A stretch of 64,000 nt of DNA. It comes from Polyangiaceae bacterium. Lineage in GTDB: Bacteria > Myxococcota_A > Polyangia > Polyangiales > Polyangiaceae. Numbering within the stretch: position 1 is the stretch's first letter; each line of letters begins with the position of its first letter. Position numbers and translations under genes: made by a program. Positions 1 to 64,000 of the stretch are shown piece after piece. Location: NCBI GenBank assembly GCA_019637295.1, contig JAHBVX010000014.1:90006-154005 (forward strand), written 5' to 3'. The notes beneath the pieces were generated by a model that was not told the origin of the DNA, did not search any database, and saw nothing but the letters and a program-made list of their open reading frames with translations.

Positions 1-147
1 TGCGCCGCCGCCACGGACAACCACCCGAGCCTGCGTGTGATCGCGCGTCTCGGCTTTCGCTTCGAGGGCATCGCCCGCCAGGCGGAGTACGTCGGCTCGC
101 GCTGGCTGGACCACGCCGTCTTCGCGCGCCTCTCCAGCGACCCATGA
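1..147 (+). CDS. GNAT-family N-acetyltransferase, C-terminal end (partial)
   Basis: Only the last 48 codons are in the window, so the start and the acetyl-CoA site are missing. The visible tail contains the pattern N-H-P-S-L-R-V followed by LGFRFEGIARQ and ends W-L-D-H-A-V-F-A-R-L. That is the characteristic C-terminus of RimJ/RimL-type GNAT acetyltransferases, which transfer acetyl groups to protein N-termini or small amines. The TGA stop at 145-147 lies nine bases before the next start, so it probably shares a transcript with the sensor kinases downstream. The family call is fairly firm; the substrate is unknown. Confidence 0.75.
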   Translation, partial: CAAATDNHPSLRVIARLGFRFEGIARQAEYVGSRWLDHAVFARLSSDP

Positions 148-156
148 CGTGGACTC

Positions 157-1611
157 GTGACACGGTCCAAGCCGCTCCCCTCCTTCGTGCTGCTGGCGCC
201 AGCTCTGGTGGTGGCCTTGGGGATCATCGCGGCGCTGGCCATGGTGTGGGTGGGGCGCGTCGAGCTGCAGGCGCAGAGCGACGCGGCCGCCCTCCTGCGC
301 GCCCGGGTGCTGGCAGACACCCTGGCCGAGCGGCTGGAGCACGCGCCGACGGCGAAGCTCGACGCCATGCTCGACGCCGCGGCGCGCGACTCCGGCGCCG
401 AGCTGGCGCTGCTCGCCACTGACGGCGAGGTGGTGGTCGATCGCACCCGCGACCTACCACCCTTCGCGCGGCGCCTCGAGATGCTGGTCCGCACGTCCGG
501 GCTAGAGCAGTCCGAGCGACGTCGGCAGTTCGCCGTCAGCGTGGTCCACAGCGGCCCCAAGAACCTGCGCTTGGCCGTGCTCGTGGAGGCGCCGGATCCG
601 CCCGGCGCCGTCCGCACGCTGCTCGCCAGCGTGGCAGCCGTCACGGCCCTACTGGTCGGCGTCGCGGCGCTGGTCGCCTACGCGGTGGCCCGAGACGTCC
701 ACGCGGACGTGGAGTTCCTGCGCGCGCGCATCGTGGCCATGGCGAGCGCGCGTGCGGGTCCACGACGCGAGGCGGTCCCCGTGCGCGCGATCGATCAGAT
801 TGGCCTGCTCACCCATGCCTTCAACGCGTTGCTCGCTCGATTCACGGCAGCGGAGCAAGCCTACCGCCGAGATCTGCTGCTCGCGGAAGCGGCGGATCGC
901 GAGCGCGCGGCCTTCCTCGCCGCGCTGAGCCACGAGCTGCGCACACCGCTGAACGCCATCCTTGGCTTCACTGACGTGCTGCTCGCGGAGGTGGACGGTC
1001 CGCTGTCGGCCGACGCCCGCGAGAACCTCGAGGTCGTACGCAACAGCGGGAGTCACCTGCGCGACCTGATCGGCGACATCCTCGATCTCTCGGCGCTGGA
1101 GAGCGGCGAGCTCGAGCTCTCGTGTCAGGCGGTGGACGTACGGCCGATCGCGGAGGAGGTGGCCCGAGAGCTGACCGTCGCCGCGCAGTCCAAAGGTGTG
1201 CGCCTGACCTTCACCGGCAACACTGCGGTGGCCTGGGCGGACCCGCGGCGTATCCGGCAGATCCTGAGCAACGTGCTGGGCAATGCCATCAAGTTCACGA
1301 ACGAGGGCGAGGTGACCCTCGACGTCGACGCCGAGCCTGGGTTCGCTGTCTTGCGAGTCACGGACACCGGGCCCGGCATCGCCGACGAGGATCAGAGCGC
1401 CATCTTCGACGAGTACCGCCAGGTGGGCGACCTGCGCTCGCGGGGCGTGGGGACCGGGCTCGGGTTGTCGATCACGAGGCGCCTGGTGCAGATGCACCGC
1501 GGCAGCGTGGAGGTCGAGAGCTCGGTCGGCGTGGGGTCGGCGTTCACCATCTGGCTACCCGCGGAGCCCAAGCCCGACGACGACGGCGAAGCGCAGGAGG
1601 ACGCGCCGTGA
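157..1611 (+). CDS. Membrane sensor histidine kinase (HAMP, HisKA, HATPase_c)
   Basis: A 484-residue two-component sensor starting at GTG. A first membrane helix spans about residues 9-33, an extracytoplasmic sensor about 34-150, and a second helix about 152-177, followed by a HAMP-like linker. The HisKA motif FLAALSHELRTPLNAILGF carries the phospho-acceptor His259. The ATP-binding domain has all its boxes: N-box NVLGNAIKFTNEG, G1 DTGPGIADED and G2 GVGTGLGLSI. It should autophosphorylate on His259 and pass the phosphate to a response regulator, but no regulator gene is adjacent. Its stop overlaps the start of a second kinase by four bases (GTGA), so the two are translationally coupled. The extracytoplasmic sensor resembles nothing I can name, so the signal is unknown. 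Confidence 0.9.
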   Translation: MTRSKPLPSFVLLAPALVVALGIIAALAMVWVGRVELQAQSDAAALLRARVLADTLAERLEHAPTAKLDAMLDAAARDSGAELALLATDGEVVVDRTRDLPPFARRLEMLVRTSGLEQSERRRQFAVSVVHSGPKNLRLAVLVEAPDPPGAVRTLLASVAAVTALLVGVAALVAYAVARDVHADVEFLRARIVAMASARAGPRREAVPVRAIDQIGLLTHAFNALLARFTAAEQAYRRDLLLAEAADRERAAFLAALSHELRTPLNAILGFTDVLLAEVDGPLSADARENLEVVRNSGSHLRDLIGDILDLSALESGELELSCQAVDVRPIAEEVARELTVAAQSKGVRLTFTGNTAVAWADPRRIRQILSNVLGNAIKFTNEGEVTLDVDAEPGFAVLRVTDTGPGIADEDQSAIFDEYRQVGDLRSRGVGTGLGLSITRRLVQMHRGSVEVESSVGVGSAFTIWLPAEPKPDDDGEAQEDAP

Positions 1612-3467
1612 CCCGGGCTCGCGCGAGCCTCGTGACCCGGGTGTTCGTTCACCAGGTGCTGTTCTCGCTCGGTGCGGCGCTGGGCGTGTCGCTCATCCCG
1701 CGGCTGCTCTTGCTCGAAGGGGCCGTCGCCCAGGAGGCGAGTCGGGCCTTGCTCGCCGCCCTCGCCGTCGGGGCGCTGCCCACCCTCGGACTGTCCGCCT
1801 GGGTGCTGCGGGGACATCGCTTCACGCTGCACGCGCTCTCGCGCGGGACTCGCCCGGTCGAGAGCTGGGAGGCGGAGTTTCTGTCCGAAGACGTGTGGCG
1901 CATCACGGTCGCGTGGCTCGTGCCGCCCATGGTCAGCCTGGGCCTGCTCGCCTCCGCGTGGCGCCCGGCGACCCTCGATCCCTTCACCGCCGTGAGCTCG
2001 GCGCTGCTCGGTTCGGTGTTCGTCGCCGCCGCGGCCCTCTCGCTGCACGCGGTCGTCCGCGCCGCGTTCGCGCGAACCGTCGAGGTGGGCCGACCCGAGA
2101 CGCTGGGCGACGCCGCAGAGCAGTCCGAGCGCTCGGATCTGCCGCGCCGGCGCACCCATCTGCGACTGCTGCTCGCGGTCACGCTGCCGGTGGCCATCGT
2201 GATCGTGGGCAGCGCGCTGATCACCAGCTCGCATCTACGCCGCGCGGACTCGGACTACCGCAGCGAGACCGCTCGCCTGCTCGCGCGCACCAGTTTTCGG
2301 CAGCACGGCGTGGCGGACCGGGAGGTCGGCGCACTAGCCACTCGTCACGGCTTCTCCGTGTCCAGGAGTCCAACGCCGCTGCCCGCAGAGGTGTCCCTGG
2401 GCGAAGACGGGGTGGCCGAGCTGAGCCTGTCGCTCGACTCCGCAGGCCTACGCGTGCGCTTCTCGGGCACGACCCTGGGCATCTTGTCACCTTCTGCCGT
2501 CGCGCTATTGCTCGCGTTCTTGCTGCTCGGCGGGCTGCTTGGCTCGAGCCTGGGCCGCGCGCTGGCTCGCGATCTGGCGCTGGCCACCGACAGCGTTCGC
2601 CTGCTCGGCACCGAGGCCCTGCTGAGCAGCGGCACCCGGGTGATGGAGGTCGCCCGCTTCGGCGACGTGCGCGCGCTCGGTGAGGCCATCGACGGTGTGG
2701 CGGCGCGCTTTCGCACCTTTGCGCGCGCCCAGGAGCGCGCGATCGCCGCACGCGAGCGCGCCGCGCGGATGCGAGGGCTGTTCTTCGCCAGCGTCAGCCA
2801 CGACCTCAAGAGCCCGCTCAACGCGATCTTGGGCTTCACCGAGCTGGTGCGTCAGACGGAGCCGCTCACCGACGACCAGCTCGAGAGCTTGGACGTGATA
2901 GAGCAGCGGGGGCGGGAGCTCCTGGCGCTGATCGAGACGGTGCTCGATGCGGCCCGGGTGGACGCCGGTCAGCTCGAGCTGGTGCGCGAGGCGGTCGTCG
3001 TGAGCGAGCTCGTCACGGACGCCGTACGTCTCGGTCGCGACTTGGGCGGGGGGCGCGCCGTGGAGGTCGTGACGGAGGTTCACGAGGGAGTACCGCTGCT
3101 CCACGCCGACCGCACGCGCTGCGCGCGCGCACTCTCCACTCTGATTGGTCACGCCATCCGCACCGCGGACCGCGACTACCTGCGCATGCGCGTCGTCCCC
3201 TCGCGCACCGGCGGCGTGCGCATCGACGTCGAGGTCCCGGGCAGCCGACTCGAGGCATCCGAGCTGGCCGCGCTGCTCGATCCCAAGCGCGCTCCGCCGC
3301 GGGGTGAGCACCGCGGTTTGTCCCTCGGACTCGGCCTGGCCCGGGCCGTGATCGACCTGCACGGCGGCTCCATCGTCGTCTCGGACCGGGAAGACAAGGG
3401 CAGCATCTTCACGGTCCGACTTCCTGCCGGGGCGCCGAACCCAAAGCGTGCTAACGAGCGACCATGA
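1608..3467 (+). CDS. Second sensor histidine kinase with degenerate ATP-binding domain
   Basis: A 619-residue protein read from a GTG that overlaps the preceding kinase stop; the frame stays open further upstream but that would run through the previous gene. The N-terminal half has about five to six hydrophobic segments (around residues 12-38, 44-67, 100-117, 124-150, 188-206 and 300-325). Its HisKA motif FASVSHDLKSPLNAILGFTEL has His398. The catalytic domain looks damaged: the N-box position reads LIGHAIRTA, with His in place of the Asn, and no D-x-G-x-G box is visible where G1 should be. A G2-like GLSLGLGLARAVIDLHGG remains. It may be a pseudokinase phosphorylated or regulated by its upstream partner. 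The stop overlaps the amidase start by four bases. Confidence 0.85.
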   Translation: MTRARASLVTRVFVHQVLFSLGAALGVSLIPRLLLLEGAVAQEASRALLAALAVGALPTLGLSAWVLRGHRFTLHALSRGTRPVESWEAEFLSEDVWRITVAWLVPPMVSLGLLASAWRPATLDPFTAVSSALLGSVFVAAAALSLHAVVRAAFARTVEVGRPETLGDAAEQSERSDLPRRRTHLRLLLAVTLPVAIVIVGSALITSSHLRRADSDYRSETARLLARTSFRQHGVADREVGALATRHGFSVSRSPTPLPAEVSLGEDGVAELSLSLDSAGLRVRFSGTTLGILSPSAVALLLAFLLLGGLLGSSLGRALARDLALATDSVRLLGTEALLSSGTRVMEVARFGDVRALGEAIDGVAARFRTFARAQERAIAARERAARMRGLFFASVSHDLKSPLNAILGFTELVRQTEPLTDDQLESLDVIEQRGRELLALIETVLDAARVDAGQLELVREAVVVSELVTDAVRLGRDLGGGRAVEVVTEVHEGVPLLHADRTRCARALSTLIGHAIRTADRDYLRMRVVPSRTGGVRIDVEVPGSRLEASELAALLDPKRAPPRGEHRGLSLGLGLARAVIDLHGGSIVVSDREDKGSIFTVRLPAGAPNPKRANERP

Positions 3468-4894
3468 ACGACTTCAGCGACTACGATCTGACTGGCCTCG
3501 CCGAGCTGGTCCGGCTCGAGAAGGTCTCCTCCGCCGAGCTCGTCGAGCAGACCATCGCCAGCATCGAGCGGCTGAACCCGACGCTCAACGCCGTGATCAC
3601 CCCGATGTACGAGGCCGCCCGCGCGCGCGCGGCAGACCCGCCAGCGGGCCCACTCGCTGGCGTTCCCTACTTGCTCAAGGACATCTTCGGGTACGTGCGC
3701 GGCGTGCGCTCCACCTCGGGCTCCAAGCTGCTCGAGGACTTCGTCTCGGACCACGACAGCGAGCTGGTCGTCCGCCTGCAGCGCGCGGGGTTGATCCTGG
3801 TCGCCAAGACCAATGTGCCGGAGTTCGGCTTCTTGCCCACCACCGAGCCCACCTGTTTCGGCGCGGCGAAGAACCCCTGGAACCTGGAGCGCACGACGGG
3901 CGGCAGCAGCGGCGGGAGCGCAGCTGCCGTGGCGGCAGGCATCGTCCCCGCGGCGCACGCGAACGACGGCGGCGGCTCGATCCGCATTCCTGCCGCGTGT
4001 TGCGGCCTGTTCGGGCTCAAGCCCACGCGCGGGCGGATCACGCTGGCGCCGGATCTCGGTGACGTGATGGGCGGGCTGGTTTGCGAGCACGCGGTGACGC
4101 GCACGGTGCGCGACAGTGCGCTGCTGTTGGACCTGACCCACGGCCCGAGCGCCGGCGATCCGTACTTCGCTCCCCCGCCCGCGCGGCCCTACGTCGACGA
4201 GCTGCAGACGCCCCCGGGCAAGCTCAAGATCGCGCTCACCCGCGCATCGCCGACGGGCACCACCGTGCACCCGGACTCGGTCGCTGCCGTGGACGCGGCC
4301 GCGCGGCTGTGCGCGGAGCTCGGCCACGAGGTCACCGAGGAGGACTTCCCGATCTCGGGCGACCTGTTCGCGCAGTCCTTCATCGTGCTGTGGACCGCGG
4401 GCGCGGCGCTGACGCTGGACGGCCTGGCCATGCTCACCGGGCGAGTGGCCGACGCGAGCAACGTCGAGCCGCTCACGCTGGCGCTCGCCGAGGCGGGCCG
4501 CAGTCACTCGGCCTCGTCGTATCTGCTCGCCACCGCGATGCTGCAGCGTCTGTGCCGCGAGGTCGGTCGCTTCATGCTGAAGTACGACGCTTGGCTCACC
4601 CCGACCCTGGCCGAGCCGCCGGTGCGGCTCGGTCACTTCGACGCGCCAGCCCATGAGCCGATCGCCGCGCTGACGCGCGCCGCCGAGTTCGCGCCGTTCA
4701 CGCCGCTGCAGAACGCCACCGGTCAGCCCGCCATGAGCATGCCGCTGTTCGAGAACGCCGCGGGCCTACCCGTGGGCGTCCAGTTCGCCGGGCGCTACGG
4801 CGACGAGGCGACGCTATTTCGACTCGCGGCCCAGCTCGAGGCGGCGCGACCCTGGCGGGGCCGAGTACCCAAGGTGCACGTGACTCGCCCCTAG
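3464..4894 (+). CDS. Amidase signature family amidohydrolase
   Basis: A 476-residue cytoplasmic amidase starting at the ATG that overlaps the kinase stop (ATGA). The Ser-cisSer-Lys triad is complete: Lys72 in YLLKDIFG, cis-Ser149 in [12 protein letters not shown], and nucleophile Ser172 in [15 protein letters not shown]. The length and motif spacing fit the amidase signature family, which hydrolyses carboxamides; members include GatA, 6-aminohexanoate-cyclic-dimer hydrolase and aryl amidases. No gatB or gatC lies nearby, so a GatA role is unlikely. The position after two sensor kinases and before an amidohydrolase suggests one operon, but no shared pathway is evident. The substrate cannot be read from the sequence. 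Confidence 0.9.
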
Positions 4895-4923
4895 TCGGTG
4901 GTGTCCTGTGCTACAGCGAGCTC

Positions 4924-5919
4924 GTGCACTCGAGCATCGCACCCTGCTTCGCGGAGCACGCCGAGGCGACCGACACCGACGGCGCTCGGGGCTCGGGGTA
5001 CCTGGCCCGCAAGCTCGGCGCTCTCGACGATCGAGAGGGCGAGCGGGTGCCCGAGGGCCTGCCGGACGTCGTGGACTCCCACGTCCACGTGTTCCCCGAC
5101 GGCTTGTTTCGCGCAATTTGGCGCTGGTTCGACCAACACGGGTGGCCCATCCGCTATCCGCTCTTGGCCGCAGAGGTCGTCCGCTTCTTGCAGTCGCGCG
5201 GAGTGAGCGAGCTCGTGCTCCTCACCTACGCCCACAAGCCCGGGATGGCCCGCGGGTTGAACGCGTTCGTCGCCGAGCTGTGCGCGGCGCATCCTCGAGT
5301 CCTCGGCTGCGGCACGGTGATGCCGGGTGAGCCCGACGCCGAAGCGATCGTGAACGAGGCGTTCGACGCCGGGCTGTCCGGGCTCAAGCTCCACTGTCAC
5401 GTGCAGTGCACGGCGGTGGACGCGCCGGAGCTCGAGGCCGTGTACGCCATCTGCGAGCGGCGAGGGCGCCCGATCGTCGTGCACGCCGGTCGCGAGCCGA
5501 AGAGCCCAGGGTACGCGTGTGACCCCCACGCGCTGTGCTCGGCCGACCGCACACGCATCGTGCTCGAAGCGTTCCCCAAGCTCCGGCTCGTCGTCCCCCA
5601 CCTCGGCGCCGACGAGTTCGACGCTTACGGTCGCCTGCTCGAGCGGCACGACAACCTGTGGCTCGACACGACCATGAGCGTCGCGGGCTACTTCCCGGGA
5701 GCGGTGCCCTGGTCGCTGGTGGAGGGCTTTCCCGGGCGCATCCTGTACGGCACCGACTTCCCCAACCTCCCCTTCGCGTGGGATCGAGAGCTCACTCGAC
5801 TGCTCGAACGACGCCTGTCGCCCCACGCCCTCGAGCTGCTGGTCGGCGGCACCTCACGAGGTCTGTTTCGGCGAGTCGATCCCGAGGTCGCCCCCGCCGG
5901 CGGCGGGCGCCTCGATTGA
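4924..5919 (+). CDS. TIM-barrel amidohydrolase (Amidohydro_2 family)
   Basis: A 331-residue protein of the metal-dependent hydrolase superfamily, starting at GTG. The first metal motif is DSHVHVF (His53, His55). Further likely ligands or active-site residues are the His of LKLHCHVQ, the His of VVPHLGADEF and the Asp of YGTDFPNLP near the end. Such proteins hydrolyse or decarboxylate small cyclic or carboxylated substrates at one or two metal ions. The first 45 residues before the barrel have no obvious signal peptide. It lies 29 bases after the amidase and probably on the same transcript. The family is secure and the substrate unknown. Confidence 0.85.
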   Translation: MHSSIAPCFAEHAEATDTDGARGSGYLARKLGALDDREGERVPEGLPDVVDSHVHVFPDGLFRAIWRWFDQHGWPIRYPLLAAEVVRFLQSRGVSELVLLTYAHKPGMARGLNAFVAELCAAHPRVLGCGTVMPGEPDAEAIVNEAFDAGLSGLKLHCHVQCTAVDAPELEAVYAICERRGRPIVVHAGREPKSPGYACDPHALCSADRTRIVLEAFPKLRLVVPHLGADEFDAYGRLLERHDNLWLDTTMSVAGYFPGAVPWSLVEGFPGRILYGTDFPNLPFAWDRELTRLLERRLSPHALELLVGGTSRGLFRRVDPEVAPAGGGRLD

Positions 5920-5957
5920 GCTTGCGGCGGCCAGTCGCCGGCGGAAAAGTGGGACGC

Positions 5958-6545
5958 ATGTGGGACGAGCGCTACGGCCAGCCGGGGTACGCCTACGGCA
6001 CCGAGCCCAACGACTTCTTGGTCGAACAGGTCGGCGCGCTGCCCGCGGGGGAGGTGCTGACGCTGGCCGAAGGGGAAGGTCGCAACGCCGTCTGGCTGGC
6101 GGAGCGAGGCTTCCGCGTCACTTGCATCGATCAGTCTGCCGTGGGGCTCGCGAAGGCGCGAGCACTAGCCGAGCAGCGCGGCGTTCAGCTAAAGACGCAG
6201 GTCGCCGATCTCTCTACCCATGTGTTGGAGCCGAGTCGCTGGACCGCCATCGTGAGCATCTGGGCGCACATCGCGCCCGACGCACGGGCCCGACTTCACG
6301 CGCAGGTGGTGCGAGCGCTCGTCCCGGGCGGGGTGCTGTTGCTCGAGGCTTACACGCCAGAGCAGGTCACCTTGGGCACGGGCGGACCGCCCAACCCCGA
6401 GCTGTGCATGACGCTGGTGGCGCTGCGGGCGGAGCTGCAGGGGCTCGACTTCGTCCACGCGGTGGAGCGCCGGCGCGACGTGCGCGAGGGCAAGTACCAC
6501 CAAGGCTCGAGCGCCGTGGTGCAGTTGGTGGCGCGCAAGCCGTGA
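5958..6545 (+). CDS. SAM-dependent class I methyltransferase (TehB-like)
   Basis: A 195-residue protein beginning MWDERYGQPGYAYGTEPNDF, the usual opening of small TehB/UbiE-like methyltransferases. Motif I reads LTLAEGEGRNAVWLAERG and is followed by the acidic strand end TCIDQSAVGL, which should bind S-adenosylmethionine. The frame is open for over 400 bases upstream, but that extension is antisense-like and overlaps the amidohydrolase gene, so the ATG at 5958 was chosen. Its stop overlaps the next gene start (GTGA). The substrate is unknown; relatives methylate thiols, tellurite or metabolites. Confidence 0.85.
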   Translation: MWDERYGQPGYAYGTEPNDFLVEQVGALPAGEVLTLAEGEGRNAVWLAERGFRVTCIDQSAVGLAKARALAEQRGVQLKTQVADLSTHVLEPSRWTAIVSIWAHIAPDARARLHAQVVRALVPGGVLLLEAYTPEQVTLGTGGPPNPELCMTLVALRAELQGLDFVHAVERRRDVREGKYHQGSSAVVQLVARKP

Positions 6546-7630
6546 GGGCGCCGGCTCTGCTCGTCAGCGCGCTGCTCGCGTGCGCGGCCTGCGACGCCCC
6601 CGCGCCGGCGCCGCTGGCTCGCGCTCCGCTCGCTGCCCTGGCCAGCCGCGCGAGCGAGATCGCCGCCCGGCTGCGCGCGCAGCTCGCCGAAGCCGCGCTC
6701 GCGCCGCCGCCGCTGGGCGATGAGCTGCCCACCACCCTCGAGGCGCAGCGCGCGCGGTTGTTCGAGGTGCTGCGCGCGCACCTCGACCTGCCAGAGGCGG
6801 CGCTGGCGGAGCTGCGGCGGATCATCAGCGGCTCACCCGTCATCAGCCAAGGGCTGCCCAAGGTCACGCGTCATCCGCTCTCCCGCAGCGAGTGCATCGC
6901 GCGACGCCGCGCCGCCGGGCTCGCGGATCGCCGCGACCGTGGCCGCTGCGGTCACCCGTACATGGCGCCCCTGTTCGACCCCGGACGCGGCCAGACCGAG
7001 AGCGACGCCACCGCGTGCATCGATCGCTTCGAGTTTCCCAACGTGCCCTGCGAGTACCCCGTCACCTGGGTGAGCGCTCGGGAAGCCGCACTCGCGTGCA
7101 CCGCCCTGGGCAAGCGGCTGTGCGACGCCCACGAGTGGGAGGGCGCGTGCGCAGGCGCGCTGCGCCCGGTCGAGGACGAGTATCCCTTCGGCAACACCCG
7201 CGCGACCATGCAGCTCTATCACAACCGCGACCGCGAGATCCGCTGGGCCTACGGACCGAAGAAGGACATGTCGCGCTGCGCCACGGACAGCACCAAGAGT
7301 GACGGCTGCGTCGCGTCCGGCTTCACCTGTGGCACGAACAGCTACCCGGCGGGCTCGTTCCCCGAGTGCGTGAGCCCCTTCGGAGTCTACGATCAACACG
7401 GCAACGTCGCCGAGCACATGAACCTTCCGCGCCGGCGGAGCGAGCTGAGCGGCGAGGGCGGCATGGGCGAGACGGAGATGAAGGGCAGCTGGTTCATCTT
7501 CGCTCGGTACGAAGCGCACATCGACGACTGTCGCTGGCGCGCCCCGAGCTGGCACGCCTCGCGCGTCATGGCGGCGCACAGCCACCTGAACTACCACCTC
7601 GGTTTCCGCTGCTGCGCCACGGTGAAGTGA
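6542..7630 (+). CDS. Lipoprotein with formylglycine-generating-enzyme-like (SUMF1) fold
   Basis: A 362-residue predicted lipoprotein starting at the GTG that overlaps the methyltransferase stop. A short hydrophobic N-terminus ends ALLACAAC, giving two possible lipid-attachment cysteines. After a helical Ala/Arg/Leu-rich region comes the FGE/sulfatase-modifying fold: CIDRFEFPNVPCEYPVTWVS, AALACTALGKRLCDAHEWE, DQHGNVAEHMN and finally HLGFRCCATVK. Proteins with this fold include formylglycine-generating enzymes and ergothioneine-type EgtB domains, but many bacterial secreted copies are non-catalytic or of unknown role. The paired cysteine geometry of true FGEs is not clear here. It closes the rightward operon; the next gene lies 250 bases away behind structured DNA. 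Confidence 0.8.
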   Translation: MRAPALLVSALLACAACDAPAPAPLARAPLAALASRASEIAARLRAQLAEAALAPPPLGDELPTTLEAQRARLFEVLRAHLDLPEAALAELRRIISGSPVISQGLPKVTRHPLSRSECIARRRAAGLADRRDRGRCGHPYMAPLFDPGRGQTESDATACIDRFEFPNVPCEYPVTWVSAREAALACTALGKRLCDAHEWEGACAGALRPVEDEYPFGNTRATMQLYHNRDREIRWAYGPKKDMSRCATDSTKSDGCVASGFTCGTNSYPAGSFPECVSPFGVYDQHGNVAEHMNLPRRRSELSGEGGMGETEMKGSWFIFARYEAHIDDCRWRAPSWHASRVMAAHSHLNYHLGFRCCATVK

Positions 7631-7800
7631 AGCCCCTCTCCCGCTCGCGCGCCGAGGGTGGGCGCGGCGCGCGACCGCGCGTGGACCAGGTCGGCCGCCA
7701 GTTCGTCGCTCGCGCGAGCCTCGAGGGTTCGAACCTTACCTCTGGCGTCATGGCTTGACCGTCGTCAACGCCCCACTCTGGAGACTCAACGGGAACGCGC

Positions 7801-7865
7801 CCACGAAACGAGGCAATTCTTGCCGAATTTCGTGGCGCGTGAAGCTGCCTCCGCGTGACGGAGGC
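7801..7865 (+). promoter_or_regulatory. Two adjacent hairpins in the leader of the lipoprotein gene at 7881
   Basis: The first hairpin pairs CCACGAAA (7801-7808) with TTTCGTGG (7828-7835) and, inside it, GGCAA (7812-7816) with TTGCC (7820-7824). The second pairs GCCTCCG (7847-7853) with CGGAGGC (7859-7865) around a five-base loop. It ends three bases before a GGAG Shine-Dalgarno at 7868-7871 and 16 bases before the ATG. No T-run follows, so these are not simple terminators. A translational or transcriptional control element is an inference. The rest of the 7631-7880 gap shows nothing I can name. Confidence 0.5.
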
Positions 7866-7880
7866 CTGGAGATCGAGTCG

Positions 7881-8990
7881 ATGAAGAGCAGTGGACTGAT
7901 GTGGGCAAGTGTGGTCTTGGCTTGTGTTGGCAGCACCGTGGCGTGCGGCGGCAGTGACTCTGACGGCGGTCCGGCGGCGGGCGGGGTGGCAGGCGCAGGT
8001 GCGACCGGCGGCAGCGGCGCCACCGGAGGTGGCGCGGGCGCGGGTGGCTCAGGTGCAACGGGCGGCAGCGCGGGTGCTGCGGGCAGCGGCGCGACTGCAG
8101 GCAGCGGCGGGAGCAGCGGAGACACGACCCCACCGAGCATCGTGTCCATCTCGCCTTCGGACGGAGACACGGGCGTGGAGTCCGACGCGAACATCGTCAT
8201 CCAGTTCAGTGAGCCGATGAACCAGGCAGCCGCACAGGCCGCGTATCAGTCAACGGACATTCCGAGCGGCAGCGTGGTGTTCACCTGGAACGCGGCCGGC
8301 GACGAGCTCACCATCAACCCCAACGCTGATCTGACCTACGCCGAAGGCACCGACCCAGCGCAGCTCGCGGCTAACGCGTACACGATCCAGCTCACCACCA
8401 CGGCCACGGATCTGGCAGGCAACCCGCTGGCCGTGGCCAAGGCGACGCAGTTCACGACCCTGCGGCGCATCACGCACTCGGCGCCTCTGATCGCGAACCT
8501 GACCAACGAGGTCCGCGCGGACGGCACCGTGGGTTCGGCGTGCGGCGGCAACTGCGTGGGTGACAGCGGAACGGCCGCGAACGCGCAGTACAAGGCCTTC
8601 ATCAGCTTCAACGTGAGCGCCCTGGCCCCGGGCATCCACACCCTCGAGCAGGCGACGGTGACCTTCAACCAGTCGGTGCTCGGCAGCCCCTACACGGATC
8701 TGGTCGGGACCGGCGGCGGGCTGCTCATGGACCACGTGAACACAGCCGAGCTGAGCTTGGCCGCGTTCAACGCCAGCGCGCTGGCGAGCCTGGGTGTCAT
8801 CGCCACCAGCAACGCCGCGGTCAGCGTCGAGGTCGCGGACGAACTGGAGGACGACTACGTCAACCGCGCCGCGCGGGGTGACCGCAGCCAGTACCGCCTC
8901 AGCTTTCCGCTGGCGAGCGACTTCGACGGCGCACAAGACATCGTCCAGGTCACGTCGCCCAAGCTGACCGTCGTGTACTTGCTGCCCTGA
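7881..8990 (+). CDS. Secreted lipoprotein with Big_5 Ig-like domain and beta-rich C-terminal domain
   Basis: A 369-residue protein. The frame opens at 7755, but the ATG at 7881 has a GGAG ribosome site and gives a clean signal: MKSSGLMWASVVLACVGSTV then AC-GG, with the lipobox cysteine before GGSDSDGG. A Gly/Ala/Ser/Thr-rich linker of about 50 residues follows. Next comes a Big_5-type domain beginning TPPSIVSISPSDGDTGV with the motif VIQFSEPMNQ. The last 170 residues (from APLIANLTNEVRADG) look beta-rich and resemble DNRLRE/TGF-propeptide-like secreted modules; that likeness is tentative. It is probably anchored in the outer membrane with its domains exposed. A hairpin terminator candidate lies just downstream. 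Confidence 0.8.
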   Translation: MKSSGLMWASVVLACVGSTVACGGSDSDGGPAAGGVAGAGATGGSGATGGGAGAGGSGATGGSAGAAGSGATAGSGGSSGDTTPPSIVSISPSDGDTGVESDANIVIQFSEPMNQAAAQAAYQSTDIPSGSVVFTWNAAGDELTINPNADLTYAEGTDPAQLAANAYTIQLTTTATDLAGNPLAVAKATQFTTLRRITHSAPLIANLTNEVRADGTVGSACGGNCVGDSGTAANAQYKAFISFNVSALAPGIHTLEQATVTFNQSVLGSPYTDLVGTGGGLLMDHVNTAELSLAAFNASALASLGVIATSNAAVSVEVADELEDDYVNRAARGDRSQYRLSFPLASDFDGAQDIVQVTSPKLTVVYLLP

Positions 8991-9007
8991 CAGCGGTCGG
9001 CCCGTGA

Positions 9008-9050
9008 ACGAGCCCTGCATCCGGCATCCCGGGTGCGGGGCTCGTCGCGT
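9008..9050 (+). terminator. Candidate hairpin terminator after the 7881 lipoprotein gene
   Basis: ACGAGCCCTGCA at 9008-9019 pairs with TGCGGGGCTCGT at 9034-9045, with one mismatch in 12 bp. CGCGTTTCTGATT follows. The T-run is weak, so termination efficiency is uncertain, but the position 18 bases after a stop and before an independent gene fits. Confidence 0.55.
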
Positions 9051-9101
9051 TTCTGATTCGGACTCCGTGGCAGGCCGGAGGGCCGTGCTAGTCTGGAGCG
9101 G

Positions 9102-9518
9102 ATGGCGCGCTCGCGGTGGATTGGTCTCGTCGCCCTGATGTTCGCGCCCGGCTGCGGCGGCAGCGACGACGCCGGCGGTACGGGCGGCAGCGGGGCCCTG
9201 AGCGGGGATGCGGCGACGGGCGGGCACGCGGGAACCGGCGGGGGCGACGCCGCTACGGTGGACGCCGCGGGCGACGCCGCTACTGTGGACGCCGCGGGCG
9301 ACGCCGCTACTGTGGACGCCGCGGGCGACGCTTCGGTCGCGACGTGCGCCGTGGCAACGGACTGCCGGCTGTACTCGAGCTACTGCGAAGGCTGCGTCTG
9401 CGTCCCGCTAGCTGCGGACGCGCCGGATCCGGTGTGCCGCGGCAGCCGGGTGAGCTGTCTGCTCGATCCGTGCGAGAACCACGTGCCATCGTGCAGCGCC
9501 GGCTCGTGTTCACTGTAG
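9102..9518 (+). CDS. Small Cys-rich lipoprotein with a nine-residue tandem repeat
   Basis: A 138-residue protein whose N-terminus MARSRWIGLVALMFAPGCGG is a lipoprotein signal with a cysteine at residue 18. A Gly/Ala/Asp-rich linker follows, containing three tandem copies of GDAATVDAA. The C-terminal 60 residues hold nine cysteines in a compact pattern (CAVATDC, YCEGCVC, VSCLLDPCENH, SCSAGSCSL). Short Cys-rich tails with C-x5-DC spacing recur in myxobacterial surface lipoproteins, but no function is assigned. It is exported if the signal is right. It is a single gene, convergent with the next. Confidence 0.75.
   Translation: MARSRWIGLVALMFAPGCGGSDDAGGTGGSGALSGDAATGGHAGTGGGDAATVDAAGDAATVDAAGDAATVDAAGDASVATCAVATDCRLYSSYCEGCVCVPLAADAPDPVCRGSRVSCLLDPCENHVPSCSAGSCSL
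9243..9332 (+). repeat. 27-bp tandem repeat, three copies plus a partial fourth
   Basis: Three consecutive 27-bp units cover 9243-9323, each encoding GDAATVDAA, followed by a partial GGCGACGCT. The second and third copies are identical, and the first differs by one base (ACG instead of ACT). Near-identity at the DNA level indicates recent expansion by slippage within the lipoprotein linker, so copy number may vary between strains. Confidence 0.9.
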
Positions 9519-9677
9519 CGGCTGCGCCCGTCGTGACCCGGTGGCGAGACGGGGAACGGTGATCCTAGCAGCGCGGCGCCGCTGACGAACGCGCCCTCGA
9601 GGAGCTGGTGGTGTCGCTCTGCAGCACCTCGCGCTGATCGATGCAGTGGCTCTACCTCGCCCACCGCCCATCGCGCA

Positions 9678-10322
9678 TCACTCGGGCGCCGTCCACGGCA
9701 TCTCGGCGACGAGCTTGCCGGTCCAGATGTGCGGGATGTCGCCGCCGTCGAACAAGGGCTTCGTCACGCCGTCGAGCGTGGTGGCGCCGCCCTCCCAGCG
9801 ACGGATGGAGTTCTCGTAGAACCAGCGCACGAAGAGCGGGCGACCCGGCTCGAAGCCCGTGAGGCGCTCGGGGAGCGTGCCGCTCGCGGATAGCGGATCG
9901 AGGGTGAAGGACTGCGTGAAATCACGCGTCTCGCCGGCGGCCAGCAACGGGAAGTCGCGCTCGGTGATGACGTATCCGTGCGGGCGCGGCTCGGGCACCG
10001 ACAGGGGCGCGCCGCCCTCGGCGTAGAAGTACAGCGTGCTGATCATCGCGCGGAAGGGCTCCGCCGTCGGCAAGTAGAGGCGCAGCGGCGCGCTCGTCAG
10101 GTTGCGGAAGCGCAGCACGGCGGTGCGCATCGGCACCCGCTCCATGCGCACCTCGGGCCGGACTAGCAGCGTGATCTCGAGACGTTCGTCGTGTGCGGGT
10201 TTGCTCTGGCTGCTCGCGGCGTTCACGGCACGCTCCTGGTTCGGGCTCTTGCGACAACCGGACACCCCGACGACCACCGCGATGGCAGCCACGGGTCCCC
10301 AGCGCCGGAGCGAGTCACACAT
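9678..10322 (-). CDS. Predicted lipoprotein of unknown function
   Basis: A 214-residue protein. The leftward frame is open far upstream, but that part is antisense to the AAA+ gene. The ATG at 10322 gives a proper lipoprotein signal, MCDSLRRWGPVAAIAVVVGVSGC, with the lipidated cysteine at residue 23. The mature part opens with a polar stretch and then has beta-type segments: VLRFRNLTSAPLRLYLP, AMISTLYFYAEGGAPLSV, TRDFTQSFTLDP. This reads like an Ig-like or intracellular-proteinase-inhibitor-type fold for a periplasmic or surface protein; that is inference. It is transcribed away from the AAA+ gene, with a 144-base gap between. The 159 bases after its stop show nothing recognisable. Confidence 0.75.
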   Translation of the reverse strand: MCDSLRRWGPVAAIAVVVGVSGCRKSPNQERAVNAASSQSKPAHDERLEITLLVRPEVRMERVPMRTAVLRFRNLTSAPLRLYLPTAEPFRAMISTLYFYAEGGAPLSVPEPRPHGYVITERDFPLLAAGETRDFTQSFTLDPLSASGTLPERLTGFEPGRPLFVRWFYENSIRRWEGGATTLDGVTKPLFDGGDIPHIWTGKLVAEMPWTAPE

Positions 10323-10466
10323 CCGGTCGCAGGATGGCCGAAGTCGCGTCTGACCGACAACGGAATACTCGGGGCCCCGCCAACTCGGACATTCTTCGAC
10401 ACACCCTGGCCTTGCGCGGAGCCGCGGCGTGTAGATTCTGTCAGGCGTCGATCGTAGGGCATCTGC

Positions 10467-12557
10467 ATGGTGGGAAGAAATCGAGACGGGGAGCGCAGGG
10501 CGCCCGAGGAGGCGCGCTCGCGCGTGGGTTTGTGGCTTCTGCGCATGCTGGTCCGAGGGGGTCTGCTGCGCCGGTTCTGGGCCAACGGCGACTGGCCGAG
10601 CCGGGAGATCGGCGCCGCCCTCGGCATCCCCAAGCGGGTGGTCCACTCGGGCCGCTCTGCAGGCTTCGCGGGAGAGCTCGCCGCCCTCGGCGCCTGGCTC
10701 GAGGACGTGGAGCGTGGCCCGCTGGACACGGAGCCCCGCGAGCGCAACGTGCGCTGGCTCGGGGAGCGGCTGGCTCTCTCGCCGGCGGAGTGCGACGTGC
10801 TCGGCTTCCTGGCCTGCCTGGACGCCGAAGACGCGCTGCAGCACGCCCTCGGCGCGGCGGCTGGGCGGGAGCACGCGCGGCTGCACCTGATGGCGCACGC
10901 GCTCGGGCTGTCCGTGCGGGAGCTGCGCCCCATGCTCCGGCAGGGCGGCGCCCTCATGCGCACGCGGCTCGTCCAGGCGTACGCGCGTCCGTACCAACCG
11001 ACGCTGCCGTTCTCGCTGATGGACGGCCTCGACGAGATCTTGGCGGCCGAGTACCCGAGCCCCGAGGCGCTGCTCGGCCACTTCTTCCGCCAGGCGCCGC
11101 CTCCCGCTCACACGCTCGGCGACTACCCGCACCTCGCGGCCAGCGCACAGGTCGCGGTGCGCCTGCTGGCGGGCGCCACGGCGCAGCGCACGGTGGGCGT
11201 GAACGTGTTGCTCTACGGTCCGCCGGGCACGGGCAAGACCCAGCTCGCGCGCACGCTCGCACGCGCGGCCGGCGCCGCGCTGCACGAGGTGGTCGTGGAG
11301 AACGCGCGGGGCGATACCCTCGGGCACGACGGTCGGATCGCTGCGTACGTGCTCTGTCAGCGCATGCTGGCCGACGCGCCGGGCGTCGTCGTGGTGTTCG
11401 ACGAGGCCGAGGATGCGTTCCCGCACCTCTATCCGCTGCTGAAGCAGCGGGGCGCGGAGTGCGGCAAGGGCTTCATGAATCAGGTGCTGGAGACCAACCC
11501 CGCACCCACGCTGTGGATCGCCAACAGCGTGGAGCACATCGACAGCGCCCACCTGCGTCGCTTCGATCTCGCGATCGAGGTCGGCGCGCCCCCGACCCAC
11601 GTACGCCGCACCATCCTCGACTCGGCGCTCGGCCACCTGGGCGTCGGCTCGGAGTGGCTCTCGCGCCACGCGGACGACGAGCGCCTCCGCCCGGCGCACG
11701 TCGCGCGTGCCGCTCGCGTCGCCGCCATCATCGGTGCCACGGCGGGTGCGGACGCCGAACGCGCGGTGGAGCGCGTGCTCGAGTCGGCGCTGCGGGTGGA
11801 GCGCGCACACGCGCCGCGACGCAGCGCAGGCCACGATGCCTGCGCGTACGATCTGGCGTACGTCAACGCCAGCGTCGATGCCCAGCGGCTCATCGAGGGC
11901 CTGGCGCGCAGCGGGCGCGGCACGCTGTGCCTGCACGGTCCGCCGGGTACGGGTAAGTCGGCGCTGGTGTCCCACATGGCCAGCTGCCTCGGCGTGCCGC
12001 TGCACATCAGCCGCGCTTCGGACCTGCTCAGCATGTGGCTGGGCGGCACGGAGGCGAACATCGCGGCGGCGTTCGCCCGCGCGCGCGACGAGGGCGCCCT
12101 GCTGTTCATCGACGAGGCCGACGGCTTCCTCCGCGAACGCGCTCTCGCCACGCGCAGCTGGGAGGTCACCGGAGTGAACGAGCTCTTGGTGCACATGGAG
12201 ACGTTCGACGGCATCCTCGCGTGCGCCACCAACTCGCTCGAGACCCTCGACGCCGCGTCCCTGCGTCGCTTCGCCGTGAAGGTCCGCTTCGAGCCGCTGC
12301 GCCCGGACCAGCGCAAGCGCCTGCTGCTCGCCACGCTCGCCGCGCGCGGCGCCGTCAGCCGGGTCAAGCCCCGCGACCTCGCGGCCCTCGACCGGCTCAG
12401 CGCGCTCACCCCCGGGGACTTCGCGGCCGTCGCGCGCCGGGTCGACATCCTCGCCGAGCCGCTCACCCCGTCGCGCTTCATCGCCGAGCTCGCGGAGGAG
12501 CACAGGCTCAAGCCCGGTCAGGGCGCCCGCGCGATTGGCTTCGCCGTCAGCGGCTGA
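10467..12557 (+). CDS. Tandem AAA+ ATPase with two complete ATP sites
   Basis: A 696-residue cytoplasmic protein with an N-terminal helical region (about 1-200) and two AAA+ modules. Module 1 has Walker A GPPGTGKT at 251-258 and Walker B VVVVFDEAED with Asp312 and Glu313. Module 2 has GPPGTGKS at 491-498 and LLFIDEADG with Asp549 and Glu550. Arg-finger-like pairs follow each (HLRRFD and SLRRFA). The pattern resembles stand-alone Cdc48-like or moxR-distant bacterial ATPases that remodel proteins, but the N-terminal domain does not match ClpB, Cdc48 or Lon by eye. The last 11 bases overlap the tail of the convergent L,D-transpeptidase gene. Partner and substrate are unknown. Confidence 0.85.
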   Translation: MVGRNRDGERRAPEEARSRVGLWLLRMLVRGGLLRRFWANGDWPSREIGAALGIPKRVVHSGRSAGFAGELAALGAWLEDVERGPLDTEPRERNVRWLGERLALSPAECDVLGFLACLDAEDALQHALGAAAGREHARLHLMAHALGLSVRELRPMLRQGGALMRTRLVQAYARPYQPTLPFSLMDGLDEILAAEYPSPEALLGHFFRQAPPPAHTLGDYPHLAASAQVAVRLLAGATAQRTVGVNVLLYGPPGTGKTQLARTLARAAGAALHEVVVENARGDTLGHDGRIAAYVLCQRMLADAPGVVVVFDEAEDAFPHLYPLLKQRGAECGKGFMNQVLETNPAPTLWIANSVEHIDSAHLRRFDLAIEVGAPPTHVRRTILDSALGHLGVGSEWLSRHADDERLRPAHVARAARVAAIIGATAGADAERAVERVLESALRVERAHAPRRSAGHDACAYDLAYVNASVDAQRLIEGLARSGRGTLCLHGPPGTGKSALVSHMASCLGVPLHISRASDLLSMWLGGTEANIAAAFARARDEGALLFIDEADGFLRERALATRSWEVTGVNELLVHMETFDGILACATNSLETLDAASLRRFAVKVRFEPLRPDQRKRLLLATLAARGAVSRVKPRDLAALDRLSALTPGDFAAVARRVDILAEPLTPSRFIAELAEEHRLKPGQGARAIGFAVSG

Positions 12558-13986
12558 CGACGACGTAGGTCCCGGTACCCAGGGGGCCGACGGGGCCCGC
12601 GCCGTTCCAGCCTGCCGGCACCTTGGGATCGGACCAGTCGAACAGGTAGCGGCCGTCTTCGGGCGAGACGTTCACGCAGCCCGCGCTCATGGGCTCGCCG
12701 AAGTTCTCGTGCCAGTAGGCGGTGTGCAGCGCGAAGGGCGCGTGGAAGTACTGGGTGTAGGGCACGTCCGCGATCCAGAACGAGCGATTCTCACCCTGCT
12801 CGGGGCTCATGGTGGCGGCGCGATGCTTGAACGTCACTCGGTACACTCCGAGCGGCGTGGTGCTCATCTTCACCGGGTCTTTGCCCTTCACCGGCACGCC
12901 CCCGGCGCCAGGCGACATCAGCGTGGCGTACACGGGCGCGAGGCCGTCGTACGCGACGAGGGTGCCCTGGGTGATGCTGATCAGCATCCACTTGTGCCCG
13001 GGCGCCACGCCGATGGGCAGCTTGTCTCGCGGCGCGATGACCGTGGCGTCGGACTGGAGGGCGTACAGCGCGCTCCCATCCGAGTGTCGCTCGCGCGTCT
13101 CGAGGAACTGCCGCTTGCCGTCGGCCTCGGGGGGAGCGCTAGCGTGGAGCGGCACGTAGGCCCGCGCCGCCCAGTTCGCGCCGGTGGGTTCGAACTTGCC
13201 GTCGCTGGTGCGCCGATACTTGGGTCGCTCCCTGGCGCGGAAGAAGGCGATGGGCAGCTGGACACGAGCGCCGAGCTCGACGCCCCGGAAGGTGGAGGTC
13301 CGAAACGGCCGCACCCGATCCGCGGGCACGATGGTGCCGTCGGCGGAGAGCAGGAACGTCCGACCCTGGTGCTCGAAGGACCGGGTGTACGCGAGCATGG
13401 AGCCGAGCGGGATCTGACGACGCACGAGCTCGAGCGGCTTGTCCGTGCCGACCGAGCCGCCGTTCTCGAAGAAGTCGGGGACGGGGTGGCGCGCGGGCTC
13501 GGTGCGTACCTCGGCGAGCAGCTCGTGCCCGCGGTTTCCCCACGACAGCGGCTTGAAGCTGCCGGGCTTGCCCAAGAAGCGTTCTTCGCGCTCCCACTCG
13601 CTGGGTGAGGGCAGACGCCGGTACATGGGCGTGCCGTTGGACAGCGCGAAGTGATAGGGCATGAGCCCGGGCAGGTAGCGGGCGAGCTGCATGCTCTGCA
13701 GGTAGCGCCCCTGCAGCCCGAGCGAGACGGTGCGATCCCCGCACACCCAGCCGAAGGGCTGCACCGGGTAGTAGTCGCTGGCGCAGCCGGGACCGCGAAC
13801 CGGCGCTTCGTTCCGCAAGCGCACCGAGTCTCCGACGCGGATGTAGCCGAGCTGACGCTCCGTGCGCTTGGGCTCGGGATACACCCACGTCGTGTAGCCG
13901 GTGCTGTACAGCTCGCTGGGCCGAGCCGACGCGACGCTGATCGACGCGACGCCGGCCAGGGTGAGGAGGTACGCCGCGAAGCGCAT
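12547..13986 (-). CDS. Secreted L,D-transpeptidase (YkuD family)
   Basis: A 479-residue protein with a signal peptide ([21 protein letters not shown]). A long N-terminal part of about 330 residues contains SH3-like and beta segments. The C-terminal YkuD catalytic domain has the motif [20 protein letters not shown], with His421, His426 and catalytic Cys437. YkuD enzymes form 3-3 peptidoglycan cross-links or attach proteins to the wall through the active-site cysteine. A second gene with the same layout lies at 30574-32133, so this is a small paralogous family. The frame is open upstream of 13986 but lacks sense there, because ruvB is read from the other strand. It diverges from ruvB and overlaps the AAA+ gene end by 11 bases. 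Confidence 0.9.
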
Positions 13987-14061
13987 GGAATGGACCGTGC
14001 CCCATCCGCCACGGGAGGTCCAGACTTCCGGGGGCGCCGGGTTGAGGTAGAGTCCGGGCCC

Positions 14062-15123
14062 ATGGCGGCCAAGAAGCTCAACCCGGACGCGGCGGCCGCG
14101 GAGGTCGACCGAGTCCTCGCTCCGCTGCTGCACGCCGACGACGAGCGCTTCGACCGTCTGTTTCGCCCCAAGACGCTGGACGACTTCGTCGGCCAGGAGA
14201 AGCACAAGCACAACCTGCGGGTGTTCGTGGAGGCCGCAAAGAAGCGCGGCGAGCCGCTGGATCACATCCTGTTGTGCGGGCCGCCGGGTCTGGGGAAGAC
14301 CACCCTCGCCTACGTGCTCGGCGCGGAAATGGGGGTCAACGTCACCGTGACGAGCGGGCCCGCGGTCGAGCACAAGGGCTCGCTGAGCAGCCTGTTCACG
14401 CGCCTGCAGCGGGGGGACGTGCTGTTCATCGACGAGATCCACCGGCTGAGCGCGGTGGTGGAAGAGTCGCTCTACCCGGCGATCGAAGACTTTCGCATCG
14501 ACGTGATGATGGGGGACGGCGCCTTCGCCGAGAGCGTGCCCATCGACTTGAAGCCCTTCACGCTGGTGGCCGCGACCACCCGCACGGGGCTGTTGACCAA
14601 ACCGCTGCAGGAGCGCTTCGGCGTCACCCTTCGGCTCGACTTCTACCCAGTGGAGGACCTCACGCGCATCGTCCTCAGGAGCGCGCGTCTGCTCGGCGTC
14701 CCCTGCGACGAGGCGGGCGCCACGGCGTTGGCCGAGCGCTCTCGGGGTACGCCGCGGGTGGCCAACCGCTTGCTGCGTCGCGCGCGGGACTTCGCCGAGA
14801 TCGAGGGCAGCGGCGGGATCGACCGCGCCATCGTGGACATCGCGTGTGAGCGGCTGGAGGTGGATCGCGCCGGTCTCGACGAGATGGATCGGCGCCTGCT
14901 CCGCACGCTGATCGACCACTACGACGGCGGCCCGGTCGGCGTGGAGACGATCGCGGCGGCGCTGGCGGAGCCGCGAGACACGGTCGAGGACGTCTACGAG
15001 CCGTATCTCCTGCAGCAGGGCTTCTTGGGGCGCACGCCGCGCGGGCGCGTGGCCACGCGCCGGGCGTACGAGCACCTGGGCTTGCCCTGGGCGGAGAGCC
15101 GCGGGCAGAAGAGCTTGTTCTGA
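14062..15123 (+). CDS. ruvB: Holliday junction branch-migration ATPase RuvB
   Basis: A 353-residue motor protein that, with RuvA, drives Holliday-junction branch migration in recombinational repair. The opening [18 protein letters not shown] is the RuvB signature. Walker A GPPGLGKT lies at 73-80 and Walker [10 protein letters not shown] has Asp124 and Glu125. Sensor 1 is [19 protein letters not shown], and the winged-helix domain ends [13 protein letters not shown]. The length is normal. The ATG at 14062 was chosen because this is where RuvB similarity begins; the earlier frame is antisense to the transpeptidase. ruvA and ruvC are not in the window, so the usual ruvABC cluster is split here. 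Confidence 0.97.
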
Positions 15124-15172
15124 CGGGTTTGCTTGCCGCTCGCGCCCCGCTGAAGCATGCTCCAAGCAGTCG

Positions 15173-16282
15173 ATGCTGCGCCTTGCTCTGGTCACCACGC
15201 TTCTCACGCTCGTGAGCGGCTGCAGCAACGTCCTGGGCTACGATGACGTGACCTTCGACGACGGCTCCGGCGGCGCAGGGACCAGTGGCGGCGGCGGCGC
15301 GCTCGGCGGTGGCCCCTCTGGGGGCGGCAGCGGGGCAGCGGCGAGCGGCGGCAGCGCCGGCGCGGGCGGCAGCGCTGCCGCCGGCGGCAGCGCAGCGGCC
15401 GGCGGAACCTCGGGCTCCGGGGGCAGTGGAACCGGCGGCACGCTCGCCACGGGCGGCACCACCGGCAGCGGCGGCGCCACCTCCGGGGCGGCCATCTGCT
15501 CGAAGTGGAAGGCGGACCGCGGCAACCTGGACGAAGGCACCTGGTCCGGCAGCGTGGCTAGCTGCAACGCCGGCGACATCGGCCCGCCGGGCCGGGAGAA
15601 CGCGCTGCGCTTGGTGAACCTGTATCGTCATCTCGTCGGCTTGCCCGCGGTCACCACCGCCACCGATCGCGATCAACAAGCGCAGGCCTGCGCGCTGATG
15701 ATGCACGCCAACGGCTCGCTCTCCCACACGCCGCCGACCAACTGGGCCTGCTACAGCGCCGACGGCGCGTCGGCCGCGGGCAAGAGCAACATCGCCTCTA
15801 CCGCCGGCGTGCGCGGCGTGGACTTGTACATCGCCGATCCGGGCAACGCGACCACGATGGGTCATCGCCGCTGGATCCTGTCGAACACCTTGGGCCCGAT
15901 CGGCCTCGGCTCCACCAGCAACTACTCTTGCATGTGGGTGATCGGCGGCGCGGCCAGCGGCAACAACAAGTGGACCGCCTTCCCACCGCCGGGACCGGTC
16001 CCCGCCGACCTGTTCACCGTGTCGTGGGCCAGCGTGGACTCGACGGGCTGGACCATCCAGAGCGACACCATCAGCCTCGCTGGGGCGCAGGTCACGGTCA
16101 CCTCGAGCGGGCAGAGCCTCCCGGTGACGGTGACGCAGCTGCAGAGCGGCTATGGCAGTAAGTATGCCATCTCGCTCCGGCCCAGCGGTTGGACGAGCCA
16201 GGCGGGCAACACCTACTCGGTGAACGTGACCGGCTTGAGCGAGCCAATCCAGTACGACGTCGAAGTCATCAGCTGTAACTGA
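15173..16282 (+). CDS. Lipoprotein with CAP/SCP domain
   Basis: A 369-residue protein. Its signal MLRLALVTTLLTLVSGC gives a lipid-attached Cys17, and a Gly/Ser/Ala-rich linker of roughly 75 residues follows. The central domain is CAP-like: ALRLVNLYRHLVGLP, QAQACALMMHANGSLSHTPP and TTMGHRRWILSNTLGPIGLG. The His of LSHTPP and the Gly-His-Arg-Arg motif are typical of the CAP cavity. The last 90 residues (VSWASVDSTGWTI onwards) form a beta-rich module. Bacterial CAP proteins are secreted and generally of unknown function, and some bind lipids or cell-wall material. It starts 49 bases after ruvB but is unlikely to share its function. Confidence 0.85.
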   Translation: MLRLALVTTLLTLVSGCSNVLGYDDVTFDDGSGGAGTSGGGGALGGGPSGGGSGAAASGGSAGAGGSAAAGGSAAAGGTSGSGGSGTGGTLATGGTTGSGGATSGAAICSKWKADRGNLDEGTWSGSVASCNAGDIGPPGRENALRLVNLYRHLVGLPAVTTATDRDQQAQACALMMHANGSLSHTPPTNWACYSADGASAAGKSNIASTAGVRGVDLYIADPGNATTMGHRRWILSNTLGPIGLGSTSNYSCMWVIGGAASGNNKWTAFPPPGPVPADLFTVSWASVDSTGWTIQSDTISLAGAQVTVTSSGQSLPVTVTQLQSGYGSKYAISLRPSGWTSQAGNTYSVNVTGLSEPIQYDVEVISCN

Positions 16283-16326
16283 CGCGAAAACTCCCGGAAA
16301 CACGGCTCTGCCAGGGTGCCTCCCCA

Positions 16327-17775
16327 ATGCACCCGATCAGAGCGCGTCTCGTCCCGATCTCCACCTTGCTCGCTTGCTGTCTCCTGCCGGCCGTGGCGAC
16401 GGCGGAGGAGGCCGCCGGTCCGACCCCCGAGAAGCTGCAGATGACCCTGGACACGGTCTGGGTGCTCTTGTGCGCCTTCCTCGTGTTCTTCATGCACGCG
16501 GGCTTCGCGTTGCTCGAGAGCGGGCTCGTTCGCAAGAAGAACGTCGTCAACGTGCTCAGCAAGAACGTCATGATCGTGGCATCCACCTCGATCGTCTTCT
16601 GGCTGGTCGGGTTCGGGCTGATGTTCGGCAACGGCAACGCGATCGTGGGCACCGCCGGCTTCTTCGTCCCCGCCGACCCCTCGCTGTTCGAGTCCCTGTC
16701 CTGGTCGCAGATCCCGCTCAGCGTGAAGTTCTTCTTCCAGATGGTGTTCGCCGCAACCGCGGCGACCATCGTCTCCGGGGCGGTGGCCGAGCGCATCCAC
16801 TTCAAGGCCTTCCTGATCTTCGGCGTCGTGCTCGGAGCCGTCATCTACCCCATCGCCGGTCACTGGGTGTGGGGCGGCGGGTTCTTGGCGGGGCTCGGCT
16901 TCCTCGACTTTGCGGGCTCCACCGTCGTGCACTCGGTCGGCGGCTGGGCCGCGCTGGTGGGCGTGTGGATGCTGGGACCGCGCCGGGGCAAGTACCGCAA
17001 GGACGGCACGATGAAGCCCATCCCGGGGCACAACATGACGAGCGCCGCCTTGGGCACGTTCGTGCTGTGGCTCGGCTGGTTCGGGTTCAACCCGGGCTCC
17101 ACGCTGTCCGCGAACCCCGACGCGATTGGGCACATCGTGCTGGTCACCAACCTGGCCGCTGCGTCTTCCGCGCTGGTCGCGACGGCGTACACCTGGTGGC
17201 GCGCGGGCAAGCCCGACCTGGGGTTGACCCTCAACGGTGCGCTGGCGGGCCTGGTAGCCATCACCGCGCCGTGTGCGTTCGTCAGCGCGCCCTTCGCCAT
17301 CGTCATCGGCGTGATCGCGGGAGTGCTCGTAGTGGAAGGCGTGCTGCTGTTCGACCGCGTGCGCGCGGACGACCCGGTGGGCGCCACGAGCGTGCACCTG
17401 GTGTGTGGCGTGTTCGGGACCCTGGCCGTGGGCCTGTTCGCAGACCCGGCCATTGCCAAGAGCGTCGCGGGAGCGGAGGTCGCGTCGGCGGGGCTCTTCT
17501 TGGGCGGCGGAGCAGCGCAGCTGCTCGCGCAGCTGTGGGGTGTGCTGGCGGTTGGCGCTTTCGTGGTCGCGACCTCGAGCGCGGTGTGGTTCACGCTGCA
17601 GCGCACCATCTCGCTGCGGGTGGACGAAGAGGACGAGCAGCTCGGGCTGGATCTGGCGGAGATGGGCATGGAGGCCTACCCGGACGAGCTGCCGCGGGGG
17701 ATGACGCTACCGGAGCAGGACAGCGCGCCGGCGCCGGCCCCGCTGACCGAACCCGAGACCTCCCAAGCCAGCTGA
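16327..17775 (+). CDS. amt: Ammonium transporter, Amt family
   Basis: A 482-residue inner-membrane channel with a cleavable signal (LLPAVATAEEA), as in AmtB, and about 11 membrane segments. The two pore histidines are visible: His202 in STVVHSVGGWAAL and His357 in GATSVHLVCGVFGT. The extracellular gate region includes FAATAATIVSGAVAERI. The cytosolic tail LGLDLAEMGMEAYPDEL is the PII-contact motif. Amt trimers admit ammonium and are normally closed by GlnK, but no glnK gene lies next to it, unlike the usual amt-glnK pair. The regulator must therefore be encoded elsewhere. Transcription is rightward, with the kinase gene 59 bases behind. Confidence 0.95.
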   Translation: MHPIRARLVPISTLLACCLLPAVATAEEAAGPTPEKLQMTLDTVWVLLCAFLVFFMHAGFALLESGLVRKKNVVNVLSKNVMIVASTSIVFWLVGFGLMFGNGNAIVGTAGFFVPADPSLFESLSWSQIPLSVKFFFQMVFAATAATIVSGAVAERIHFKAFLIFGVVLGAVIYPIAGHWVWGGGFLAGLGFLDFAGSTVVHSVGGWAALVGVWMLGPRRGKYRKDGTMKPIPGHNMTSAALGTFVLWLGWFGFNPGSTLSANPDAIGHIVLVTNLAAASSALVATAYTWWRAGKPDLGLTLNGALAGLVAITAPCAFVSAPFAIVIGVIAGVLVVEGVLLFDRVRADDPVGATSVHLVCGVFGTLAVGLFADPAIAKSVAGAEVASAGLFLGGGAAQLLAQLWGVLAVGAFVVATSSAVWFTLQRTISLRVDEEDEQLGLDLAEMGMEAYPDELPRGMTLPEQDSAPAPAPLTEPETSQAS

Positions 17776-17834
17776 ATCCGAGCGGAAACCGCGCGGCCGT
17801 CGAGGGCCTTTGGTCACCGCGTCGAGGTCGCGGT

Positions 17835-19496
17835 ATGGTTCTGGACCTCACCGCGGAGGCGATCGCGAACCCGACCAACACCGGACGAATGCTCGGAAAA
17901 TACCGGCTGCTCGCGCGCCTCGGCCAGGGCGGCATGGCGGAGGTGTACCTGGCCGTGGTCGCGGGCCCCGGCGGCTTCAACAAGCTGCAGGTCGTCAAGG
18001 TGATGAAGCCCGAGCTGCTCGAGGAGCCGGAGCATCGCACCATGTTCCTGGAAGAGGGCCGGCTCGCGGCGCGCTTGAACCACCCGAACATCGTGCAGAC
18101 CAACGAGGTGCAGATCGATGGCGATCACCACTTCATCGCGATGGAGTACCTCGACGGTCAACCGCTGCATCGCATCGTGCGCCGCGCCAACAAGACGCCC
18201 GAGAAGGTGCCGCTGACCTGGCACTTGCACTTCTTGTGCGAGGTGCTCGCGGCCCTGGAGTACGCGCATGCGGCGGCGGACTTCGACGGCTCGCCCCTGG
18301 CCGTGGTGCACCGCGACGTCACTCCGCACAACGTGTTCATCACCTACACGGGGCAGGTCAAGCTGTGTGACTTCGGCATCGCGAAGACCATGAGCTCGTC
18401 GATCGAGACGCGGCACGGCGTGCTCAAGGGTAAGGTGAGCTACATGGCGCCGGAGCAGGTGCTCGGCACGCGCGTGGATCGGCGCGCGGATCTATTCGCC
18501 GTCGGCATCATGCTGTGGGAGGCGGCGACCGCCAGCCGCATGTGGAAAGATCTCTCGGACGTCCAGATCATGCAGGCGCTCAGCCAGGGACGCATCCAGA
18601 GCGCGCGCGAGGTCAACCCGGGACTGGACCGCGACCTGGAGCTCATCATCGAGCGGGCCCTGGCGCCGCGGCCGGAAGACCGTTACGCGTCAGCCGCCGA
18701 GTTCCGCCGCGAGCTCGAGGCGTTCCTCTTCTCGCACACCGCGCGCATCAAGCCCGATCAGATGGGCGCTTGGGTGGCCAGCCTGTTCGAACGCGAGCGC
18801 GAGAACCTCCAGAAGGTGATCCAGGAGCAGCTGGCGGGCAGCGACAAGGCGAGCCCCCCCGTCGCCCTCGATCCGCCCCGGCCCTCCGGCGGGGACTCGA
18901 GCCCGTCCCGCTCGGGGATCCATGCCGGAACTGCAGAACCGAACCCGGGGCGCAGTCTCACCAACGCCTCCGTGGAACTGTCCACCCCGCGCCGGGCTCG
19001 GGGAACCTGGGCGGCGGTGCTCGGCGCGCTGGCCGCGTCGGTCGTGTTCCTGCTCGCCGCGGTGGTCGTGCTCGTGCTGCGCGGTCGCACCACGGAGCCG
19101 ACGGTCGAGGCGTTGCCCCACGTCGCCGAGGCGCCCGTCGCCGCGCCGACGGAGGCGCCCGCCAAGACCATCAGGCTCCGGATCCAGGCCACGCCGCTGG
19201 ACGCCAAGCTCACCCTCGCCGGTCGCGAGCTGGAAGACAATCCCTGGGTCGGCGAGGTGCCCGTCTCGGACGCCGAGCAGGAGCTGGTCATCACCCTCGA
19301 CGGCCACCAGACCGAGCGACGCCTGTTACGCCTCGACGCCAATCAGCGCATCGAGATCACGCTCAAGCCGAGCGCTGCGCCTGCCGCGGCGACGCGGCGG
19401 GTGGTGGCGGACAAGCCCAAGCCCGAAGCGGTGGAGCCGACGCCTCCCAAGAAGAAGCCCCCGAGCAGGCCGCTAGACACGGAAGACCCATGGTGA
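17835..19496 (+). CDS. Ser/Thr protein kinase with C-terminal membrane anchor and PEGA domain
   Basis: A 553-residue kinase. The catalytic domain (about 22-295) has the Gly-rich loop LGQGGMAEVY, Lys55 in VVKVMK, the catalytic loop HRDVTPHN (159-166), DFG in LCDFGIAK and YMAPEQV. The loop has Thr163 where most kinases have Lys; V/S/T at this point is common in myxobacterial kinases and need not abolish activity. A low-complexity linker leads to a membrane helix at about 391-416. A PEGA-like outer domain (RLRIQATPLDAKLTLAG) and a Lys/Pro-rich tail follow. The frame is open upstream through amt, so the ATG at 17835 was chosen; MLGKYRLL at 17889 is an alternative. Its end overlaps the next gene by seven bases, so the two probably work together. 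Confidence 0.9.
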   Translation: MVLDLTAEAIANPTNTGRMLGKYRLLARLGQGGMAEVYLAVVAGPGGFNKLQVVKVMKPELLEEPEHRTMFLEEGRLAARLNHPNIVQTNEVQIDGDHHFIAMEYLDGQPLHRIVRRANKTPEKVPLTWHLHFLCEVLAALEYAHAAADFDGSPLAVVHRDVTPHNVFITYTGQVKLCDFGIAKTMSSSIETRHGVLKGKVSYMAPEQVLGTRVDRRADLFAVGIMLWEAATASRMWKDLSDVQIMQALSQGRIQSAREVNPGLDRDLELIIERALAPRPEDRYASAAEFRRELEAFLFSHTARIKPDQMGAWVASLFERERENLQKVIQEQLAGSDKASPPVALDPPRPSGGDSSPSRSGIHAGTAEPNPGRSLTNASVELSTPRRARGTWAAVLGALAASVVFLLAAVVVLVLRGRTTEPTVEALPHVAEAPVAAPTEAPAKTIRLRIQATPLDAKLTLAGRELEDNPWVGEVPVSDAEQELVITLDGHQTERRLLRLDANQRIEITLKPSAAPAAATRRVVADKPKPEAVEPTPPKKKPPSRPLDTEDPW

Positions 19497-20461
19497 AGCG
19501 CGCGTCCACCTGGCTTGCCCTGGGGTGCCTGGCTGTTGGCTCCCACGCTTTGGCCGCGGAGCCCAGCGCCGAGGACATCGCTCGAGCGCGACCCGTCTAC
19601 ACCCAGGCGCTCGAGCTCTACAACGAGGGAGCGTTCGACGCGGCGCTGGTGGAGTTCGAGAAGGCTTACGCGATGGCGCCGAGCTATCGGCTGCTCTACA
19701 ACATCGCGCTGGTCAACGCTCAGCTCAACGACTTCGCCCAGGCGCTGCGCGCCTATCGCAGGTACCTGGAGGAGGGCGGGAAGAAGATCGACGCCAAGCG
19801 CCGAGCCGAGGTGGAGCGTGAGATCAAGAAGCTCGAGAGCCGCGTCGCCGAGATCACCCTGAGCGTGAGCGTGGACGGCGCCGAGGTCAGCGTGGATGAC
19901 CTGCCGGTGGGCACCTCGCCCCTCGACGGTCCGCTGCTCGTCAACTCGGGCCGGCGCAAGCTCTCTGCGGCCAAGGCGGGTCATACGCCGGTGAGCCGCG
20001 TGCTGGTGGTGAGCGGCGGAACCACCAGCGAGCTGTCGCTCGAGCTGCGCCCCACCGCCAGCCCACCGCGCGGCGACGGGCCCAAGCCCTCGCCGTCGGA
20101 CCCGGCCCGCGGCGCGCCTCGGCCGGAGGAGGGTCCGACGCGCCCGATACCCTGGGTGTGGTGGGGCGTGACCGGAGCGCTCGCCGCCGGCACCGCCACC
20201 ATCGGTCTGCTCACGCTCTCCGCGCAGAGTGACCTGGACGCCAAGCGCGAGTCCCCCGCCAAGAAGAGCGAGCTGGACGACGCCGCGACCAAGACTCGTA
20301 CCCTCGCGGTGGTCACGGACGTGACGCTGGTCGCCACCCTCGCCGTCGGGGGCTACGCGCTGTACCAGACCTTCTTCTCGCCGCCGCCCGAGCAGGAGGC
20401 GACGCGCAGCGTGGACGTGCTCGCGGGCCCCCGGTCGGTGTCCGTGGTCGGCCGGTTCTGA
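19490..20461 (+). CDS. Exported TPR/PEGA protein, partner of the upstream kinase
   Basis: A 323-residue protein starting inside the kinase stop region (overlap 19490-19496). The N-terminus MVKRASTWLALGCLAVGSHALAA is a signal peptide. TPR-like helices follow (ALELYNEGAFDAALVEFEKA, ALRAYRRYLEEGGKKI), then a PEGA-type beta domain (LSVSVDGAEVSVDDLPVG), a Pro-rich linker and two hydrophobic helices near the end (WGVTGALAAGTATIGLLTL and VTLVATLAVGGYALYQ). Pairs of a PEGA kinase and a TPR/PEGA protein are common in myxobacteria. The partner probably sits in the envelope and may sense or scaffold, but no biochemical role is established. Confidence 0.85.
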   Translation: MVKRASTWLALGCLAVGSHALAAEPSAEDIARARPVYTQALELYNEGAFDAALVEFEKAYAMAPSYRLLYNIALVNAQLNDFAQALRAYRRYLEEGGKKIDAKRRAEVEREIKKLESRVAEITLSVSVDGAEVSVDDLPVGTSPLDGPLLVNSGRRKLSAAKAGHTPVSRVLVVSGGTTSELSLELRPTASPPRGDGPKPSPSDPARGAPRPEEGPTRPIPWVWWGVTGALAAGTATIGLLTLSAQSDLDAKRESPAKKSELDDAATKTRTLAVVTDVTLVATLAVGGYALYQTFFSPPPEQEATRSVDVLAGPRSVSVVGRF

Positions 20462-20464
20462 GGG

Positions 20465-22111
20465 TCAGTCGCCGACCAGGCCGGCGCACGCCGCGCGGGT
20501 GCCGACCATCGTGCTGGCGATCGAGTCGTAGTACTGCCCCGAGGTCACGAAGGTAGGCTTGTTCCCGGCGTCGATCTCCGTGCACCACACCACGATATCC
20601 GAGGGCGCTTCACCCGTGGACACGTCGAAATCCAGCGGGCCCGAGACGCCATCGAAGTCGATGTTCGCTTGCTCACCGAGCAGCTTGAACGCGCTGTTGA
20701 TGCCATCCGGACCCGACGGCACCTTGGTGCCGCCGACCATCTTCTTGAGCCCGGCGTTGAAGTCGCTGCCGGTGAGCTGGGACTTGCCGGCGGCCACCGC
20801 CGCGTAGGCGAGCAGATAGGCCGCGTCATATGCGGTGTCCGCGTAGGAGCCCGGGTCCTTGTTCTGGTGAAAGCCCTTGTAGCTCGAGGCGAACTGGGCG
20901 AACAGCGCCGTCGTCCGCCCGGGCAACGTGCCGACGACACGCTGAGCCAGCGCCGGGGTGGCGCCGATCATCGGCAGCAGCTCTTCGTCCCGTCCGCCGT
21001 CGCCGAGCACGTACACCGGACGGTTGACGCTCGTCCACTGGCTCTCGATGCCGGCGAGCACCTTGGTGACGCTCTCCGTCGTGCCCAGCAAGAGCGTGAT
21101 GTGCGGCTGGAACGCGACCAGCGACTCGACCAACGTCGCGAAGTCGTAGCTCGGCTGATCCGACGGGTCCGGATAATCCGAGCGCAGGAAGAACGGCGCG
21201 TTCTGCGAGCCGAGCGCCGGCTGGCCGTTGAACTGCAGCTGACCGAGCACCGCGCTCGCGAGCCCGAGGCCGTAGGCGTCCCCCTTGACCGTCACCGCGA
21301 CGCGGATGCGGTCCGTGGCTGCCAGGTTGAGCTGGGCGCGAACTCGGGCCTCGATCTCCGTGACGACGTGGGCGAGCGGGATGGCTTGGATCGCGTCGGA
21401 CGGCGCGGTCCGCCACACCAGGCCGTTGTCCTGCAAATCCGTGATCGCGGTGCTCGTCGCCGACGGGGAGATGATCAGCGTGCCGGCCGGGATCGTCACT
21501 TTGTTGGCGACGTCCAGCGTGATGCCGCTGAACTGAGGACCCACGATGGCCCCCACCCGCACCACCTGTGCCAGGTGTCGCGCCGCGCGCAGATGATCGT
21601 CGATGTCGTGGCAGGCGAGGAAGGCCACGCGACGGCGTGCCGCACTGCCCGGAAGCGGCAGCCCGTTGCCGAACTTGTCGAGCTCGTTGACCGCGAGCTG
21701 CACCCCCTCCCAGGGGGGGATGCCGCTGCTGGCGAACTCACCGCGCAGCGGCGCGAGCATTCCGAGCAGGAGCGTGTCGTCGTCCGCGATGGCGGCCTCG
21801 GGGAACACGTCCTGGCAGTCCGCGGTGCGCAGCGCGACACAGCTACGGTCCGGCTTGCGGCAAATGGCCAGCTGGCCATCGAAGCGGTCGATGCACTCCT
21901 GATTCGTGAAGCAGTCTCCGCCCAGCGAACAGACCCGCTCCGGGGTGCACACCGCGGTCACGAACTGTCCGCCTTTGGCCACGCAGTCCGCGGTGGTGCG
22001 GCACTGCTCCACGTTGGTGTCTACCAGAGCGTTGCAGCTGGCCGAGACGCCGGCCATCGCCGCCAGGGCGGCGACCCAGCTCCGAACACTCGGCGTCTTT
22101 CCCTTCCTCAC
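20465..22111 (-). CDS. Branched-chain-type solute-binding lipoprotein (Peripla_BP_6) with Cys-rich N-terminal insert
   Basis: A 548-residue protein when read from the GTG at 22111, which gives the signal VRKGKTPSVRSWVAALAAMA with the lipobox Cys26 in GVSASC; the open frame runs on to 22168. Directly after the signal come about 75 residues with ten cysteines (pairs such as CRTTADC and CFTNQEC). The type I periplasmic-binding fold follows: LLLGMLAPLRGEFASSGIPP, VGAIVGPQFSGITLDVANK, VAVTVKGDAYGLGLAS and AAYLLAYAAVAAGK. Family members bind amino acids or other small solutes for ABC importers. No ABC permease or ATPase is adjacent, so the protein may act as a sensor or with distant transporter genes. 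It is convergent with the TPR/PEGA gene, three bases apart. Confidence 0.85.
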   Translation of the reverse strand: MRKGKTPSVRSWVAALAAMAGVSASCNALVDTNVEQCRTTADCVAKGGQFVTAVCTPERVCSLGGDCFTNQECIDRFDGQLAICRKPDRSCVALRTADCQDVFPEAAIADDDTLLLGMLAPLRGEFASSGIPPWEGVQLAVNELDKFGNGLPLPGSAARRRVAFLACHDIDDHLRAARHLAQVVRVGAIVGPQFSGITLDVANKVTIPAGTLIISPSATSTAITDLQDNGLVWRTAPSDAIQAIPLAHVVTEIEARVRAQLNLAATDRIRVAVTVKGDAYGLGLASAVLGQLQFNGQPALGSQNAPFFLRSDYPDPSDQPSYDFATLVESLVAFQPHITLLLGTTESVTKVLAGIESQWTSVNRPVYVLGDGGRDEELLPMIGATPALAQRVVGTLPGRTTALFAQFASSYKGFHQNKDPGSYADTAYDAAYLLAYAAVAAGKSQLTGSDFNAGLKKMVGGTKVPSGPDGINSAFKLLGEQANIDFDGVSGPLDFDVSTGEAPSDIVVWCTEIDAGNKPTFVTSGQYYDSIASTMVGTRAACAGLVGD

Positions 22112-22242
22112 GACCACCCACCGTACCGCGCGCAGCCGCCGAACGCCAACCGACGTGACGCCGAGCATGACCAGACCGCCAGGACCGCCGGGGACGGTCG
22201 CCGACTCTTGCCAGCCACCTTCGAACCGCTACGCTGCCCCCC

Positions 22243-23925
22243 ATGACGAGCGAAACCGACCTCGGGCGCCGCGACTTGCTGGCGTGGGAGAAGAGCCAAC
22301 CCCAAGACGCCTACGCGGCGGATCCGAACCTGGACCGCGTGCTCGCGCTGCGCTTCGGCCAGGACCGCCTCGCCGGGGAGCGCGAGCGCCTGCACGGCGC
22401 CGGACGGCTCGCCGCCGGGCGGCTACGCCAACTGTGCGCCGACACCAACCACGATCAGAACCTGCCTCGGCTCGAGCGTTACGACGGGCTCGGCGTGCGC
22501 CGCGAAGAGGTCGTGTTCCACCCCAGCTACCACGAGGCGGGGCGACTGGTGTGGAGCACGGGCGTCCTGAGCGACTACGCGACCCCGGGCAGAGAGGTCG
22601 TGCAGATGGCGCTGCTCTACCTGTTCGCTCAGGTCGGCGAGTACGGGCACCAGTGTCCGCTCGCGTGCACTGCCGGGCTGATCAAGCTGATCCAGCGCGT
22701 GGGCTCGGACGACCAGAAGCAACGCTACCTGCCGCGGCTGCTGCATCGGGACTACGCCCAGCGCCTGCACGCTTCCCAGTTCCTCACCGAGGTGCAGGGC
22801 GGCTCGGACGTCGGCTCCAACGCGATGGTGGCGGTGCGAGAGGGAGACCACTTCCGTCTGCACGGTGAGAAGTGGTTCTGCAGCGTCATTGACGCCGGTG
22901 CGTTCCTGATGACGGCACGTCCGGAAGGCGCGCCAGCGGGCACCAAGGGCCTGGGTCTGTTCGTCGTGCCCCGCGAGCTCGAGGGCGAGACGAATCAGTT
23001 CTTCGTGCGCCGCCTCAAGCGCAAGCTCGGAACGCGCGCCATGGCCTCGGGCGAGGCGGACTTCCTGGGCGCGTACGCCGAACCCCTCGGCGAGCTCGAG
23101 CGCGGCTTCAAGAACGTGGTCGAGATCGTGCTCAACACGTCCCGCATCTACAACGCCGTCTGCTGCGCGGGCGGCATGCAGGCCGCCTATCAGCTCGCGC
23201 GCACGTTCGCCGCGCACCGGCGTGCGTTCGGTCAGACCATCGACCAGTACCCGCTGGTCCAAGAGAAGCTCGCCATTCTGCGCGCGGAGGCCCTGGGTGC
23301 CGTCGCCAGCACCTTCCGGCTGACGGCTCAGGCCGATCGCTTCGCGACCCAGGAGCCGAGCGGCGACGAGCTCTTGGCCTGGCGGGTGGGCGTGAACGTG
23401 AACAAGTACTTCACTGCCGTGCGCAACACGGACTCGGTGCGCATGGCCGTCGAGGTGTTCGGCGGCAACGGCACGATCGAGACGTTCTCACCGCTGGTCC
23501 AGCTGTATCGGGACTCCATGGTGCTCGAGAGCTGGGAGGGCACGCACAACGTGCTGGTGCAGCAGGTGCTGAGGGACGCCGCCCGTTACGGCGCGCACCT
23601 GGCTTTCCTGCGAGAGCTGCGCGAAGGGCTCGCGCGCGCCCAGCTGCCGGCGGCGCACGCCGAGCTGCGTGAGCGCACGCGGCGAGGTCTGGATGCCCTG
23701 GCGGCGGGGTTCGAGCGCCTCGGCGGCGGCGATGGCGACCAGCGCTTTGGGCGCGTGCTCGTGGACCAGGCCGCTGCGCTGCTCGAGTGCACCGCCCTGC
23801 TCGAGGAGCTCGCTGCGACGCCGGAAGACACCGTCAAGGCCGCCGCCATCGGGCTCTTGCTGGAGCGCTACGTCGCCGAGCAGCTCGCACCACCACCCGC
23901 GATCCCGGCGGCGCTGCTGAGCTGA
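22243..23925 (+). CDS. Acyl-CoA dehydrogenase, AidB-like
   Basis: A 560-residue FAD enzyme. The flavin-binding signature HASQFLTEVQGGSDVGSN closely follows the AidB pattern (T-E-x-Q-G-G-S-D-V-x-S-N). Later motifs are KLGTRAMASGEADFLG, GMQAAYQLARTFAAHRRAFG, MAVEVFGGNGTIE and LESWEGTHNVLVQQVLRD. AidB-type proteins are larger than catabolic dehydrogenases, and AidB itself binds DNA during the adaptive response to alkylation; others oxidise acyl-CoAs. Sequence alone does not separate the two. It diverges from the solute-binding lipoprotein and is convergent with cardiolipin synthase, with one base between the stops. Confidence 0.88.
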   Translation: MTSETDLGRRDLLAWEKSQPQDAYAADPNLDRVLALRFGQDRLAGERERLHGAGRLAAGRLRQLCADTNHDQNLPRLERYDGLGVRREEVVFHPSYHEAGRLVWSTGVLSDYATPGREVVQMALLYLFAQVGEYGHQCPLACTAGLIKLIQRVGSDDQKQRYLPRLLHRDYAQRLHASQFLTEVQGGSDVGSNAMVAVREGDHFRLHGEKWFCSVIDAGAFLMTARPEGAPAGTKGLGLFVVPRELEGETNQFFVRRLKRKLGTRAMASGEADFLGAYAEPLGELERGFKNVVEIVLNTSRIYNAVCCAGGMQAAYQLARTFAAHRRAFGQTIDQYPLVQEKLAILRAEALGAVASTFRLTAQADRFATQEPSGDELLAWRVGVNVNKYFTAVRNTDSVRMAVEVFGGNGTIETFSPLVQLYRDSMVLESWEGTHNVLVQQVLRDAARYGAHLAFLRELREGLARAQLPAAHAELRERTRRGLDALAAGFERLGGGDGDQRFGRVLVDQAAALLECTALLEELAATPEDTVKAAAIGLLLERYVAEQLAPPPAIPAALLS

Positions 23926-23926
23926 G

Positions 23927-25378
23927 CTACAAGTACGGTTTGAACAGGCGCGCCACACCGTTGCGCAAGCGCAGAGCCAGCGGCAGCGCCGCGAGCTCGT
24001 CCCCCGACACCCGACGGGACTCGTTGATGCGCGCATCGACCATCGCGTCGAGCCGCTGGGCCAAGGCGGCGTCGTAGCACTCCACACCGAGCTCGAAGTT
24101 CAGACGCAGACTGCGCGGATCCCAGTTGGCGGAGCCGATCAGCGCCCAACCCGAATCGATCACCAGCAGCTTGGAGTGATCGAAGGGCGGCTTGGAGAGC
24201 CACACGCGCACGCCTCGGCCCAACATCTTCCACAGCTCGCCCCACATCGCCCACTCGACGAGGCGCAGGTTACCGCGCTCCGGGAGCACCACGTCCACCG
24301 TGACGCCGCGCAGCGCGGCCACGTTGAGCGCCGTGATCAGCGCCTCGTCCGGCAGGAAATAGGGCGTCAAGATGCGGATCGAGCGCTCCGCGCACGCGAT
24401 CGCGCCGAGCAGCGACCAGCGCAGCCTGTCCAGGTTCTCGTCCGGTCCATCCACGATCACCCGGCACAGGGTGGGGCCAGCGGGCCGCAGGTGCGGGAAC
24501 CAGCGCTCCTCTTCCAGTGCTTCGCGCGTGGAGAACGCCCAGTCCTCGGCGAACACGTCCATCAGGTGCGTGACCACGGGGCCCTCCACTCGGAAGTGCA
24601 GATCCCGCGTCGGATAGCCGGGGTTGTCCGCCAGCACACAACCATGACGCACGTTCATGCCGCCGGTGAACGCCACCTCGCCGTCGACCACCATCACCTT
24701 GCGGTGATTCCTCAGGTTGAAATACGCGAAGCGCCACGGCAAGAGCATCGGCATGAAGCGCGCAGTGCGTACCCCAGCGCGCCTGAGCAGCGTGTCGATG
24801 GGCGGACGGGAGTAGCGCGCCCCAGCGTCGTCGACCAGCACGCGCACGTCGACGCCGCGAGCCACCGCACGACCGAGCGCGTCGACGAATCGCCGACCGG
24901 CCGCGTCGCTGTCGAAGATGTAGGTCTCGAAGGCGATGCAGCGCTCGGCGCCTTCGATGGCGTCGAGCATCGCCGGGTAGGCCTCGTCGCCATCGAACAG
25001 GGGCAGCACCTTGTTCCCGGGCAGCAGCGCGCGGGGGACGATGCCAGCCATCACGCGCGCCAGCTCGCCCAGGTGGGCGCCGCCAGGTCCAACGAAGTCC
25101 GGCAAGGTGGCGGCGGTGACCGGGCGTACGTCAGTGTCGTGCGCGTAGCGACGAGCGTCGCGGAACAGCTGCGCCGCGCGACGCCGGATACGATTGATCC
25201 CGAGCAGCATGTAGAGGATTGGCCCGGCCGCAGGTACCAGCAAGATCAGCCCTACCCAGCCGATGGCCGCTCGCACGTCGCGCTTGTTGAGCACCACGTG
25301 GGCCGCGGCCAGCACCATCATGGCCAGCACCACAGCGCTCACGAGGTGAGGCCAGAGCGATGCGAGCACGTCGACCAT
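23927..25378 (-). CDS. cls: Cardiolipin synthase (phospholipase D superfamily)
   Basis: A 483-residue inner-membrane enzyme that condenses phosphatidylglycerol molecules into cardiolipin. Two N-terminal helices (about 12-30 and 38-58, AIGWVGLILLVPAAGPILYM) are the usual bacterial Cls anchor. Both catalytic HKD motifs are intact: HRKVMVVDGEVAFTGG (His225 to Asp232) and HSKLLVIDSGWALIGSANWD (His401 to Asp408). Length and order match ClsA-type proteins. The ATG at 25378 is the only sensible start. It may share a transcript with the lipoprotein upstream on this strand (57 bases between), although the two show no functional link. Confidence 0.93.
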   Translation of the reverse strand: MVDVLASLWPHLVSAVVLAMMVLAAAHVVLNKRDVRAAIGWVGLILLVPAAGPILYMLLGINRIRRRAAQLFRDARRYAHDTDVRPVTAATLPDFVGPGGAHLGELARVMAGIVPRALLPGNKVLPLFDGDEAYPAMLDAIEGAERCIAFETYIFDSDAAGRRFVDALGRAVARGVDVRVLVDDAGARYSRPPIDTLLRRAGVRTARFMPMLLPWRFAYFNLRNHRKVMVVDGEVAFTGGMNVRHGCVLADNPGYPTRDLHFRVEGPVVTHLMDVFAEDWAFSTREALEEERWFPHLRPAGPTLCRVIVDGPDENLDRLRWSLLGAIACAERSIRILTPYFLPDEALITALNVAALRGVTVDVVLPERGNLRLVEWAMWGELWKMLGRGVRVWLSKPPFDHSKLLVIDSGWALIGSANWDPRSLRLNFELGVECYDAALAQRLDAMVDARINESRRVSGDELAALPLALRLRNGVARLFKPYL

Positions 25379-25435
25379 GGGGCGAATGCTAGGGTCAGGC
25401 CGCCTCGGCGTCGCGCGAATCCGTACGCTTCCGGC

Positions 25436-26191
25436 TCAGGGAGCCGTGGCGGCGCCTGCGCCGAGCCTCGGCGACAGGGTGAGGACGGCGCTGAGCCGAC
25501 CGAGAGCGGCCGGCACGCGGGCGCGGAGCTCGGTGCCGAGGGCCGTGGTCAGCCGCTGTTGGGTCTCGCTCTTGTGGCGTGACGTGAGGGGCGCGTCGGT
25601 CGTGTCGCCGATGACGAGGATGCGTGTCTGACAGAGACGCTCACCGCTCTGGGCGTCGTGAACGGCGAGCCAAGTCTCGAGGTGACCCGCCACCCACTCG
25701 GGCCTCTTGCGGTCCAATCGCCAGATCCACTTCGGTTGCTGAAAGCGCGTGACGTGGAACACGCCCACGAAGCGCTGCTCTCCGAGGCGCCCCACCTCGC
25801 GCTCGGCGCGCGCCGGGTCGATGCTCGTCGAGAGGCCGTGTAACCCTTCCTCGAGCTCGGCCAGGCTGACGGACTCGAGCTGGGCGTTGATGGAGAGCGG
25901 TAGCAACGTCCGCGCCTCGGCGCGCGCCTCGACCACGCGGGTGGTGAGCGCGCGGGCCGCCTCCCCGGGCGCCTGGAGCGCGAGCTCCGTGTCGTCGCAG
26001 GCGCGCTCCCGGGTCTCGATCGGATCGAGCTCGAGGCTGGCGAGCGCGCGGAGGTGGACCAACGCTTGGTCCCGGTCGCGCGACGACGCAGCCGGCTCGG
26101 GGGCCGTCGTGGTCGGCCCGGCGGCGCTCGGGTCCCCCGCGGGCTCGCCGCAGGCCGCACACAGGAAGATCGTCCACGCCGCTCGCTTCAC
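25436..26191 (-). CDS. Predicted lipoprotein of unknown function
   Basis: A 251-residue protein read from the GTG at 26191; the frame extends to 26266 but the GTG gives a lipoprotein-like N-terminus, VKRAAWTIFLCAACGEPAG, with lipidation at Cys14. A Pro/Ala linker and helical segments follow. The second half has beta stretches (GVFHVTRFQQPKWIWRLDR, GHLETWLAVHDAQSGERLC, TRILVIGDTTDA). I recognise no family. It lies ahead of cls on the same strand and diverges from the radical-SAM gene with an 80-base gap. It is a plausible envelope protein and nothing more can be said. Confidence 0.7.
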   Translation of the reverse strand: MKRAAWTIFLCAACGEPAGDPSAAGPTTTAPEPAASSRDRDQALVHLRALASLELDPIETRERACDDTELALQAPGEAARALTTRVVEARAEARTLLPLSINAQLESVSLAELEEGLHGLSTSIDPARAEREVGRLGEQRFVGVFHVTRFQQPKWIWRLDRKRPEWVAGHLETWLAVHDAQSGERLCQTRILVIGDTTDAPLTSRHKSETQQRLTTALGTELRARVPAALGRLSAVLTLSPRLGAGAATAP

Positions 26192-26271
26192 GGCTGCGAC
26201 AGAGCGCGGTTTTCCGAGCCTGGGCCAACATTTCTGCGACTCGGGCGCCGTGGTACGCTGCGCCAACCGTC

Positions 26272-28092
26272 GTGAAGATCGCGCTGCTCTACGCCCCGCC
26301 TTGGAAGATCCCGCGCGCGGGCCAGCCTGCGTACCCGGCCGACGGCCCGCCCGCGGACTTCCGGCCGGGTGATCTGGACCCTGACTTTCACCAGACGCCC
26401 TACGGCTTGTTCACCCTCGGCGCGCAGGCCATGCGCGAGGGTCACTCCGTCAAGGTCTTGAACCTCTCGGGCTTTGCCTGGGCAGAGATCGAAGCCGTCG
26501 CGCGCGAGCTGGACGCCGAGGTGTTCGGCTTCTCGTGTTGGACGGCGAATCGGCGCGGCGTCGCCTTGATGGCGGCGCTGGTGCGCCGGCTGCACCCGTC
26601 GGCCACCATCGTCGTCGGCGGCCCACACGCGACCCCGCTCGCCCGGGAGATGCTCGAGCATCACGCGGCCATCGACGTCGTGGTGTGCGGCGAGGGCGAA
26701 GCGACTTTTGGCGAGCTGGTGGGACGGGTCGAGCGGGGCGAGTCCCTGGAGGGCCTGGCGGGCGCCTGGGTCCGCACGCCCGAGGGGGCGTCCGAGGGGC
26801 CACCCCGAGCCAGCATCGCAGAGCTCGACGGCCTGCCCTCGCCCCACGACTACTTCGACACCCACATCCTGATGACGAGCCGGGGGTGTCCCTGGCAGTG
26901 TACCTTCTGCGGCGCCGAGACGAGCTGGGGGCGTGGCTTCCGAGCCAACTCGGTCGAGTACGTGGTGGACGCGCTCGAGAGCGTGCTGCCGCGCCTGCCG
27001 GTGCGCATGATTCAGATCAAGGACGACACCTTCACCACCAACAAGAAGCGTGTGATCGAGCTTTGCCGGGCGATGAGAGCCCGCGAGCTCGGCTTCTTGT
27101 GGAGCTGCGACACACGGGTGGACGTCTTGAACCAGGAGCTGCTCCGGGAGATGCGCCTGGCGGGCTGCGAGCGGCTCTCGCTGGGCGTCGAGAGCGGCTC
27201 ACAGCGCATCCTGGACGCCATCCAGAAGAAGATCGAAGTGCACGAGATCGTCGAGGCGACCCGGATGGCCAAGCGGGTGGGCATCAAGGTGCGCTTCTAC
27301 ATGATGCTCGGCAATCGCGGTGAGACCCACGAGTCCTTCGACGAGACCCTGGCGTTTCTGAACGAAGCCGCTCCGCACAGCTACATCTTCTCCTGTCTCA
27401 GCATCTACCCGGGGACCATCGACTACCAGGACGCCGTCAAGAGCGGCTTGGTCCGCGCCGAGGACTATTTCAGCGGGGACTTCCAGGAGCTCAAGACCCC
27501 CTTCGATGCGCCACCCGAGCTGACGCGCGTACTCTCCGAGTGGTTCGCCGCGCATCGCGGCGTGCACGAGGTCTACCGCGCGAGCGCCGCCGAGTGCCGC
27601 GACATCTTGACACAGCTCGGCGAGGAGCATCCCCCCGCCGTGCTCGATCTCGCCGAGGCGCTCTATCGCGAGCAGGCCTACGCCGAAGCCATCGAACAGG
27701 CGGAGCGCGCGCTCGAGCTCGGTCACCCGACGCCTGGACTCGTCTTCAACTCGATCGCGTGCAGCGCGTACGCGGCCGGCGACGTCGAGCGCATGAAGGC
27801 TGCGTTCTTGGAGGGCGCCCGGGTCGATCCGCAACACTGGGTGCTGATCGAGAACGTGCAGCGCGCGCGGCGCTGGTTCGCCGAGCGCGGCCCGGAGCGC
27901 GCCGAGCCGTTGATCCTGGATGCGCGCCACGACTTCGCGCTGTTCGAGCGCAACCTCCAGCCCACGCTGCCGGGTCCCTTGCCCGAGGGTTGGCAAGCCT
28001 GGGTCGAGCCGCCCGCCCCCCGGCGTGCACCGGCGCGCCGGGAGCCGCCCGAGCAATCTCGCACCCGGCTCAAGGTCGTGTCATCGCCCTAG
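26272..28092 (+). CDS. B12-binding radical SAM protein with C-terminal TPR-like helices
   Basis: A 606-residue protein starting at GTG. An N-terminal cobalamin-binding-like Rossmann domain (about 1-165: TPYGLFTLGAQAMREGHSV, ATIVVGGPHATPLAREM, VVVCGEGEATFGELV) precedes a radical SAM core with the 4Fe-4S motif CPWQCTFC (Cys206, Cys210, Cys213). Further SAM-barrel signatures are RVDVLNQELLREMRLAGCE and LSLGVESGSQRILD. The last 180 residues contain TPR-type helices (LDLAEALYREQAYAEAIEQA, VFNSIACSAYAAGDVERM). Such enzymes methylate or rearrange unreactive carbons in lipids, tRNA or natural products. The substrate is unknown, and the TPR tail suggests a protein partner. The 3' end overlaps the convergent gene by 23 bases. 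Confidence 0.9.
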   Translation: MKIALLYAPPWKIPRAGQPAYPADGPPADFRPGDLDPDFHQTPYGLFTLGAQAMREGHSVKVLNLSGFAWAEIEAVARELDAEVFGFSCWTANRRGVALMAALVRRLHPSATIVVGGPHATPLAREMLEHHAAIDVVVCGEGEATFGELVGRVERGESLEGLAGAWVRTPEGASEGPPRASIAELDGLPSPHDYFDTHILMTSRGCPWQCTFCGAETSWGRGFRANSVEYVVDALESVLPRLPVRMIQIKDDTFTTNKKRVIELCRAMRARELGFLWSCDTRVDVLNQELLREMRLAGCERLSLGVESGSQRILDAIQKKIEVHEIVEATRMAKRVGIKVRFYMMLGNRGETHESFDETLAFLNEAAPHSYIFSCLSIYPGTIDYQDAVKSGLVRAEDYFSGDFQELKTPFDAPPELTRVLSEWFAAHRGVHEVYRASAAECRDILTQLGEEHPPAVLDLAEALYREQAYAEAIEQAERALELGHPTPGLVFNSIACSAYAAGDVERMKAAFLEGARVDPQHWVLIENVQRARRWFAERGPERAEPLILDARHDFALFERNLQPTLPGPLPEGWQAWVEPPAPRRAPARREPPEQSRTRLKVVSSP

Positions 28093-28711
28093 GGGCGGGG
28101 AGCTCGCGCGCCAGCGCGGCGACGTGCGCCAACGTGGAGGCGTCGCCGTACGCGGCCGCCGCCCACAGCGCACGAAGCGTCGTCAAGACGCCGAGCACTG
28201 GCTCGCTGCGGGTGACGGCATGGAGCCGCAACGCGGCTTGCTCCGCTCGCGCGAGCGCGTCGAGCAGCTCCTTGTGAGCAGGCGCTGCGCCGGCCAGGCC
28301 AGTCCAGGTGCGATACTCCTCGCCGAGCTGCTCCGCGCTCACCGAGCCGAGACCGAGACGACCAACCAGCTCCGCGACGTAGTGCAGGTGCGCGCGGGAC
28401 CCGGAGACTGCGTCTGCCCAGAGCGAGACCGCCGCGTCGAAGTCGGTGGTTGCCAGACGGTCGGCCAGATCGGGGCGCCGCGCGGCGAACGCCTCGACCG
28501 CGTCGCTGCCGCCCTTGCTCGCGGCGGCAGCGTCCGCGATGGCGTCGAGCAACCACACCCGCACGAGCCCGGCGCCCGACAGGCCGAGCAGGGCCGTCCA
28601 CAGCTCCTCGGATCCAGGTTTGCGAAATCTCACACTCGCCGTCTCGCCGCTCGGCGGCGCGAGCCGGTGACCCTTGCGACCGCGGCGCAGCGCCTTGCGC
28701 TTGGCTCCCAT
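28070..28711 (-). CDS. Hypothetical protein, Lys/Arg-rich N-terminus
   Basis: A 213-residue protein with a basic start (MGAKRKALRRGRKGHRLAPP) and an Ala/Leu-rich, mostly helical remainder (LWTALLGLSGAGLVRVWLLDAIADAAAA, LLDALARAEQAALRLHAVTR). There is no signal peptide or membrane helix, and no family is recognised. Codon use is GC-biased at third positions like its neighbours, and no competing gene covers 28093-28811, which is why I accept it. The overlap of 23 bases with the radical-SAM gene end is tail to tail. It could be a nucleic-acid-associated protein because of the basic head; that is a guess. Confidence 0.65.
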   Translation of the reverse strand: MGAKRKALRRGRKGHRLAPPSGETASVRFRKPGSEELWTALLGLSGAGLVRVWLLDAIADAAAASKGGSDAVEAFAARRPDLADRLATTDFDAAVSLWADAVSGSRAHLHYVAELVGRLGLGSVSAEQLGEEYRTWTGLAGAAPAHKELLDALARAEQAALRLHAVTRSEPVLGVLTTLRALWAAAAYGDASTLAHVAALARELPAPRAMTRP

Positions 28712-28811
28712 CCCGCCGGCTTACGCCAGGCCCGGCGTCGCCGCAAATCCGCGTGTTTCGCCGTATTCGCCCCGGAGGTCCGAGCCAGCTATCCTTGCCG
28801 CCGCAAGCGTC

Positions 28812-30557
28812 ATGTTGGTCCGTGCCATCGCCGTGGGAACCGAGCACAGCAACGCCATCGGCGTCGTGGAGCTCGACTGCGCACCACAGGGGCTCGTGAT
28901 CGTCTACCTGGGCGTCGGCGCCTTCAGCGAAGGGTACGCCCCGGGGGCTCTGACCCACGGCACGAAGGTGCTGGTGCCGTGGCCCGCCGTGCTCGAGGCA
29001 CGGGTCGAAGGCGACCGAGTCCTCTTGGCGGTCGACCCCAGCCTGACACCACACCACCGTCTGTGCCTGACGAAGTTCTCGAGCGGAGCTCTGCTCCATC
29101 CGCAGCAGGCGCAACGTCAGCGCTTCATTCTGTGGTCCGGCGCGCTGGGGACGGCGCTCGTCGGCGTTCTCATCGCGGTGCTCACGGTGCCACGCATCGC
29201 TCCCCGCACGAGCGCCAGCGCGACCTTGATGCTCGCCCTGCTCACGGCGGCAACCGTCTTGGTGGCGGGGCTGCTGGCGGAGCGGCAGCTGGTGTCCAGG
29301 CCGGCAGACGAGGCGAGCGCGCGCGACGGCTTCGCCGCCGAGCTCGGCGGGTTCCTGCCCCAGCTCGGGCGTCTGCCCCAGGTTCCCGAGCGGCGCGTCA
29401 AGCCATCGGCGCTGCCGGACCTGGCGGGTTTCTTGCCCCGAACGACGGCCGCGGTCGTGATCACCCTGGCCGCGGGCCTGCTCGGGGTCCTGCTCACGGG
29501 TCGCGCCTTGCTCTTTCCGAGCAGTGCCAAGCAGCCCGTCGCGCAGCAGGACGACGCTCGGCAGCTCGGCCCCATGCTCGAGCCTGCCGCGGCGGTAGCG
29601 GATCCCGCGCGCACGCCCGCTGCCGCGCCGGCCAGCCCGGCGGCCGCAACGACCGAGCCCACTCCGGCGGAGCCCGCCGCCATGACCGGCGCCAGCGTCG
29701 CGCTCGGTGGCCACTGCACGTGCGCGCGCGCCGACTCACCCCTGTGGCGTACGCCGCTACCGAAGCTGAGCGTGCTCGTGTTCGATCGCAAGCTCCTGCG
29801 CGGTCCCAACCGCACCCGGTTGACCGTAGAGGTCGCGGCCGTGAACAACGGCGAGGGCGAGGTGCGCGAGCTGGCGATGCGGGTAGCGTTCGTGGAGCAG
29901 GATCCGCCGCCCTCCAAGCGCCGCACCGCTGTGTCGCACCGCGCGGTGTTCTTCGAGGGCCCGCTGGGTCCGGGTCAAGCCATCAAGTGGACGGTAGAGG
30001 CGCGCGGCGAGGACGTGGACATCGAGGCGCCTGCCCTCGGGGACCTCGGCGCCGGGGGCGACGGCGCCGCGCCAACCAACCGCATCGCAGAGCTCTTGCG
30101 CGCCAACCATCGCCCAGTTCGCCTGCACGGCGCGATGATGCTCGCGTACCTGGGCGACCCGCGCGCGAAGGAGGCTGCGCTCGAGCTCAAGGAGGCCCTC
30201 CGAGACGACGAGTCGGCGTTCCTCGAGCGCGTGCTGCGTGCGCTCGCGGATGTTCGGGCCTGCGAGGTGCGCCTCTCGGGCACGGGTCCGGCCCGCCAGC
30301 TCGAGGCCTGCGTGTTCAACTCGGGCAACGAGCCGCGAGAGGGTCTGGGGATGAAGCTGCGGGTGCTCAGCGGTCCGGTGAGCACCCTCGAGCCTACTCG
30401 GGACCCACCCCTGGTGGAGCGCGAGGCCAAGTGGAGCCTGCCTGGCTCGCTCGCCGCTCAGCAGGGCGCGCGAGTGCGCGCTCGGGTCGAGCTGGGCAGC
30501 ACCGAGGGGGACCCGGTGATCGAGCTGGTGGTGGATCGCGAAGATCTGCTGCCCTGA
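28812..30557 (+). CDS. Membrane protein of unknown function with large C-terminal soluble domain
   Basis: A 581-residue protein from the ATG at 28812; the frame is open to 28674 but the earlier part has no start signal. An N-terminal soluble region (about 1-110, beginning MLVRAIAVGTEHSNAIGVVE) looks like a small beta domain. Two helices follow at about 113-135 and 139-160, then another near 217-235 (TTAAVVITLAAGLLGVLLTG), and a Pro/Ala-rich linker. The last 290 residues contain beta strands with alternating polarity (RLTVEVAAVNNGEGEVRELA, KWTVEARGEDVDIE), suggesting Ig- or C2-like modules in the periplasm. I recognise no family. It diverges from the basic hypothetical gene and is convergent with the second L,D-transpeptidase. 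Confidence 0.8.
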   Translation: MLVRAIAVGTEHSNAIGVVELDCAPQGLVIVYLGVGAFSEGYAPGALTHGTKVLVPWPAVLEARVEGDRVLLAVDPSLTPHHRLCLTKFSSGALLHPQQAQRQRFILWSGALGTALVGVLIAVLTVPRIAPRTSASATLMLALLTAATVLVAGLLAERQLVSRPADEASARDGFAAELGGFLPQLGRLPQVPERRVKPSALPDLAGFLPRTTAAVVITLAAGLLGVLLTGRALLFPSSAKQPVAQQDDARQLGPMLEPAAAVADPARTPAAAPASPAAATTEPTPAEPAAMTGASVALGGHCTCARADSPLWRTPLPKLSVLVFDRKLLRGPNRTRLTVEVAAVNNGEGEVRELAMRVAFVEQDPPPSKRRTAVSHRAVFFEGPLGPGQAIKWTVEARGEDVDIEAPALGDLGAGGDGAAPTNRIAELLRANHRPVRLHGAMMLAYLGDPRAKEAALELKEALRDDESAFLERVLRALADVRACEVRLSGTGPARQLEACVFNSGNEPREGLGMKLRVLSGPVSTLEPTRDPPLVEREAKWSLPGSLAAQQGARVRARVELGSTEGDPVIELVVDREDLLP

Positions 30558-30573
30558 GGCCCGCCGCCGAGCG

Positions 30574-32133
30574 TCACGGGCGCACGAACACGACCGTCCC
30601 GCGATCCTTGTTCAGCACCGAGTGCCAACCGTCCGGTACGGGTGGATCCGTCCACTCGAACAGCCACGCGGAGTCGATGGGCGACAGGTTGACGCAGCCG
30701 TGGCTCCGCACCTTGCCGAACTCGTCGTGCCAGTAGGTTCCATGCAGGGCGTACCCCTTGTGGAAGTACTGCACGAAGGGCACATCGAGCAGGTTGTACG
30801 AGTCGCTCTTGTCGTCGCTGCCGTCCATCGTGGCGGAGACGTGCTTGCTGTGCACCATGAACGTCCCCCGCGCCGTGGCGTGCGTCTTGTCCGGATCCCC
30901 GAGTCCGCCGCGGCCAGTGCTGACGAGGGTGACGTAGACGGGCTTCTTGCCTTCGTAGGCGACCAGAGCCTGGTCCCGGATGGAGAGATCGATCCACTTT
31001 CGGGTTCCGGTCGCGAAGCTCGCGTAGCTGTCCCGCGGCTGGATGATGCGCAGCCCCTCGCGCGCAACGTAGTCCCCATCCCGCGTCTCCAAGAAGCCGT
31101 GGTGAGCCTTGCCCGTGAGCTTGATGGCTTCGCGGTGCCGCAGACTGCCCTTGACCTGCATCTGTCCGGCCTCGTTCAGCGTGTAGCGCTGGCCGAAGTG
31201 ACTCTGCATGAACGCGACCGGGAGCTCCTCCCCTACTCCGAGCTCCGCACCGTGAAACGAAGACGGCTTGACGACGCGAGTGCGGTCCATCGCGATCAAG
31301 TCGAGCTCCGTCGTGAGCCCGAACACGCGCCCTTCATGCTCGAACACGCGCTGAATGGCGAAGCCGCTGTCGGGTGCGGCGCGACCGGCGTGCACGGAGA
31401 AATGCAGGTGCTGCGGCACGCCGTAGGCCTTCTCGATCTTGCGCTTGTCCGCCAGGAACTCCGGCGGTCCGTTGATCTCCCCGAGCAGCTCCTGCACGCC
31501 CTGCGCCGCGAGCCGCTGCTTCCAGGCAGGTACCCGCCCCAGCACGCCCTTGCCTTCGATGGTCTCCATCTCGGGCACGCTGGCGAGGCGGAAGTAGCGA
31601 AACGGCGCGACCTCCCCCGCCATCGCGTACAGGTACGGGAACCCTTGCCCGCGCACCGCGCGCACGGAGTTCGCGACGACGACGGGGTGGGTGAGGTCCT
31701 TGGTGGCACCCTTGCCCAGGCACACGAACCCGCGCGGGTTGATGCGAAGCCAGCCACCCTGGCACCCCGCGTTGACGATCACCGGGCCGCGCGCGTCGAC
31801 GATCGCCCCCGCGCGCAGGTAGCCGTAGCGGGTGCGCTTGTTGCCGGTGTCGGTGTACGCCCAGGTGCGCCAGGCGATGCTCGCGATGCGCGTGCCATCC
31901 GGCTCGAACGGCAGGTTGTCCTGCTCGGTGCCGAGGATCTCCGCGGGGGGCGCGACACCCTTGGCCGTGCGCTGGTCGTCGCCGGGCTCGACGGACCCGC
32001 CTTCGTCCGAGCTGCTCGCGGCGACGCGCACGGTCGCCGGCGGGGCCGACGGCTCGGCCCCGGGGGGCTCGCGCCGTTGACTGCAGCTCGGCAGCCACGC
32101 CGCGAGGCTGAGCACGAGGAGCGCTCGACGCAT
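30574..32133 (-). CDS. L,D-transpeptidase (YkuD) lipoprotein, paralog of the gene at 12547
   Basis: A 519-residue protein. The chosen ATG at 32133 gives MRRALLVLSLAAWLPSCSQ, a lipobox signal with Cys17; an in-frame start at 32154 would only add seven residues. The N-terminal 350 residues repeat the architecture of the other transpeptidase, including GYLRAGAIVDARGPV near the front and DLIAMDRTRVVKPSSFHGAELGV further on. The catalytic motif is LHGTYWHDEFGKVRSHGCVN with catalytic Cys480. It is expected to cross-link peptidoglycan or attach protein from the periplasmic face of a membrane. Unlike its soluble paralog this copy is lipid-anchored, so the two may act at different places in the envelope. 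Confidence 0.9.
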   Translation of the reverse strand: MRRALLVLSLAAWLPSCSQRREPPGAEPSAPPATVRVAASSSDEGGSVEPGDDQRTAKGVAPPAEILGTEQDNLPFEPDGTRIASIAWRTWAYTDTGNKRTRYGYLRAGAIVDARGPVIVNAGCQGGWLRINPRGFVCLGKGATKDLTHPVVVANSVRAVRGQGFPYLYAMAGEVAPFRYFRLASVPEMETIEGKGVLGRVPAWKQRLAAQGVQELLGEINGPPEFLADKRKIEKAYGVPQHLHFSVHAGRAAPDSGFAIQRVFEHEGRVFGLTTELDLIAMDRTRVVKPSSFHGAELGVGEELPVAFMQSHFGQRYTLNEAGQMQVKGSLRHREAIKLTGKAHHGFLETRDGDYVAREGLRIIQPRDSYASFATGTRKWIDLSIRDQALVAYEGKKPVYVTLVSTGRGGLGDPDKTHATARGTFMVHSKHVSATMDGSDDKSDSYNLLDVPFVQYFHKGYALHGTYWHDEFGKVRSHGCVNLSPIDSAWLFEWTDPPVPDGWHSVLNKDRGTVVFVRP

Positions 32134-32350
32134 GGGGGCGAGGGCGTACCACAAGATCTGTCGTGCGGAAGCGGCAATGGGGCGGAGCCCGGGGCTGGTG
32201 AAGGATCCGCGGGGTGTCGCGCTGCTGTCGGTCCGACGCGGGCACGACAGTCCAGCGCGAGGCCTCGCACGACGCGGCGCGAACGGCGAACCCCGCCGCC
32301 AGAGGGATTACGCCGGCGCCGAAACTGTCCTACCCTCGCGCTTCTGCATC

Positions 32351-32815
32351 ATGCGCGTGTGGTCGGGAGCCTTCGTCGTCGTCAAAGAGGTGGCTCGCCA
32401 CATCCTGCGCCGGCCCGTGGTGGGCGTGGCGGCCGCCGCCCGCACGGCCGATGGACGCTGGCTGCTCATCCGGCGACGAGACACGGGCGAGTGGGCGCTC
32501 CCGGGCGGGACGCTGGAGTGGGGGGAGACCCTCCGAGAAGCCTGCGCCCGCGAGCTGTCCGAGGAGGCCGGCGTAGACGGCGTACAGCTCGGTGAGCTGG
32601 TGGGCGTCTACTCGGCGCCACATCGCGACCGGCGCTTTCACGCCGTCACCGTGGTCGTCCGGGCCACCGTGGATGCCCCCACCCGTCCGCCGATGAACCC
32701 CATGGAGATCGCCGAGGCTCGACTGTTCGCCGAAGCAGAGCTGCCACGCCAGCTATCCCACGGCATGACCGCGATGCTCCGCGACGCCCAGGCCGGAGGA
32801 GCTCACTGGGAATGA
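32351..32815 (+). CDS. Nudix hydrolase
   Basis: A 154-residue pyrophosphohydrolase. The Nudix box is perfect: Gly53, five residues, Glu59, seven residues, then REL-SEEAGV (67-75), which binds the catalytic Mg ion. The N-terminal strand VVGVAAAARTADGRWLLIRR is typical. The frame is open back to 32132, but the 217 bases before the ATG lack coding character and lie upstream of the divergent transpeptidase, so I start at 32351. Substrates of this group include NDP-sugars, ADP-ribose and oxidised nucleotides; none can be chosen here. Confidence 0.9.
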   Translation: MRVWSGAFVVVKEVARHILRRPVVGVAAAARTADGRWLLIRRRDTGEWALPGGTLEWGETLREACARELSEEAGVDGVQLGELVGVYSAPHRDRRFHAVTVVVRATVDAPTRPPMNPMEIAEARLFAEAELPRQLSHGMTAMLRDAQAGGAHWE

Positions 32816-32883
32816 CCGCCGCTTTCCGAACACTTGACGGATCTACTTGTGGCACCCGACTCGCCGCTGCAAAAGGGAGCGTC

Positions 32884-34026
32884 GTGCTCTGTCGTTGCCT
32901 CGTCCTGTTCATGCTGCTGCTGGTTCAGACCGGTTGCGGCGCGCTCTCCGGGATCTTCGGTGGCGGGCTGCGCGTCGAGACGGTGGATCACGGCGCGGCG
33001 CCCCCGGGCAACGTGGCGGTGTATCTCGCGGTGCGCGATGGCGACGAGCCCGTGACGGATCTGGCCGAGCAGGACTTTCACCTGTTCGAGAACGGCGTGA
33101 GTCTGGATCGCTCCAGCGTAGGGCTGACCCTGGCCGACCGCAGCTCGGTCGCGCTGCATCGAGCGGTGCTGCTCGTCGACACCTCCGGAGCGAAGGACGA
33201 GCTCACCCGCAAGCAGCTCTCCCGAGGAGCGGCTAGTTTCGTCACCGCGGTGCGCAAACATCAGGCCGTCAGCGTGTATGCCTTCGACGGAGCGACGACC
33301 TTGGTGCACGTCGGCGACTACGCGCGCGGTGACGCGTCGGCGCCGGAGGAACTGCCGAAGCTGTCCTCGCACGCGCCCCGAGACAGCTCGCGCAACCTCA
33401 ATGGCGCCGTGCTCGAGGGGCTGAAGCAGCTCGATGCTCGCCTCATGACGGAGCGAAGACCCGTGCGCATAGGCACCCTGGTGGTGCTGACCTCGGGACC
33501 AGACATCGCCGCGCGCTCGACCCGCGAGGCAGTGGAGGCCGCGCTGGACGGCTCGACGCACCACCTCGTCGCCGTGGTGGTGGCGCCGGAGGACCAACCC
33601 GTGGACGTCGGTGCCCTGTCCCGCGACGGTCTGTTTCGCGCGCCCTCACTGGCGATGGCCGGCATCGGACTGGACGAAGCGGCGCGCCACGTGAGCGCGC
33701 TCGAGCAGAAGTACTACCTGGTGCAGTACTGCTCGCCAGCACGCGCGGGCACCCGGCGGCTGACGATCGAGGTCAGGCGCACCACGCTCGAGGGCAAGGA
33801 GCAGAAGGCGAGCGCGGACCTGGACTTCGACGCGACGGGCTTCGCCAGCGGCTGCGACGCGAAGCGAACGCCGCGCTTCGTCGGCAAGGCCGCCGCTCCG
33901 GCGAGCAAGCCCGGAGCAGGCACTCCGGCGAAGGGTAACAGCACGACCCCGACCCCCCCGCCCGACGACGACGAGGTCGCGCCGCCGCCCGACGCGCCGG
34001 GCTACGCGCCGCTGCCGGGGAAGTAG
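32884..34026 (+). CDS. Lipoprotein with a degenerate von Willebrand A-like domain
   Basis: A 380-residue protein from the GTG at 32884, which has an AGGGAG ribosome site and yields the lipobox signal VLCRCLVLFMLLLVQTGC (Cys18); an earlier in-frame ATG at 32812 would put 24 odd residues before the signal. The body follows the vWA layout: HRAVLLVDTSGAKDEL, VTAVRKHQAVSVYAFDG, LNGAVLEGLKQLDARL, RIGTLVVLTSGPDIAARS. The metal site is incomplete, because DTSGA lacks the second Ser of DxSxS. The tail is Pro/Asp-rich. It probably sits in the envelope as a binding protein. It is two bases from the next small gene, and the two are likely cotranscribed. Confidence 0.8.
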   Translation: MLCRCLVLFMLLLVQTGCGALSGIFGGGLRVETVDHGAAPPGNVAVYLAVRDGDEPVTDLAEQDFHLFENGVSLDRSSVGLTLADRSSVALHRAVLLVDTSGAKDELTRKQLSRGAASFVTAVRKHQAVSVYAFDGATTLVHVGDYARGDASAPEELPKLSSHAPRDSSRNLNGAVLEGLKQLDARLMTERRPVRIGTLVVLTSGPDIAARSTREAVEAALDGSTHHLVAVVVAPEDQPVDVGALSRDGLFRAPSLAMAGIGLDEAARHVSALEQKYYLVQYCSPARAGTRRLTIEVRRTTLEGKEQKASADLDFDATGFASGCDAKRTPRFVGKAAAPASKPGAGTPAKGNSTTPTPPPDDDEVAPPPDAPGYAPLPGK

Positions 34027-34028
34027 CC

Positions 34029-34406
34029 GTGGCCCCACCCGTCCCCGCGCTGGTGACCCTCGAGCTGTCGGAGGTCGGCGCGGTGATCGCCGGAGGCACT
34101 CGCACGACGTCCTGGCGCGTGCGCCTCGACCGAGTCTGGCGTTCCGTGGCCGAGGCGCCGGGTGCGGAGGTCGAGCTGCAGCAGGCCGGTCCCGGGACCA
34201 TCTGGGAGCGACGCATCCTCGTCGCCCTGCGGCCGGGCACCGAGCTCGAGCGCGTCGTCAGCGAGCCTGACCGCAGGGGCCCCCAGAGCCCACTTTCGCA
34301 CCTCGAGGGAGCGCGCCAGCGGCCTCGCCGGCGCGTCCAGCGAGCGCGCTTTCGAGTCTCCGCGCACGGCGAACTCCTGGCGGAGGCCAGCGGCCGCGGC
34401 GACTGA
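34029..34406 (+). CDS. Hypothetical protein, 125 residues
   Basis: A GTG-started small gene two bases after the von Willebrand-like lipoprotein stop. The N-terminal half reads as a beta-rich soluble domain (LVTLELSEVGAVIAGGTRTTSWRVRLDRVW, shown here as a stretch of alternating hydrophobic residues near 8-37). The C-terminal half is Arg-rich. It has no signal, membrane helix or recognised motif. Tight spacing and GC-biased third positions support a real gene, but the product could also be slightly shorter. It is followed by 54 bases and a strong ribosome site for the porin gene. Confidence 0.6.
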   Translation: MAPPVPALVTLELSEVGAVIAGGTRTTSWRVRLDRVWRSVAEAPGAEVELQQAGPGTIWERRILVALRPGTELERVVSEPDRRGPQSPLSHLEGARQRPRRRVQRARFRVSAHGELLAEASGRGD

Positions 34407-34460
34407 GCGCTTGACCGACGGAAGCGAACCCGACTTAGCTCCGGCTTTGGAGGAACGAGG

Positions 34461-36008
34461 ATGCGTGTTTGCCGATGGCTCGTCGCGACGCTCTTGGTGC
34501 TGCCTCGCGCAGCAACCGCGTCGAGCGCCGTGGAGTACCCCGACAACGGGCCCGCGCAGCTCTCGCGAGGCGGCGCCTGGCTGGCGACCGCCAGTGACCC
34601 GATCGCTGGCTACTACAACCCGGCCGCCCTCGCGACGCAGCCCTCGGGCGTGGGCCTGGGCCTGAACGTGGCGATGCAGAAGATCTGCTTCACGCGCCGC
34701 GGGCCGGGCGGCGGTGAGATTGGACCGAGCCCCGGGCTGGAGGCGACCGGCGCGACGTACGCCGAGGCCTGCAACACGGAGCGCGCCAACGTGGTCCCGA
34801 GCCTCGCGGGAGTGTGGCGCGCGTCGGAGAAGTTGGGTGTGGGCCTCACCATCACTCCACCGTCGTCCTACGGTCGTGTGTTGTGGCCTGACTTGGTCTC
34901 CACCGACGCTCGCCAGGCGCCCATCCCCGCGCCGCAGCGCTACCTCAGCCTGGAGGTGCAAGGCACGATCCTGTGGCCCACCCTGGCGGTCGGCTACTCG
35001 ATAACCGAGGACGTCCACGTCGGAGCTGGCTTCGTCGCGGGCATCGCGTTGCTGCGCCTGCAGTCGATGTCGATGGGGAACGTGCAACAGACCAACCCAC
35101 GCGACGAGTTCATCAATGACTCGAAGAGCCTGGTCGAAGCCAAGGATCTCTTCATTCCCGGCGGCGTGGCCAGCGTGCTGGTCGAGCTGAGCGAGAACCT
35201 GGACGTAGCGGCGTGGTTTCGCGCCAGCGACGCCATCCGCGCGAAGGGGGATCTGGAGGTGGTCGCGGGCTACTACACCCAGGGCGGGGTGCGCAGCACT
35301 CAGTGCACTACGGCGGGGCAGGCCGACTGCGCGCAGACCACCCGCAGCAAGGAACAAGTCGGAGAAGATGGCGCCAGCGTCACGCTGTCCATTCCGATGG
35401 AGCTGCGGGTCGGCGCGCGCTGGCACGTTCCTCGAGCTGCGGCCTCCGGCCTCGCCCGCGAGAGGCAACGCGTCGATCCCCACCCGACTCGCGACCCGCT
35501 GCGCGACGACGTGTACGACATCGAGCTCGACCTGACCTGGGCCAACAACTCCGCCGCGGACGTGGCGAAGATCCGATTTGCCGAGGGCATCAACGTGCTC
35601 GGCGCGGCCGGCACCGTCCCGACCAACGCGGATCGACCCACGGGTTATCGCGACAGCTACGGCGCGCGTCTCGGCGGCCAGTGGAACGCCCTGCGCGATC
35701 GCGCCGCGCTGCGCCTCGGGACCTGGGTGGAGACCAGCGCCGTCCCCGACGACCACCTCACGGTCACGGGTGTCCCGGCGCTGCGCGGAGGCGTCGCCGG
35801 CGGCCTCGTGTTCCGGGTGGCGCGCACCGACCTCGAGCTGGGCTACATGCGAGCGTGGAACGCAGGCCTGGACAACGGCGGCGACGGCAAGCTGAAGGCC
35901 ATCGCGGGCTCCGGCTCGGACGACAACCGCAGCTACCACGCGGTCAACGGCGGCAAAGTGAAGCAGAGTGCCCATGTGTTCTCCCTCGGCGGCGTCGTCC
36001 GCTTCTGA
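34461..36008 (+). CDS. FadL/OmpP1-like outer-membrane channel
   Basis: A 515-residue protein with a strong GGAGGAACGAGG ribosome site before the ATG and a signal peptide (MRVCRWLVATLLVLPRAATA). The mature start, EYPDNGPAQLSRGGAWLATA followed by DPIAGYYNPAALA, is the FadL/TodX pattern, in which the hatch contains an N-P-A motif. Later segments alternate as beta-barrel strands and end with the aromatic residue Phe (GGVVRF), as outer-membrane proteins do. FadL proteins import long-chain fatty acids or hydrophobic compounds, consistent with the fatty acyl enzymes elsewhere in the window. The substrate is inferred. Confidence 0.85.
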   Translation: MRVCRWLVATLLVLPRAATASSAVEYPDNGPAQLSRGGAWLATASDPIAGYYNPAALATQPSGVGLGLNVAMQKICFTRRGPGGGEIGPSPGLEATGATYAEACNTERANVVPSLAGVWRASEKLGVGLTITPPSSYGRVLWPDLVSTDARQAPIPAPQRYLSLEVQGTILWPTLAVGYSITEDVHVGAGFVAGIALLRLQSMSMGNVQQTNPRDEFINDSKSLVEAKDLFIPGGVASVLVELSENLDVAAWFRASDAIRAKGDLEVVAGYYTQGGVRSTQCTTAGQADCAQTTRSKEQVGEDGASVTLSIPMELRVGARWHVPRAAASGLARERQRVDPHPTRDPLRDDVYDIELDLTWANNSAADVAKIRFAEGINVLGAAGTVPTNADRPTGYRDSYGARLGGQWNALRDRAALRLGTWVETSAVPDDHLTVTGVPALRGGVAGGLVFRVARTDLELGYMRAWNAGLDNGGDGKLKAIAGSGSDDNRSYHAVNGGKVKQSAHVFSLGGVVRF

Positions 36009-36028
36009 CGCACATTGGGCGTCCCCGC

Positions 36029-36712
36029 TCACATGCGCGCGCTCAGCTCGGCGGGCTTCAGATCGGCGCCGAAGGCGTAACCCACGGAGAACAGCACGCG
36101 AGGCCGAACCCCGCTGCCGGCGATCGCCGCGGCGCTGAGGGGCAGGTCGCTGAAGTCCTTGGACGCCTTGAGGTACTGCAGCCCGAAGCCGCCGCCGAGG
36201 ACGATGCCCGGACCGATCACGCCTTGCCCACCGAGGTCGATGGCGCCGCCGGCGTTGTAGAAGGAGCGTGAAATTCCGCCGTCGACCGACGCGCTGTAGC
36301 CGCCGGCGAGGACGCTGGGCCCCACGAAGAACCCATTCGGTCCCTTGGAGCCAGTGTAGTAGCGGTAGCCGAGCTCCACACCATAGCCGCTGAAGCGCTC
36401 CTGGTAGCTCGACAAGACCTGTCCGCCGCTCTGGGCTTCGACCGTCGCGGTGACGCTGCTGTAGTGCGGGTTGAGCACCAGCGCGTGGTGCTGCGCGGGG
36501 AGCCACTCGAGCTGCGCGCTGTAGCGACCGATGGCCATGGCGGCGGGGTTCAGCTCCACGGACCACGAGTGCCAGCTCTGGGCGGACGGCTTCGAGCGGT
36601 GCGCGGACGTGGTCCCCTGGTCGTAGACGGCCTCCGATGGCGCTTGCGCGAGCGCAGAGCCGGAGACGAGGAGCAGCGCAGAAGACATGTTGATGAACGC
36701 GGGCTTGAGCAT
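36029..36712 (-). CDS. Predicted outer-membrane beta-barrel protein
   Basis: A 227-residue protein from the ATG at 36712 (frame open to 36751), which has GGGAGG eight bases upstream. The signal peptide ends SGSALAQA. The mature part has aromatic-rich alternating strands (YSAQLEWLPAQHHALVLNP, VELGYRYYTGSKGPNGFFVG, GIVLGGGFGLQYLKAS, RVLFSVGYAFGADLK), like small OmpW/OmpA-type barrels; no family can be named. It is convergent with the FadL-like gene and has its own promoter candidate about 90 bases upstream. Confidence 0.78.
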   Translation of the reverse strand: MLKPAFINMSSALLLVSGSALAQAPSEAVYDQGTTSAHRSKPSAQSWHSWSVELNPAAMAIGRYSAQLEWLPAQHHALVLNPHYSSVTATVEAQSGGQVLSSYQERFSGYGVELGYRYYTGSKGPNGFFVGPSVLAGGYSASVDGGISRSFYNAGGAIDLGGQGVIGPGIVLGGGFGLQYLKASKDFSDLPLSAAAIAGSGVRPRVLFSVGYAFGADLKPAELSARM

Positions 36713-36800
36713 GACGGACCTCCCTGGTCGGCTAATGTGCGCATCGCGCACACCAAGTCGTACCCGCGCCGCGCGGACTTCCTCCCCGCCGCTGCGACAA

Positions 36801-36830
36801 ATTATACTTTGATTACCATATGTTACGCAA
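36801..36830 (-). promoter_or_regulatory. Sigma70-like promoter for the 36029 beta-barrel gene
   Basis: Read leftwards, a perfect TATAAT lies at 36806-36801, and TTGCGT at 36830-36825 is 18 bases upstream. The surrounding 50 bases are the AT-richest of the neighbourhood. The expected transcript would start near 36794 and leave an 80-base leader. The -35 match is weak (3 of 6). Confidence 0.5.
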
Positions 36831-36873
36831 CAGCACCGTTACGCCGATACGGTGTGACGGTGACGCGGGCGGC

Positions 36874-38502
36874 TCACAGCTCGTGCGGCTCCTCGCCGCG
36901 CCGACCTTGGGACTCGGGCGCGGGCGGCAGCGGCTCGGCGACCTCGTGCTCCATCGCCTCGAGGTGATACAGCGTGCGCCACAGGTGGTAGCCGAGGCGG
37001 TCGACCCAGCGCATCGCCTCGAGCAGCGACTCTGCCGCCGCAGGCGTCAGCTCACCCTTCGCGGTGCGCGTGAGCAGTCCCGCGCGGGCGCCCCGGCGCA
37101 GCTCGGCGATCTCGCGAGACGGAGACTCGAAGTCCGGCACCGCACCGTTCGGTGTCGCGAGCCACACCTTCACGTGCTGTATCGAGCTGGACAGGATCTC
37201 GAGCAGCGGCGCGACCTCGCCGCGCTCTCGCGCTTGACGTGCGTTTCCTGTCTCGGCGAACGCCTCGACCAAGCGGTGCAGGTGATCGACCGCGTGCAGC
37301 ACGGAGACGTGCTGCCGGTGCTCGTTGGGACTCGCCGGATCCGAGCGCAGCGGGGCCACGCTCTCGCGAACCGCGACGAGCGCGGCGGAGATCGCGTCCA
37401 GGCGCTCGGTCAGCTCGCGTTTGGGGGCAGCCCTCAGCAGCTCGACCACAGCGACGGCCTCCAGCGTGATGTCCTTCAGGGTTGCGCGGGCAGCTTCGAG
37501 CAGTACGGACGGTTGCAGGGTCTTGCCGACGGCCAGCCTGCGCGTCAGCGCCTCGCTCTTCTCGGGGATGCGCCGCTCGATGAAGCGCGCGAAGGGCCCC
37601 ATGAAGGGCGCGAACATCAGCACCCCGAGCAGGTTGAACGCCGTGTGGAACGCCGCCAACTGCGTGGGGGCGTCGGCGTCTTCGGTCGCTTCCCGCACCA
37701 GCCACACGAACGCGGGCAGCATCAGCAGCGCCACCACGCCGGTGACGCCGTTGAACAGGACGTGGGCGAGCGCGGTCCGCCGGGCTGCAGAGGAGCCTCC
37801 GATGGAGCCCACGGCCGCGGTCACCGTCGTGCCCATGTTCTGGCCGATCACCAGCGCCGCCGCTTGCTCCAGGCTGACGGTGCCCGACGCGACGGCCGCC
37901 AGGGTCGTGGCCACCGCGGCGCTCGACGACTGCATCACCACGGTCATGACCAGCCCGACCCCGACCAGGAGGGCGTAGCCGAGCACGCCCGGGCTCGCGA
38001 AGCTCGCCGGATCGAGCTTGTCCGTCAGGCCCGCCATCCCGCCCTGCAGCACGTCGATGCCGACGAAGATCAGGCCGAAGCCCGCGACGGCGGTGCCGAT
38101 GGAGGCGACGCGACCGGTACCGAACAACTTGGCGAGCGCACCGACGCCCACCAGCGGCATGGCGAACACGTCCACCTTCACCTTGAGGCCGATGGCGGAC
38201 ACGATCCACGCCGTCGTGGTGGTCCCGAGGTTGGCGCCAAAGACGATCCCGATGGCCTGCGTGAACGTGAGCAGACCCGCCCCCACGAAGCCGATCACCG
38301 CCAGGGTCGTGGCGCTCGACGACTGGACCAGCGTGGTCACCACGGCGCCAGATACGATCGACGACAGGCGCGTCCGGGTGTAGCGGCGCAGCGCCGTGCG
38401 CAGCCGATCCCCAGCCACGGCCTGCAGGCCGTCGGTGAGCAGCAGCATGCCGAGCATGAACAGCCCGATGCCGCCGAGCAGCGCGCCAAACATCGCCGTC
38501 AC
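36874..38502 (-). CDS. Na+/phosphate cotransporter (NptA/YjbB family)
   Basis: A 542-residue inner-membrane protein. The two inverted Na/Pi repeats each carry the diagnostic motif: TTLVQSSSATTLAVIGFVGAG and MTVVMQSSSAAVATTLAAV. GANLGTTTTAW and GQNMGTTVTAAVGS are the matching second signatures. About eight membrane helices fill residues 1-315. A PhoU-like helical tail (about 320-540, with VLHAVDHLHRLVEAFAETG) is cytoplasmic. Family members move phosphate with sodium, in E. coli YjbB outwards. The start is GTG at 38502 or ATG at 38493, with no clear ribosome site for either. No pho genes are adjacent. Confidence 0.92.
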   Translation of the reverse strand: MTAMFGALLGGIGLFMLGMLLLTDGLQAVAGDRLRTALRRYTRTRLSSIVSGAVVTTLVQSSSATTLAVIGFVGAGLLTFTQAIGIVFGANLGTTTTAWIVSAIGLKVKVDVFAMPLVGVGALAKLFGTGRVASIGTAVAGFGLIFVGIDVLQGGMAGLTDKLDPASFASPGVLGYALLVGVGLVMTVVMQSSSAAVATTLAAVASGTVSLEQAAALVIGQNMGTTVTAAVGSIGGSSAARRTALAHVLFNGVTGVVALLMLPAFVWLVREATEDADAPTQLAAFHTAFNLLGVLMFAPFMGPFARFIERRIPEKSEALTRRLAVGKTLQPSVLLEAARATLKDITLEAVAVVELLRAAPKRELTERLDAISAALVAVRESVAPLRSDPASPNEHRQHVSVLHAVDHLHRLVEAFAETGNARQARERGEVAPLLEILSSSIQHVKVWLATPNGAVPDFESPSREIAELRRGARAGLLTRTAKGELTPAAAESLLEAMRWVDRLGYHLWRTLYHLEAMEHEVAEPLPPAPESQGRRGEEPHEL

Positions 38503-38561
38503 GGTAGTTCACCCGTTCGTCACGGGCGAGCACGAACGGCAGCCCTCCACGGGCCAAGGCC

Positions 38562-39575
38562 TCAGAGCGAGTCCGGCGGCGGAGACGGCGCGGGGATGCA
38601 GGTCTCGGCGGTGGCCACGACGTTGTAGGCGCTGGTGACCGGGTACGAGTAGCCGAACAGCATGCACATCTCGTTGTCCCCGATGCCCTCGACGATGGTC
38701 TTGTTGAAGGTGTTCTTCCAGGTGCAGCCGAAGCGAAACCCGTTGCCCTGCGACAGATCCACCGCGGGATCGTAGCTGTAGATGTCGCTCGCCTCGGTGA
38801 AGCCCTGCTTGTCGAGGAAGGCCTGGCCGTCGCGGGCTCCGCCGAGATACTCGACGTGGAACCGCTCGCCCAAGGCGTGCATGTGCGGCATCGCGTCCAC
38901 GATCTTCATGGGCTGGGGCAGCCAACACTCCGACTCGACGGTCAGCTTGCTGAGCGGCGGGATCTCGAAGCCGCGGATGAGCCAGATGAAGGGCGCGATC
39001 TCCTGGCTCACGTCCGCCTCGGGGATGGTGTACCAGCGATACTTGGGGGCTATCTTGAGCGGCTGGCTGCCGGCGTTCAGGTAGTGCATGCGCGCGACGA
39101 TCTCGTAGCCGTCCTTGACGCGGAACGCCTGACCGTCCGGGAAGCGGCGCCACTCGGTGCCGACCATCTGCGTGGACGAGCCAAACAGCACCGCGCCACC
39201 CGCGAGCACGTCCCCCGCCTCGCCGCCGAGCAGCCCCGCGTCGCCAGGCTCGCACGGACGCACGCCCTCACCCGTCTTGGGGCGCGAGGTCAGGTTGCCG
39301 TGATGCAGCCCCGCCGTAGTGGTCAGGCTGGCCGCCGCCACGAACCGACTCGGCCCCTCGAGCTCGAGCGGGAAGACGTAGCACGGCGTGATCTCTTCGT
39401 TCGGCTCCAACGTGAGCTCGGGTACGTCGATGGCGAAGCCGCCCACGGCGTTCGGCGGCGCGCCCTGCTGGGGCGGCTTGCCCTGTGGACCCGGTGTGTT
39501 GGGCTCGGAGCCGTCATCGCCGCCGCAACCTGCCAGCAGCACCATCACCCACGCCAACGTCCACTTGCGCTCCAT
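38562..39575 (-). CDS. Lipoprotein resembling copper type II ascorbate-dependent monooxygenase (PHM/DBM fold)
   Basis: A 337-residue protein from the ATG at 39575, preceded by GGAGGAAG. The signal MERKWTLAWVMVLLAGC makes it a lipoprotein. Candidate copper ligands fall in the PHM/DBM order: His91-His92 (GLHHGN) and His164 (ARMHYLN) for one copper, and His231 and His233 (PHMHALG) plus Met303 in NEMCMLFGYSYP for the other. The last motif matches the D/N-E-M-C segment of the eukaryotic enzymes. Such enzymes hydroxylate C-H bonds with copper and ascorbate. Several bacterial relatives exist without known substrates. An inverted repeat in its promoter suggests regulation. Confidence 0.82.
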   Translation of the reverse strand: MERKWTLAWVMVLLAGCGGDDGSEPNTPGPQGKPPQQGAPPNAVGGFAIDVPELTLEPNEEITPCYVFPLELEGPSRFVAAASLTTTAGLHHGNLTSRPKTGEGVRPCEPGDAGLLGGEAGDVLAGGAVLFGSSTQMVGTEWRRFPDGQAFRVKDGYEIVARMHYLNAGSQPLKIAPKYRWYTIPEADVSQEIAPFIWLIRGFEIPPLSKLTVESECWLPQPMKIVDAMPHMHALGERFHVEYLGGARDGQAFLDKQGFTEASDIYSYDPAVDLSQGNGFRFGCTWKNTFNKTIVEGIGDNEMCMLFGYSYPVTSAYNVVATAETCIPAPSPPPDSL

Positions 39576-39648
39576 CACTGCTTCCTCCAGCTCGCGTCCC
39601 GCACCGCCTGAGCATGTCACGCGGCGGCGGGGACTGCCGCATGCTGTA

Positions 39649-39668
39649 CATTCTGTTTTTCCAGAATG
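39649..39668 (-). promoter_or_regulatory. Inverted repeat in the promoter region of the copper monooxygenase-like gene
   Basis: CATTCTG (39649-39655) and CAGAATG (39662-39668) are perfect 7-bp arms separated by six bases. The site lies 74-93 bases upstream of the start, between a weak -35 (TTGCAT) and -10 (TACAGC) spaced by 17 bases. An operator is likely. The alternative is a short hairpin with a T-run for rightward transcripts, but nothing is transcribed rightwards here. Confidence 0.45.
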
Positions 39669-39678
39669 CAAGGCGCAC

Positions 39679-39718
39679 AAAAAAATCCAAGGCGACCCGG
39701 TCGCCCGGGTCGCCTTGG
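39679..39718 (-). terminator. Strong intrinsic terminator ending the leftward RNA unit
   Basis: Read leftwards, CCAAGGCGACCCGG (39718-39705) and CCGGGTCGCCTTGG (39700-39687) form a perfect 14-bp stem capped by GCGA (39704-39701), a GNRA tetraloop. An A and seven consecutive T (39685-39679) follow. No protein gene precedes it on this strand for 2 kb, so it must end a non-coding transcript. It is the clearest intrinsic terminator in the window. Confidence 0.93.
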
Positions 39719-39734
39719 AGGAAGGTCACATTTT

Positions 39735-39825
39735 GCCGATGGTGGGCGTCTGCCCCGACATTTCTGCCTCGCATTCATCGGCCTCCCGCGAGCGCGCTTG
39801 CAAGCGTGCTCGGGGCATCATCGCC
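39735..39825 (-). other. 3' domain of the RNA: two-part stem with a possible pseudoknot
   Basis: Leftward reading: GGCG (39825-39822) pairs with CGCC (39748-39745). After an internal loop, TGCCCCGA (39817-39810) pairs with TCGGGGCA (39758-39751), eight perfect pairs. Inside the enclosed loop GCCGATG (39782-39776) is complementary to CATCGGC (39741-39735), which lies outside the stem, so the two can form an H-type pseudoknot. The terminator follows 16 bases later. Confidence 0.55.
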
Positions 39826-39844
39826 TCAATGTGGGCTCTACCTA

Positions 39845-39877
39845 TCGGACCCGCCAATTCGCGTTGGCTTGATCCGA
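39845..39877 (-). other. Nested hairpin in the RNA with a strand-specific G-U pair
   Basis: TCGGATC (39877-39871) pairs with GGTCCGA (39851-39845) including one U-G pair, and directly inside GCCAA (39868-39864) pairs with TTGGC (39857-39853) around CGCGAA. On the opposite strand the U-G becomes an A-C mismatch, so the leftward transcript is the better folder. Confidence 0.55.
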
Positions 39878-40238
39878 GGTGAGGGGCAGAGTCGTTAGCT
39901 CGTGCCCGCTTTGGCGAAGAGCGTCGGCGATGTACCTCACCTTCGATTTCTCGAAGGGGTACGGACTTCCCGCGTGACTTACACTGGAGAAGCCTTGACC
40001 GCCTGAGCGCCCAGCCTCTGGGAACCGCTGTCGCTTTCCGGGCACCACCAGTGGCTCTTCAGACAACCACTGCCAGCTGGCTCGCACGACCCGAGTGGCT
40101 TTCGCCACCGCGCCGCACGTCGCATTCACCCGGTCAGCCAGGGCTGCTGCAAAGCCAAACGGATTAAGAATGACCTTACCAACACAACCCCGGATCCCTC
40201 GAATCGTGTCCACGAGTCCCATGAAGGCAAGCTTCACG

Positions 40239-40360
40239 GGCCGATGCTCGTGGTTCGTTAGTCACAAACCAAACGAACACCGCGCACCCGTTCGCCCGAC
40301 TCGCATCGCGACAGCTCGTCAAAGCTGCCTCGACCACCATCGAGCTAGACCGCATCGGCC
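40239..40360 (-). other. Multibranch domain of the RNA closed by a 9-bp long-range stem
   Basis: GGCCGATGC (40360-40352) and GCATCGGCC (40247-40239) are perfectly complementary over nine bases and enclose 104 bases. Inside are CTCGA/TCGAG (40344-40340 with 40333-40329), CAGCT/AGCTG (40327-40323 with 40316-40312) and GTTCGTT/AACGAAC (40278-40272 with 40259-40253). This looks like a four-way or five-way junction. Confidence 0.55.
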
Positions 40361-40808
40361 TCCACCTTGCGGCGAAGAACCCATCCGGCCAAAGATACGT
40401 CTGACCGATTCGTGCAACCCACATGTCAAAGACAAGCACCCGTATCCATGCGTAACAACCCGCCCCGAACGGGGTGGATGAGTGCTCTGACTCCACGGAG
40501 GGAGCACCCGCTTCGGTCGGCAACCGTGACCATTTTTCCTCTTCCGGTGCAGCTTGCCTGTTCGGCACGCCGCAGACCCGGCACCAAGAGGGCCGACCTC
40601 TGACGCCTCCGTCATCGCCCGCACCAGCCCAGCGAGTTTCCCCGGCAAGGCTCGTAGCGGACGACCAAGCTCGCTCGCTCGACCGACTCCGTGAAGCCGA
40701 CCGCGCACTGCGAACCAAGGCGCCTTTCATCGACGAGGAGACCTTCTTCGGCCTCTTTGCGAGTCAGAGGTGAGAACTCACGTTCCCTGCTCGCGCTCGG
40801 TCGTCTGT

Positions 40809-40837
40809 TCGTCTTCCCGGTGTTTCCACCAAGACGA
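40809..40837 (-). other. GAAA-capped hairpin in the RNA
   Basis: TCGTCTT (40837-40831) pairs with AAGACGA (40815-40809), and stacked inside it GGTG (40830-40827) pairs with CACC (40822-40819) around a GAAA tetraloop, leaving GGG bulged on one side. GAAA loops of this type often dock into receptors in large RNAs. Directly upstream, GATCC/GGATC (40875-40871 with 40845-40841) and CGTCCG/CGGACG (40891-40886 with 40882-40877) form further stems. Confidence 0.55.
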
Positions 40838-40980
40838 CTAGATCCTGCCGCTCCCCCTAGCCGCAACCAGGGATCACGTCCGGACCGGACGCCGCTCGTC
40901 AACTTCTGCTGTCAAACGCATCGATCGGGCACACCAACGAACTACGTTTCCCCACGCACCACCTGCTTTCGCACATGATG

Positions 40981-41039
40981 CTGCCGCTCGGCGCGAACGC
41001 CGAGGACCGTGGGCAGTCTGGCACCGGAGTTACCTCCAG
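40981..41039 (-). other. Two adjacent tetraloop hairpins in the RNA (GTAA and TTCG)
   Basis: CTGGAG (41039-41034) pairs with CTCCGG (41029-41024), with one U-G pair, around GTAA. Next, CTGCC/GGCAG (41016-41012 with 40985-40981) encloses a perfect 7-bp stem CTCGGCG/CGCCGAG (41004-40998 with 40993-40987) around TTCG. Confidence 0.55.
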
Positions 41040-41093
41040 CTGGCCCCCGAAGGGCCGGCCAAACCGGCCGGAAGCAGCCGAGCTAGCGTGGCG

Positions 41094-41152
41094 TGCTGCG
41101 ACGCGCAGAGGCCAACTCGTTCCGCTCCCGAACACCTCTGCGTCGCGAAGCA
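41094..41152 (-). other. Long bulged stem of the RNA
   Basis: GCGAC (41146-41142) pairs with GTCGC (41102-41098), and after a two-base bulge GCAGAGG (41141-41135) pairs with CCTCTGC (41111-41105), giving 12 perfect pairs. TGC/GCA (41152-41150 with 41096-41094) can extend it. The enclosed 23 bases hold GTTC/GAAC. This is the longest internal helix after the terminator. Confidence 0.6.
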
Positions 41153-41761
41153 TCTGCCGGTCCGGGGCTGAAGATTCTTCATCCGGCGGCCAGAATGCTC
41201 GCCAAGGCCCCTTCACGTCACCGTCCGCGCGAACGGAGCAGGCGGGTAAAGGGGTCGAGGTGTCTGCAAACTCCCGGGAGTTCCACTCGAGCGCAAGCTC
41301 TGTGGAACCGGAACCGCCACTTGTTCCCCACCTGCGCTCACGCGCTTCGGTTTCACACTGGGTGGGGGGGTCGGCTCACGCGCCTTTTGTCGCACGGCTC
41401 GCTGGGGGGTATTGGACGTACCCGGGTGCCCCTTTTCAGGGAGCGGGCCTCGCCCAGCGAATTCCGGCGGTGGCGCTACCGGACCAGCGGAGAGGCTTGC
41501 GACCTCTTCGATCTGACCGGCGCTCCACGGCGCCCCAAGGGTTGTCAACGAACCGTTCGCTCGGTGGCAGATGTGCCGCGAACTTCCGAGGAGTGTTATG
41601 CCTCCATCCCGCCAGTCGTCGCAACACAAAACGCCTTTCGATTGGGATTTTGTTATCCACAGGCTATCCCCAGGAAAGGGGCGGCGCCCCCGAGGCGACC
41701 GCCTCTGACCGCGAGAATCGGCATTTTTGCGGGGAATTGTCCAAGAAAGGCGGCCAGCGGC

Positions 41762-41850
41762 GAGGGCGCCGTGCCCTAATAGTCGTTTGTTTATGTCATG
41801 TGTTTTAGTCCATTGTATTTGCGTTGAATCTACCATTGTAAGACGCAAGT
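41762..41850 (-). promoter_or_regulatory. AT-rich segment, likely promoter region of the large RNA
   Basis: This is the AT-richest part of the gap before the divergent gene at 41992. Read leftwards it contains two TACAATGG copies (starting near 41840 and 41816), each with a -10-like TACAAT. No convincing -35 element is visible at the right spacing. The double motif could be a repressor or activator site. An alternative start is TTGCGA with an 18-base spacer and CATAAC near 41623-41594. Confidence 0.35.
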
Positions 41851-41948
41851 GACAGCCGTCACGACGCGACCGCCCAGGGACGCAGAGCGCCGTCCCCGCG
41901 TCTCGCCAGCAGGAGGCTCGCGCGGCTTCGCGCGGCGGCAGGCTTTGT

Positions 41949-41981
41949 GTTCTGCGCAGAACCTGAGTAGACCGAGGTCTG
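41949..41981 (+). promoter_or_regulatory. Two palindromes upstream of the small coiled-coil gene
   Basis: GTTCTGCGCAGAAC (41949-41962) is a perfect 14-bp palindrome, and AGACCGAGGTCT (about 41969-41980) has 5-bp arms around GA. Both lie 10-45 bases before the GTG at 41992. They may be operator sites; no regulator can be named. A GGGAG ribosome site follows the second. Confidence 0.4.
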
Positions 41982-41991
41982 GGAGTAAGCC

Positions 41992-42201
41992 GTGCCTCTG
42001 GATTCCAACGCCCTGAAGACCGAGCGTGACAAGCTCAAGGAGGGCCTGCGTCAGCTCGAAGCCGAGCAGCGCAGGCTCGAGACCGATCTCAAGACGCTAC
42101 GCCAGCGGGAGATCCAAACCAAGCGGGAGATCGAAGCGCTCTCCACGCTGATCGAGATCCACGACACGAAGGACCCGGCCGCCGCCAAGCGCGACGAGTG
42201 A
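41992..42201 (+). CDS. Small coiled-coil protein, 69 residues
   Basis: Starts at GTG after GGGAG. Residues 8-55 are a continuous charged heptad pattern (LKTERDKLKEGLRQLEAEQ, RLETDLKTLRQREIQTK), clearly a coiled coil. There is no signal or membrane segment. Such small proteins often dimerise and act as adaptors. It is the first gene divergent from the large RNA, so a protein partner for that RNA is conceivable, but nothing beyond position supports this. It is convergent with the MscS gene. Confidence 0.75.
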   Translation: MPLDSNALKTERDKLKEGLRQLEAEQRRLETDLKTLRQREIQTKREIEALSTLIEIHDTKDPAAAKRDE

Positions 42202-42224
42202 GCCGCCCGCCAAGCGGCGCACCG

Positions 42225-43550
42225 TCAGCCGTCGTCGCCCGCGCTCTGGGCCGCTGGCGTCAGCGAGGCCAAGTAGCCGTGGGTGAGCTTGGGGCCACGC
42301 GGGCGGGAGAGTCCCCCTCCCGGGGCGAAGTCGGCGACGACCCGTGCCAGCTCTTCGGTGGCGCGACGCTCGCTCGCCGTCTGCGCGGTCGGCTCGAGGT
42401 GCAGGGTACGCGTGGGGAAGGCAAACGCGACGCCGAGTTCGCGTGCGAGGCGCATGATCTCCAGGAAGACGTTGTGTCTCTCGCGCAGCTCGTCCGACCA
42501 GGACGGCACCTCGAAGAAGAAGTAGAGCATGACGTCGAGCGAGTGCGCGCCGAAGCCCGACATGTGCACCTCGTAGTAGTCCTTCCGGGTGGAGGGATTA
42601 GCCTGCAGGATCGCCCGCACACCCTCCACGAAGGCCTGCATTTGCTCGGGAGTGGTGTCGTAGGTCAGGTTCAGCGTGACAAACACCCGTCGGTACTGGC
42701 GCGCTCCGAAGTTGTCGATCTTGGTCTCCGTGAAGCGGGCGTTCGGCAGCGTGACCAGCGAGTTCTGGAACGTGCGAATGCGGGTGGAGCGAAACCCCAC
42801 TTCTTCGACGATGCCTTCCACGCCATCGACCACGATCCAGTCGCCGATCTGAAACGGGCGGTCGACGAAGATCATGATGCTGCCGAAGAAGTTCGCGATG
42901 GTGTCCTTGGCAGCCAATGCCACCGCGAGCCCGCCTATGCCGAGGCCCGCCAGCAGCGAGCCGACGTTGACGTTCAGGTTCTGCAGAATGAACAGCGCGC
43001 CAGCCACGACGACGAAGGCCTTCAGCGAGCGACGCACCAGCGGGACCAGCTGGTCATCCAGCTTCGAGTCCGTAGTCTCTGCCTTGGCGGCGAGGCGGTC
43101 GGCGAGCACCTCGACGAAGCGGTAGGTGGCCCACACCAGCGACACGACGACCAGCACGCGCACCGCGACCTCGAGGGCGCCGACCATGCCCTCGGCCAGC
43201 CCGAGCTTCGGGTAGCCAATCCGCAGCACGACGGCCATGATCAGCGTCGCTAGCGGCGCCGAGGCCGCTTCCACCAGACGAGCCAGCCACTCGCGCTCGG
43301 TGAGCTCCACCAGCGCCGTGATGCGGCGCTTCAGCAGGTAGAGCGCGACCCGACGCAACACGAGCCCCAGGATCAGCAGCAGGAATATCGCGAGGTACTG
43401 CCAGACCTCGACGTCGAGCACGCTGCCCCGCAGCGCCTGGGGCATGTTCCGAGCGAGCCACGCGGGCGGCTCGGGCTCGGCGGTGGCGACGCTCGGCAAC
43501 AGCAAGCACGAGAGCGCCGCCAGCAATGAAAGCCGGAATTTCGCAGACAC
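42225..43550 (-). CDS. MscS-family mechanosensitive channel
   Basis: A 441-residue channel. The start is taken at the GTG at 43550 because GGAGG lies eight bases before it; the in-frame GTG at 43559 overlaps that site. A signal peptide (LLLPSVATA) is followed by about five membrane helices. The pore helix and beta domain are canonical: NVNVGSLLAGLGIGGLAVAL, NFFGSIMIFVDRPFQIGDWI and VVDGVEGIVEEVGFRSTRI. It opens under membrane tension to release solutes during osmotic downshock. It is the last gene of the leftward run that begins at 47392. Confidence 0.92.
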   Translation of the reverse strand: MSAKFRLSLLAALSCLLLPSVATAEPEPPAWLARNMPQALRGSVLDVEVWQYLAIFLLLILGLVLRRVALYLLKRRITALVELTEREWLARLVEAASAPLATLIMAVVLRIGYPKLGLAEGMVGALEVAVRVLVVVSLVWATYRFVEVLADRLAAKAETTDSKLDDQLVPLVRRSLKAFVVVAGALFILQNLNVNVGSLLAGLGIGGLAVALAAKDTIANFFGSIMIFVDRPFQIGDWIVVDGVEGIVEEVGFRSTRIRTFQNSLVTLPNARFTETKIDNFGARQYRRVFVTLNLTYDTTPEQMQAFVEGVRAILQANPSTRKDYYEVHMSGFGAHSLDVMLYFFFEVPSWSDELRERHNVFLEIMRLARELGVAFAFPTRTLHLEPTAQTASERRATEELARVVADFAPGGGLSRPRGPKLTHGYLASLTPAAQSAGDDG

Positions 43551-43600
43551 GATTCTCACCTCCTTCGAGCACAGTGAAGACTCGGACCCACGAGCGCGGG

Positions 43601-44014
43601 TCAGAGTCGGGTCTTGCCCAGCTTCAGGATGCGGGCAAAGTGTGCCTTCGACACGGGCACGACGCTGAGTCTCGAACGCTTGAGCAGCGCGATGTCGGCG
43701 AGCGCCTCGTCGGCCTTGATCTGCGCCAGCGTGACGGGCTGGCCGAGCGCCGCGACGGGGGCAACATCGACCGCGGACCAGTCGCCGTCGGTCGCCGACG
43801 GATCAGGGTAGGCGGCGCGCACGACCTTGGCGACGCCGACCACGGCCTTGTCTTCGTTCGAGTGATAGAAGAGGAGCAGGTCCCCCTCCTTCATGGCGCG
43901 CAGGTTGTTGCGCGCTTCGAAGTTTCGCACGCCGTCCCAGCAGGTCTTCCTGTCCCGAGTCAGGTCGGAGAAGGCGTACTTGGTGGGCTCGCTCTTGACG
44001 AGGTAGTGCTGCAT
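43601..44014 (-). CDS. EVE-domain protein
   Basis: A 137-residue protein covering just the EVE fold: HYLVKSEPTKYAFSDL, WDGVRNFEARNNLRAMKEGD and LLFYHSNEDKAVVGVAKVVR. EVE belongs to the PUA-like superfamily and in eukaryotes (THYN1) reads modified cytosine in DNA or RNA. Bacterial copies are thought to bind modified bases, sometimes in defence settings. Here it sits in a housekeeping-looking run, seven bases after a lipoprotein gene. The role in this organism is unknown. Confidence 0.93.
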   Translation of the reverse strand: MQHYLVKSEPTKYAFSDLTRDRKTCWDGVRNFEARNNLRAMKEGDLLLFYHSNEDKAVVGVAKVVRAAYPDPSATDGDWSAVDVAPVAALGQPVTLAQIKADEALADIALLKRSRLSVVPVSKAHFARILKLGKTRL

Positions 44015-44021
44015 CCCGGGC

Positions 44022-45227
44022 TCACGGCGGGGGGGCGGGACAGCCCGGGAGCGGCGTGACCGCCGCCGCGGTGCGCGAGAAGCTCGCCTGCTCGGCGCGG
44101 AACCCGATGCCGACGCTGACCGCGTCGCACGCAGCCTCTGGGCTGATGGCGCCGTTGGCGAGGACGTCCGCCCCGCCGTTGACGAACAGGTTGATGGGAC
44201 CGAAGAACTCGTGGCCTTCGCACACGCCGAGCTCTCGAAAGCCCTGGATCATGTCGACGACCTTGGCCCGACCGGCGATGGTGCCGTCCTCGATCGTGTA
44301 GCTGCCGTCCTGTTCGCTCAGCTTTCCGGCGAAGATGCCGCCTTGCAGCGTGAGGGGGTAGGCGCGAGCCGCGCTCTCTCCCGGGAACCAGAACGAGGCG
44401 TCCGCGGGCAGCTGTCCCACGACGAAGCCGTCGCGGACGTAAGCGCTCGGGTCGTTCAGCTTCGCGTTCGGCAGGTCCCCGCTGGACGGGATCGCGCCCT
44501 CGAAGGAGCCCTCCTGCACGGCCCACTCGTCCGCCGTGGTCCAGCAGGGGTTGGACCGCCACGCGCCGTCCGCGGCCTGAAGACTGCACACCCAGGAGGG
44601 CTTCTGTGTGATCCCCGGCGACGGGTACAGATCGATGCGGACGTTGGAGTCGTTGGGCTGCCCGTTCCAACCCGTGATCTTGATCACGAAGTTGTAGTCA
44701 CCACGGCAGAGCGCGCAGTTGAAGCCATCGTTGCTGAGGCCGAAGTCCTTGCCGACTCCGCCGAGCTGAACGGCCTCCGCCTCGAGCTTGCCGAAGCTGT
44801 TGTCGCGACAGTAGTTGCCGTCCGGCGGCGTGACCCCGATGGTCTGGCACGGGACGGCGTAGGCCGCGGTCGGGCAGGTGTCGGACGCGGTACACATGCC
44901 GTCGAGATCGAAGCCGAGCTCCTTCCAAGCGTCCTTGGTCGGCTCCTGGTCACGGTCCAAGGAGCCGAGCGCCATGCTGCGCACGGCGAAGTACAGAGGC
45001 CCCACGCCGTCGCCGCTGGCTCCGCTCGGACGTTGATCCGAACGCGGCACACCGGCGGACACGCAGCCGTCCGCCCGCTTGCTCGACCACCAGCCCACGC
45101 CACTGCCCCACAGATCCTTGGATACCGCACCGCTGCCCTCGAGCAGCGACTCGTCGTACACCGCGCACGCGTGCAGTCCGAGACCGGACAGGGCCAGGAC
45201 CAGCGTGATCGCGAGTGAACGAGTCAT
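44022..45227 (-). CDS. Lipoprotein of unknown function, Cys-containing
   Basis: A 401-residue protein from the ATG at 45227 (the frame runs to 45248). The signal MTRSLAITLVLALSGLGLHAC makes it a lipoprotein with Cys21. The mature part has cysteine pairs (CTASDTCPTAAYAVPC, CALCRGDYNFVIKI) and a beta-rich domain with many Gly/Asp/Trp (VIKITGWNGQPNDSNVRIDL, AYPLTLQGGIFAGKLSEQDG). I have no family name; the style is that of myxobacterial surface lipoproteins. It lies between DUF368 and EVE in the leftward run. Confidence 0.8.
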   Translation of the reverse strand: MTRSLAITLVLALSGLGLHACAVYDESLLEGSGAVSKDLWGSGVGWWSSKRADGCVSAGVPRSDQRPSGASGDGVGPLYFAVRSMALGSLDRDQEPTKDAWKELGFDLDGMCTASDTCPTAAYAVPCQTIGVTPPDGNYCRDNSFGKLEAEAVQLGGVGKDFGLSNDGFNCALCRGDYNFVIKITGWNGQPNDSNVRIDLYPSPGITQKPSWVCSLQAADGAWRSNPCWTTADEWAVQEGSFEGAIPSSGDLPNAKLNDPSAYVRDGFVVGQLPADASFWFPGESAARAYPLTLQGGIFAGKLSEQDGSYTIEDGTIAGRAKVVDMIQGFRELGVCEGHEFFGPINLFVNGGADVLANGAISPEAACDAVSVGIGFRAEQASFSRTAAAVTPLPGCPAPPP

Positions 45228-45264
45228 CCCACCCTCAGGATAGCGCAAACCACCCGGCAGGTGA

Positions 45265-46296
45265 TCACGCAGGCGCCTCTTGCCGGGCGCGCCGCGCGGC
45301 CAGGTGCTCGATGCACAGGACCGTGGCCAGCCCCACCACGATGAGCACGGCGACGCCCACCTCGAAAGACTCGGGGAAATAGGGGTCGTTGCCGATGACC
45401 CGGGTCTTGCCCCGCACCTCCGCCGTCGTCAGCCGCTGGTACGGCCAGATACGCCACAGGCTGCCGATGAGCAGACCCACCAGCCAGGCGATGACCGGGT
45501 GTTCGTGCTTGTTCAGCAGCCAGCCGAGGAAGCGGGCGAAGGCGGCGATGCCCACCGCGCAGCCCAGCGCGAAGGGCACCACCACGCCGAGCTGGGTCAG
45601 GTCCGCGCGCAGCAACTGCGAGACCGAGTTCAGGATGTACTCGTACTTGCCCAAGATGAGCAGCACGAAGGAGCCGCTGATACCCGGCAAGAGCATGGCG
45701 CAAATGGAGATGACGCCACACAGGAAGATGAACGCGGGGTGCTCTGGGGTCTGCACCGGCACCAGGTTCACGACGGCGAAGCCCATGGCCGCGCCGAGCA
45801 CCAGCAAGGCGCCGCGCCACACCGTCCACTCGGGCAGCCGTCGCGCCAGTACGATGGCCGACGCGAGCACCAGGCCGAAGAACACCGCATACACGAAGGT
45901 GGGCTTGGTCTCGATCAGGTGCGGCAGCTTGACGACCTTCAGCATGATGACGACCGCCGTGAGCAGTCCCGCGAGCAGACACACGACGAAGCGCCAATGG
46001 ACCAACTGCAGCACGCGACGCAAGTCGAAGCGCAACAGCGCGCGCAGGCTGTGCGTGTTGATCGACGCGATGGCGGCGAGCAGCCGCGCATAGATGCCGA
46101 GCGCCACGGCCATGGTCCCGCCGCTCACGCCAGGGACGACGTCCGCCGTGCCCATGCACGCCCCGCTGCCCACGATGTAGGGGGCCTGCTTCCAGGTGAT
46201 GTCGTCGATACCCACGGAGGTGAGCGCGACGCGGTCGTTCTTGTCCTTGGCCAAAGCGGCGCGGAGCGTATCGCCCGAGTCAGTCCTCGTCCACAT
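45265..46296 (-). CDS. DUF368 membrane protein, undecaprenyl-phosphate translocase (PopT-type)
   Basis: A 343-residue protein with about eight to nine membrane helices. The DUF368 signature YIVGSGACMGTADVVPGVSG is at residues 38-57 and its repeat ICAMLLPGISGSFVLLILG follows later. Proteins of this family have been shown to return undecaprenyl phosphate across the membrane for reuse in cell-wall synthesis. The start at 46296 overlaps the upstream lipoprotein gene by 17 bases and suggests coupling; a later start at about 46240 cannot be excluded. It fits the envelope theme of this region. Confidence 0.9.
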   Translation of the reverse strand: MWTRTDSGDTLRAALAKDKNDRVALTSVGIDDITWKQAPYIVGSGACMGTADVVPGVSGGTMAVALGIYARLLAAIASINTHSLRALLRFDLRRVLQLVHWRFVVCLLAGLLTAVVIMLKVVKLPHLIETKPTFVYAVFFGLVLASAIVLARRLPEWTVWRGALLVLGAAMGFAVVNLVPVQTPEHPAFIFLCGVISICAMLLPGISGSFVLLILGKYEYILNSVSQLLRADLTQLGVVVPFALGCAVGIAAFARFLGWLLNKHEHPVIAWLVGLLIGSLWRIWPYQRLTTAEVRGKTRVIGNDPYFPESFEVGVAVLIVVGLATVLCIEHLAARRARQEAPA

Positions 46297-47392
46297 CCAT
46301 GAGATCCACGAGCACCGGGCAGTGATCCGACAGCTGCTCCCGGGCCGCGCGGGTGGGCTGCCCGAAGCGGCAATCCGCGACCGAGCAAACGCCCTCGACC
46401 CGCGCGGGACCCTTGGGCTTCTCGCTCGCAGACAGACGCACGACGACATGGTCGAGGACCCCGCTGCGCGCGCCGTAGGCGTGCGTACACGAGCGATCGG
46501 GCTTCACGCGCCGAAGGCCCTGAGGCAGCGCGCGGTCGAAGGACGCGAGCTCGTCCGCCGCGGAGATGGGCGGAGAGCAGCGCTCGCAGCCCATGGTGTT
46601 GAAGTCCCCCGCGATGACGACGTCCGGGTCCGAGTGCGCGCGCGCAAGCGTTCGGAGCGCCGCGTCGACGCTCTCGACGGAGCGTGCTCGCAGCGTGACG
46701 TCCCGGTGGTTCGTGCCGCTCTTGAAGTGCACACTGAGCAGCGAGAAGTCGAGTCCGCCTCCCATGCGGCTCAGGTACAGGGCGAGCCCCGGGCGAAGCT
46801 GATCTTTGCAGGGCTCGCCGTGCGGGTTGAGCTCCCCGAGCACGAGCGGCGCTGCCGCGCGCAGGCGGTCGCTGCGATACACGATGCCGACGTGTTGACC
46901 GAGCACGTTGGGGCAGGTGTCGAACTCGGCGCGGTAGCTGCCGCCGCCGAGCTGGGCGGCGCGAGCGAGCACCCGGGCCACCGCCTCGCGCGCGTGCGGT
47001 GCGGTCTTCACCTCTTGCACGCTGAGCGCGTCCACGTCCATCCACGCGAGGGCACACGCGAGCCACTCGAGGTCCGTACCCCGCTCCGCGCGCGGTCTGC
47101 CGGGCCCGCCGTCGGGGAACCAGCGGATGTTCCAGGTGCCGACCCGCACCACGCCGCGCGGGCGCGCGAGGCGCTCGCCCGCTCGCACGGCCCCGAGGCA
47201 CGCCTCGGGGCTGCTCCAGGGCGAGCCGCCGGTCACCCTCGGCCCGGCCTTCGGCGCAGGACTCGAGGCGGCTGGGGGAGGAGCGCTCGGCGCAGCCACC
47301 GGCGGCCCGGGCGGCCGCTCCGGCGTGCCGGTCCGATCGCGGCAGGCGCCCGCGAGCAGCGCCAGGGCGATGAGGCAGACAAAACCGCGCAT
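46280..47392 (-). CDS. Lipoprotein with endonuclease/exonuclease/phosphatase domain
   Basis: A 370-residue protein. The ATG at 47392 yields the lipobox signal MRGFVCLIALALLAGAC (Cys17); a GTG at 47404 is also in frame. After a Pro/Ala-rich linker the EEP fold has its motifs: GTWNIRWFPDG, DALSVQEVKTA, LLSVHFKSGTNHRD, VVIAGDFNTMG, LDHVVV and SDHCPVLVD. These are the metal- and phosphate-binding residues of DNase I-like and phosphodiesterase enzymes. A secreted, lipid-anchored nuclease or phosphatase is likely; the substrate is unknown. It is the first gene of the leftward run. Confidence 0.85.
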   Translation of the reverse strand: MRGFVCLIALALLAGACRDRTGTPERPPGPPVAAPSAPPPAASSPAPKAGPRVTGGSPWSSPEACLGAVRAGERLARPRGVVRVGTWNIRWFPDGGPGRPRAERGTDLEWLACALAWMDVDALSVQEVKTAPHAREAVARVLARAAQLGGGSYRAEFDTCPNVLGQHVGIVYRSDRLRAAAPLVLGELNPHGEPCKDQLRPGLALYLSRMGGGLDFSLLSVHFKSGTNHRDVTLRARSVESVDAALRTLARAHSDPDVVIAGDFNTMGCERCSPPISAADELASFDRALPQGLRRVKPDRSCTHAYGARSGVLDHVVVRLSASEKPKGPARVEGVCSVADCRFGQPTRAAREQLSDHCPVLVDLMDVDED

Positions 47393-47442
47393 CGTCCGGC
47401 TCACCCTACCGCGTCACGCCGGGCCTCGATACCCTCGCGCCC

Positions 47443-49533
47443 ATGCCGAGCCCCGAGCGCGTGAGCCGCAGCCTGGTCTTGACCATCGCCAACCCGCCGG
47501 TCAACGCGCTGTCGGAGGCGGTGCTCCGCGAGCTCGCGGACGGTCTCGCGAGCGCCGAAGCGGACGACGCCATCGTCGCCATCGTGGTCCGCGGCCAGGG
47601 GGATCGCTTCGTAGCGGGCGCGGACATCGCGCGGCTCGAGCAGCTCGCGAGCGGAGCGCGCCCCACCAGCGACGCGCCGACGCTGGCGTCGCTGATCCAG
47701 CGCATCGAGCAGGGCCGAAAGCCGACGGTAGCGGCCATCGATGGCTTCGCGCTCGGCGGGGGACTCGAGCTCGCGCTCGCCTGCGCGGCGCGAGTCGGCA
47801 CGACCCGGGCGCGGCTGGGCTTGCCCGAGCTCCGGTTGGGGTTGATCCCCGGAGCCGGCGGCACGCAGCGGCTGCCGCGCCTGGTCGGCCTCGAACGCGC
47901 CCTCGACCTGATGCTGAGCGCGGGCAACCTGGTCGGCGACGCGGCGCTCGAAGCGGGTCTGCTCGATGAGCTGACGAGCGCCGAGGAGCTCACTCGGGCG
48001 GCCGTGCGGCGCGCCGAGTGCATCGCCGCGGGTTCGCTGCCTTGGCGCCGGAGCCTGGCGGACAGCCCCGAGTCGACGCCCACGAATCACGCCGAGGTCG
48101 TGGCGGCGCTTCGGCAGCGATACCAGAAGCGCTACCTCAACCAGCGCCAGGCGGAGGCCTGCATCGACGCGGTGCTCACAGGTGTGCTGCACGGAGCAGA
48201 GGCGGGGCTGCGTCGCGAGCGTGAGCTGTTCGAGGGCCTGCTCGACTCGCCCCAAGCACGGGGCCTGCTGCACGTGTTCTTCGCCGAGCGTCGCCTCGCG
48301 CGTCGGGAGCTGCCGAAGTCGCGGGACCTCTCGCGGGTGCTGGTGATCGGCGGTGGGACGATGGGCACTGGGATCGGGACGTCGCTGCTCGCCGCGGGGC
48401 TCGAGACCACGATCCTGGAGGCGAACACCGAGCGGGCGGAGGCAGCGCGGCAGCGCATCGAGGCCGCTATCGAGCATGACCTGCAGCGTGGCCGGTGCGA
48501 CGCGGGCACGGCGGCTTCGCGCCGGAGCAGGCTGGCGACGACGACCGAGCTCTCCACTGCGGCGGACGCCGAGCTGGTCATCGAGGCCGCCAGCGAAGAC
48601 GTCGCGCTGAAGCGCGGACTGTTCGCCGAGCTGGGCCGTCGCACGCGGGACGAGGTCGTGCTCGCGTCCAACACCTCCACCATTCCGATCGAGACCATGG
48701 CGGACGCCTCCGGGAGCCCATCGCGCACGCTGGGCCTGCACTTCTTCAGCCCCGCGCAGGTCATGAAGTTGGTGGAGGTGATCGTCACGGCACAGACCAG
48801 CGACCAGGCGCTCGCGGACGCCCTCGGCCTGGTCAAGCGCCTGGGCAAGCTCGGCGTCACGGTGCGCAGCTGCCCCGGCTTCCTGGTCAATCGGGTGTTC
48901 ATGCCCTACTCGCAGGCCACCGGCTGGCTGATCGATCACGGCGTCGATCCCTACGCCATCGATCGCAGCCTGCTGGCCTTCGGGATGCCCATGGGTCCCT
49001 GCCGCATGAGCGATCTGGCGGGCATCGACGTGGGGTTGAAGGCCGGCGAGGTGCTCGACGCCGCCTACGCGGAGCGCTCCTACCGCTCGGTGCTTCGTCG
49101 CCTGCTGGTGGACGCGGGACGCCTCGGTGAGAAAGCCGGCGCCGGACACTACCGCTACGACGCCGGGCGCGCCGAGGAAGATCCGGCGCTCGCCAGCTTC
49201 GTCGAGCGCGCCCGAGACGAGGCAGGTCGACCAGAGCTGGTGTCACTCACTGGCGACGCGGTCGCGGAGGCGACGTTGTTCGGTGTGGTGAACGAAGCCG
49301 CCCGCGCGTTGGCCGAAGGCATCGTCGAGCGCGCAGGCGCCGTGGACGTCGCCTCGATCCACGGCTACGGCTTCCCGGCGTACCGCGGCGGCGTCCTGTT
49401 CTGGGCAGAGGCGCTGGGGCTCGGTCGCGTCGTGGCTACTCTGGACGCGCTGAGCGAGCGCCACCGGGCGTCGCTGTTCACACCCAGCGCTGCGCTTCGC
49501 GAGTACGCCGCGGCCGGCGGCTTCCCGCGCTGA
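47443..49533 (+). CDS. FadB/FadJ-like enoyl-CoA hydratase/3-hydroxyacyl-CoA dehydrogenase
   Basis: A 696-residue fusion enzyme of beta-oxidation. The crotonase half has GGGLELALA (Glu109) and LGLPELRLG (Glu129), which correspond to the two catalytic glutamates of FadB. The dehydrogenase half begins with the NAD motif VIGGGTMGTGIG and has LVIEAASEDVALK, LASNTSTIPI and the catalytic His of LHFFSPAQVMKLVEVI. A second HAD domain ends the protein. The hydratase adds water to enoyl-CoA and the dehydrogenase oxidises the product. No thiolase gene follows, so the pathway partner is elsewhere. Confidence 0.95.
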   Translation: MPSPERVSRSLVLTIANPPVNALSEAVLRELADGLASAEADDAIVAIVVRGQGDRFVAGADIARLEQLASGARPTSDAPTLASLIQRIEQGRKPTVAAIDGFALGGGLELALACAARVGTTRARLGLPELRLGLIPGAGGTQRLPRLVGLERALDLMLSAGNLVGDAALEAGLLDELTSAEELTRAAVRRAECIAAGSLPWRRSLADSPESTPTNHAEVVAALRQRYQKRYLNQRQAEACIDAVLTGVLHGAEAGLRRERELFEGLLDSPQARGLLHVFFAERRLARRELPKSRDLSRVLVIGGGTMGTGIGTSLLAAGLETTILEANTERAEAARQRIEAAIEHDLQRGRCDAGTAASRRSRLATTTELSTAADAELVIEAASEDVALKRGLFAELGRRTRDEVVLASNTSTIPIETMADASGSPSRTLGLHFFSPAQVMKLVEVIVTAQTSDQALADALGLVKRLGKLGVTVRSCPGFLVNRVFMPYSQATGWLIDHGVDPYAIDRSLLAFGMPMGPCRMSDLAGIDVGLKAGEVLDAAYAERSYRSVLRRLLVDAGRLGEKAGAGHYRYDAGRAEEDPALASFVERARDEAGRPELVSLTGDAVAEATLFGVVNEAARALAEGIVERAGAVDVASIHGYGFPAYRGGVLFWAEALGLGRVVATLDALSERHRASLFTPSAALREYAAAGGFPR

Positions 49534-49536
49534 CGA

Positions 49537-50442
49537 TCAACGAACACGGCGCACCGTCGCCTCGAAGCGTCTACCCGAGCCCAGCACGAAGTACGCACGC
49601 CCCGGCGCCGTCGCCTTGGGGGGCTCGAAGCCGAGGGTGTGGGCTTGGTTCGGATCCTCTGCCTCCGCGGAGGGCGCCTCGTCGAACAGTTGCACGCTGA
49701 CGCTCAGAGTCTCTTGTCCCGCGCCCAGCCCACTCGCGAGCGCGAAGCGACCCGCGCGCAACAAGAGCAGCGTGCGGGTCACGAGGTTCGACAGGGGGCC
49801 GGTGAGCGGCATCGGCTCCACCTCCGTGGACGAAATCCGGCCGTCGGCGTCGAGCTCCACCCGGATGGTGACCTCGCCTTGGGTGCCCGCGGGCAGGCCG
49901 CGCCAAATCGGGTCCTTGTGGGTGGCCGCAGTTATGGCGCGAGTGAAGGCCTTGCCCAGCTGACGCACTCCGGCGGGCAGCTCACTCTCGGCTCCGCCCA
50001 GCGCGGGCCGTGCCGGCCCGGGGGCGGACTCGCTGCCCGCCTCGCCCGACGCCGGCGCGGCGGCGTGCGCCGCCGGCGCGACGGGGCGCCGCCGCCTTGG
50101 ACGCGGCGCTGGCTTCGCGTCCGGCTCGGAGGGGGCCTCTGCCGCCCGAGGCGCGGGCCTTGGGGCGGGCTGCGTGAGGGCACTTGGAGCCGCCGGAGAG
50201 GAGGGCTCGGTCGCGCTCGGCTCCGCGGGTCCGGGCGCCGAGAGCGCGGGGTCGACGGCGGCGAGCGCGGCTGGCCCGGCCGCCGGCAGGGCCTCGATAT
50301 CGACCGTGTTGCCGTGCCAAACGTCCGGCACGAGCTCAGGCTCCGGCGGAGCGGCTTGCGCCCGGGAGAGCAGCAGCGCGCCCACTGCGGCCGCGTGCAG
50401 GCCCAGCGAAGCGAGCACGGACAGCGGGGCGCGGACGCTCAC
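49537..50442 (-). CDS. TonB-like energy transducer or periplasmic linker protein
   Basis: A 301-residue protein from the GTG at 50442 (frame open to 50547). One N-terminal membrane helix (PLSVLASLGLHAAAVGALLL) anchors it in the inner membrane, followed by a Pro/Ala/Glu-rich periplasmic spacer of about 115 residues with an Arg-rich patch, as in TonB. The C-terminal domain, GEVTIRVELDADGRISSTEV and onwards, has the TonB/TolA C-terminal pattern. No exbB or exbD is adjacent. A TonB-family role is likely but the receptor is unknown. Confidence 0.72.
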   Translation of the reverse strand: MSVRAPLSVLASLGLHAAAVGALLLSRAQAAPPEPELVPDVWHGNTVDIEALPAAGPAALAAVDPALSAPGPAEPSATEPSSPAAPSALTQPAPRPAPRAAEAPSEPDAKPAPRPRRRRPVAPAAHAAAPASGEAGSESAPGPARPALGGAESELPAGVRQLGKAFTRAITAATHKDPIWRGLPAGTQGEVTIRVELDADGRISSTEVEPMPLTGPLSNLVTRTLLLLRAGRFALASGLGAGQETLSVSVQLFDEAPSAEAEDPNQAHTLGFEPPKATAPGRAYFVLGSGRRFEATVRRVR

Positions 50443-50528
50443 GGCAGCACCGACAGCGGCGTCGGCCCCGATGTTCCGACAGCGGAATCGGGGCGGCGGC
50501 GCTGGCGTTGTGGCAAGCACACCTCTCG

Positions 50529-51722
50529 ATGGCTCACCGGACCGCACTCTGCGTCGTGCTCGCGACCACCTGGCTCGGCTGCACCGAGCCCGACGGAGCT
50601 GGCCCGGCCGCCAGCACGAGCGCCGCGCCTCGAGCAGCCACGCCGGCCGCCAGCACCAGCACCAGCGCCGCGCCTCGAGCTCGCGCGCCGCACCCCGCGC
50701 CGACCCTCGCCGAGGCGGTGCGCTACTTCCGCGAGTTCTCCGAAGAGGAACGCTACTTCTTCAGCGACAACCATGTATCGAACGAGACCAGCACGCTGCA
50801 CGTAGCCCGCACCCTGGACGCCCGCGCGCGGCGGGGCGGCGCGTACCTCGGCGTCGGCCCCGAGCAGAACTACTCTTACATCGCGCTGCTCGAACCTCAG
50901 CTCGCCTTCATCGTGGACGTGCGCCGAGCGAACGCGCTGCAGCACTGGCTGTTCAAGGCGCTGTTCGAGACCTCCGCGGATCGCGCCGAGCTGTTGTGCC
51001 GGCTGCTCGGGCGCGGCGCGCCGCCCCAGCCAGGCGATGCCGGGGCCACGCTGAAGGAGCTGCTGACCCGGGTCGACGGCTGCACCAAGTCCGAAGCCAC
51101 CTTCGATGCCGTACACGGCGAGCTGGTCGAGCGCGTTCGGGGCTTCGGCGTCACCCTGGACGCCAAGGACATCAAGTCCCTGCGCGCGGCCCAGCGCGCG
51201 TTCTTCGATGGCGGCCTCGACACCCGCTTCTCGCTGCACGAGGAGAATGGTCGCACATATCCGCCGCTCCGCACGCTGCTCGCGCTCGAGGACGACCAGG
51301 GCGTCCAGCGCGGCTTTCTCGCGACGGACGAGGCCTTTCGCACCATCAAGCGGCTCCACGCGGAGCACCGCATCATCCCCATCGTCGGGGATTTCGCCGG
51401 AGGCCACGCCCTGCGCCGGATCGGCGCGCTGCTCCGGGCCCGCGATCTGCCGGTCAGCGCCTTCTACGTCTCCAACGTGGAGCAGTACCTGCTCGAGCCG
51501 ACGAAGTGGCGCGCGTGGACCACGAACGTCGACTCCCTGCCCACGAACGAGCAGAGCGTGTTCATCCGTTGCTACCTGGACCAAGGCAAGAAGCACCCCC
51601 GACAGAAGGCCGGGCATCGCACGACGACGGTCGTCTCGACCGTCGATGACTTTCGCTGGCGCCAGCGCAAGTCCTCAGCGAAGAGCTTCATGGAGCTAGT
51701 GACCCAGGGCCTCTTGGACTGA
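50529..51722 (+). CDS. Lipoprotein with LIC_10091-type domain
   Basis: A 397-residue protein. The signal MAHRTALCVVLATTWLGC makes it a lipoprotein (Cys18) and is followed by an Ala/Ser/Pro linker. The catalytic-looking domain starts YFREFSEEERYFFSDNHVSN and continues YLGVGPEQNYSYIALLEPQLAFIVDV. This pattern of a conserved S-D-N-x-V-S-N with a Rossmann-like segment I associate with the LIC_10091 family, which is predicted to be methyltransferase-like and is unusual on the cell surface. The frame is open upstream but antisense to the TonB-like gene. Function unknown. Confidence 0.75.
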   Translation: MAHRTALCVVLATTWLGCTEPDGAGPAASTSAAPRAATPAASTSTSAAPRARAPHPAPTLAEAVRYFREFSEEERYFFSDNHVSNETSTLHVARTLDARARRGGAYLGVGPEQNYSYIALLEPQLAFIVDVRRANALQHWLFKALFETSADRAELLCRLLGRGAPPQPGDAGATLKELLTRVDGCTKSEATFDAVHGELVERVRGFGVTLDAKDIKSLRAAQRAFFDGGLDTRFSLHEENGRTYPPLRTLLALEDDQGVQRGFLATDEAFRTIKRLHAEHRIIPIVGDFAGGHALRRIGALLRARDLPVSAFYVSNVEQYLLEPTKWRAWTTNVDSLPTNEQSVFIRCYLDQGKKHPRQKAGHRTTTVVSTVDDFRWRQRKSSAKSFMELVTQGLLD

Positions 51723-51723
51723 C

Positions 51724-52161
51724 TCAATCCGGCACGACCAGCACGGAGCAGGGCGCCTCCCGCAGCACGTCCTGGGCGACCGACCCCAGCACGGCCTTGA
51801 GCGCGCGATTGCCCCGCCCGACCACGAGCAGCGAGGCTTCGAGCTTGCGAGCCAGGCGCAAGATCTCCTTGGCGGGGGGCCCGACCAACACGTGCAGCTC
51901 GACCACCGGCGCCGGTGCCGCGGCGCCGCTGAAGCGAGCGCGGGCAGCCTGAACGCGAGCCTCGAGCTCGGCCTTCTCGCGCTCGAGATGGAGCTGGTGT
52001 TTCTCGGCCGCGTACTCGAGCCTCTGGAAGGGATCGTAGCCTCCGACCACGGTCACGACGTGTAGACGGCCACCCCGCTCGGCGCTGGTGCTGAGCGCCG
52101 AATCGAGGGCACGCTCGCTGTGCTGACCCGGCTCTAGCGCCACGAGCACGACGTGCGCCAT
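51724..52161 (-). CDS. Universal stress protein (UspA family)
   Basis: A 145-residue cytoplasmic protein. The ATP-binding motif LLVVGRGNRALKAVLGSVAQ and the final strand CSVLVVPD are typical of ATP-binding Usp proteins. Its ATG overlaps the ftsH stop by one base (TGATG), so it is translationally coupled to the protease. Usp proteins help survival under starvation and membrane stress; coupling to FtsH suggests a shared membrane-stress response (inference). It is convergent with the LIC_10091-type gene, one base apart. Confidence 0.92.
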   Translation of the reverse strand: MAHVVLVALEPGQHSERALDSALSTSAERGGRLHVVTVVGGYDPFQRLEYAAEKHQLHLEREKAELEARVQAARARFSGAAAPAPVVELHVLVGPPAKEILRLARKLEASLLVVGRGNRALKAVLGSVAQDVLREAPCSVLVVPD

Positions 52162-54071
52162 CAGGCCTCTCCGATGTGCACGGGCCGGTCCGACGAGGCG
52201 ACGCCCTTGCCCAGGAGCTGCTCGAGCTCAGCTCGCTCGAGGGTCTCGCGCTCGAGCAGCGCATCCACCAGGCGCCCGAGGGTGGCGCGGTGACGTTCGA
52301 TCAGGGCCTTGGCTGCGTCCGCGGAGGTCATCAGGATGCGGCGTGTCTCTTCTTCGATGAGGTGCACCGTCGCGTCGCTGGTGCCGCCTTCGGTCGCCAA
52401 CATCTGGCCGAGGAAGGGGTGTTCGGTGCGGTGCTCGTGATACACGGGTCCGATCCGCTCGCTCATACCGAAGTGTGCGACCATCTTGAAGGCGAGGTCC
52501 GTCGCCTTCTGCAGATCGTTCGCGGCGCCGCTCGAGATGCCCCCGAGGATGACGCTCTCGGCCGCGTACCCGCCCATGAGGACCTGTAGCCGGCTCTCGA
52601 GCTCTTCCTGGGTCATGATGTGGCGGTCCGCGGTGGGCGTCTGTTGGGTCACGCCGAGCGCCATGCCGCGCGGGATGATGCTGACGCGGTGAAGCGGCTC
52701 GGCGTGGCGCGTGAAGTGCGCTGCTACGGCGTGCCCGGCCTCGTGCACCGCCACGCGGTGCTTCTCGTCCGGGTCGAGCTTGGTCTCCCGCGGATCCCCC
52801 AGCACGACCTTGTCGTACGCGGCGCGGAAGTCCGACGCCTCCACCGCGTCCGCCCCGCGCCGCGTGGCCGAGAGGGCGGCCTCGTTCACGAGGTTGGCCA
52901 GATCTGCACCCGAGAAGCCCGGCGTGTTGCGCGCGATGGAGTCCAGATCCACGTCCGACGCGATGGGCACCTTCTTGGTGTGCACGCGCAGGATGGCGTG
53001 CCGAGCGGCCAGCTCGGGTCTGTCGATGATGACGCGTCGATCGAAGCGACCCGGTCGCAACAGCGCCGAGTCGAGCACGTCCGGCCGGTTCGTGGCAGCG
53101 AGCACGATGGTCAGGTCGTTGCGCGAGAACCCGTCCATCTCGGACAGTAGCTGATTCAGGGTCTGCTCCCGCTCGTCGTGTCCGCCCCCCAAGCCAGCTC
53201 CCCGCGAGCGCCCGACAGCGTCGATCTCGTCGATGAAGATGATGGCGGGGGCCACCTTCTTGGCCTCCTCGAACAACTCCCGTACCCGCGATGCGCCGAC
53301 ACCAACGAACAGCTCGATGAACTCCGAGCCATTGATGGAGAAGAACGGGACCCCCGCCTCCCCGGCCACCGCGCGAGCGAGCAGCGTCTTGCCCGTGCCG
53401 GGCGGCCCCACCAGCAGCACCCCGCGCGGGACCTTGCCCCCCAAGCGCCGGAAGCGCTCGGGCTCCTTCAGGAACTCGACGATCTCGCGCAGGTCTTGCT
53501 TGGCGCTGCTCAGCCCGGCGACGTCGTCGAAGGTCACCTGAACTCGGCCCTCTTGTTCGACCCGACGCGAGCGACCCTTGAGCATGCCGCCGAAGGGATT
53601 GCCACCGCTCATCATGCGCTGCGCCCGCCGCGAGAGCCAGACCCACACGCCGATGATCAGGGCCAAGGGCAACAAGTTGAGCAGCAGTGAGACGAAGAGC
53701 GGTTGCTCTTCGCTCGTGACCTCCAGCTTCACGCCTTTGCTGCGCAGCAGCGGGAGGAGCTCTCGGTCTTCCTGCTGAGGCAGCACCGTGACGAAGTTCT
53801 TCACGGGGCGCGACTCCACCTGCTGCTCGCTGCGTAGCACGCCCGTGACGCGTTGCCCGCGAATCGTCACCGACTCGACCAGGTCTTGCTCGGCGAAGCG
53901 GTAAAACGCACTGTAGGCGACGGAGGGGTGAGCGCCTGCGCCGGACTGCTCGAGCTGCCGCCAACCCCAGAACATGGCGAGCAGGAGCGCGAGCACGAGC
54001 CACCCTCGCCAGGAGGGCTTCCCGTCTGCCGGGGGCGGCGTGGCACCAGGGCGCTGGAAGGCATCAGCCAT
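52161..54071 (-). CDS. ftsH: ATP-dependent zinc metalloprotease FtsH
   Basis: A 636-residue membrane protease with two N-terminal helices (about 23-38 and 125-147). The AAA module has Walker A GPPGTGKT (222-229), Walker B FIDEIDAV (Asp281, Glu282) and the second region of homology RPGRFDRRV. The peptidase carries the zinc motif HEAGH (443-447). It degrades misfolded membrane proteins and unstable regulators. The N-terminal 20 residues before the first helix are Pro-rich and longer than in E. coli. It forms a two-gene unit with the universal stress protein. Many myxobacterial genomes have several ftsH copies, so this may not be the only one. Confidence 0.96.
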
Positions 54072-54175
54072 GTAGACCAGAACTTAGCGATGGGCGGCGG
54101 CGTTGTCGACGTCGCGCGGCCCCGAGTCGAAAGTCTGCGCGCGGAGCCTCGGCTGGGGGATAATCCCGCGCTCCC

Positions 54176-56500
54176 GTGAAGCTCTTCTTCGCCGCCCCGC
54201 CGCCGCACATCCTGCGCGCCTTCGAGGCCCGCGCGCCCACCAGCGTGGAAACGCCGAGCACGGCAGACGTGGCCAGCGCGGGGGCGCACGACGTGGTCGT
54301 CTCCTGGCTGGTGGATGACGACGGCCTGGCGTGGCTCGCCCAGGTCGCGGCGGCACGGCGCCATTTCGCCCCCCGCCTGCTCGTGGTCTGCACCGCCCTG
54401 GGTGTCGAGCGCGCGCTCGGCGCCGGGGCGGACGACGTGCTGACGAACGACGAGGAGGACGCCCTGGCCGTGCGCTTGCGCGTCGCGGCGGCAGCGCTCT
54501 GCCGCGTCCCGGACGGCACGACTCCGAGCCAGCCCGCCAGCGCCACCGAGCTGCTCTTGGAGCGCCTCGAGCGCAGCGAAGAGCTGACGCGCAGCATCCT
54601 GGAGGCGATGCCCGGCGGCGTCGTGCACGTGGCGCTGGACGGCTCGGTGGTCCGCGCGAACGCCGAGGCCGCGCGCGTGCTCGGGCTTCGGGTAGACCAG
54701 CTCACCCAGCGCTACATCTACGACTTTGCCACGCGCACGCTGGACGAGCGGGGCGAGCCGTGCCCGGTCGACGAGTATCCCGTGACGCGTGCGCTCGTGA
54801 GCGGCGAGCCGCAGCCTCGCAAGACGATCGGCGTGCAGCGAGCGGACGGCTCCACCTCTTGGGCCGTGTTCACGGCGGTGCCCGTCAAAGATCCCCACAC
54901 GCAGACCACGACCGGCGCAGTCGTCACGTTCCTGGACATCACCGAACGACTGGCGGCGGAGCGCACCCTCGCCGAGAGCGAGGAGCGCTACCGTCAGGTC
55001 GCGGAGAAGTCCCCGGATGCGATGGGCGTCGTACAGTCGGGCCGGCTGGTGTACGTCAACGAGGCCGCGGTGCGCTTGCTCGGCTACGACGACGCCCCGT
55101 CGCTCGTGGGGATCGACATCTGGACCCTGATCCCCGCCGATCACAAGGACGCCTTCAACGAGGCGGTGCGAGCGCGCGTTCGCGGTGAGGTTCACGACTT
55201 GATGGAGGAGCGGCTCCTTCGCCGGGACGGCCAGTCCGTCGACGTCGAGATCTCCGTCGCCTCGCTCGAGTATCGAGGAGAACGCGCGCTCTCGTTCGTC
55301 GCGCGCGACATCAGCGGCCGCAAGCGCGACGAAGAAGAGCTCGAGCGCTTGCGCGCGCAGGTCACCCATGGGCAGAAGCTCGAGAGCCTGGGGCTGCTCG
55401 CGGGCGGAGTCGCGCACGATTTCAACAACTTGCTCGCGGCCATCTTGGGCAACGCCAGTCTGGCGAAGATCCGATTGCCGGCGGACTCGCCGGCTGCCGG
55501 CAACGTCGCCGCCATCGAGACCGCGGCACGCCGGGCGGCAGATCTGACGGGGCAGATGCTCGCCTACGCGGGGCGCGGAACCGTGGTGGTCGAGCGAGTC
55601 GCCTTGTCCCAGCTGGTGAGCGAGATGGTGGATCTGCTCTCCACGGTGATCTCCAAGAAGGCGACCCTCGACGTCGAGCTCGACGAAGAGCTCCCCGCGG
55701 TCGAGGGAGACGCCGCGCAGCTGCGACAAGTCGTGATGAACCTGATCCTCAACGCTTCCGACGCGCTGCGCGAGGGGGTCGGCCGCATCACGATCAAGAC
55801 GGGGACGGTCGAGCTGACCGAGCAGGCGCTGGCCGCCACCTACGTGGATGATGAGCTGCCCGCCGGGCGCTACGTGGTCGTGGAGATCTCGGACACGGGC
55901 ATCGGTATGGATGAGGCGACGCGGGCACGGGTCTTCGATCCGTTCTTCAGCACCAAGACGACCGGGCGCGGACTCGGCTTGGCGGCGACCTTGGGTATCG
56001 TTCGCGGTCACGGCGGCGCCATCGAGCTGCGCTCGGAGCCCAACCGGGGCACGACCTTCCGCGTGTATTTCCCCGTGAGCGAGGCGCGTCGCCCCAGGTC
56101 CGAGCCGCCGGAGGGCACGCAGCCGAGGCTGCGCGGAGCGCTGGTGTTGGTCGTGGACGACGAGCCCATGGTGAGGGAAGTGAGCGCCACCATGCTGCGC
56201 GAGTTCGGCTACGACACCCTGGAAGCGGGCTCGGGACGCGCCGCGCTCGCCCAGTTCGCGAGACATGCGGAGCGAATCGACGTCGTGCTCCTGGACATGA
56301 CCATGCCGGACCTGAGCGGAAGCGAAGTGCTGACCGAGCTCCGGGCCATGCACCCTGAAGTGCGCGTGGTCTTGTGCAGCGGCTACACGAAGGACGACAT
56401 CGGAGAGCACGTCGCGACCGAGCACGTCGCGGCGTTCCTGCAGAAGCCATTCAACGCCTCCGCGCTGGTGCGCGCGATCGAGCGGGCGCTCGACGTGTAG
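54176..56500 (+). CDS. Hybrid sensor kinase: degenerate receiver-like N-terminus, two PAS, HisKA/HATPase, receiver
   Basis: A 774-residue soluble protein starting at GTG. The first 110 residues look like a divergent receiver domain. Two PAS domains follow (from about 135, SILEAMPGGVVHVALDGSV, and about 273, YRQVAEKSPDAMGVVQSG), then the histidine kinase box GLLAGGVAHDFNNLLAAILG with His414. The ATPase boxes are LILNASDAL, DTGIGMDEATRARVFDPFF and GRGLGLAATLGIVRGHGG. The C-terminal receiver has DDEPMV and the phospho-acceptor Asp707 in VVLLDMTMPDLSG, with Lys in LQKPFNA. This arrangement supports internal His-to-Asp transfer. No output gene is adjacent. It diverges from ftsH. Confidence 0.93.
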   Translation: MKLFFAAPPPHILRAFEARAPTSVETPSTADVASAGAHDVVVSWLVDDDGLAWLAQVAAARRHFAPRLLVVCTALGVERALGAGADDVLTNDEEDALAVRLRVAAAALCRVPDGTTPSQPASATELLLERLERSEELTRSILEAMPGGVVHVALDGSVVRANAEAARVLGLRVDQLTQRYIYDFATRTLDERGEPCPVDEYPVTRALVSGEPQPRKTIGVQRADGSTSWAVFTAVPVKDPHTQTTTGAVVTFLDITERLAAERTLAESEERYRQVAEKSPDAMGVVQSGRLVYVNEAAVRLLGYDDAPSLVGIDIWTLIPADHKDAFNEAVRARVRGEVHDLMEERLLRRDGQSVDVEISVASLEYRGERALSFVARDISGRKRDEEELERLRAQVTHGQKLESLGLLAGGVAHDFNNLLAAILGNASLAKIRLPADSPAAGNVAAIETAARRAADLTGQMLAYAGRGTVVVERVALSQLVSEMVDLLSTVISKKATLDVELDEELPAVEGDAAQLRQVVMNLILNASDALREGVGRITIKTGTVELTEQALAATYVDDELPAGRYVVVEISDTGIGMDEATRARVFDPFFSTKTTGRGLGLAATLGIVRGHGGAIELRSEPNRGTTFRVYFPVSEARRPRSEPPEGTQPRLRGALVLVVDDEPMVREVSATMLREFGYDTLEAGSGRAALAQFARHAERIDVVLLDMTMPDLSGSEVLTELRAMHPEVRVVLCSGYTKDDIGEHVATEHVAAFLQKPFNASALVRAIERALDV

Positions 56501-56508
56501 CGCGGCTC

Positions 56509-57006
56509 TCAGTCCGCGCCCGCGTCCCCGAGCCCTCCGCTGCCGCCCGTGCTCGCGCCGCCACTGCCGCCGGAGCTCGCGCCGCCCGTTCCCGCGCCGC
56601 CGCTACCCGAAGCGCCGGACGCGCCGCCGCTGCCCGCAGCACCGCCCAGCGCCGCGTCCGCTCCCGCGTCGCCCGCTCCGCCGGTCCCGCCAGCGCCGCT
56701 GCCGCCGCTGCTGCTGCCACCCGTGCTGCTGCTTCCGCCGTAGCCGTAGCCGCCGGTGCCGCAGCTCGCCGTGTAACCGTCGGGGCAGAGCTTGCCGTCC
56801 TTGCACAGCGCAGACACCACCTCGCCCGTGTCGCAGTCTTTGCACGTCACCCCCGGGCAGCCGTCCAGGCCGGCCACGTTGCCCGAACCACCGAAGCTCC
56901 CGGCCCCGGTCCCGCCATCGCCGCCACCCTCCCCGCCCCCGCTGATCTCTCCAGCCCCGCAGGCGACCACGAGGAGGAGCACGGCAAGTGACCCACGCTG
57001 ATCCAC
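56509..57006 (-). CDS. Small Gly/Ser/Ala-rich lipoprotein
   Basis: A 165-residue protein from GTG at 57006. The signal DQRGSLAVLLLVVACGAGE gives lipidated Cys16. The mature protein is mostly Gly/Ser/Ala/Thr, with a short Cys-rich core in the middle (GCPGVTCKDCDTGEVVSALC, then CPDGYTASCGTG). Comparable spacers link domains in other lipoproteins here, but this one has no folded partner domain, so the Cys core is the only structured part. Possibly a surface spacer or adhesive; function unknown. It ends eight bases after the hybrid kinase stop, tail to tail. Confidence 0.75.
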   Translation of the reverse strand: MDQRGSLAVLLLVVACGAGEISGGGEGGGDGGTGAGSFGGSGNVAGLDGCPGVTCKDCDTGEVVSALCKDGKLCPDGYTASCGTGGYGYGGSSSTGGSSSGGSGAGGTGGAGDAGADAALGGAAGSGGASGASGSGGAGTGGASSGGSGGASTGGSGGLGDAGAD

Positions 57007-57051
57007 CGGCGTAGCTTAGCGGAATCGCGGAACCGAGGAAACCGGGGACGC

Positions 57052-57687
57052 TCAACAGCGAGTACCGAGCGCACGCTCGAGCTCGCCCAGCGGGTCGAGC
57101 GTGGTCTTCAAGACCGCGCGCAGCGCGGGCGACGAGACCCCGCGCGCGGCGCGAAATCCCTGAAAGCGCAGCTCGCCCAGCACGAGCCCGGCCAGCGGCG
57201 TGTACATCAGATCCCAGCCACTCGGACGCGCGCCGTTCGCCTCCCACACGTACTCCCAGGCGGTGCTCGCCGCCGCGGTGAGCAAGAACGCCTCGAGCGG
57301 GCTCTGGCCGCACGCTCGCGCTCGGAGCATGACCTCGCTGCCGAACAGCGCGTGACCGACCAGGTTGACGGCCCAAGGATCGCCGTCCTTGCTGTACCAG
57401 GGCTGGTCCGCCTGCCATTTGGGCGCGCGGGTGAACGCCTCGCGGTAGTGGAGCCACATGGTGTTGGGCGACACCTCGGCGAAGGGCTCAGGCCAGATGA
57501 TGGCTTCGGCGGCGCGCATGCCGGTCATGAGCACCAGCGTGTGACCGACGGGGATCGCGAGCGAGCGCTGGGCCGGCCGGGGCTCGGACTCGTCGTCGTC
57601 GTCGCCGGTCGCCCTCGCTGGCGCGTTGAGTCCGCAAACCGTGAGCGCCGCGAGCAGCGCCCGACCCCCGCGCGACCGCAGCTTCAC
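57052..57687 (-). CDS. DUF3943-like membrane-associated protein
   Basis: A 211-residue protein from the GTG at 57687, which overlaps the PilZ stop (GTGA). The N-terminus VKLRSRGGRALLAALTVCGL ends in a signal-like A-R-A. The conserved patterns WYSKDGDPWAVNLVGHALFGS, TAAASTAWEYVWEANGARPS and WDLMYTPLAGLVLGELRF match the DUF3943 layout (D-G-D-P, G-H, W-E-Y, T-P-x-x-G). The family is outer-membrane or periplasmic and of unknown function. It is translationally coupled to a PilZ protein, hinting at c-di-GMP control. Confidence 0.8.
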   Translation of the reverse strand: MKLRSRGGRALLAALTVCGLNAPARATGDDDDESEPRPAQRSLAIPVGHTLVLMTGMRAAEAIIWPEPFAEVSPNTMWLHYREAFTRAPKWQADQPWYSKDGDPWAVNLVGHALFGSEVMLRARACGQSPLEAFLLTAAASTAWEYVWEANGARPSGWDLMYTPLAGLVLGELRFQGFRAARGVSSPALRAVLKTTLDPLGELERALGTRC

Positions 57688-58034
57688 GACCGGTTCGGAT
57701 CGCGCCGCCGCTCTCCCAGACGCGCGGCGCCGACGACCCACTCCAGCTCGGGCAGCGGCTCGTCGAAGGTGATCGCCATCCGGTGCGGCCACAGTCCATG
57801 GGGGTCGTCGGTGTTCGGTTCGACCCGCACCACGCGACCCGTCACGCGCTTGGGCACGTCGGACTCGGGGAGCTTGATGGCGACCTCGATCTCCGCGCCC
57901 TCATCGATGGTGCTCGCGGTCAGCATCAACGCGCCCGTGGCGCTGGCGTCGTGGGTGATGGCGATGCCTTCCTTCAGAGCATCCACCTTGACGGGCAGCC
58001 AAACCTCGTACCGATCGTTCGTTCGTCGCGACAT
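57684..58034 (-). CDS. PilZ-domain protein (c-di-GMP receptor type)
   Basis: A 116-residue single-domain protein. The c-di-GMP motif is intact: RRTNDR at the N-terminus (Arg4 to Arg8, R-x-x-x-R) and DASATG (D-x-S-x-x-G) further on, then beta strands ending ELEWVVGA. It probably binds cyclic di-GMP and signals to a partner. It is coupled by overlap to the DUF3943-like gene and lies 19 bases after the nucleotide-translocase-like gene. Confidence 0.9.
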   Translation of the reverse strand: MSRRTNDRYEVWLPVKVDALKEGIAITHDASATGALMLTASTIDEGAEIEVAIKLPESDVPKRVTGRVVRVEPNTDDPHGLWPHRMAITFDEPLPELEWVVGAARLGERRRDPNRS

Positions 58035-58053
58035 CGCTGGCCTCTCCCATGCC

Positions 58054-60285
58054 TCAGGCGTCCCGCGTCTTCAAGAGTTCTCGAACCAGCTCGCTGGGAC
58101 GGCGCTTTCCGATGCTGGGCGGCGCCTCGACCTCCAGAAAAGGCAAGCCCCGGCGCTTGATGTCGTCGGGCAGGATGGCGTCGAAGTATTCGAGCGCGGT
58201 CCCCCGCAGCACCGGGTCGGCGCTCTGCGTCGCGCGGTACGCCAGCTGCAGCGGCTCCCGCTCGTACACCAGCGACAGCGCCAGGACAGAGAACTCGAGC
58301 CCCCGCACGACGCGTCGCTCGGTGCGTGGATCCCAGTCGCCTTGGCCGAGCTCGCCGCGGCTCTCGGCCCGGCTGGCGCGATCGAGCTCCCGGCGCACGG
58401 CGTCGAGCACGCGCTCCTTGGGAACCACGAGCGCTGGGTTCTGCTCGGTCAGCTCCAGCAGCGCGAGCGCGCTCTGGATCCGCACGTCGAGGGACGAATC
58501 GAACAGCGCCTCCACCAAGCCGAGCGCGACCCGGTTCTCCGCCGAGCGCTCGAGCACCCGCGGGATCCGGCGTCGCACGACCGGGTTGCCCGCGGGATCG
58601 AGCAAGGCGTCGACGAGCTGCCCCGTGTGACGAGCCACGTGCCGTCTGAGCAGCGCGAGCGCCGAGTGGGCGACGGCGTCATCCGCGAGCAGCGAAATGA
58701 CCGACGACACCAGCTCGGGCTCGAGCACGTCACGGTCCGCGAGCAGCGCGCGGATCTCGTCCTTCCGACCGCTGCGCAGCACCGCCATGGCGTCGAGCAC
58801 GGGATCCGGGTCGGAGGCGCCCCAACGCAGCGGGTCCCAGCCGGTGGGGAAGCCCGCGTCGGAGCCGCCAAACGTGAGCTCCGGACGGCCCGGCGCCGGC
58901 GCTTCCGAGGGTGGCCGGTCGCTCGTCAGAGGGCGTTCACGGTGCTCGGCGATGGCCGCGAGCAACTCCTGCCGGTTGAGCGCTTGGCTCTCGGCCAGAG
59001 TGCGTCGCGTGACTCGGTCGAACACCTCGAGCTGTGTGAGGTCCACCATCCCCCCCTTGATGCTGGTGGTGAGCGCGGCGACGTAGCCCCGGTGCAGGCG
59101 CAGCGACTGCAGTGCCGCCAGCACGCACAAGATGCACGCGAGCAACAGCGGGCCGCGCTCCGCCGCCAGCGGCGCGAGCGCGAGCGAGACCAAGATCCCA
59201 GCACCCAGGGCGTTTCCGATCCGGTCCACGCCCACGTCGATCAGCATCTTGGCCGGGCGCTTCTGCTTCCGCGACAACGGCGTATAGAGCAACTCGTAGC
59301 CCGCGCGGTACAGCGAGCCCGCTAGAAACCCGTTGGTCGCGCGCAGGGCCACGGCCGCCGCGAGAGTCGCGCTGAGCAGCGGCGCGACCGCCAGCCCCGC
59401 GGTGGCGACGGGCAGGAGCGAGATGGTGCCCGCGATACCCAGTCGCTCGAGGCTCGCCCGCGCCAGCGTCGCCTGCAAGAAGAAGGACAAGATGCCGACC
59501 ACCATGTGGAACAGCGCGAAGAAGGCCATCATCGGCGGGCCCGGCTCGAGCTGGCGGGCGACCCGAGCGCTCAGCACGTAGTCCAAGAGCGTGGAGATGA
59601 TGGCCACGAGCGCCACGAGGATCGCGACGTCACGCAGGTAGCCCGTGCCTTGCACGCGCCGAGCGCGCTCGGTCGCGGCGTCCTTGCGACCGCCGCGGGT
59701 CGTCAGGCCGGCGGTCACCCGCCCGAGCACGATGACCGCGGGGATGGCCACCGCGTGCAGCGCTGCGACGAGGGCCACACCCAAACCCACACCGCCCACC
59801 GTCGCTAGCTGCCACCCAGCCAGGCCGCCCAGCACGCCGCCGACCGGGCCGCCGAGGGCGATGCGCGCGACCTGTTGCTTGGCCTGGTGGGGATCGAAGC
59901 CCTCGTTGATCAGGGCCCACACCCCCGTCAGCAGCGTAGCGCTGAAGATCGCGACGTGGATGTAGAAGCCGATGGCGACCCAGCCCGGGTGGGCGGGCAA
60001 GAGCCAGATTTCGACGCCGTGCAGCAGGGCGCTCGTCGCGAACGCGAGCGGCAGGGCTCGCGCCGGGGAGAGCTTCTCGAAGGACCACGCGGCCAGCAGC
60101 GCCGCCAGCAGCGAGGCCACGGCGGCGGCGCCCATGAGCGTGGGCAGCTGCTCGACCGCGAAACTCGAGAGGAACAGCGTGTCCCGAGCCGCCTTCGACG
60201 CGACCAGCGCCGCCACGGTGGCTGCCACCGCGACGGTCGCCGACGCGACCGCGCGGGGGTCGCTGCTGCTGCCGACGACCTTCAT
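58054..60285 (-). CDS. MFS/nucleotide-translocase-like membrane protein with HEAT-like repeats
   Basis: A 743-residue protein from the ATG at 60285 (frame open to 60534, but not coding upstream). About twelve membrane helices fill residues 8-430. The opening pattern SKAARDTLFLSSFAVEQLPT is typical of Npt1/ATP-ADP carrier-like MFS members found in myxobacteria. The C-terminal 300 residues form helical repeats (VLDAMAVLRSGRKDEIRALL, AVAHSALALLRRHVARHT, VRIQSALALLELTEQ) like HEAT repeats. The combination suggests a transporter that also binds a protein. The substrate cannot be assigned. It diverges from a membrane kinase with 24 bases between the starts. Confidence 0.82.
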   Translation of the reverse strand: MKVVGSSSDPRAVASATVAVAATVAALVASKAARDTLFLSSFAVEQLPTLMGAAAVASLLAALLAAWSFEKLSPARALPLAFATSALLHGVEIWLLPAHPGWVAIGFYIHVAIFSATLLTGVWALINEGFDPHQAKQQVARIALGGPVGGVLGGLAGWQLATVGGVGLGVALVAALHAVAIPAVIVLGRVTAGLTTRGGRKDAATERARRVQGTGYLRDVAILVALVAIISTLLDYVLSARVARQLEPGPPMMAFFALFHMVVGILSFFLQATLARASLERLGIAGTISLLPVATAGLAVAPLLSATLAAAVALRATNGFLAGSLYRAGYELLYTPLSRKQKRPAKMLIDVGVDRIGNALGAGILVSLALAPLAAERGPLLLACILCVLAALQSLRLHRGYVAALTTSIKGGMVDLTQLEVFDRVTRRTLAESQALNRQELLAAIAEHRERPLTSDRPPSEAPAPGRPELTFGGSDAGFPTGWDPLRWGASDPDPVLDAMAVLRSGRKDEIRALLADRDVLEPELVSSVISLLADDAVAHSALALLRRHVARHTGQLVDALLDPAGNPVVRRRIPRVLERSAENRVALGLVEALFDSSLDVRIQSALALLELTEQNPALVVPKERVLDAVRRELDRASRAESRGELGQGDWDPRTERRVVRGLEFSVLALSLVYEREPLQLAYRATQSADPVLRGTALEYFDAILPDDIKRRGLPFLEVEAPPSIGKRRPSELVRELLKTRDA

Positions 60286-60309
60286 CCGGCGCGAGTATAC
60301 TGCGCGCCC

Positions 60310-62004
60310 ATGCCGTCCGGTGAACGCTCCCCCTCGACCCTGCTGGGACGGGTGGCGGTCGAGCTCGACAGCGAAGAAGGTCGCGCGTTTCTGCAGGAGC
60401 GGCTGGCCTTCTTCGGCCTGCTCTCGACGCTGTTGTCCGGCACCTTCCTGGTGGTGGGCAACGGCACCGCGCTGCTGACGGTTCCCGAGCACACGCTCGC
60501 GATCGCCCTGAGGGACGGCGGCGGCCAGTGGCACGCGGCCGCGCTCGGGGTCTCGGCGCTCGTCTGGCTCTCCACTCGCTTCGGGCCGCGGTCGCTCCGC
60601 GCGCTAGCGCTCATCGACCTGCTGGCCAACCCGGTGGCCATCGTCTTCTACGCGCTCATGACCCGGAGCGCCCTCGGGCAAGCCGGCATGCGGCCGGATC
60701 TGACGCTGATGCTCGTGTTGATGACGCTGATCACCGCGCGCGCCATCCTGGTACCGAGCCGCGCAGGGCAGACGCTGGTCGTGAGCGTGCTCTCCACCCT
60801 GCCCGCCCTGGCGCAGTCGGTCGAGATCGGCCGTCGCCTGGCCGAGGTCGTCCCGGCAGCCTGGGTGCTCGGTCCGGTGACCACGCTCTTGTGGAGCGCG
60901 TCCACGGTGGTGATCGCGACGGTCGCCTCACATACCATCTACGGTCTGCGGGTACGCGCGGCCGTCGCGCAACGACTCGGACAGTACGAGCTGCTCGAGA
61001 AGATCGGCGAGGGCGGCATGGGCGTCGTGTACCGGGCCCGGCACGCGATGCTGCGCCGGCCGACCGCGGTCAAGCTGCTCCCGCCGGAGAAGGCCGGCAC
61101 GACGACGGTCAGCCGATTCGAGCGCGAGGTGCGGCTGACCGCGCGCTTGACGCACCCGAACACGGTAGCGGTGTACGACTACGGTCGCACCCCCGATGGG
61201 CTGTTCTACTACGCCATGGAGCTGCTCGACGGCATCGATCTCGAGCACCTCGTGCGCACTCACGGACCCCAGCCGCCCGCCCGCGTGGTGCACGTGCTGC
61301 AGCAGGTGTGCGGCTCGCTCGCCGAGGCACACGCCATTGGGCTCGTACACCGCGACATCAAGCCGGCCAACGTGATCTTGTGTCAGCGCGGCGGACAGAG
61401 CGACGTCGCCAAAGTAGTGGACTTCGGCTTGGTCAAGGAGCTGATACCGGAGCCGACCCGAGGCGCTCCGCAGCTCAGCGGAGTGAACGCCATCGTCGGC
61501 ACTCCGCTCTACCTGTCGCCGGAAGCGGTCACCGAGCCCGAACGAGTGGACGCCCGCAGTGACTTGTATGCCCTCGGGGCCGTCGCGTACTTCCTGCTCA
61601 CCGCCCAGCCCGTGTTCGCACACGGCTCGGTGATGGAGATCTGCGCGGCTCATCTGCACGAACGACCCGTGGCTCCGTCGCTGCGGTTGGGCGAGCGGCT
61701 GCCAGAGGATCTCGACGAGCTCGTGCTCGCGTGTCTGGCCAAGCTCCCGGCGGCGCGCCCGGCGTCGGCAGACACGCTGCGCTCGGCGCTGCTCGCGCTC
61801 GACGTCGGCGCGTGGACGGAGCGGGACAGCGCCCGCTGGTGGCAGGAGCACGCGGAGACACTGCACGACCACCTGCCAGTCGCTCGTCACGAGGACTCGC
61901 CGACGGCGCTCACGGTGGACGTCGGCGAGCGCGTGTTGGGCCACGGCTCGGGTCGGCAGAGCGACTCTCCACAAGCCCGACCGGCCCGCCGACTCGGGCA
62001 GTAG
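60310..62004 (+). CDS. Ser/Thr protein kinase with N-terminal membrane domain
   Basis: A 564-residue protein from the ATG at 60310. The first 215 residues contain about six hydrophobic segments (for instance ALALIDLLANPVAIVFYALM and TLMLVLMTLITARAILVP). This is unusual, since most bacterial kinases carry their membrane helix after the catalytic domain. The kinase domain follows: GEGGMGVVYRARH (233-), Lys255 in TAVKLL, HRDIKPANVILC, VVDFGLVKE and GTPLYLSPEAVTEP. The membrane part may be a sensor of its own. It is divergently paired with the translocase-like gene. Confidence 0.92.
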   Translation: MPSGERSPSTLLGRVAVELDSEEGRAFLQERLAFFGLLSTLLSGTFLVVGNGTALLTVPEHTLAIALRDGGGQWHAAALGVSALVWLSTRFGPRSLRALALIDLLANPVAIVFYALMTRSALGQAGMRPDLTLMLVLMTLITARAILVPSRAGQTLVVSVLSTLPALAQSVEIGRRLAEVVPAAWVLGPVTTLLWSASTVVIATVASHTIYGLRVRAAVAQRLGQYELLEKIGEGGMGVVYRARHAMLRRPTAVKLLPPEKAGTTTVSRFEREVRLTARLTHPNTVAVYDYGRTPDGLFYYAMELLDGIDLEHLVRTHGPQPPARVVHVLQQVCGSLAEAHAIGLVHRDIKPANVILCQRGGQSDVAKVVDFGLVKELIPEPTRGAPQLSGVNAIVGTPLYLSPEAVTEPERVDARSDLYALGAVAYFLLTAQPVFAHGSVMEICAAHLHERPVAPSLRLGERLPEDLDELVLACLAKLPAARPASADTLRSALLALDVGAWTERDSARWWQEHAETLHDHLPVARHEDSPTALTVDVGERVLGHGSGRQSDSPQARPARRLGQ

Positions 62005-62089
62005 TGGCGGGCAGGTCTCACTCGGCGTGCAAACTTTTCACACCCGGGCACCCCCTCGGAATGCCTAGGTATCGGGAATCGTTGGAGAG

Positions 62090-62117
62090 GGTGCCTGGTA
62101 CACAACGTGTAAGCACC
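62090..62117 (+). promoter_or_regulatory. Hairpin in the leader of the PilZ gene at 62143
   Basis: GGTGC (62090-62094) pairs with GCACC (62113-62117) and inside it TACAC (62099-62103) pairs with GTGTA (62107-62111) around AAC. The hairpin ends 26 bases before the ATG. It could be an operator or an RNA control element. It is not a known c-di-GMP riboswitch by eye. Confidence 0.4.
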
Positions 62118-62142
62118 AGCGGGCAAGGAGCATTTCCAGACC

Positions 62143-62517
62143 ATGGTCCCCCGACCGCACTCATCCGAGTCCCCGCCGTCGAGCGGCGAGCGGCGGAGCC
62201 ACCGTCGGGCAGCGCTGAACCGGCCGGTGCTCCTCGACGCGCCGGCCGTCCCGCAGCCGGTCGCAGCCGTCGACGTCTCCGGCAGTGGCCTGTCCGTCGC
62301 GGTGGACGTACCCCTCGAGGTGGGCGCCATCGTGGAGGTCTACTTCGAGCTACCCATCGGCTACGCCGTGGAGGCCCGCGCCGAGGTGGTGCGGCAAGCG
62401 AACGGCCTCACGGCGCTGCGCTTCATCGAGCTCGAGCGCGAGGCGCAGCTCGCGCTGCGGTCCTTCTGTCGGATCAGCGGGCTTCACGCGCTCGAGCTGG
62501 CCAGCGCTACGCGCTGA
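62143..62517 (+). CDS. PilZ-domain protein
   Basis: A 124-residue protein with a Ser/Pro-rich head. The c-di-GMP motif is visible as ERRSHRRAA (R-x-x-x-R between Arg17/18 and Arg21/22) and DVSGSGLSVAV (D-x-S-x-x-G). The strands IVEVYFELP and ARAEVVRQANGLTALRF complete the barrel. It probably binds c-di-GMP. The ribosome site AAGGAG is 14 bases upstream, longer than ideal. Its end overlaps the convergent MaoC gene by 11 bases. Confidence 0.85.
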   Translation: MVPRPHSSESPPSSGERRSHRRAALNRPVLLDAPAVPQPVAAVDVSGSGLSVAVDVPLEVGAIVEVYFELPIGYAVEARAEVVRQANGLTALRFIELEREAQLALRSFCRISGLHALELASATR

Positions 62518-62956
62518 CTCTCGGGAACATCGTGTAGCAGAGCGCGCTGCCCGCGATCGCAACCGTGCCGTCGTCCCGGGTCACGGAGACCGCGAGCTTG
62601 GTGATGGGCTTGTCGCTGCGGACATCCACGACCTCCACGTGACCGGTGATGGTGTCCCCAGGTCGAATGGGCGCGCGAAAGTCGAGGCTCAGGTTGAGGA
62701 ACACCGTACCCGGTCCGGGCAGGTCCTCGGCCACCACGGCGTTGAGGATCGCGCTGCCCACGCCACCCTGCACGACGATCCCGCCGACGCGGGTCGCTCG
62801 CGCGAACTCGTCGTCGTAGTGTAGCGGGTTTCGATCGCCGCTGATGGCAGTGAACAGCTCGATGTCTCGCGTCGCCACGGCTCGGCTGCGGCTGGCCTGC
62901 GCGCCGACGGTGGGTGGGCCGCCAGGCCAGATCTCCGCGGCGGATTCGGTGCTCAT
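62507..62956 (-). CDS. MaoC-like (R)-specific enoyl-CoA hydratase
   Basis: A 149-residue hot-dog-fold hydratase. The signature ISGDRNPLHYDDEFARATR holds Asp41, Asn43 and His46, the catalytic residues of the hydratase-2 motif. It adds water to trans-2-enoyl-CoA to give the (R)-3-hydroxy form, which can feed polyhydroxyalkanoate or lipid synthesis. This complements the (S)-specific FadB-like enzyme at 47443. It lies alone, and the 132 bases after its start show nothing recognisable. Confidence 0.92.
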   Translation of the reverse strand: MSTESAAEIWPGGPPTVGAQASRSRAVATRDIELFTAISGDRNPLHYDDEFARATRVGGIVVQGGVGSAILNAVVAEDLPGPGTVFLNLSLDFRAPIRPGDTITGHVEVVDVRSDKPITKLAVSVTRDDGTVAIAGSALCYTMFPRVSA

Positions 62957-63088
62957 GAGTTCTCCGTTCTGCGAGCCCGCAGGGCCGCAGTCGAGGTGTG
63001 CCCCCGCGCCGTGGGACGGCGCGTGGGAGCCGTCGTGGAATCGTGCCGGGCGCGCGCTACGCCCACCCGGCGTGCCCGCGCCTGCCCG

Positions 63089-63730
63089 TCATCGGGGCGG
63101 AGGGTCGGCGTCGATGGCCGAGCGCAGGGGGCACGGATAGACGCGCTCGGCCGGCGTCTCGAGCCCCGCCGGTCCGGCGCTGCACAGCCGCGCGTGCTGG
63201 GCGCGCACGAACGGGGTGATGTCTTCGATGCGACGAATCCACTCGCGGGAGTAGCGGGCGAGCACGCCGCCGCGCAGCCCGAGCTGCACCGCGCGGCGCG
63301 CGACCGGCCGGCCGTGGGGATCGTGGTCGGGATCCCACTGCAGGCGCACCTCGGAGCGTCGAACCTCGGCCCGCCACGCGGCGCGATCCGCGTAGCGGTC
63401 GGACCGATACGTCGAGGGCACGGCGAGCGTGAGCACGTGATCGAACGCCTCGCGCGCGAGCCACACCGCGAGCACGACCTCCTGCCCAGGCTTGCTCGCC
63501 CAGCCACAGCGATACATCATCCACAGGAAGTTCGGCTTGATCCAGCTCATCCGAGCGAGCGAAAACTCGCCGCCGAACCAGCCGTGCGCGGCTGCGAAGT
63601 GGCCGATCGGCGGCCGGTACGCCTGGTACACCACGACCGCGTCGGCGTCGAACTGAGCGAGCACGTGCCGGCCCGTCGCGGGCCAGCGGGCGGCTTGCGC
63701 TTCGAACGCTTCGAGCTGCAGCGAGGTCAT
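63089..63730 (-). CDS. DUF4291 protein
   Basis: A 213-residue protein with the typical DUF4291 segments: VLAQFDADAVVVYQAYRPPI, SWIKPNFLWMMYRCGWASKP (the K-P-x-F-L-W-M-M-Y-R block) and EVVLAVWLAREAFDHVL, ending with a Trp/Asp-rich C-terminus. DUF4291 is widespread in bacteria and eukaryotic microbes and its function is unknown. The start is 9 bases from a perfect 9-bp inverted repeat, so expression is probably repressor-controlled. Confidence 0.9.
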   Translation of the reverse strand: MTSLQLEAFEAQAARWPATGRHVLAQFDADAVVVYQAYRPPIGHFAAAHGWFGGEFSLARMSWIKPNFLWMMYRCGWASKPGQEVVLAVWLAREAFDHVLTLAVPSTYRSDRYADRAAWRAEVRRSEVRLQWDPDHDPHGRPVARRAVQLGLRGGVLARYSREWIRRIEDITPFVRAQHARLCSAGPAGLETPAERVYPCPLRSAIDADPPPR

Positions 63731-63738
63731 GGGCGCTT

Positions 63739-63761
63739 TATAGTGTATCTCTTACACTATA
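63739..63761. promoter_or_regulatory. Perfect 9-bp inverted repeat, likely operator
   Basis: TATAGTGTA (63739-63747) and TACACTATA (63753-63761) are perfect inverted copies separated by five bases. They are AT-rich in a GC-rich region and lie 9-31 bases upstream of the DUF4291 start. The TATAAA end on the leftward strand could serve as a -10 box. This is the standard look of a dimeric repressor site (TetR, GntR or PadR type). The repressor gene is not identified. The 231 bases to the right show no recognisable gene. Confidence 0.72.
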
Positions 63762-63992
63762 GCGAGAAGATTCGCCCGCGGGCCCGAGAGCCGTCCGCGC
63801 CAGCGGGTTGGTTGAACGAAGCCGCTCCGCGGCAGCTGTCCTGCTGCGCATAGGCGCAGTGCCGATCACGCCGATGAGCAGCGGAAGGGCGTAGAAGGTC
63901 CGCGCGCAGCGACGTGTGGCATGCGCGTCTCCTCGGTCGCGGCGATCCTGGTCAACCCCGGCCTAGCCGCCGGACCAACCAAGGAGATCGCC

Positions 63993-64000
63993 ATGGCAAA
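63993..64000 (+). CDS. Start of a further gene (partial)
   Basis: ATG GCA AA at the very end follows a strong AAGGAG ribosome site (63981-63986) with six bases between. Only two complete codons are visible, so the product cannot be named. It is transcribed away from DUF4291 and may share the 63739-63761 operator. Confidence 0.6.

What the first reader, a model, noticed from the sequence alone, without database searches (positions are those of the whole stretch)
39679..41720. Possible undescribed giant structured RNA of about 2 kb
About 2 kb without a credible gene, with composition unlike the flanks. It ends leftwards in a perfect 14-bp GCGA-capped terminator with seven T, so something non-coding is transcribed. 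Leftward reading gives many helices with GNRA or UUCG caps, a 12-bp bulged stem, a 9-bp long-range stem and a pseudoknot option. If one molecule, it would be much larger than OLE, ROOL or GOLLD (about 0.6-0.8 kb). Single 5-bp hairpins are expected by chance in 2 kb; the long stems and the clustered tetraloops are what matter.
Basis: partly seen in the sequence, partly recalled or inferred. Interest (0 to 1): 0.93.

Follow-up and report, generated by a model that had tools for sequence, protein, structure and literature searches.

The report
Giant structured RNA with DnaA-box promoter
A bacterial genome, likely myxobacterial, carries a stretch of about 1,900 letters, found in about a third of the searched genomes of its order, whose partner letters have changed together so as to keep a large RNA fold; it matches no family in the RNA library searched, is predicted to be transcribed as a single RNA, and would likely be switched by the replication starter DnaA, whose binding motif sits at its predicted promoter.

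Summary
Window 41588-39679 (minus strand, about 1.9 kb) is non-coding and conserved from end to end in relatives. A model of its 5' end hits 61 of 183 genomes of the order, once per genome in 60 of the 61. An independent model of its 3' end hits 38 of 183; 36 of its 40 matches lie on the same strand, 0.8-3.7 kb downstream of a 5' match. The consensus fold of 35 members has 238 pairs; 24 covary strongly, against 0-1 in 16 phylogeny-keeping nulls, with supported helices spanning up to 589 nt and a pseudoknot. Coding is rejected, Rfam is silent, and neighbouring genes differ between relatives. The predicted promoter carries a DnaA box (TTATCCACA, at most one mismatch) in 37 of 38 loci chosen by the 3' model, against 17 of 3666 control windows. 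Best reading: a stand-alone gene for a new class of giant structured RNA, likely controlled by DnaA. Transcription, DnaA binding and the RNA's job are untested.

The parts
39679..41588 (-). giant structured non-coding RNA, about 1.9 kb, predicted single transcript
   Evidence: collinear homologues, covarying fold, not coding; start inferred from the promoter, end from the terminator
41653..41661 (-). TGTGGATAA = DnaA box TTATCCACA read on the other strand
   Evidence: sequence; conserved; one of only 3 in the 7.65-Mb genome
41619..41624 (-). predicted -35 element TTGCGA
   Evidence: TTG at this place in 39-40 of 40 aligned promoters; function inferred
41595..41600 (-). predicted -10 element CATAAC, 18-nt spacer to the -35
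   Evidence: GCATAA is the column consensus but exact in only 14 of 40; function inferred
41559..41586 (-). conserved RNA 5' box GAAGTTCGCGG..ACATC with a 5' hairpin
   Evidence: GAAGTTCGCGG exact in 25 of 40 (alignment); hairpin 41583-41576/41566-41559 pairs well but shows little covariation
41131..41264 (-). 5' domain closed by 41264-41257/41138-41131, with an inner hairpin 41237-41233/41228-41224
   Evidence: 28 pairs, 26 with changes on both sides in 23 sequences; 0/500 shuffles reach any of the five measures
40436..40932 (-). long-range helix 40932-40924 with 40444-40436 (span 496 nt) enclosing the central domain
   Evidence: paired 0.86 against at most 0.53 when slid; 4 of 9 pairs with double changes
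40602..40724 (-). helix 40724-40717/40609-40602 and stacked 40716-40710/40674-40668
   Evidence: paired 0.96 and 0.87, 14 of 15 pairs with double changes
40494..40693 (-). pseudoknot 40693-40690 with 40497-40494 (loop-loop type)
   Evidence: paired 0.94, slid maximum 0.60, 3 of 4 pairs with double changes, not in the nested fold
39832..40421 (-). long-range helix 40421-40416 with 39837-39832 (span 589 nt) enclosing the 3' domain
   Evidence: paired 0.89, 6 of 6 pairs with double changes
40202..40410 (-). helix 40410-40403/40210-40202 and inner 40399-40393/40289-40283
   Evidence: 8 of 8 and 5 of 7 pairs with double changes
40020..40198 (-). helix 40198-40191/40027-40020 (span 178 nt across a hypervariable stretch)
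   Evidence: 7 of 8 pairs with double changes in 29 sequences, 91.6% of cells paired against 29.8-46.7% slid
39679..39719 (-). intrinsic terminator, GNRA-capped 15-bp hairpin and T run
   Evidence: 15 of 15 pairs with double changes

Best explanation
The stretch is non-coding DNA whose sequence has kept a large RNA fold of about 1.9 kb in relatives of the same order; it is predicted to be transcribed leftward as one RNA, from a predicted promoter bearing a conserved DnaA-box motif to the intrinsic terminator, likely under control of the replication initiator DnaA, and the product would likely work as a folded RNA rather than as a message or leader. Shown: conservation end to end, covarying long-range helices and a pseudoknot, no coding signature, a conserved terminator, a conserved DnaA-box 9-mer about 75 nt upstream of the RNA start, a single copy in nearly every genome with a match, and no constant neighbour gene. 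Inferred: transcription as one molecule; DnaA binding, probably as an upstream activator, given boxes mostly at about -75 and -87; an RNA-only or RNA-protein particle made in step with growth or the replication cycle.
For: A homologue at 74% identity over query 87-2081 and collinear pieces in others (alignments). 5' model: 61 of 183 genomes of the order at E<=1e-4, 31 of 83 genera. 3' model: 38 of 183 genomes, 40 matches, 36 on the same strand 0.8-3.7 kb downstream of a 5' match. Fold: -285 kcal/mol and 238 pairs with 24 strongly covarying, against -4 to -94.5 kcal/mol and 0-1 in 16 nulls; sense -285 against antisense -181. Compensatory pairs with slid and shuffled controls. Not coding. Neighbours vary; the downstream gene lies on either strand. 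DnaA box: 37 of 38 loci at <=1 mismatch against 17 of 3666 control windows; 38 of 47 boxes sit at -73 to -77 or -85 to -88; the motif also lies near the start of the dnaA frame in 6 of 6 loci that include upstream sequence and is rare in these genomes.
Against: No transcript data. One family member found through its 3' end, G125, keeps the promoter and the 5' box but has no DnaA box. In g20 and g68 genomes the 5' end is found but not the 3' model. 122 of 183 genomes of the order gave no 5' match at E<=1e-4, single-contig G032 among them. Lengths vary (0.8-3.7 kb; 35 of 41 between 1.67 and 2.44 kb). Over all 1.7 million column pairs only 2 pass E 0.05, and at middling scores the real alignment has fewer high pairs than the null (193 against 379 at score 20); the support comes from the pairs of the fold. 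16 of 40 nested helices have under 80% of cells paired, and the two 5' hairpins covary no more than slid versions. For the 178-nt helix two of five measures do not beat the shuffles.
Confidence: 0.72

Rival explanations
1. The structured RNA is real, but the upstream 9-mer is the site of another regulator, or a DnaA-titration site, so the RNA has no tie to replication.
For: No binding data; G125 lacks the box; E. coli datA-like titration loci exist (recalled).
Against: The 9-mer is the exact DnaA-box consensus (passage of PMC8203912), lies near dnaA in 6 of 6 loci, and 38 of 47 boxes sit at two fixed distances, about -75 and -87, from the RNA start.
Confidence: 0.2
2. Two or more separate RNAs lie in tandem, the first 450 nt being one and the rest another.
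For: The 5' domain is joined to the rest only by a weak 4-bp helix spanning 1570 nt; a few relatives have much shorter spacing between the two ends.
Against: One conserved predicted promoter and one conserved terminator; the scan of 39500-42000 lists no leftward terminator other than the final one; both ends stay together in 36 of 40 matches.
Confidence: 0.1
3. It is a 5' leader or riboswitch of the downstream copper-monooxygenase-like gene.
For: In the window that gene follows on the same strand.
Against: A strong terminator separates them; among 22 loci examined, the window included, the downstream gene is on the opposite strand in 10 (two of these without a located 3' end) and of many kinds; the most widespread flanking ORF cluster is in 12 of 45 loci, on both strands.
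Confidence: 0.03
4. It is conserved as DNA, for example a second replication origin beside the DnaA boxes.
For: DnaA boxes, sometimes two or three, upstream.
Against: dnaA lies 0.7-3 Mb away in the 5 of 9 genomes where both are on one contig, reckoning the single-contig genomes as circles; sampled GC skew does not change sign at the RNA in G143 (G155 was too noisy to tell); the sense/antisense difference of the fold points to RNA.
Confidence: 0.04
5. It is a decayed or unrecognised protein gene.
For: Long open frames occur, and stop-free frames are longer than in shuffles (median 273 against 197 aa).
Against: No codon periodicity, indels mostly out of frame, no Pfam hit in the ORFs tested.
Confidence: 0.01

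Closest known systems
GOLLD RNA (Rfam, large ornate RNA)
   Same: large, ornate, many helices and pseudoknots, function unknown
   Different: many GOLLD members exceed 800 nt and they are encoded in phages and prophages (PMC12286853, passage seen); this one is 1.9 kb, with neighbours that vary and no match to one pattern in viral contigs; no Rfam match
ROOL and OLE RNAs
   Same: large structured bacterial RNAs that form RNA-only complexes (PMC12286853, abstract start and passages)
   Different: no Rfam match; more than twice their size (recalled, about 0.6 kb)
Group II introns
   Same: large, multi-domain, long-range pairing
   Different: no Rfam match even at E<=10; own predicted promoter and terminator; single copy in 60 of 61 genomes
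CcnA ncRNA of Caulobacter
   Same: a non-coding RNA tied to cell-cycle control (start of abstract of PMC8959179)
   Different: no sequence relation was tested; recalled as a small RNA near oriC, whereas this is giant and far from dnaA

Membership tests
GOLLD / ROOL / OLE (large ornate RNAs) | match to the Rfam covariance models | tested here: not met
   Searches (E<=10 on 39500-42000; 15 relatives, gathering threshold): no match
GOLLD / ROOL / OLE (large ornate RNAs) | homo-oligomeric RNA complex | not testable with these tools
   needs cryo-EM or native gels
GOLLD / ROOL | carried by phages or prophages | tested here: inconclusive
   one exact pattern gave no viral contig, but that pattern does not match the window either; flanking ORFs were not searched for phage genes
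Group II intron | match to the Rfam intron model | tested here: not met
   no intron model at E<=10
tmRNA | tRNA-like end and tag peptide | tested here: not met
   ARAGORN finds only one tRNA-Pro at 50067-50139 in the window
cis-acting leader or riboswitch | constant downstream gene on the same strand | tested here: not met
DnaA-regulated gene | DnaA box in the promoter region | tested here: met
   37 of 38 loci at <=1 mismatch, control 17 of 3666 windows; exact in the window
DnaA-regulated gene | DnaA binds and changes transcription | not testable with these tools
   needs ChIP and promoter mutants

The most novel reading that the evidence does not exclude
A DnaA-driven, cell-cycle-timed RNA machine: one of the largest structured non-coding RNA classes of bacteria outside the ribosome, made when the initiator DnaA is active, that feeds back on chromosome replication or growth in Polyangiales.
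Probability: 0.35. Interest if true: 0.98.

Novelty: categorically new. Interest (0 to 1): 0.93.

Why it matters
Few very large structured bacterial RNAs are known, and recent structures of GOLLD, ROOL and OLE showed unforeseen RNA-only complexes (PMC12286853). This one is more than twice the 800 nt quoted there for GOLLD, and its compensatory changes support helices across hundreds of nucleotides. It is single-copy, stand-alone and found in 31 of 83 genera searched. Its promoter motif gives a direct lead on function: a testable tie to the replication initiator.

Tried and rejected
Protein gene, leader/riboswitch, second origin, known RNA family: see rivals. Distribution beyond the order: the 5' model over 377 genomes of the phylum gave no convincing match outside the order (best outside E 6.8e-5, partial, 24.5 bits; strict filters, so weak matches can be lost). 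Named-genome pattern scan: 19 hits. Eight are confirmed by the 5' model at 65.9 bits or more, all in records titled Myxococcales, Polyangiaceae or Labilithrix. The other 11 score at most 23.8 bits with it (5 listed, E 3.5e-6 to 0.03) and have no 3' match at E<=0.1; I take them as chance. Of the 8, 5 have a 3' match; for the other 3 the fetched stretch ends before or about where it would lie. GC-skew sampling of G155 was too noisy to use. G106's 5' match is probably false. No structure prediction of a protein and no protein-database search was made. The generic promoter scan does not list the predicted promoter. My scripts print window coordinates 2 too high, and asks for regions in those numbers; coordinates in this report are corrected.

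A bias to state: the 5' models R1 and R3 include the promoter, so loci found with them favour promoters like it. The fair test is, on loci chosen by the 3' model. Three of the six seed loci (G036, G043, G028) were found by inner or 3' parts alone, and all six seeds have a box with at most one mismatch.

Rows dropped: the covariation alignment used 35 of 46 loci (those with no 3' end, an odd length, or no clear start left out) and 1872 of 4630 columns (under 45% gaps). The two domain alignments used 29 and 23 of the 35 (near-duplicates and members with long inserts left out). Searches used 45 of 46 loci. One search used 38 loci of 37 genomes and left out G004, whose 3' match lies on another contig than its 5' match; G140 is counted although its RNA is split between contigs. 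Of 16 further loci the 3' model matched 6; a box with at most one mismatch is printed for the 12 with a located start, and is visible in 2 of the other 4.

Literature: searches showed no description of this RNA in the rows listed (searches found no paper; two searches listed 15 of 22 and 15 of 114). They cover open-licence PMC papers only. I saw passages of PMC12286853 and PMC8203912 and starts of abstracts of others. Sizes of OLE and ROOL, datA, and the size and place of CcnA are recalled.

Full report
What was checked. The terminator is there: a 15-bp perfect stem with a GCGA loop and seven T. Rfam has no match to the window at the gathering threshold. On 39500-42000 the only three matches at E<=10 are weak and far below their families' cut-offs. 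Fifteen relatives have none at the gathering threshold.

Homologues. A DNA search of 59 genomes matched 6: the window's own and 5 relatives, with 74% identity over nearly the full length in the same genus, four collinear pieces in G014, and single short pieces in three others. Aligning them showed a shared 5' end (GAAGTTCGCGG), many short invariant patches and a shared 3' end with the terminator. Models were built from the 5' end (R1, later R3) and from the 3' end (R2). R1 hit 53 of 183 genomes of the order at E<=0.5. R3 hit 61 of 183 at E<=1e-4, in 31 of 83 genera, once per genome in all but one. R2, which shares no sequence with R3, hit 38 of 183 genomes at E<=0.01 with 40 matches; 36 of the 40 lie on the same strand 0.8-3.7 kb downstream of a 5' match. 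Of the four others, one is the palindromic terminator read on the other strand, one (G140) is the 3' half of an RNA split between contigs, one (G125) is a divergent member whose 5' end was then found, and one (G004) is unexplained.

Which organisms. Named relatives are records titled Labilithrix, Polyangiaceae and Myxococcales. Labilithrix belongs to the order Polyangiales in the NCBI taxonomy. A search of 377 genomes of the phylum gave nothing convincing outside the order.

It is not coding. Between the window and its nearest relative, substitutions fall evenly on the three codon positions (0.288, 0.261, 0.260) and 3 of 31 indels are multiples of three. The neighbouring copper-monooxygenase-like gene gives 0.217, 0.152, 0.458 and 2 of 2. 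None of seven other pairs shows a third-position excess like the control. Nine of 14 ORFs of the stretch, and the 69-aa ORF beside it, were tested and have no Pfam match. The longest stop-free frames are longer than in shuffled sequence (median 273 against 197 aa); I put this down to composition and conserved sequence, since the codon test is negative.

It is a structured RNA. On an alignment of 35 members the consensus fold has 238 pairs at -285 kcal/mol; 45 pairs have a covariation score of at least 15 and 24 of at least 20. Sixteen null alignments, evolved on the same tree with the same substitutions dealt to other columns (8 freely, 8 within rate classes), gave -4 to -94.5 kcal/mol, 0-2 pairs at 15 and 0-1 at 20. 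Because each null was folded anew, choosing the fold from the data is allowed for. The all-pairs view is less striking: only two of 1.7 million column pairs pass E 0.05, and at score 20 the real alignment has 193 pairs against 379 in the average null. The reverse strand folds worse (-181).

Two domains were aligned and counted again with separate tools, on 23 and 29 of the 35 members: 26 of 28 pairs and 7 of 8 pairs have changes on both sides. The structure stands far above slid versions (88.5% against at most 49.3% of cells paired; 91.6% against at most 46.7%). For the smaller domain, two of five measures are reached by some shuffles (35 and 102 of 500). The helix table has 40 nested helices of at least 3 bp: 24 have 80% or more of cells paired, 16 are less sure (65-79%). 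It includes helices spanning 496 and 589 nt, and a 4-bp pseudoknot at 40693-40690/40497-40494. The two hairpins at the 5' end pair well but covary no more than slid versions. The link of the first 450 nt to the rest is weak.

It stands alone. Flanking ORFs are shared only within subgroups; the most widespread cluster is in 12 of 45 loci, on both strands. Among 22 loci, the window included, the next gene downstream is on the same strand in 12 and on the opposite in 10 (genes chosen by a codon-composition rule, and two of the 10 lack a located 3' end). The kinds (for example FadL-like, YedK-like, aminopeptidase-like, DprA-like) are my reading of the sequences, not a database result.

Its promoter. 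Upstream of the RNA, TTG lies at the same place in 39-40 of 40 aligned members, and GCATAA is the column consensus about 18 nt further, exact in 14 of 40. The generic promoter scan does not list it, so it is a prediction from conservation. About 75 nt upstream of the RNA start lies TGTGGATAA, the DnaA box TTATCCACA on the other strand (consensus: passage of PMC8203912). Within -200 to -30, 31 of 45 loci have the exact box, 5.4 per kb against 0.008 per kb elsewhere in the same loci. Within -130 to -60 the best match has 0 mismatches in 29, 1 in 15 and 2 in 1 of 45 loci; a control stretch has 3-5 in all 45. In 38 loci chosen by the 3' model, which does not include the promoter, 27 have the exact box, 10 have one mismatch and one (G125) has none; 17 of 3666 control windows reach one mismatch.

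The motif is rare: 3 in the window's genome and 1-12 in 12 others, with at least one at the RNA promoter in 11 of those 12. One of the 3 lies just before dnaA. Six of six dnaA loci with upstream sequence have it at <=1 mismatch near the start of the frame (three loci at contig starts lack upstream sequence; background 0.024 per kb). The RNA is 0.7-3 Mb from dnaA in the 5 of 9 genomes where both lie on one contig, so it is not the usual origin; the sampled skew of G143 does not change sign there.

Reading. I take this as a stand-alone gene for a giant structured RNA, likely regulated by DnaA. The positions at about -75 and -87 suit an upstream activator, which is inference. What the RNA does is open. 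By analogy with OLE, GOLLD and ROOL, a large RNA-only or RNA-protein particle is my guess, and the promoter suggests it is made in step with growth or replication. It is not a member of those families: their Rfam models do not match.

Limits. There are no expression data. Genomes of g20 and g68 keep the 5' end without a 3' match. 122 of 183 genomes of the order have no match at the cut-off used, which may be loss or divergence. Lengths between the two ends range from 0.8 to 3.7 kb (35 of 41 between 1.67 and 2.44 kb), and the extremes may be mismatched ends.

Noticed in passing
G000 and 12 other genomes: The exact DnaA box is rare in these large genomes (1-12 copies). In 8 of the 12 it is below its reversed control, as if avoided; in 4 (G007, G028, G033, G099) it is above.
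   Followed up: partly
G021 contig 1: Eleven equal matches of a 334-aa frame with a DnaA-like ATPase domain scattered over the chromosome, probably an insertion-sequence helper ATPase (my guess).
   Followed up: no
window 41992-42201 and 42225-43559: A 69-aa coiled-coil ORF and an MscS-like gene upstream of the RNA; DNA similar to the 69-aa ORF is found upstream of the RNA in L011 and L012.
   Followed up: partly
L014 (G028): The RNA region is about 1 kb longer (2930 nt) than in the window, with GC-rich inserts and repeated motifs.
   Followed up: no
L079, L081: The 5' and 3' ends lie only 1.5 and 0.8 kb apart, perhaps a reduced core form of the RNA.
   Followed up: no
G131 C691 and C195: The only genome with two copies, each with both ends; the assembly is marked 8% contaminated.
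   Followed up: no
window 50067-50139: Single tRNA-Pro gene, ordinary.
   Followed up: no
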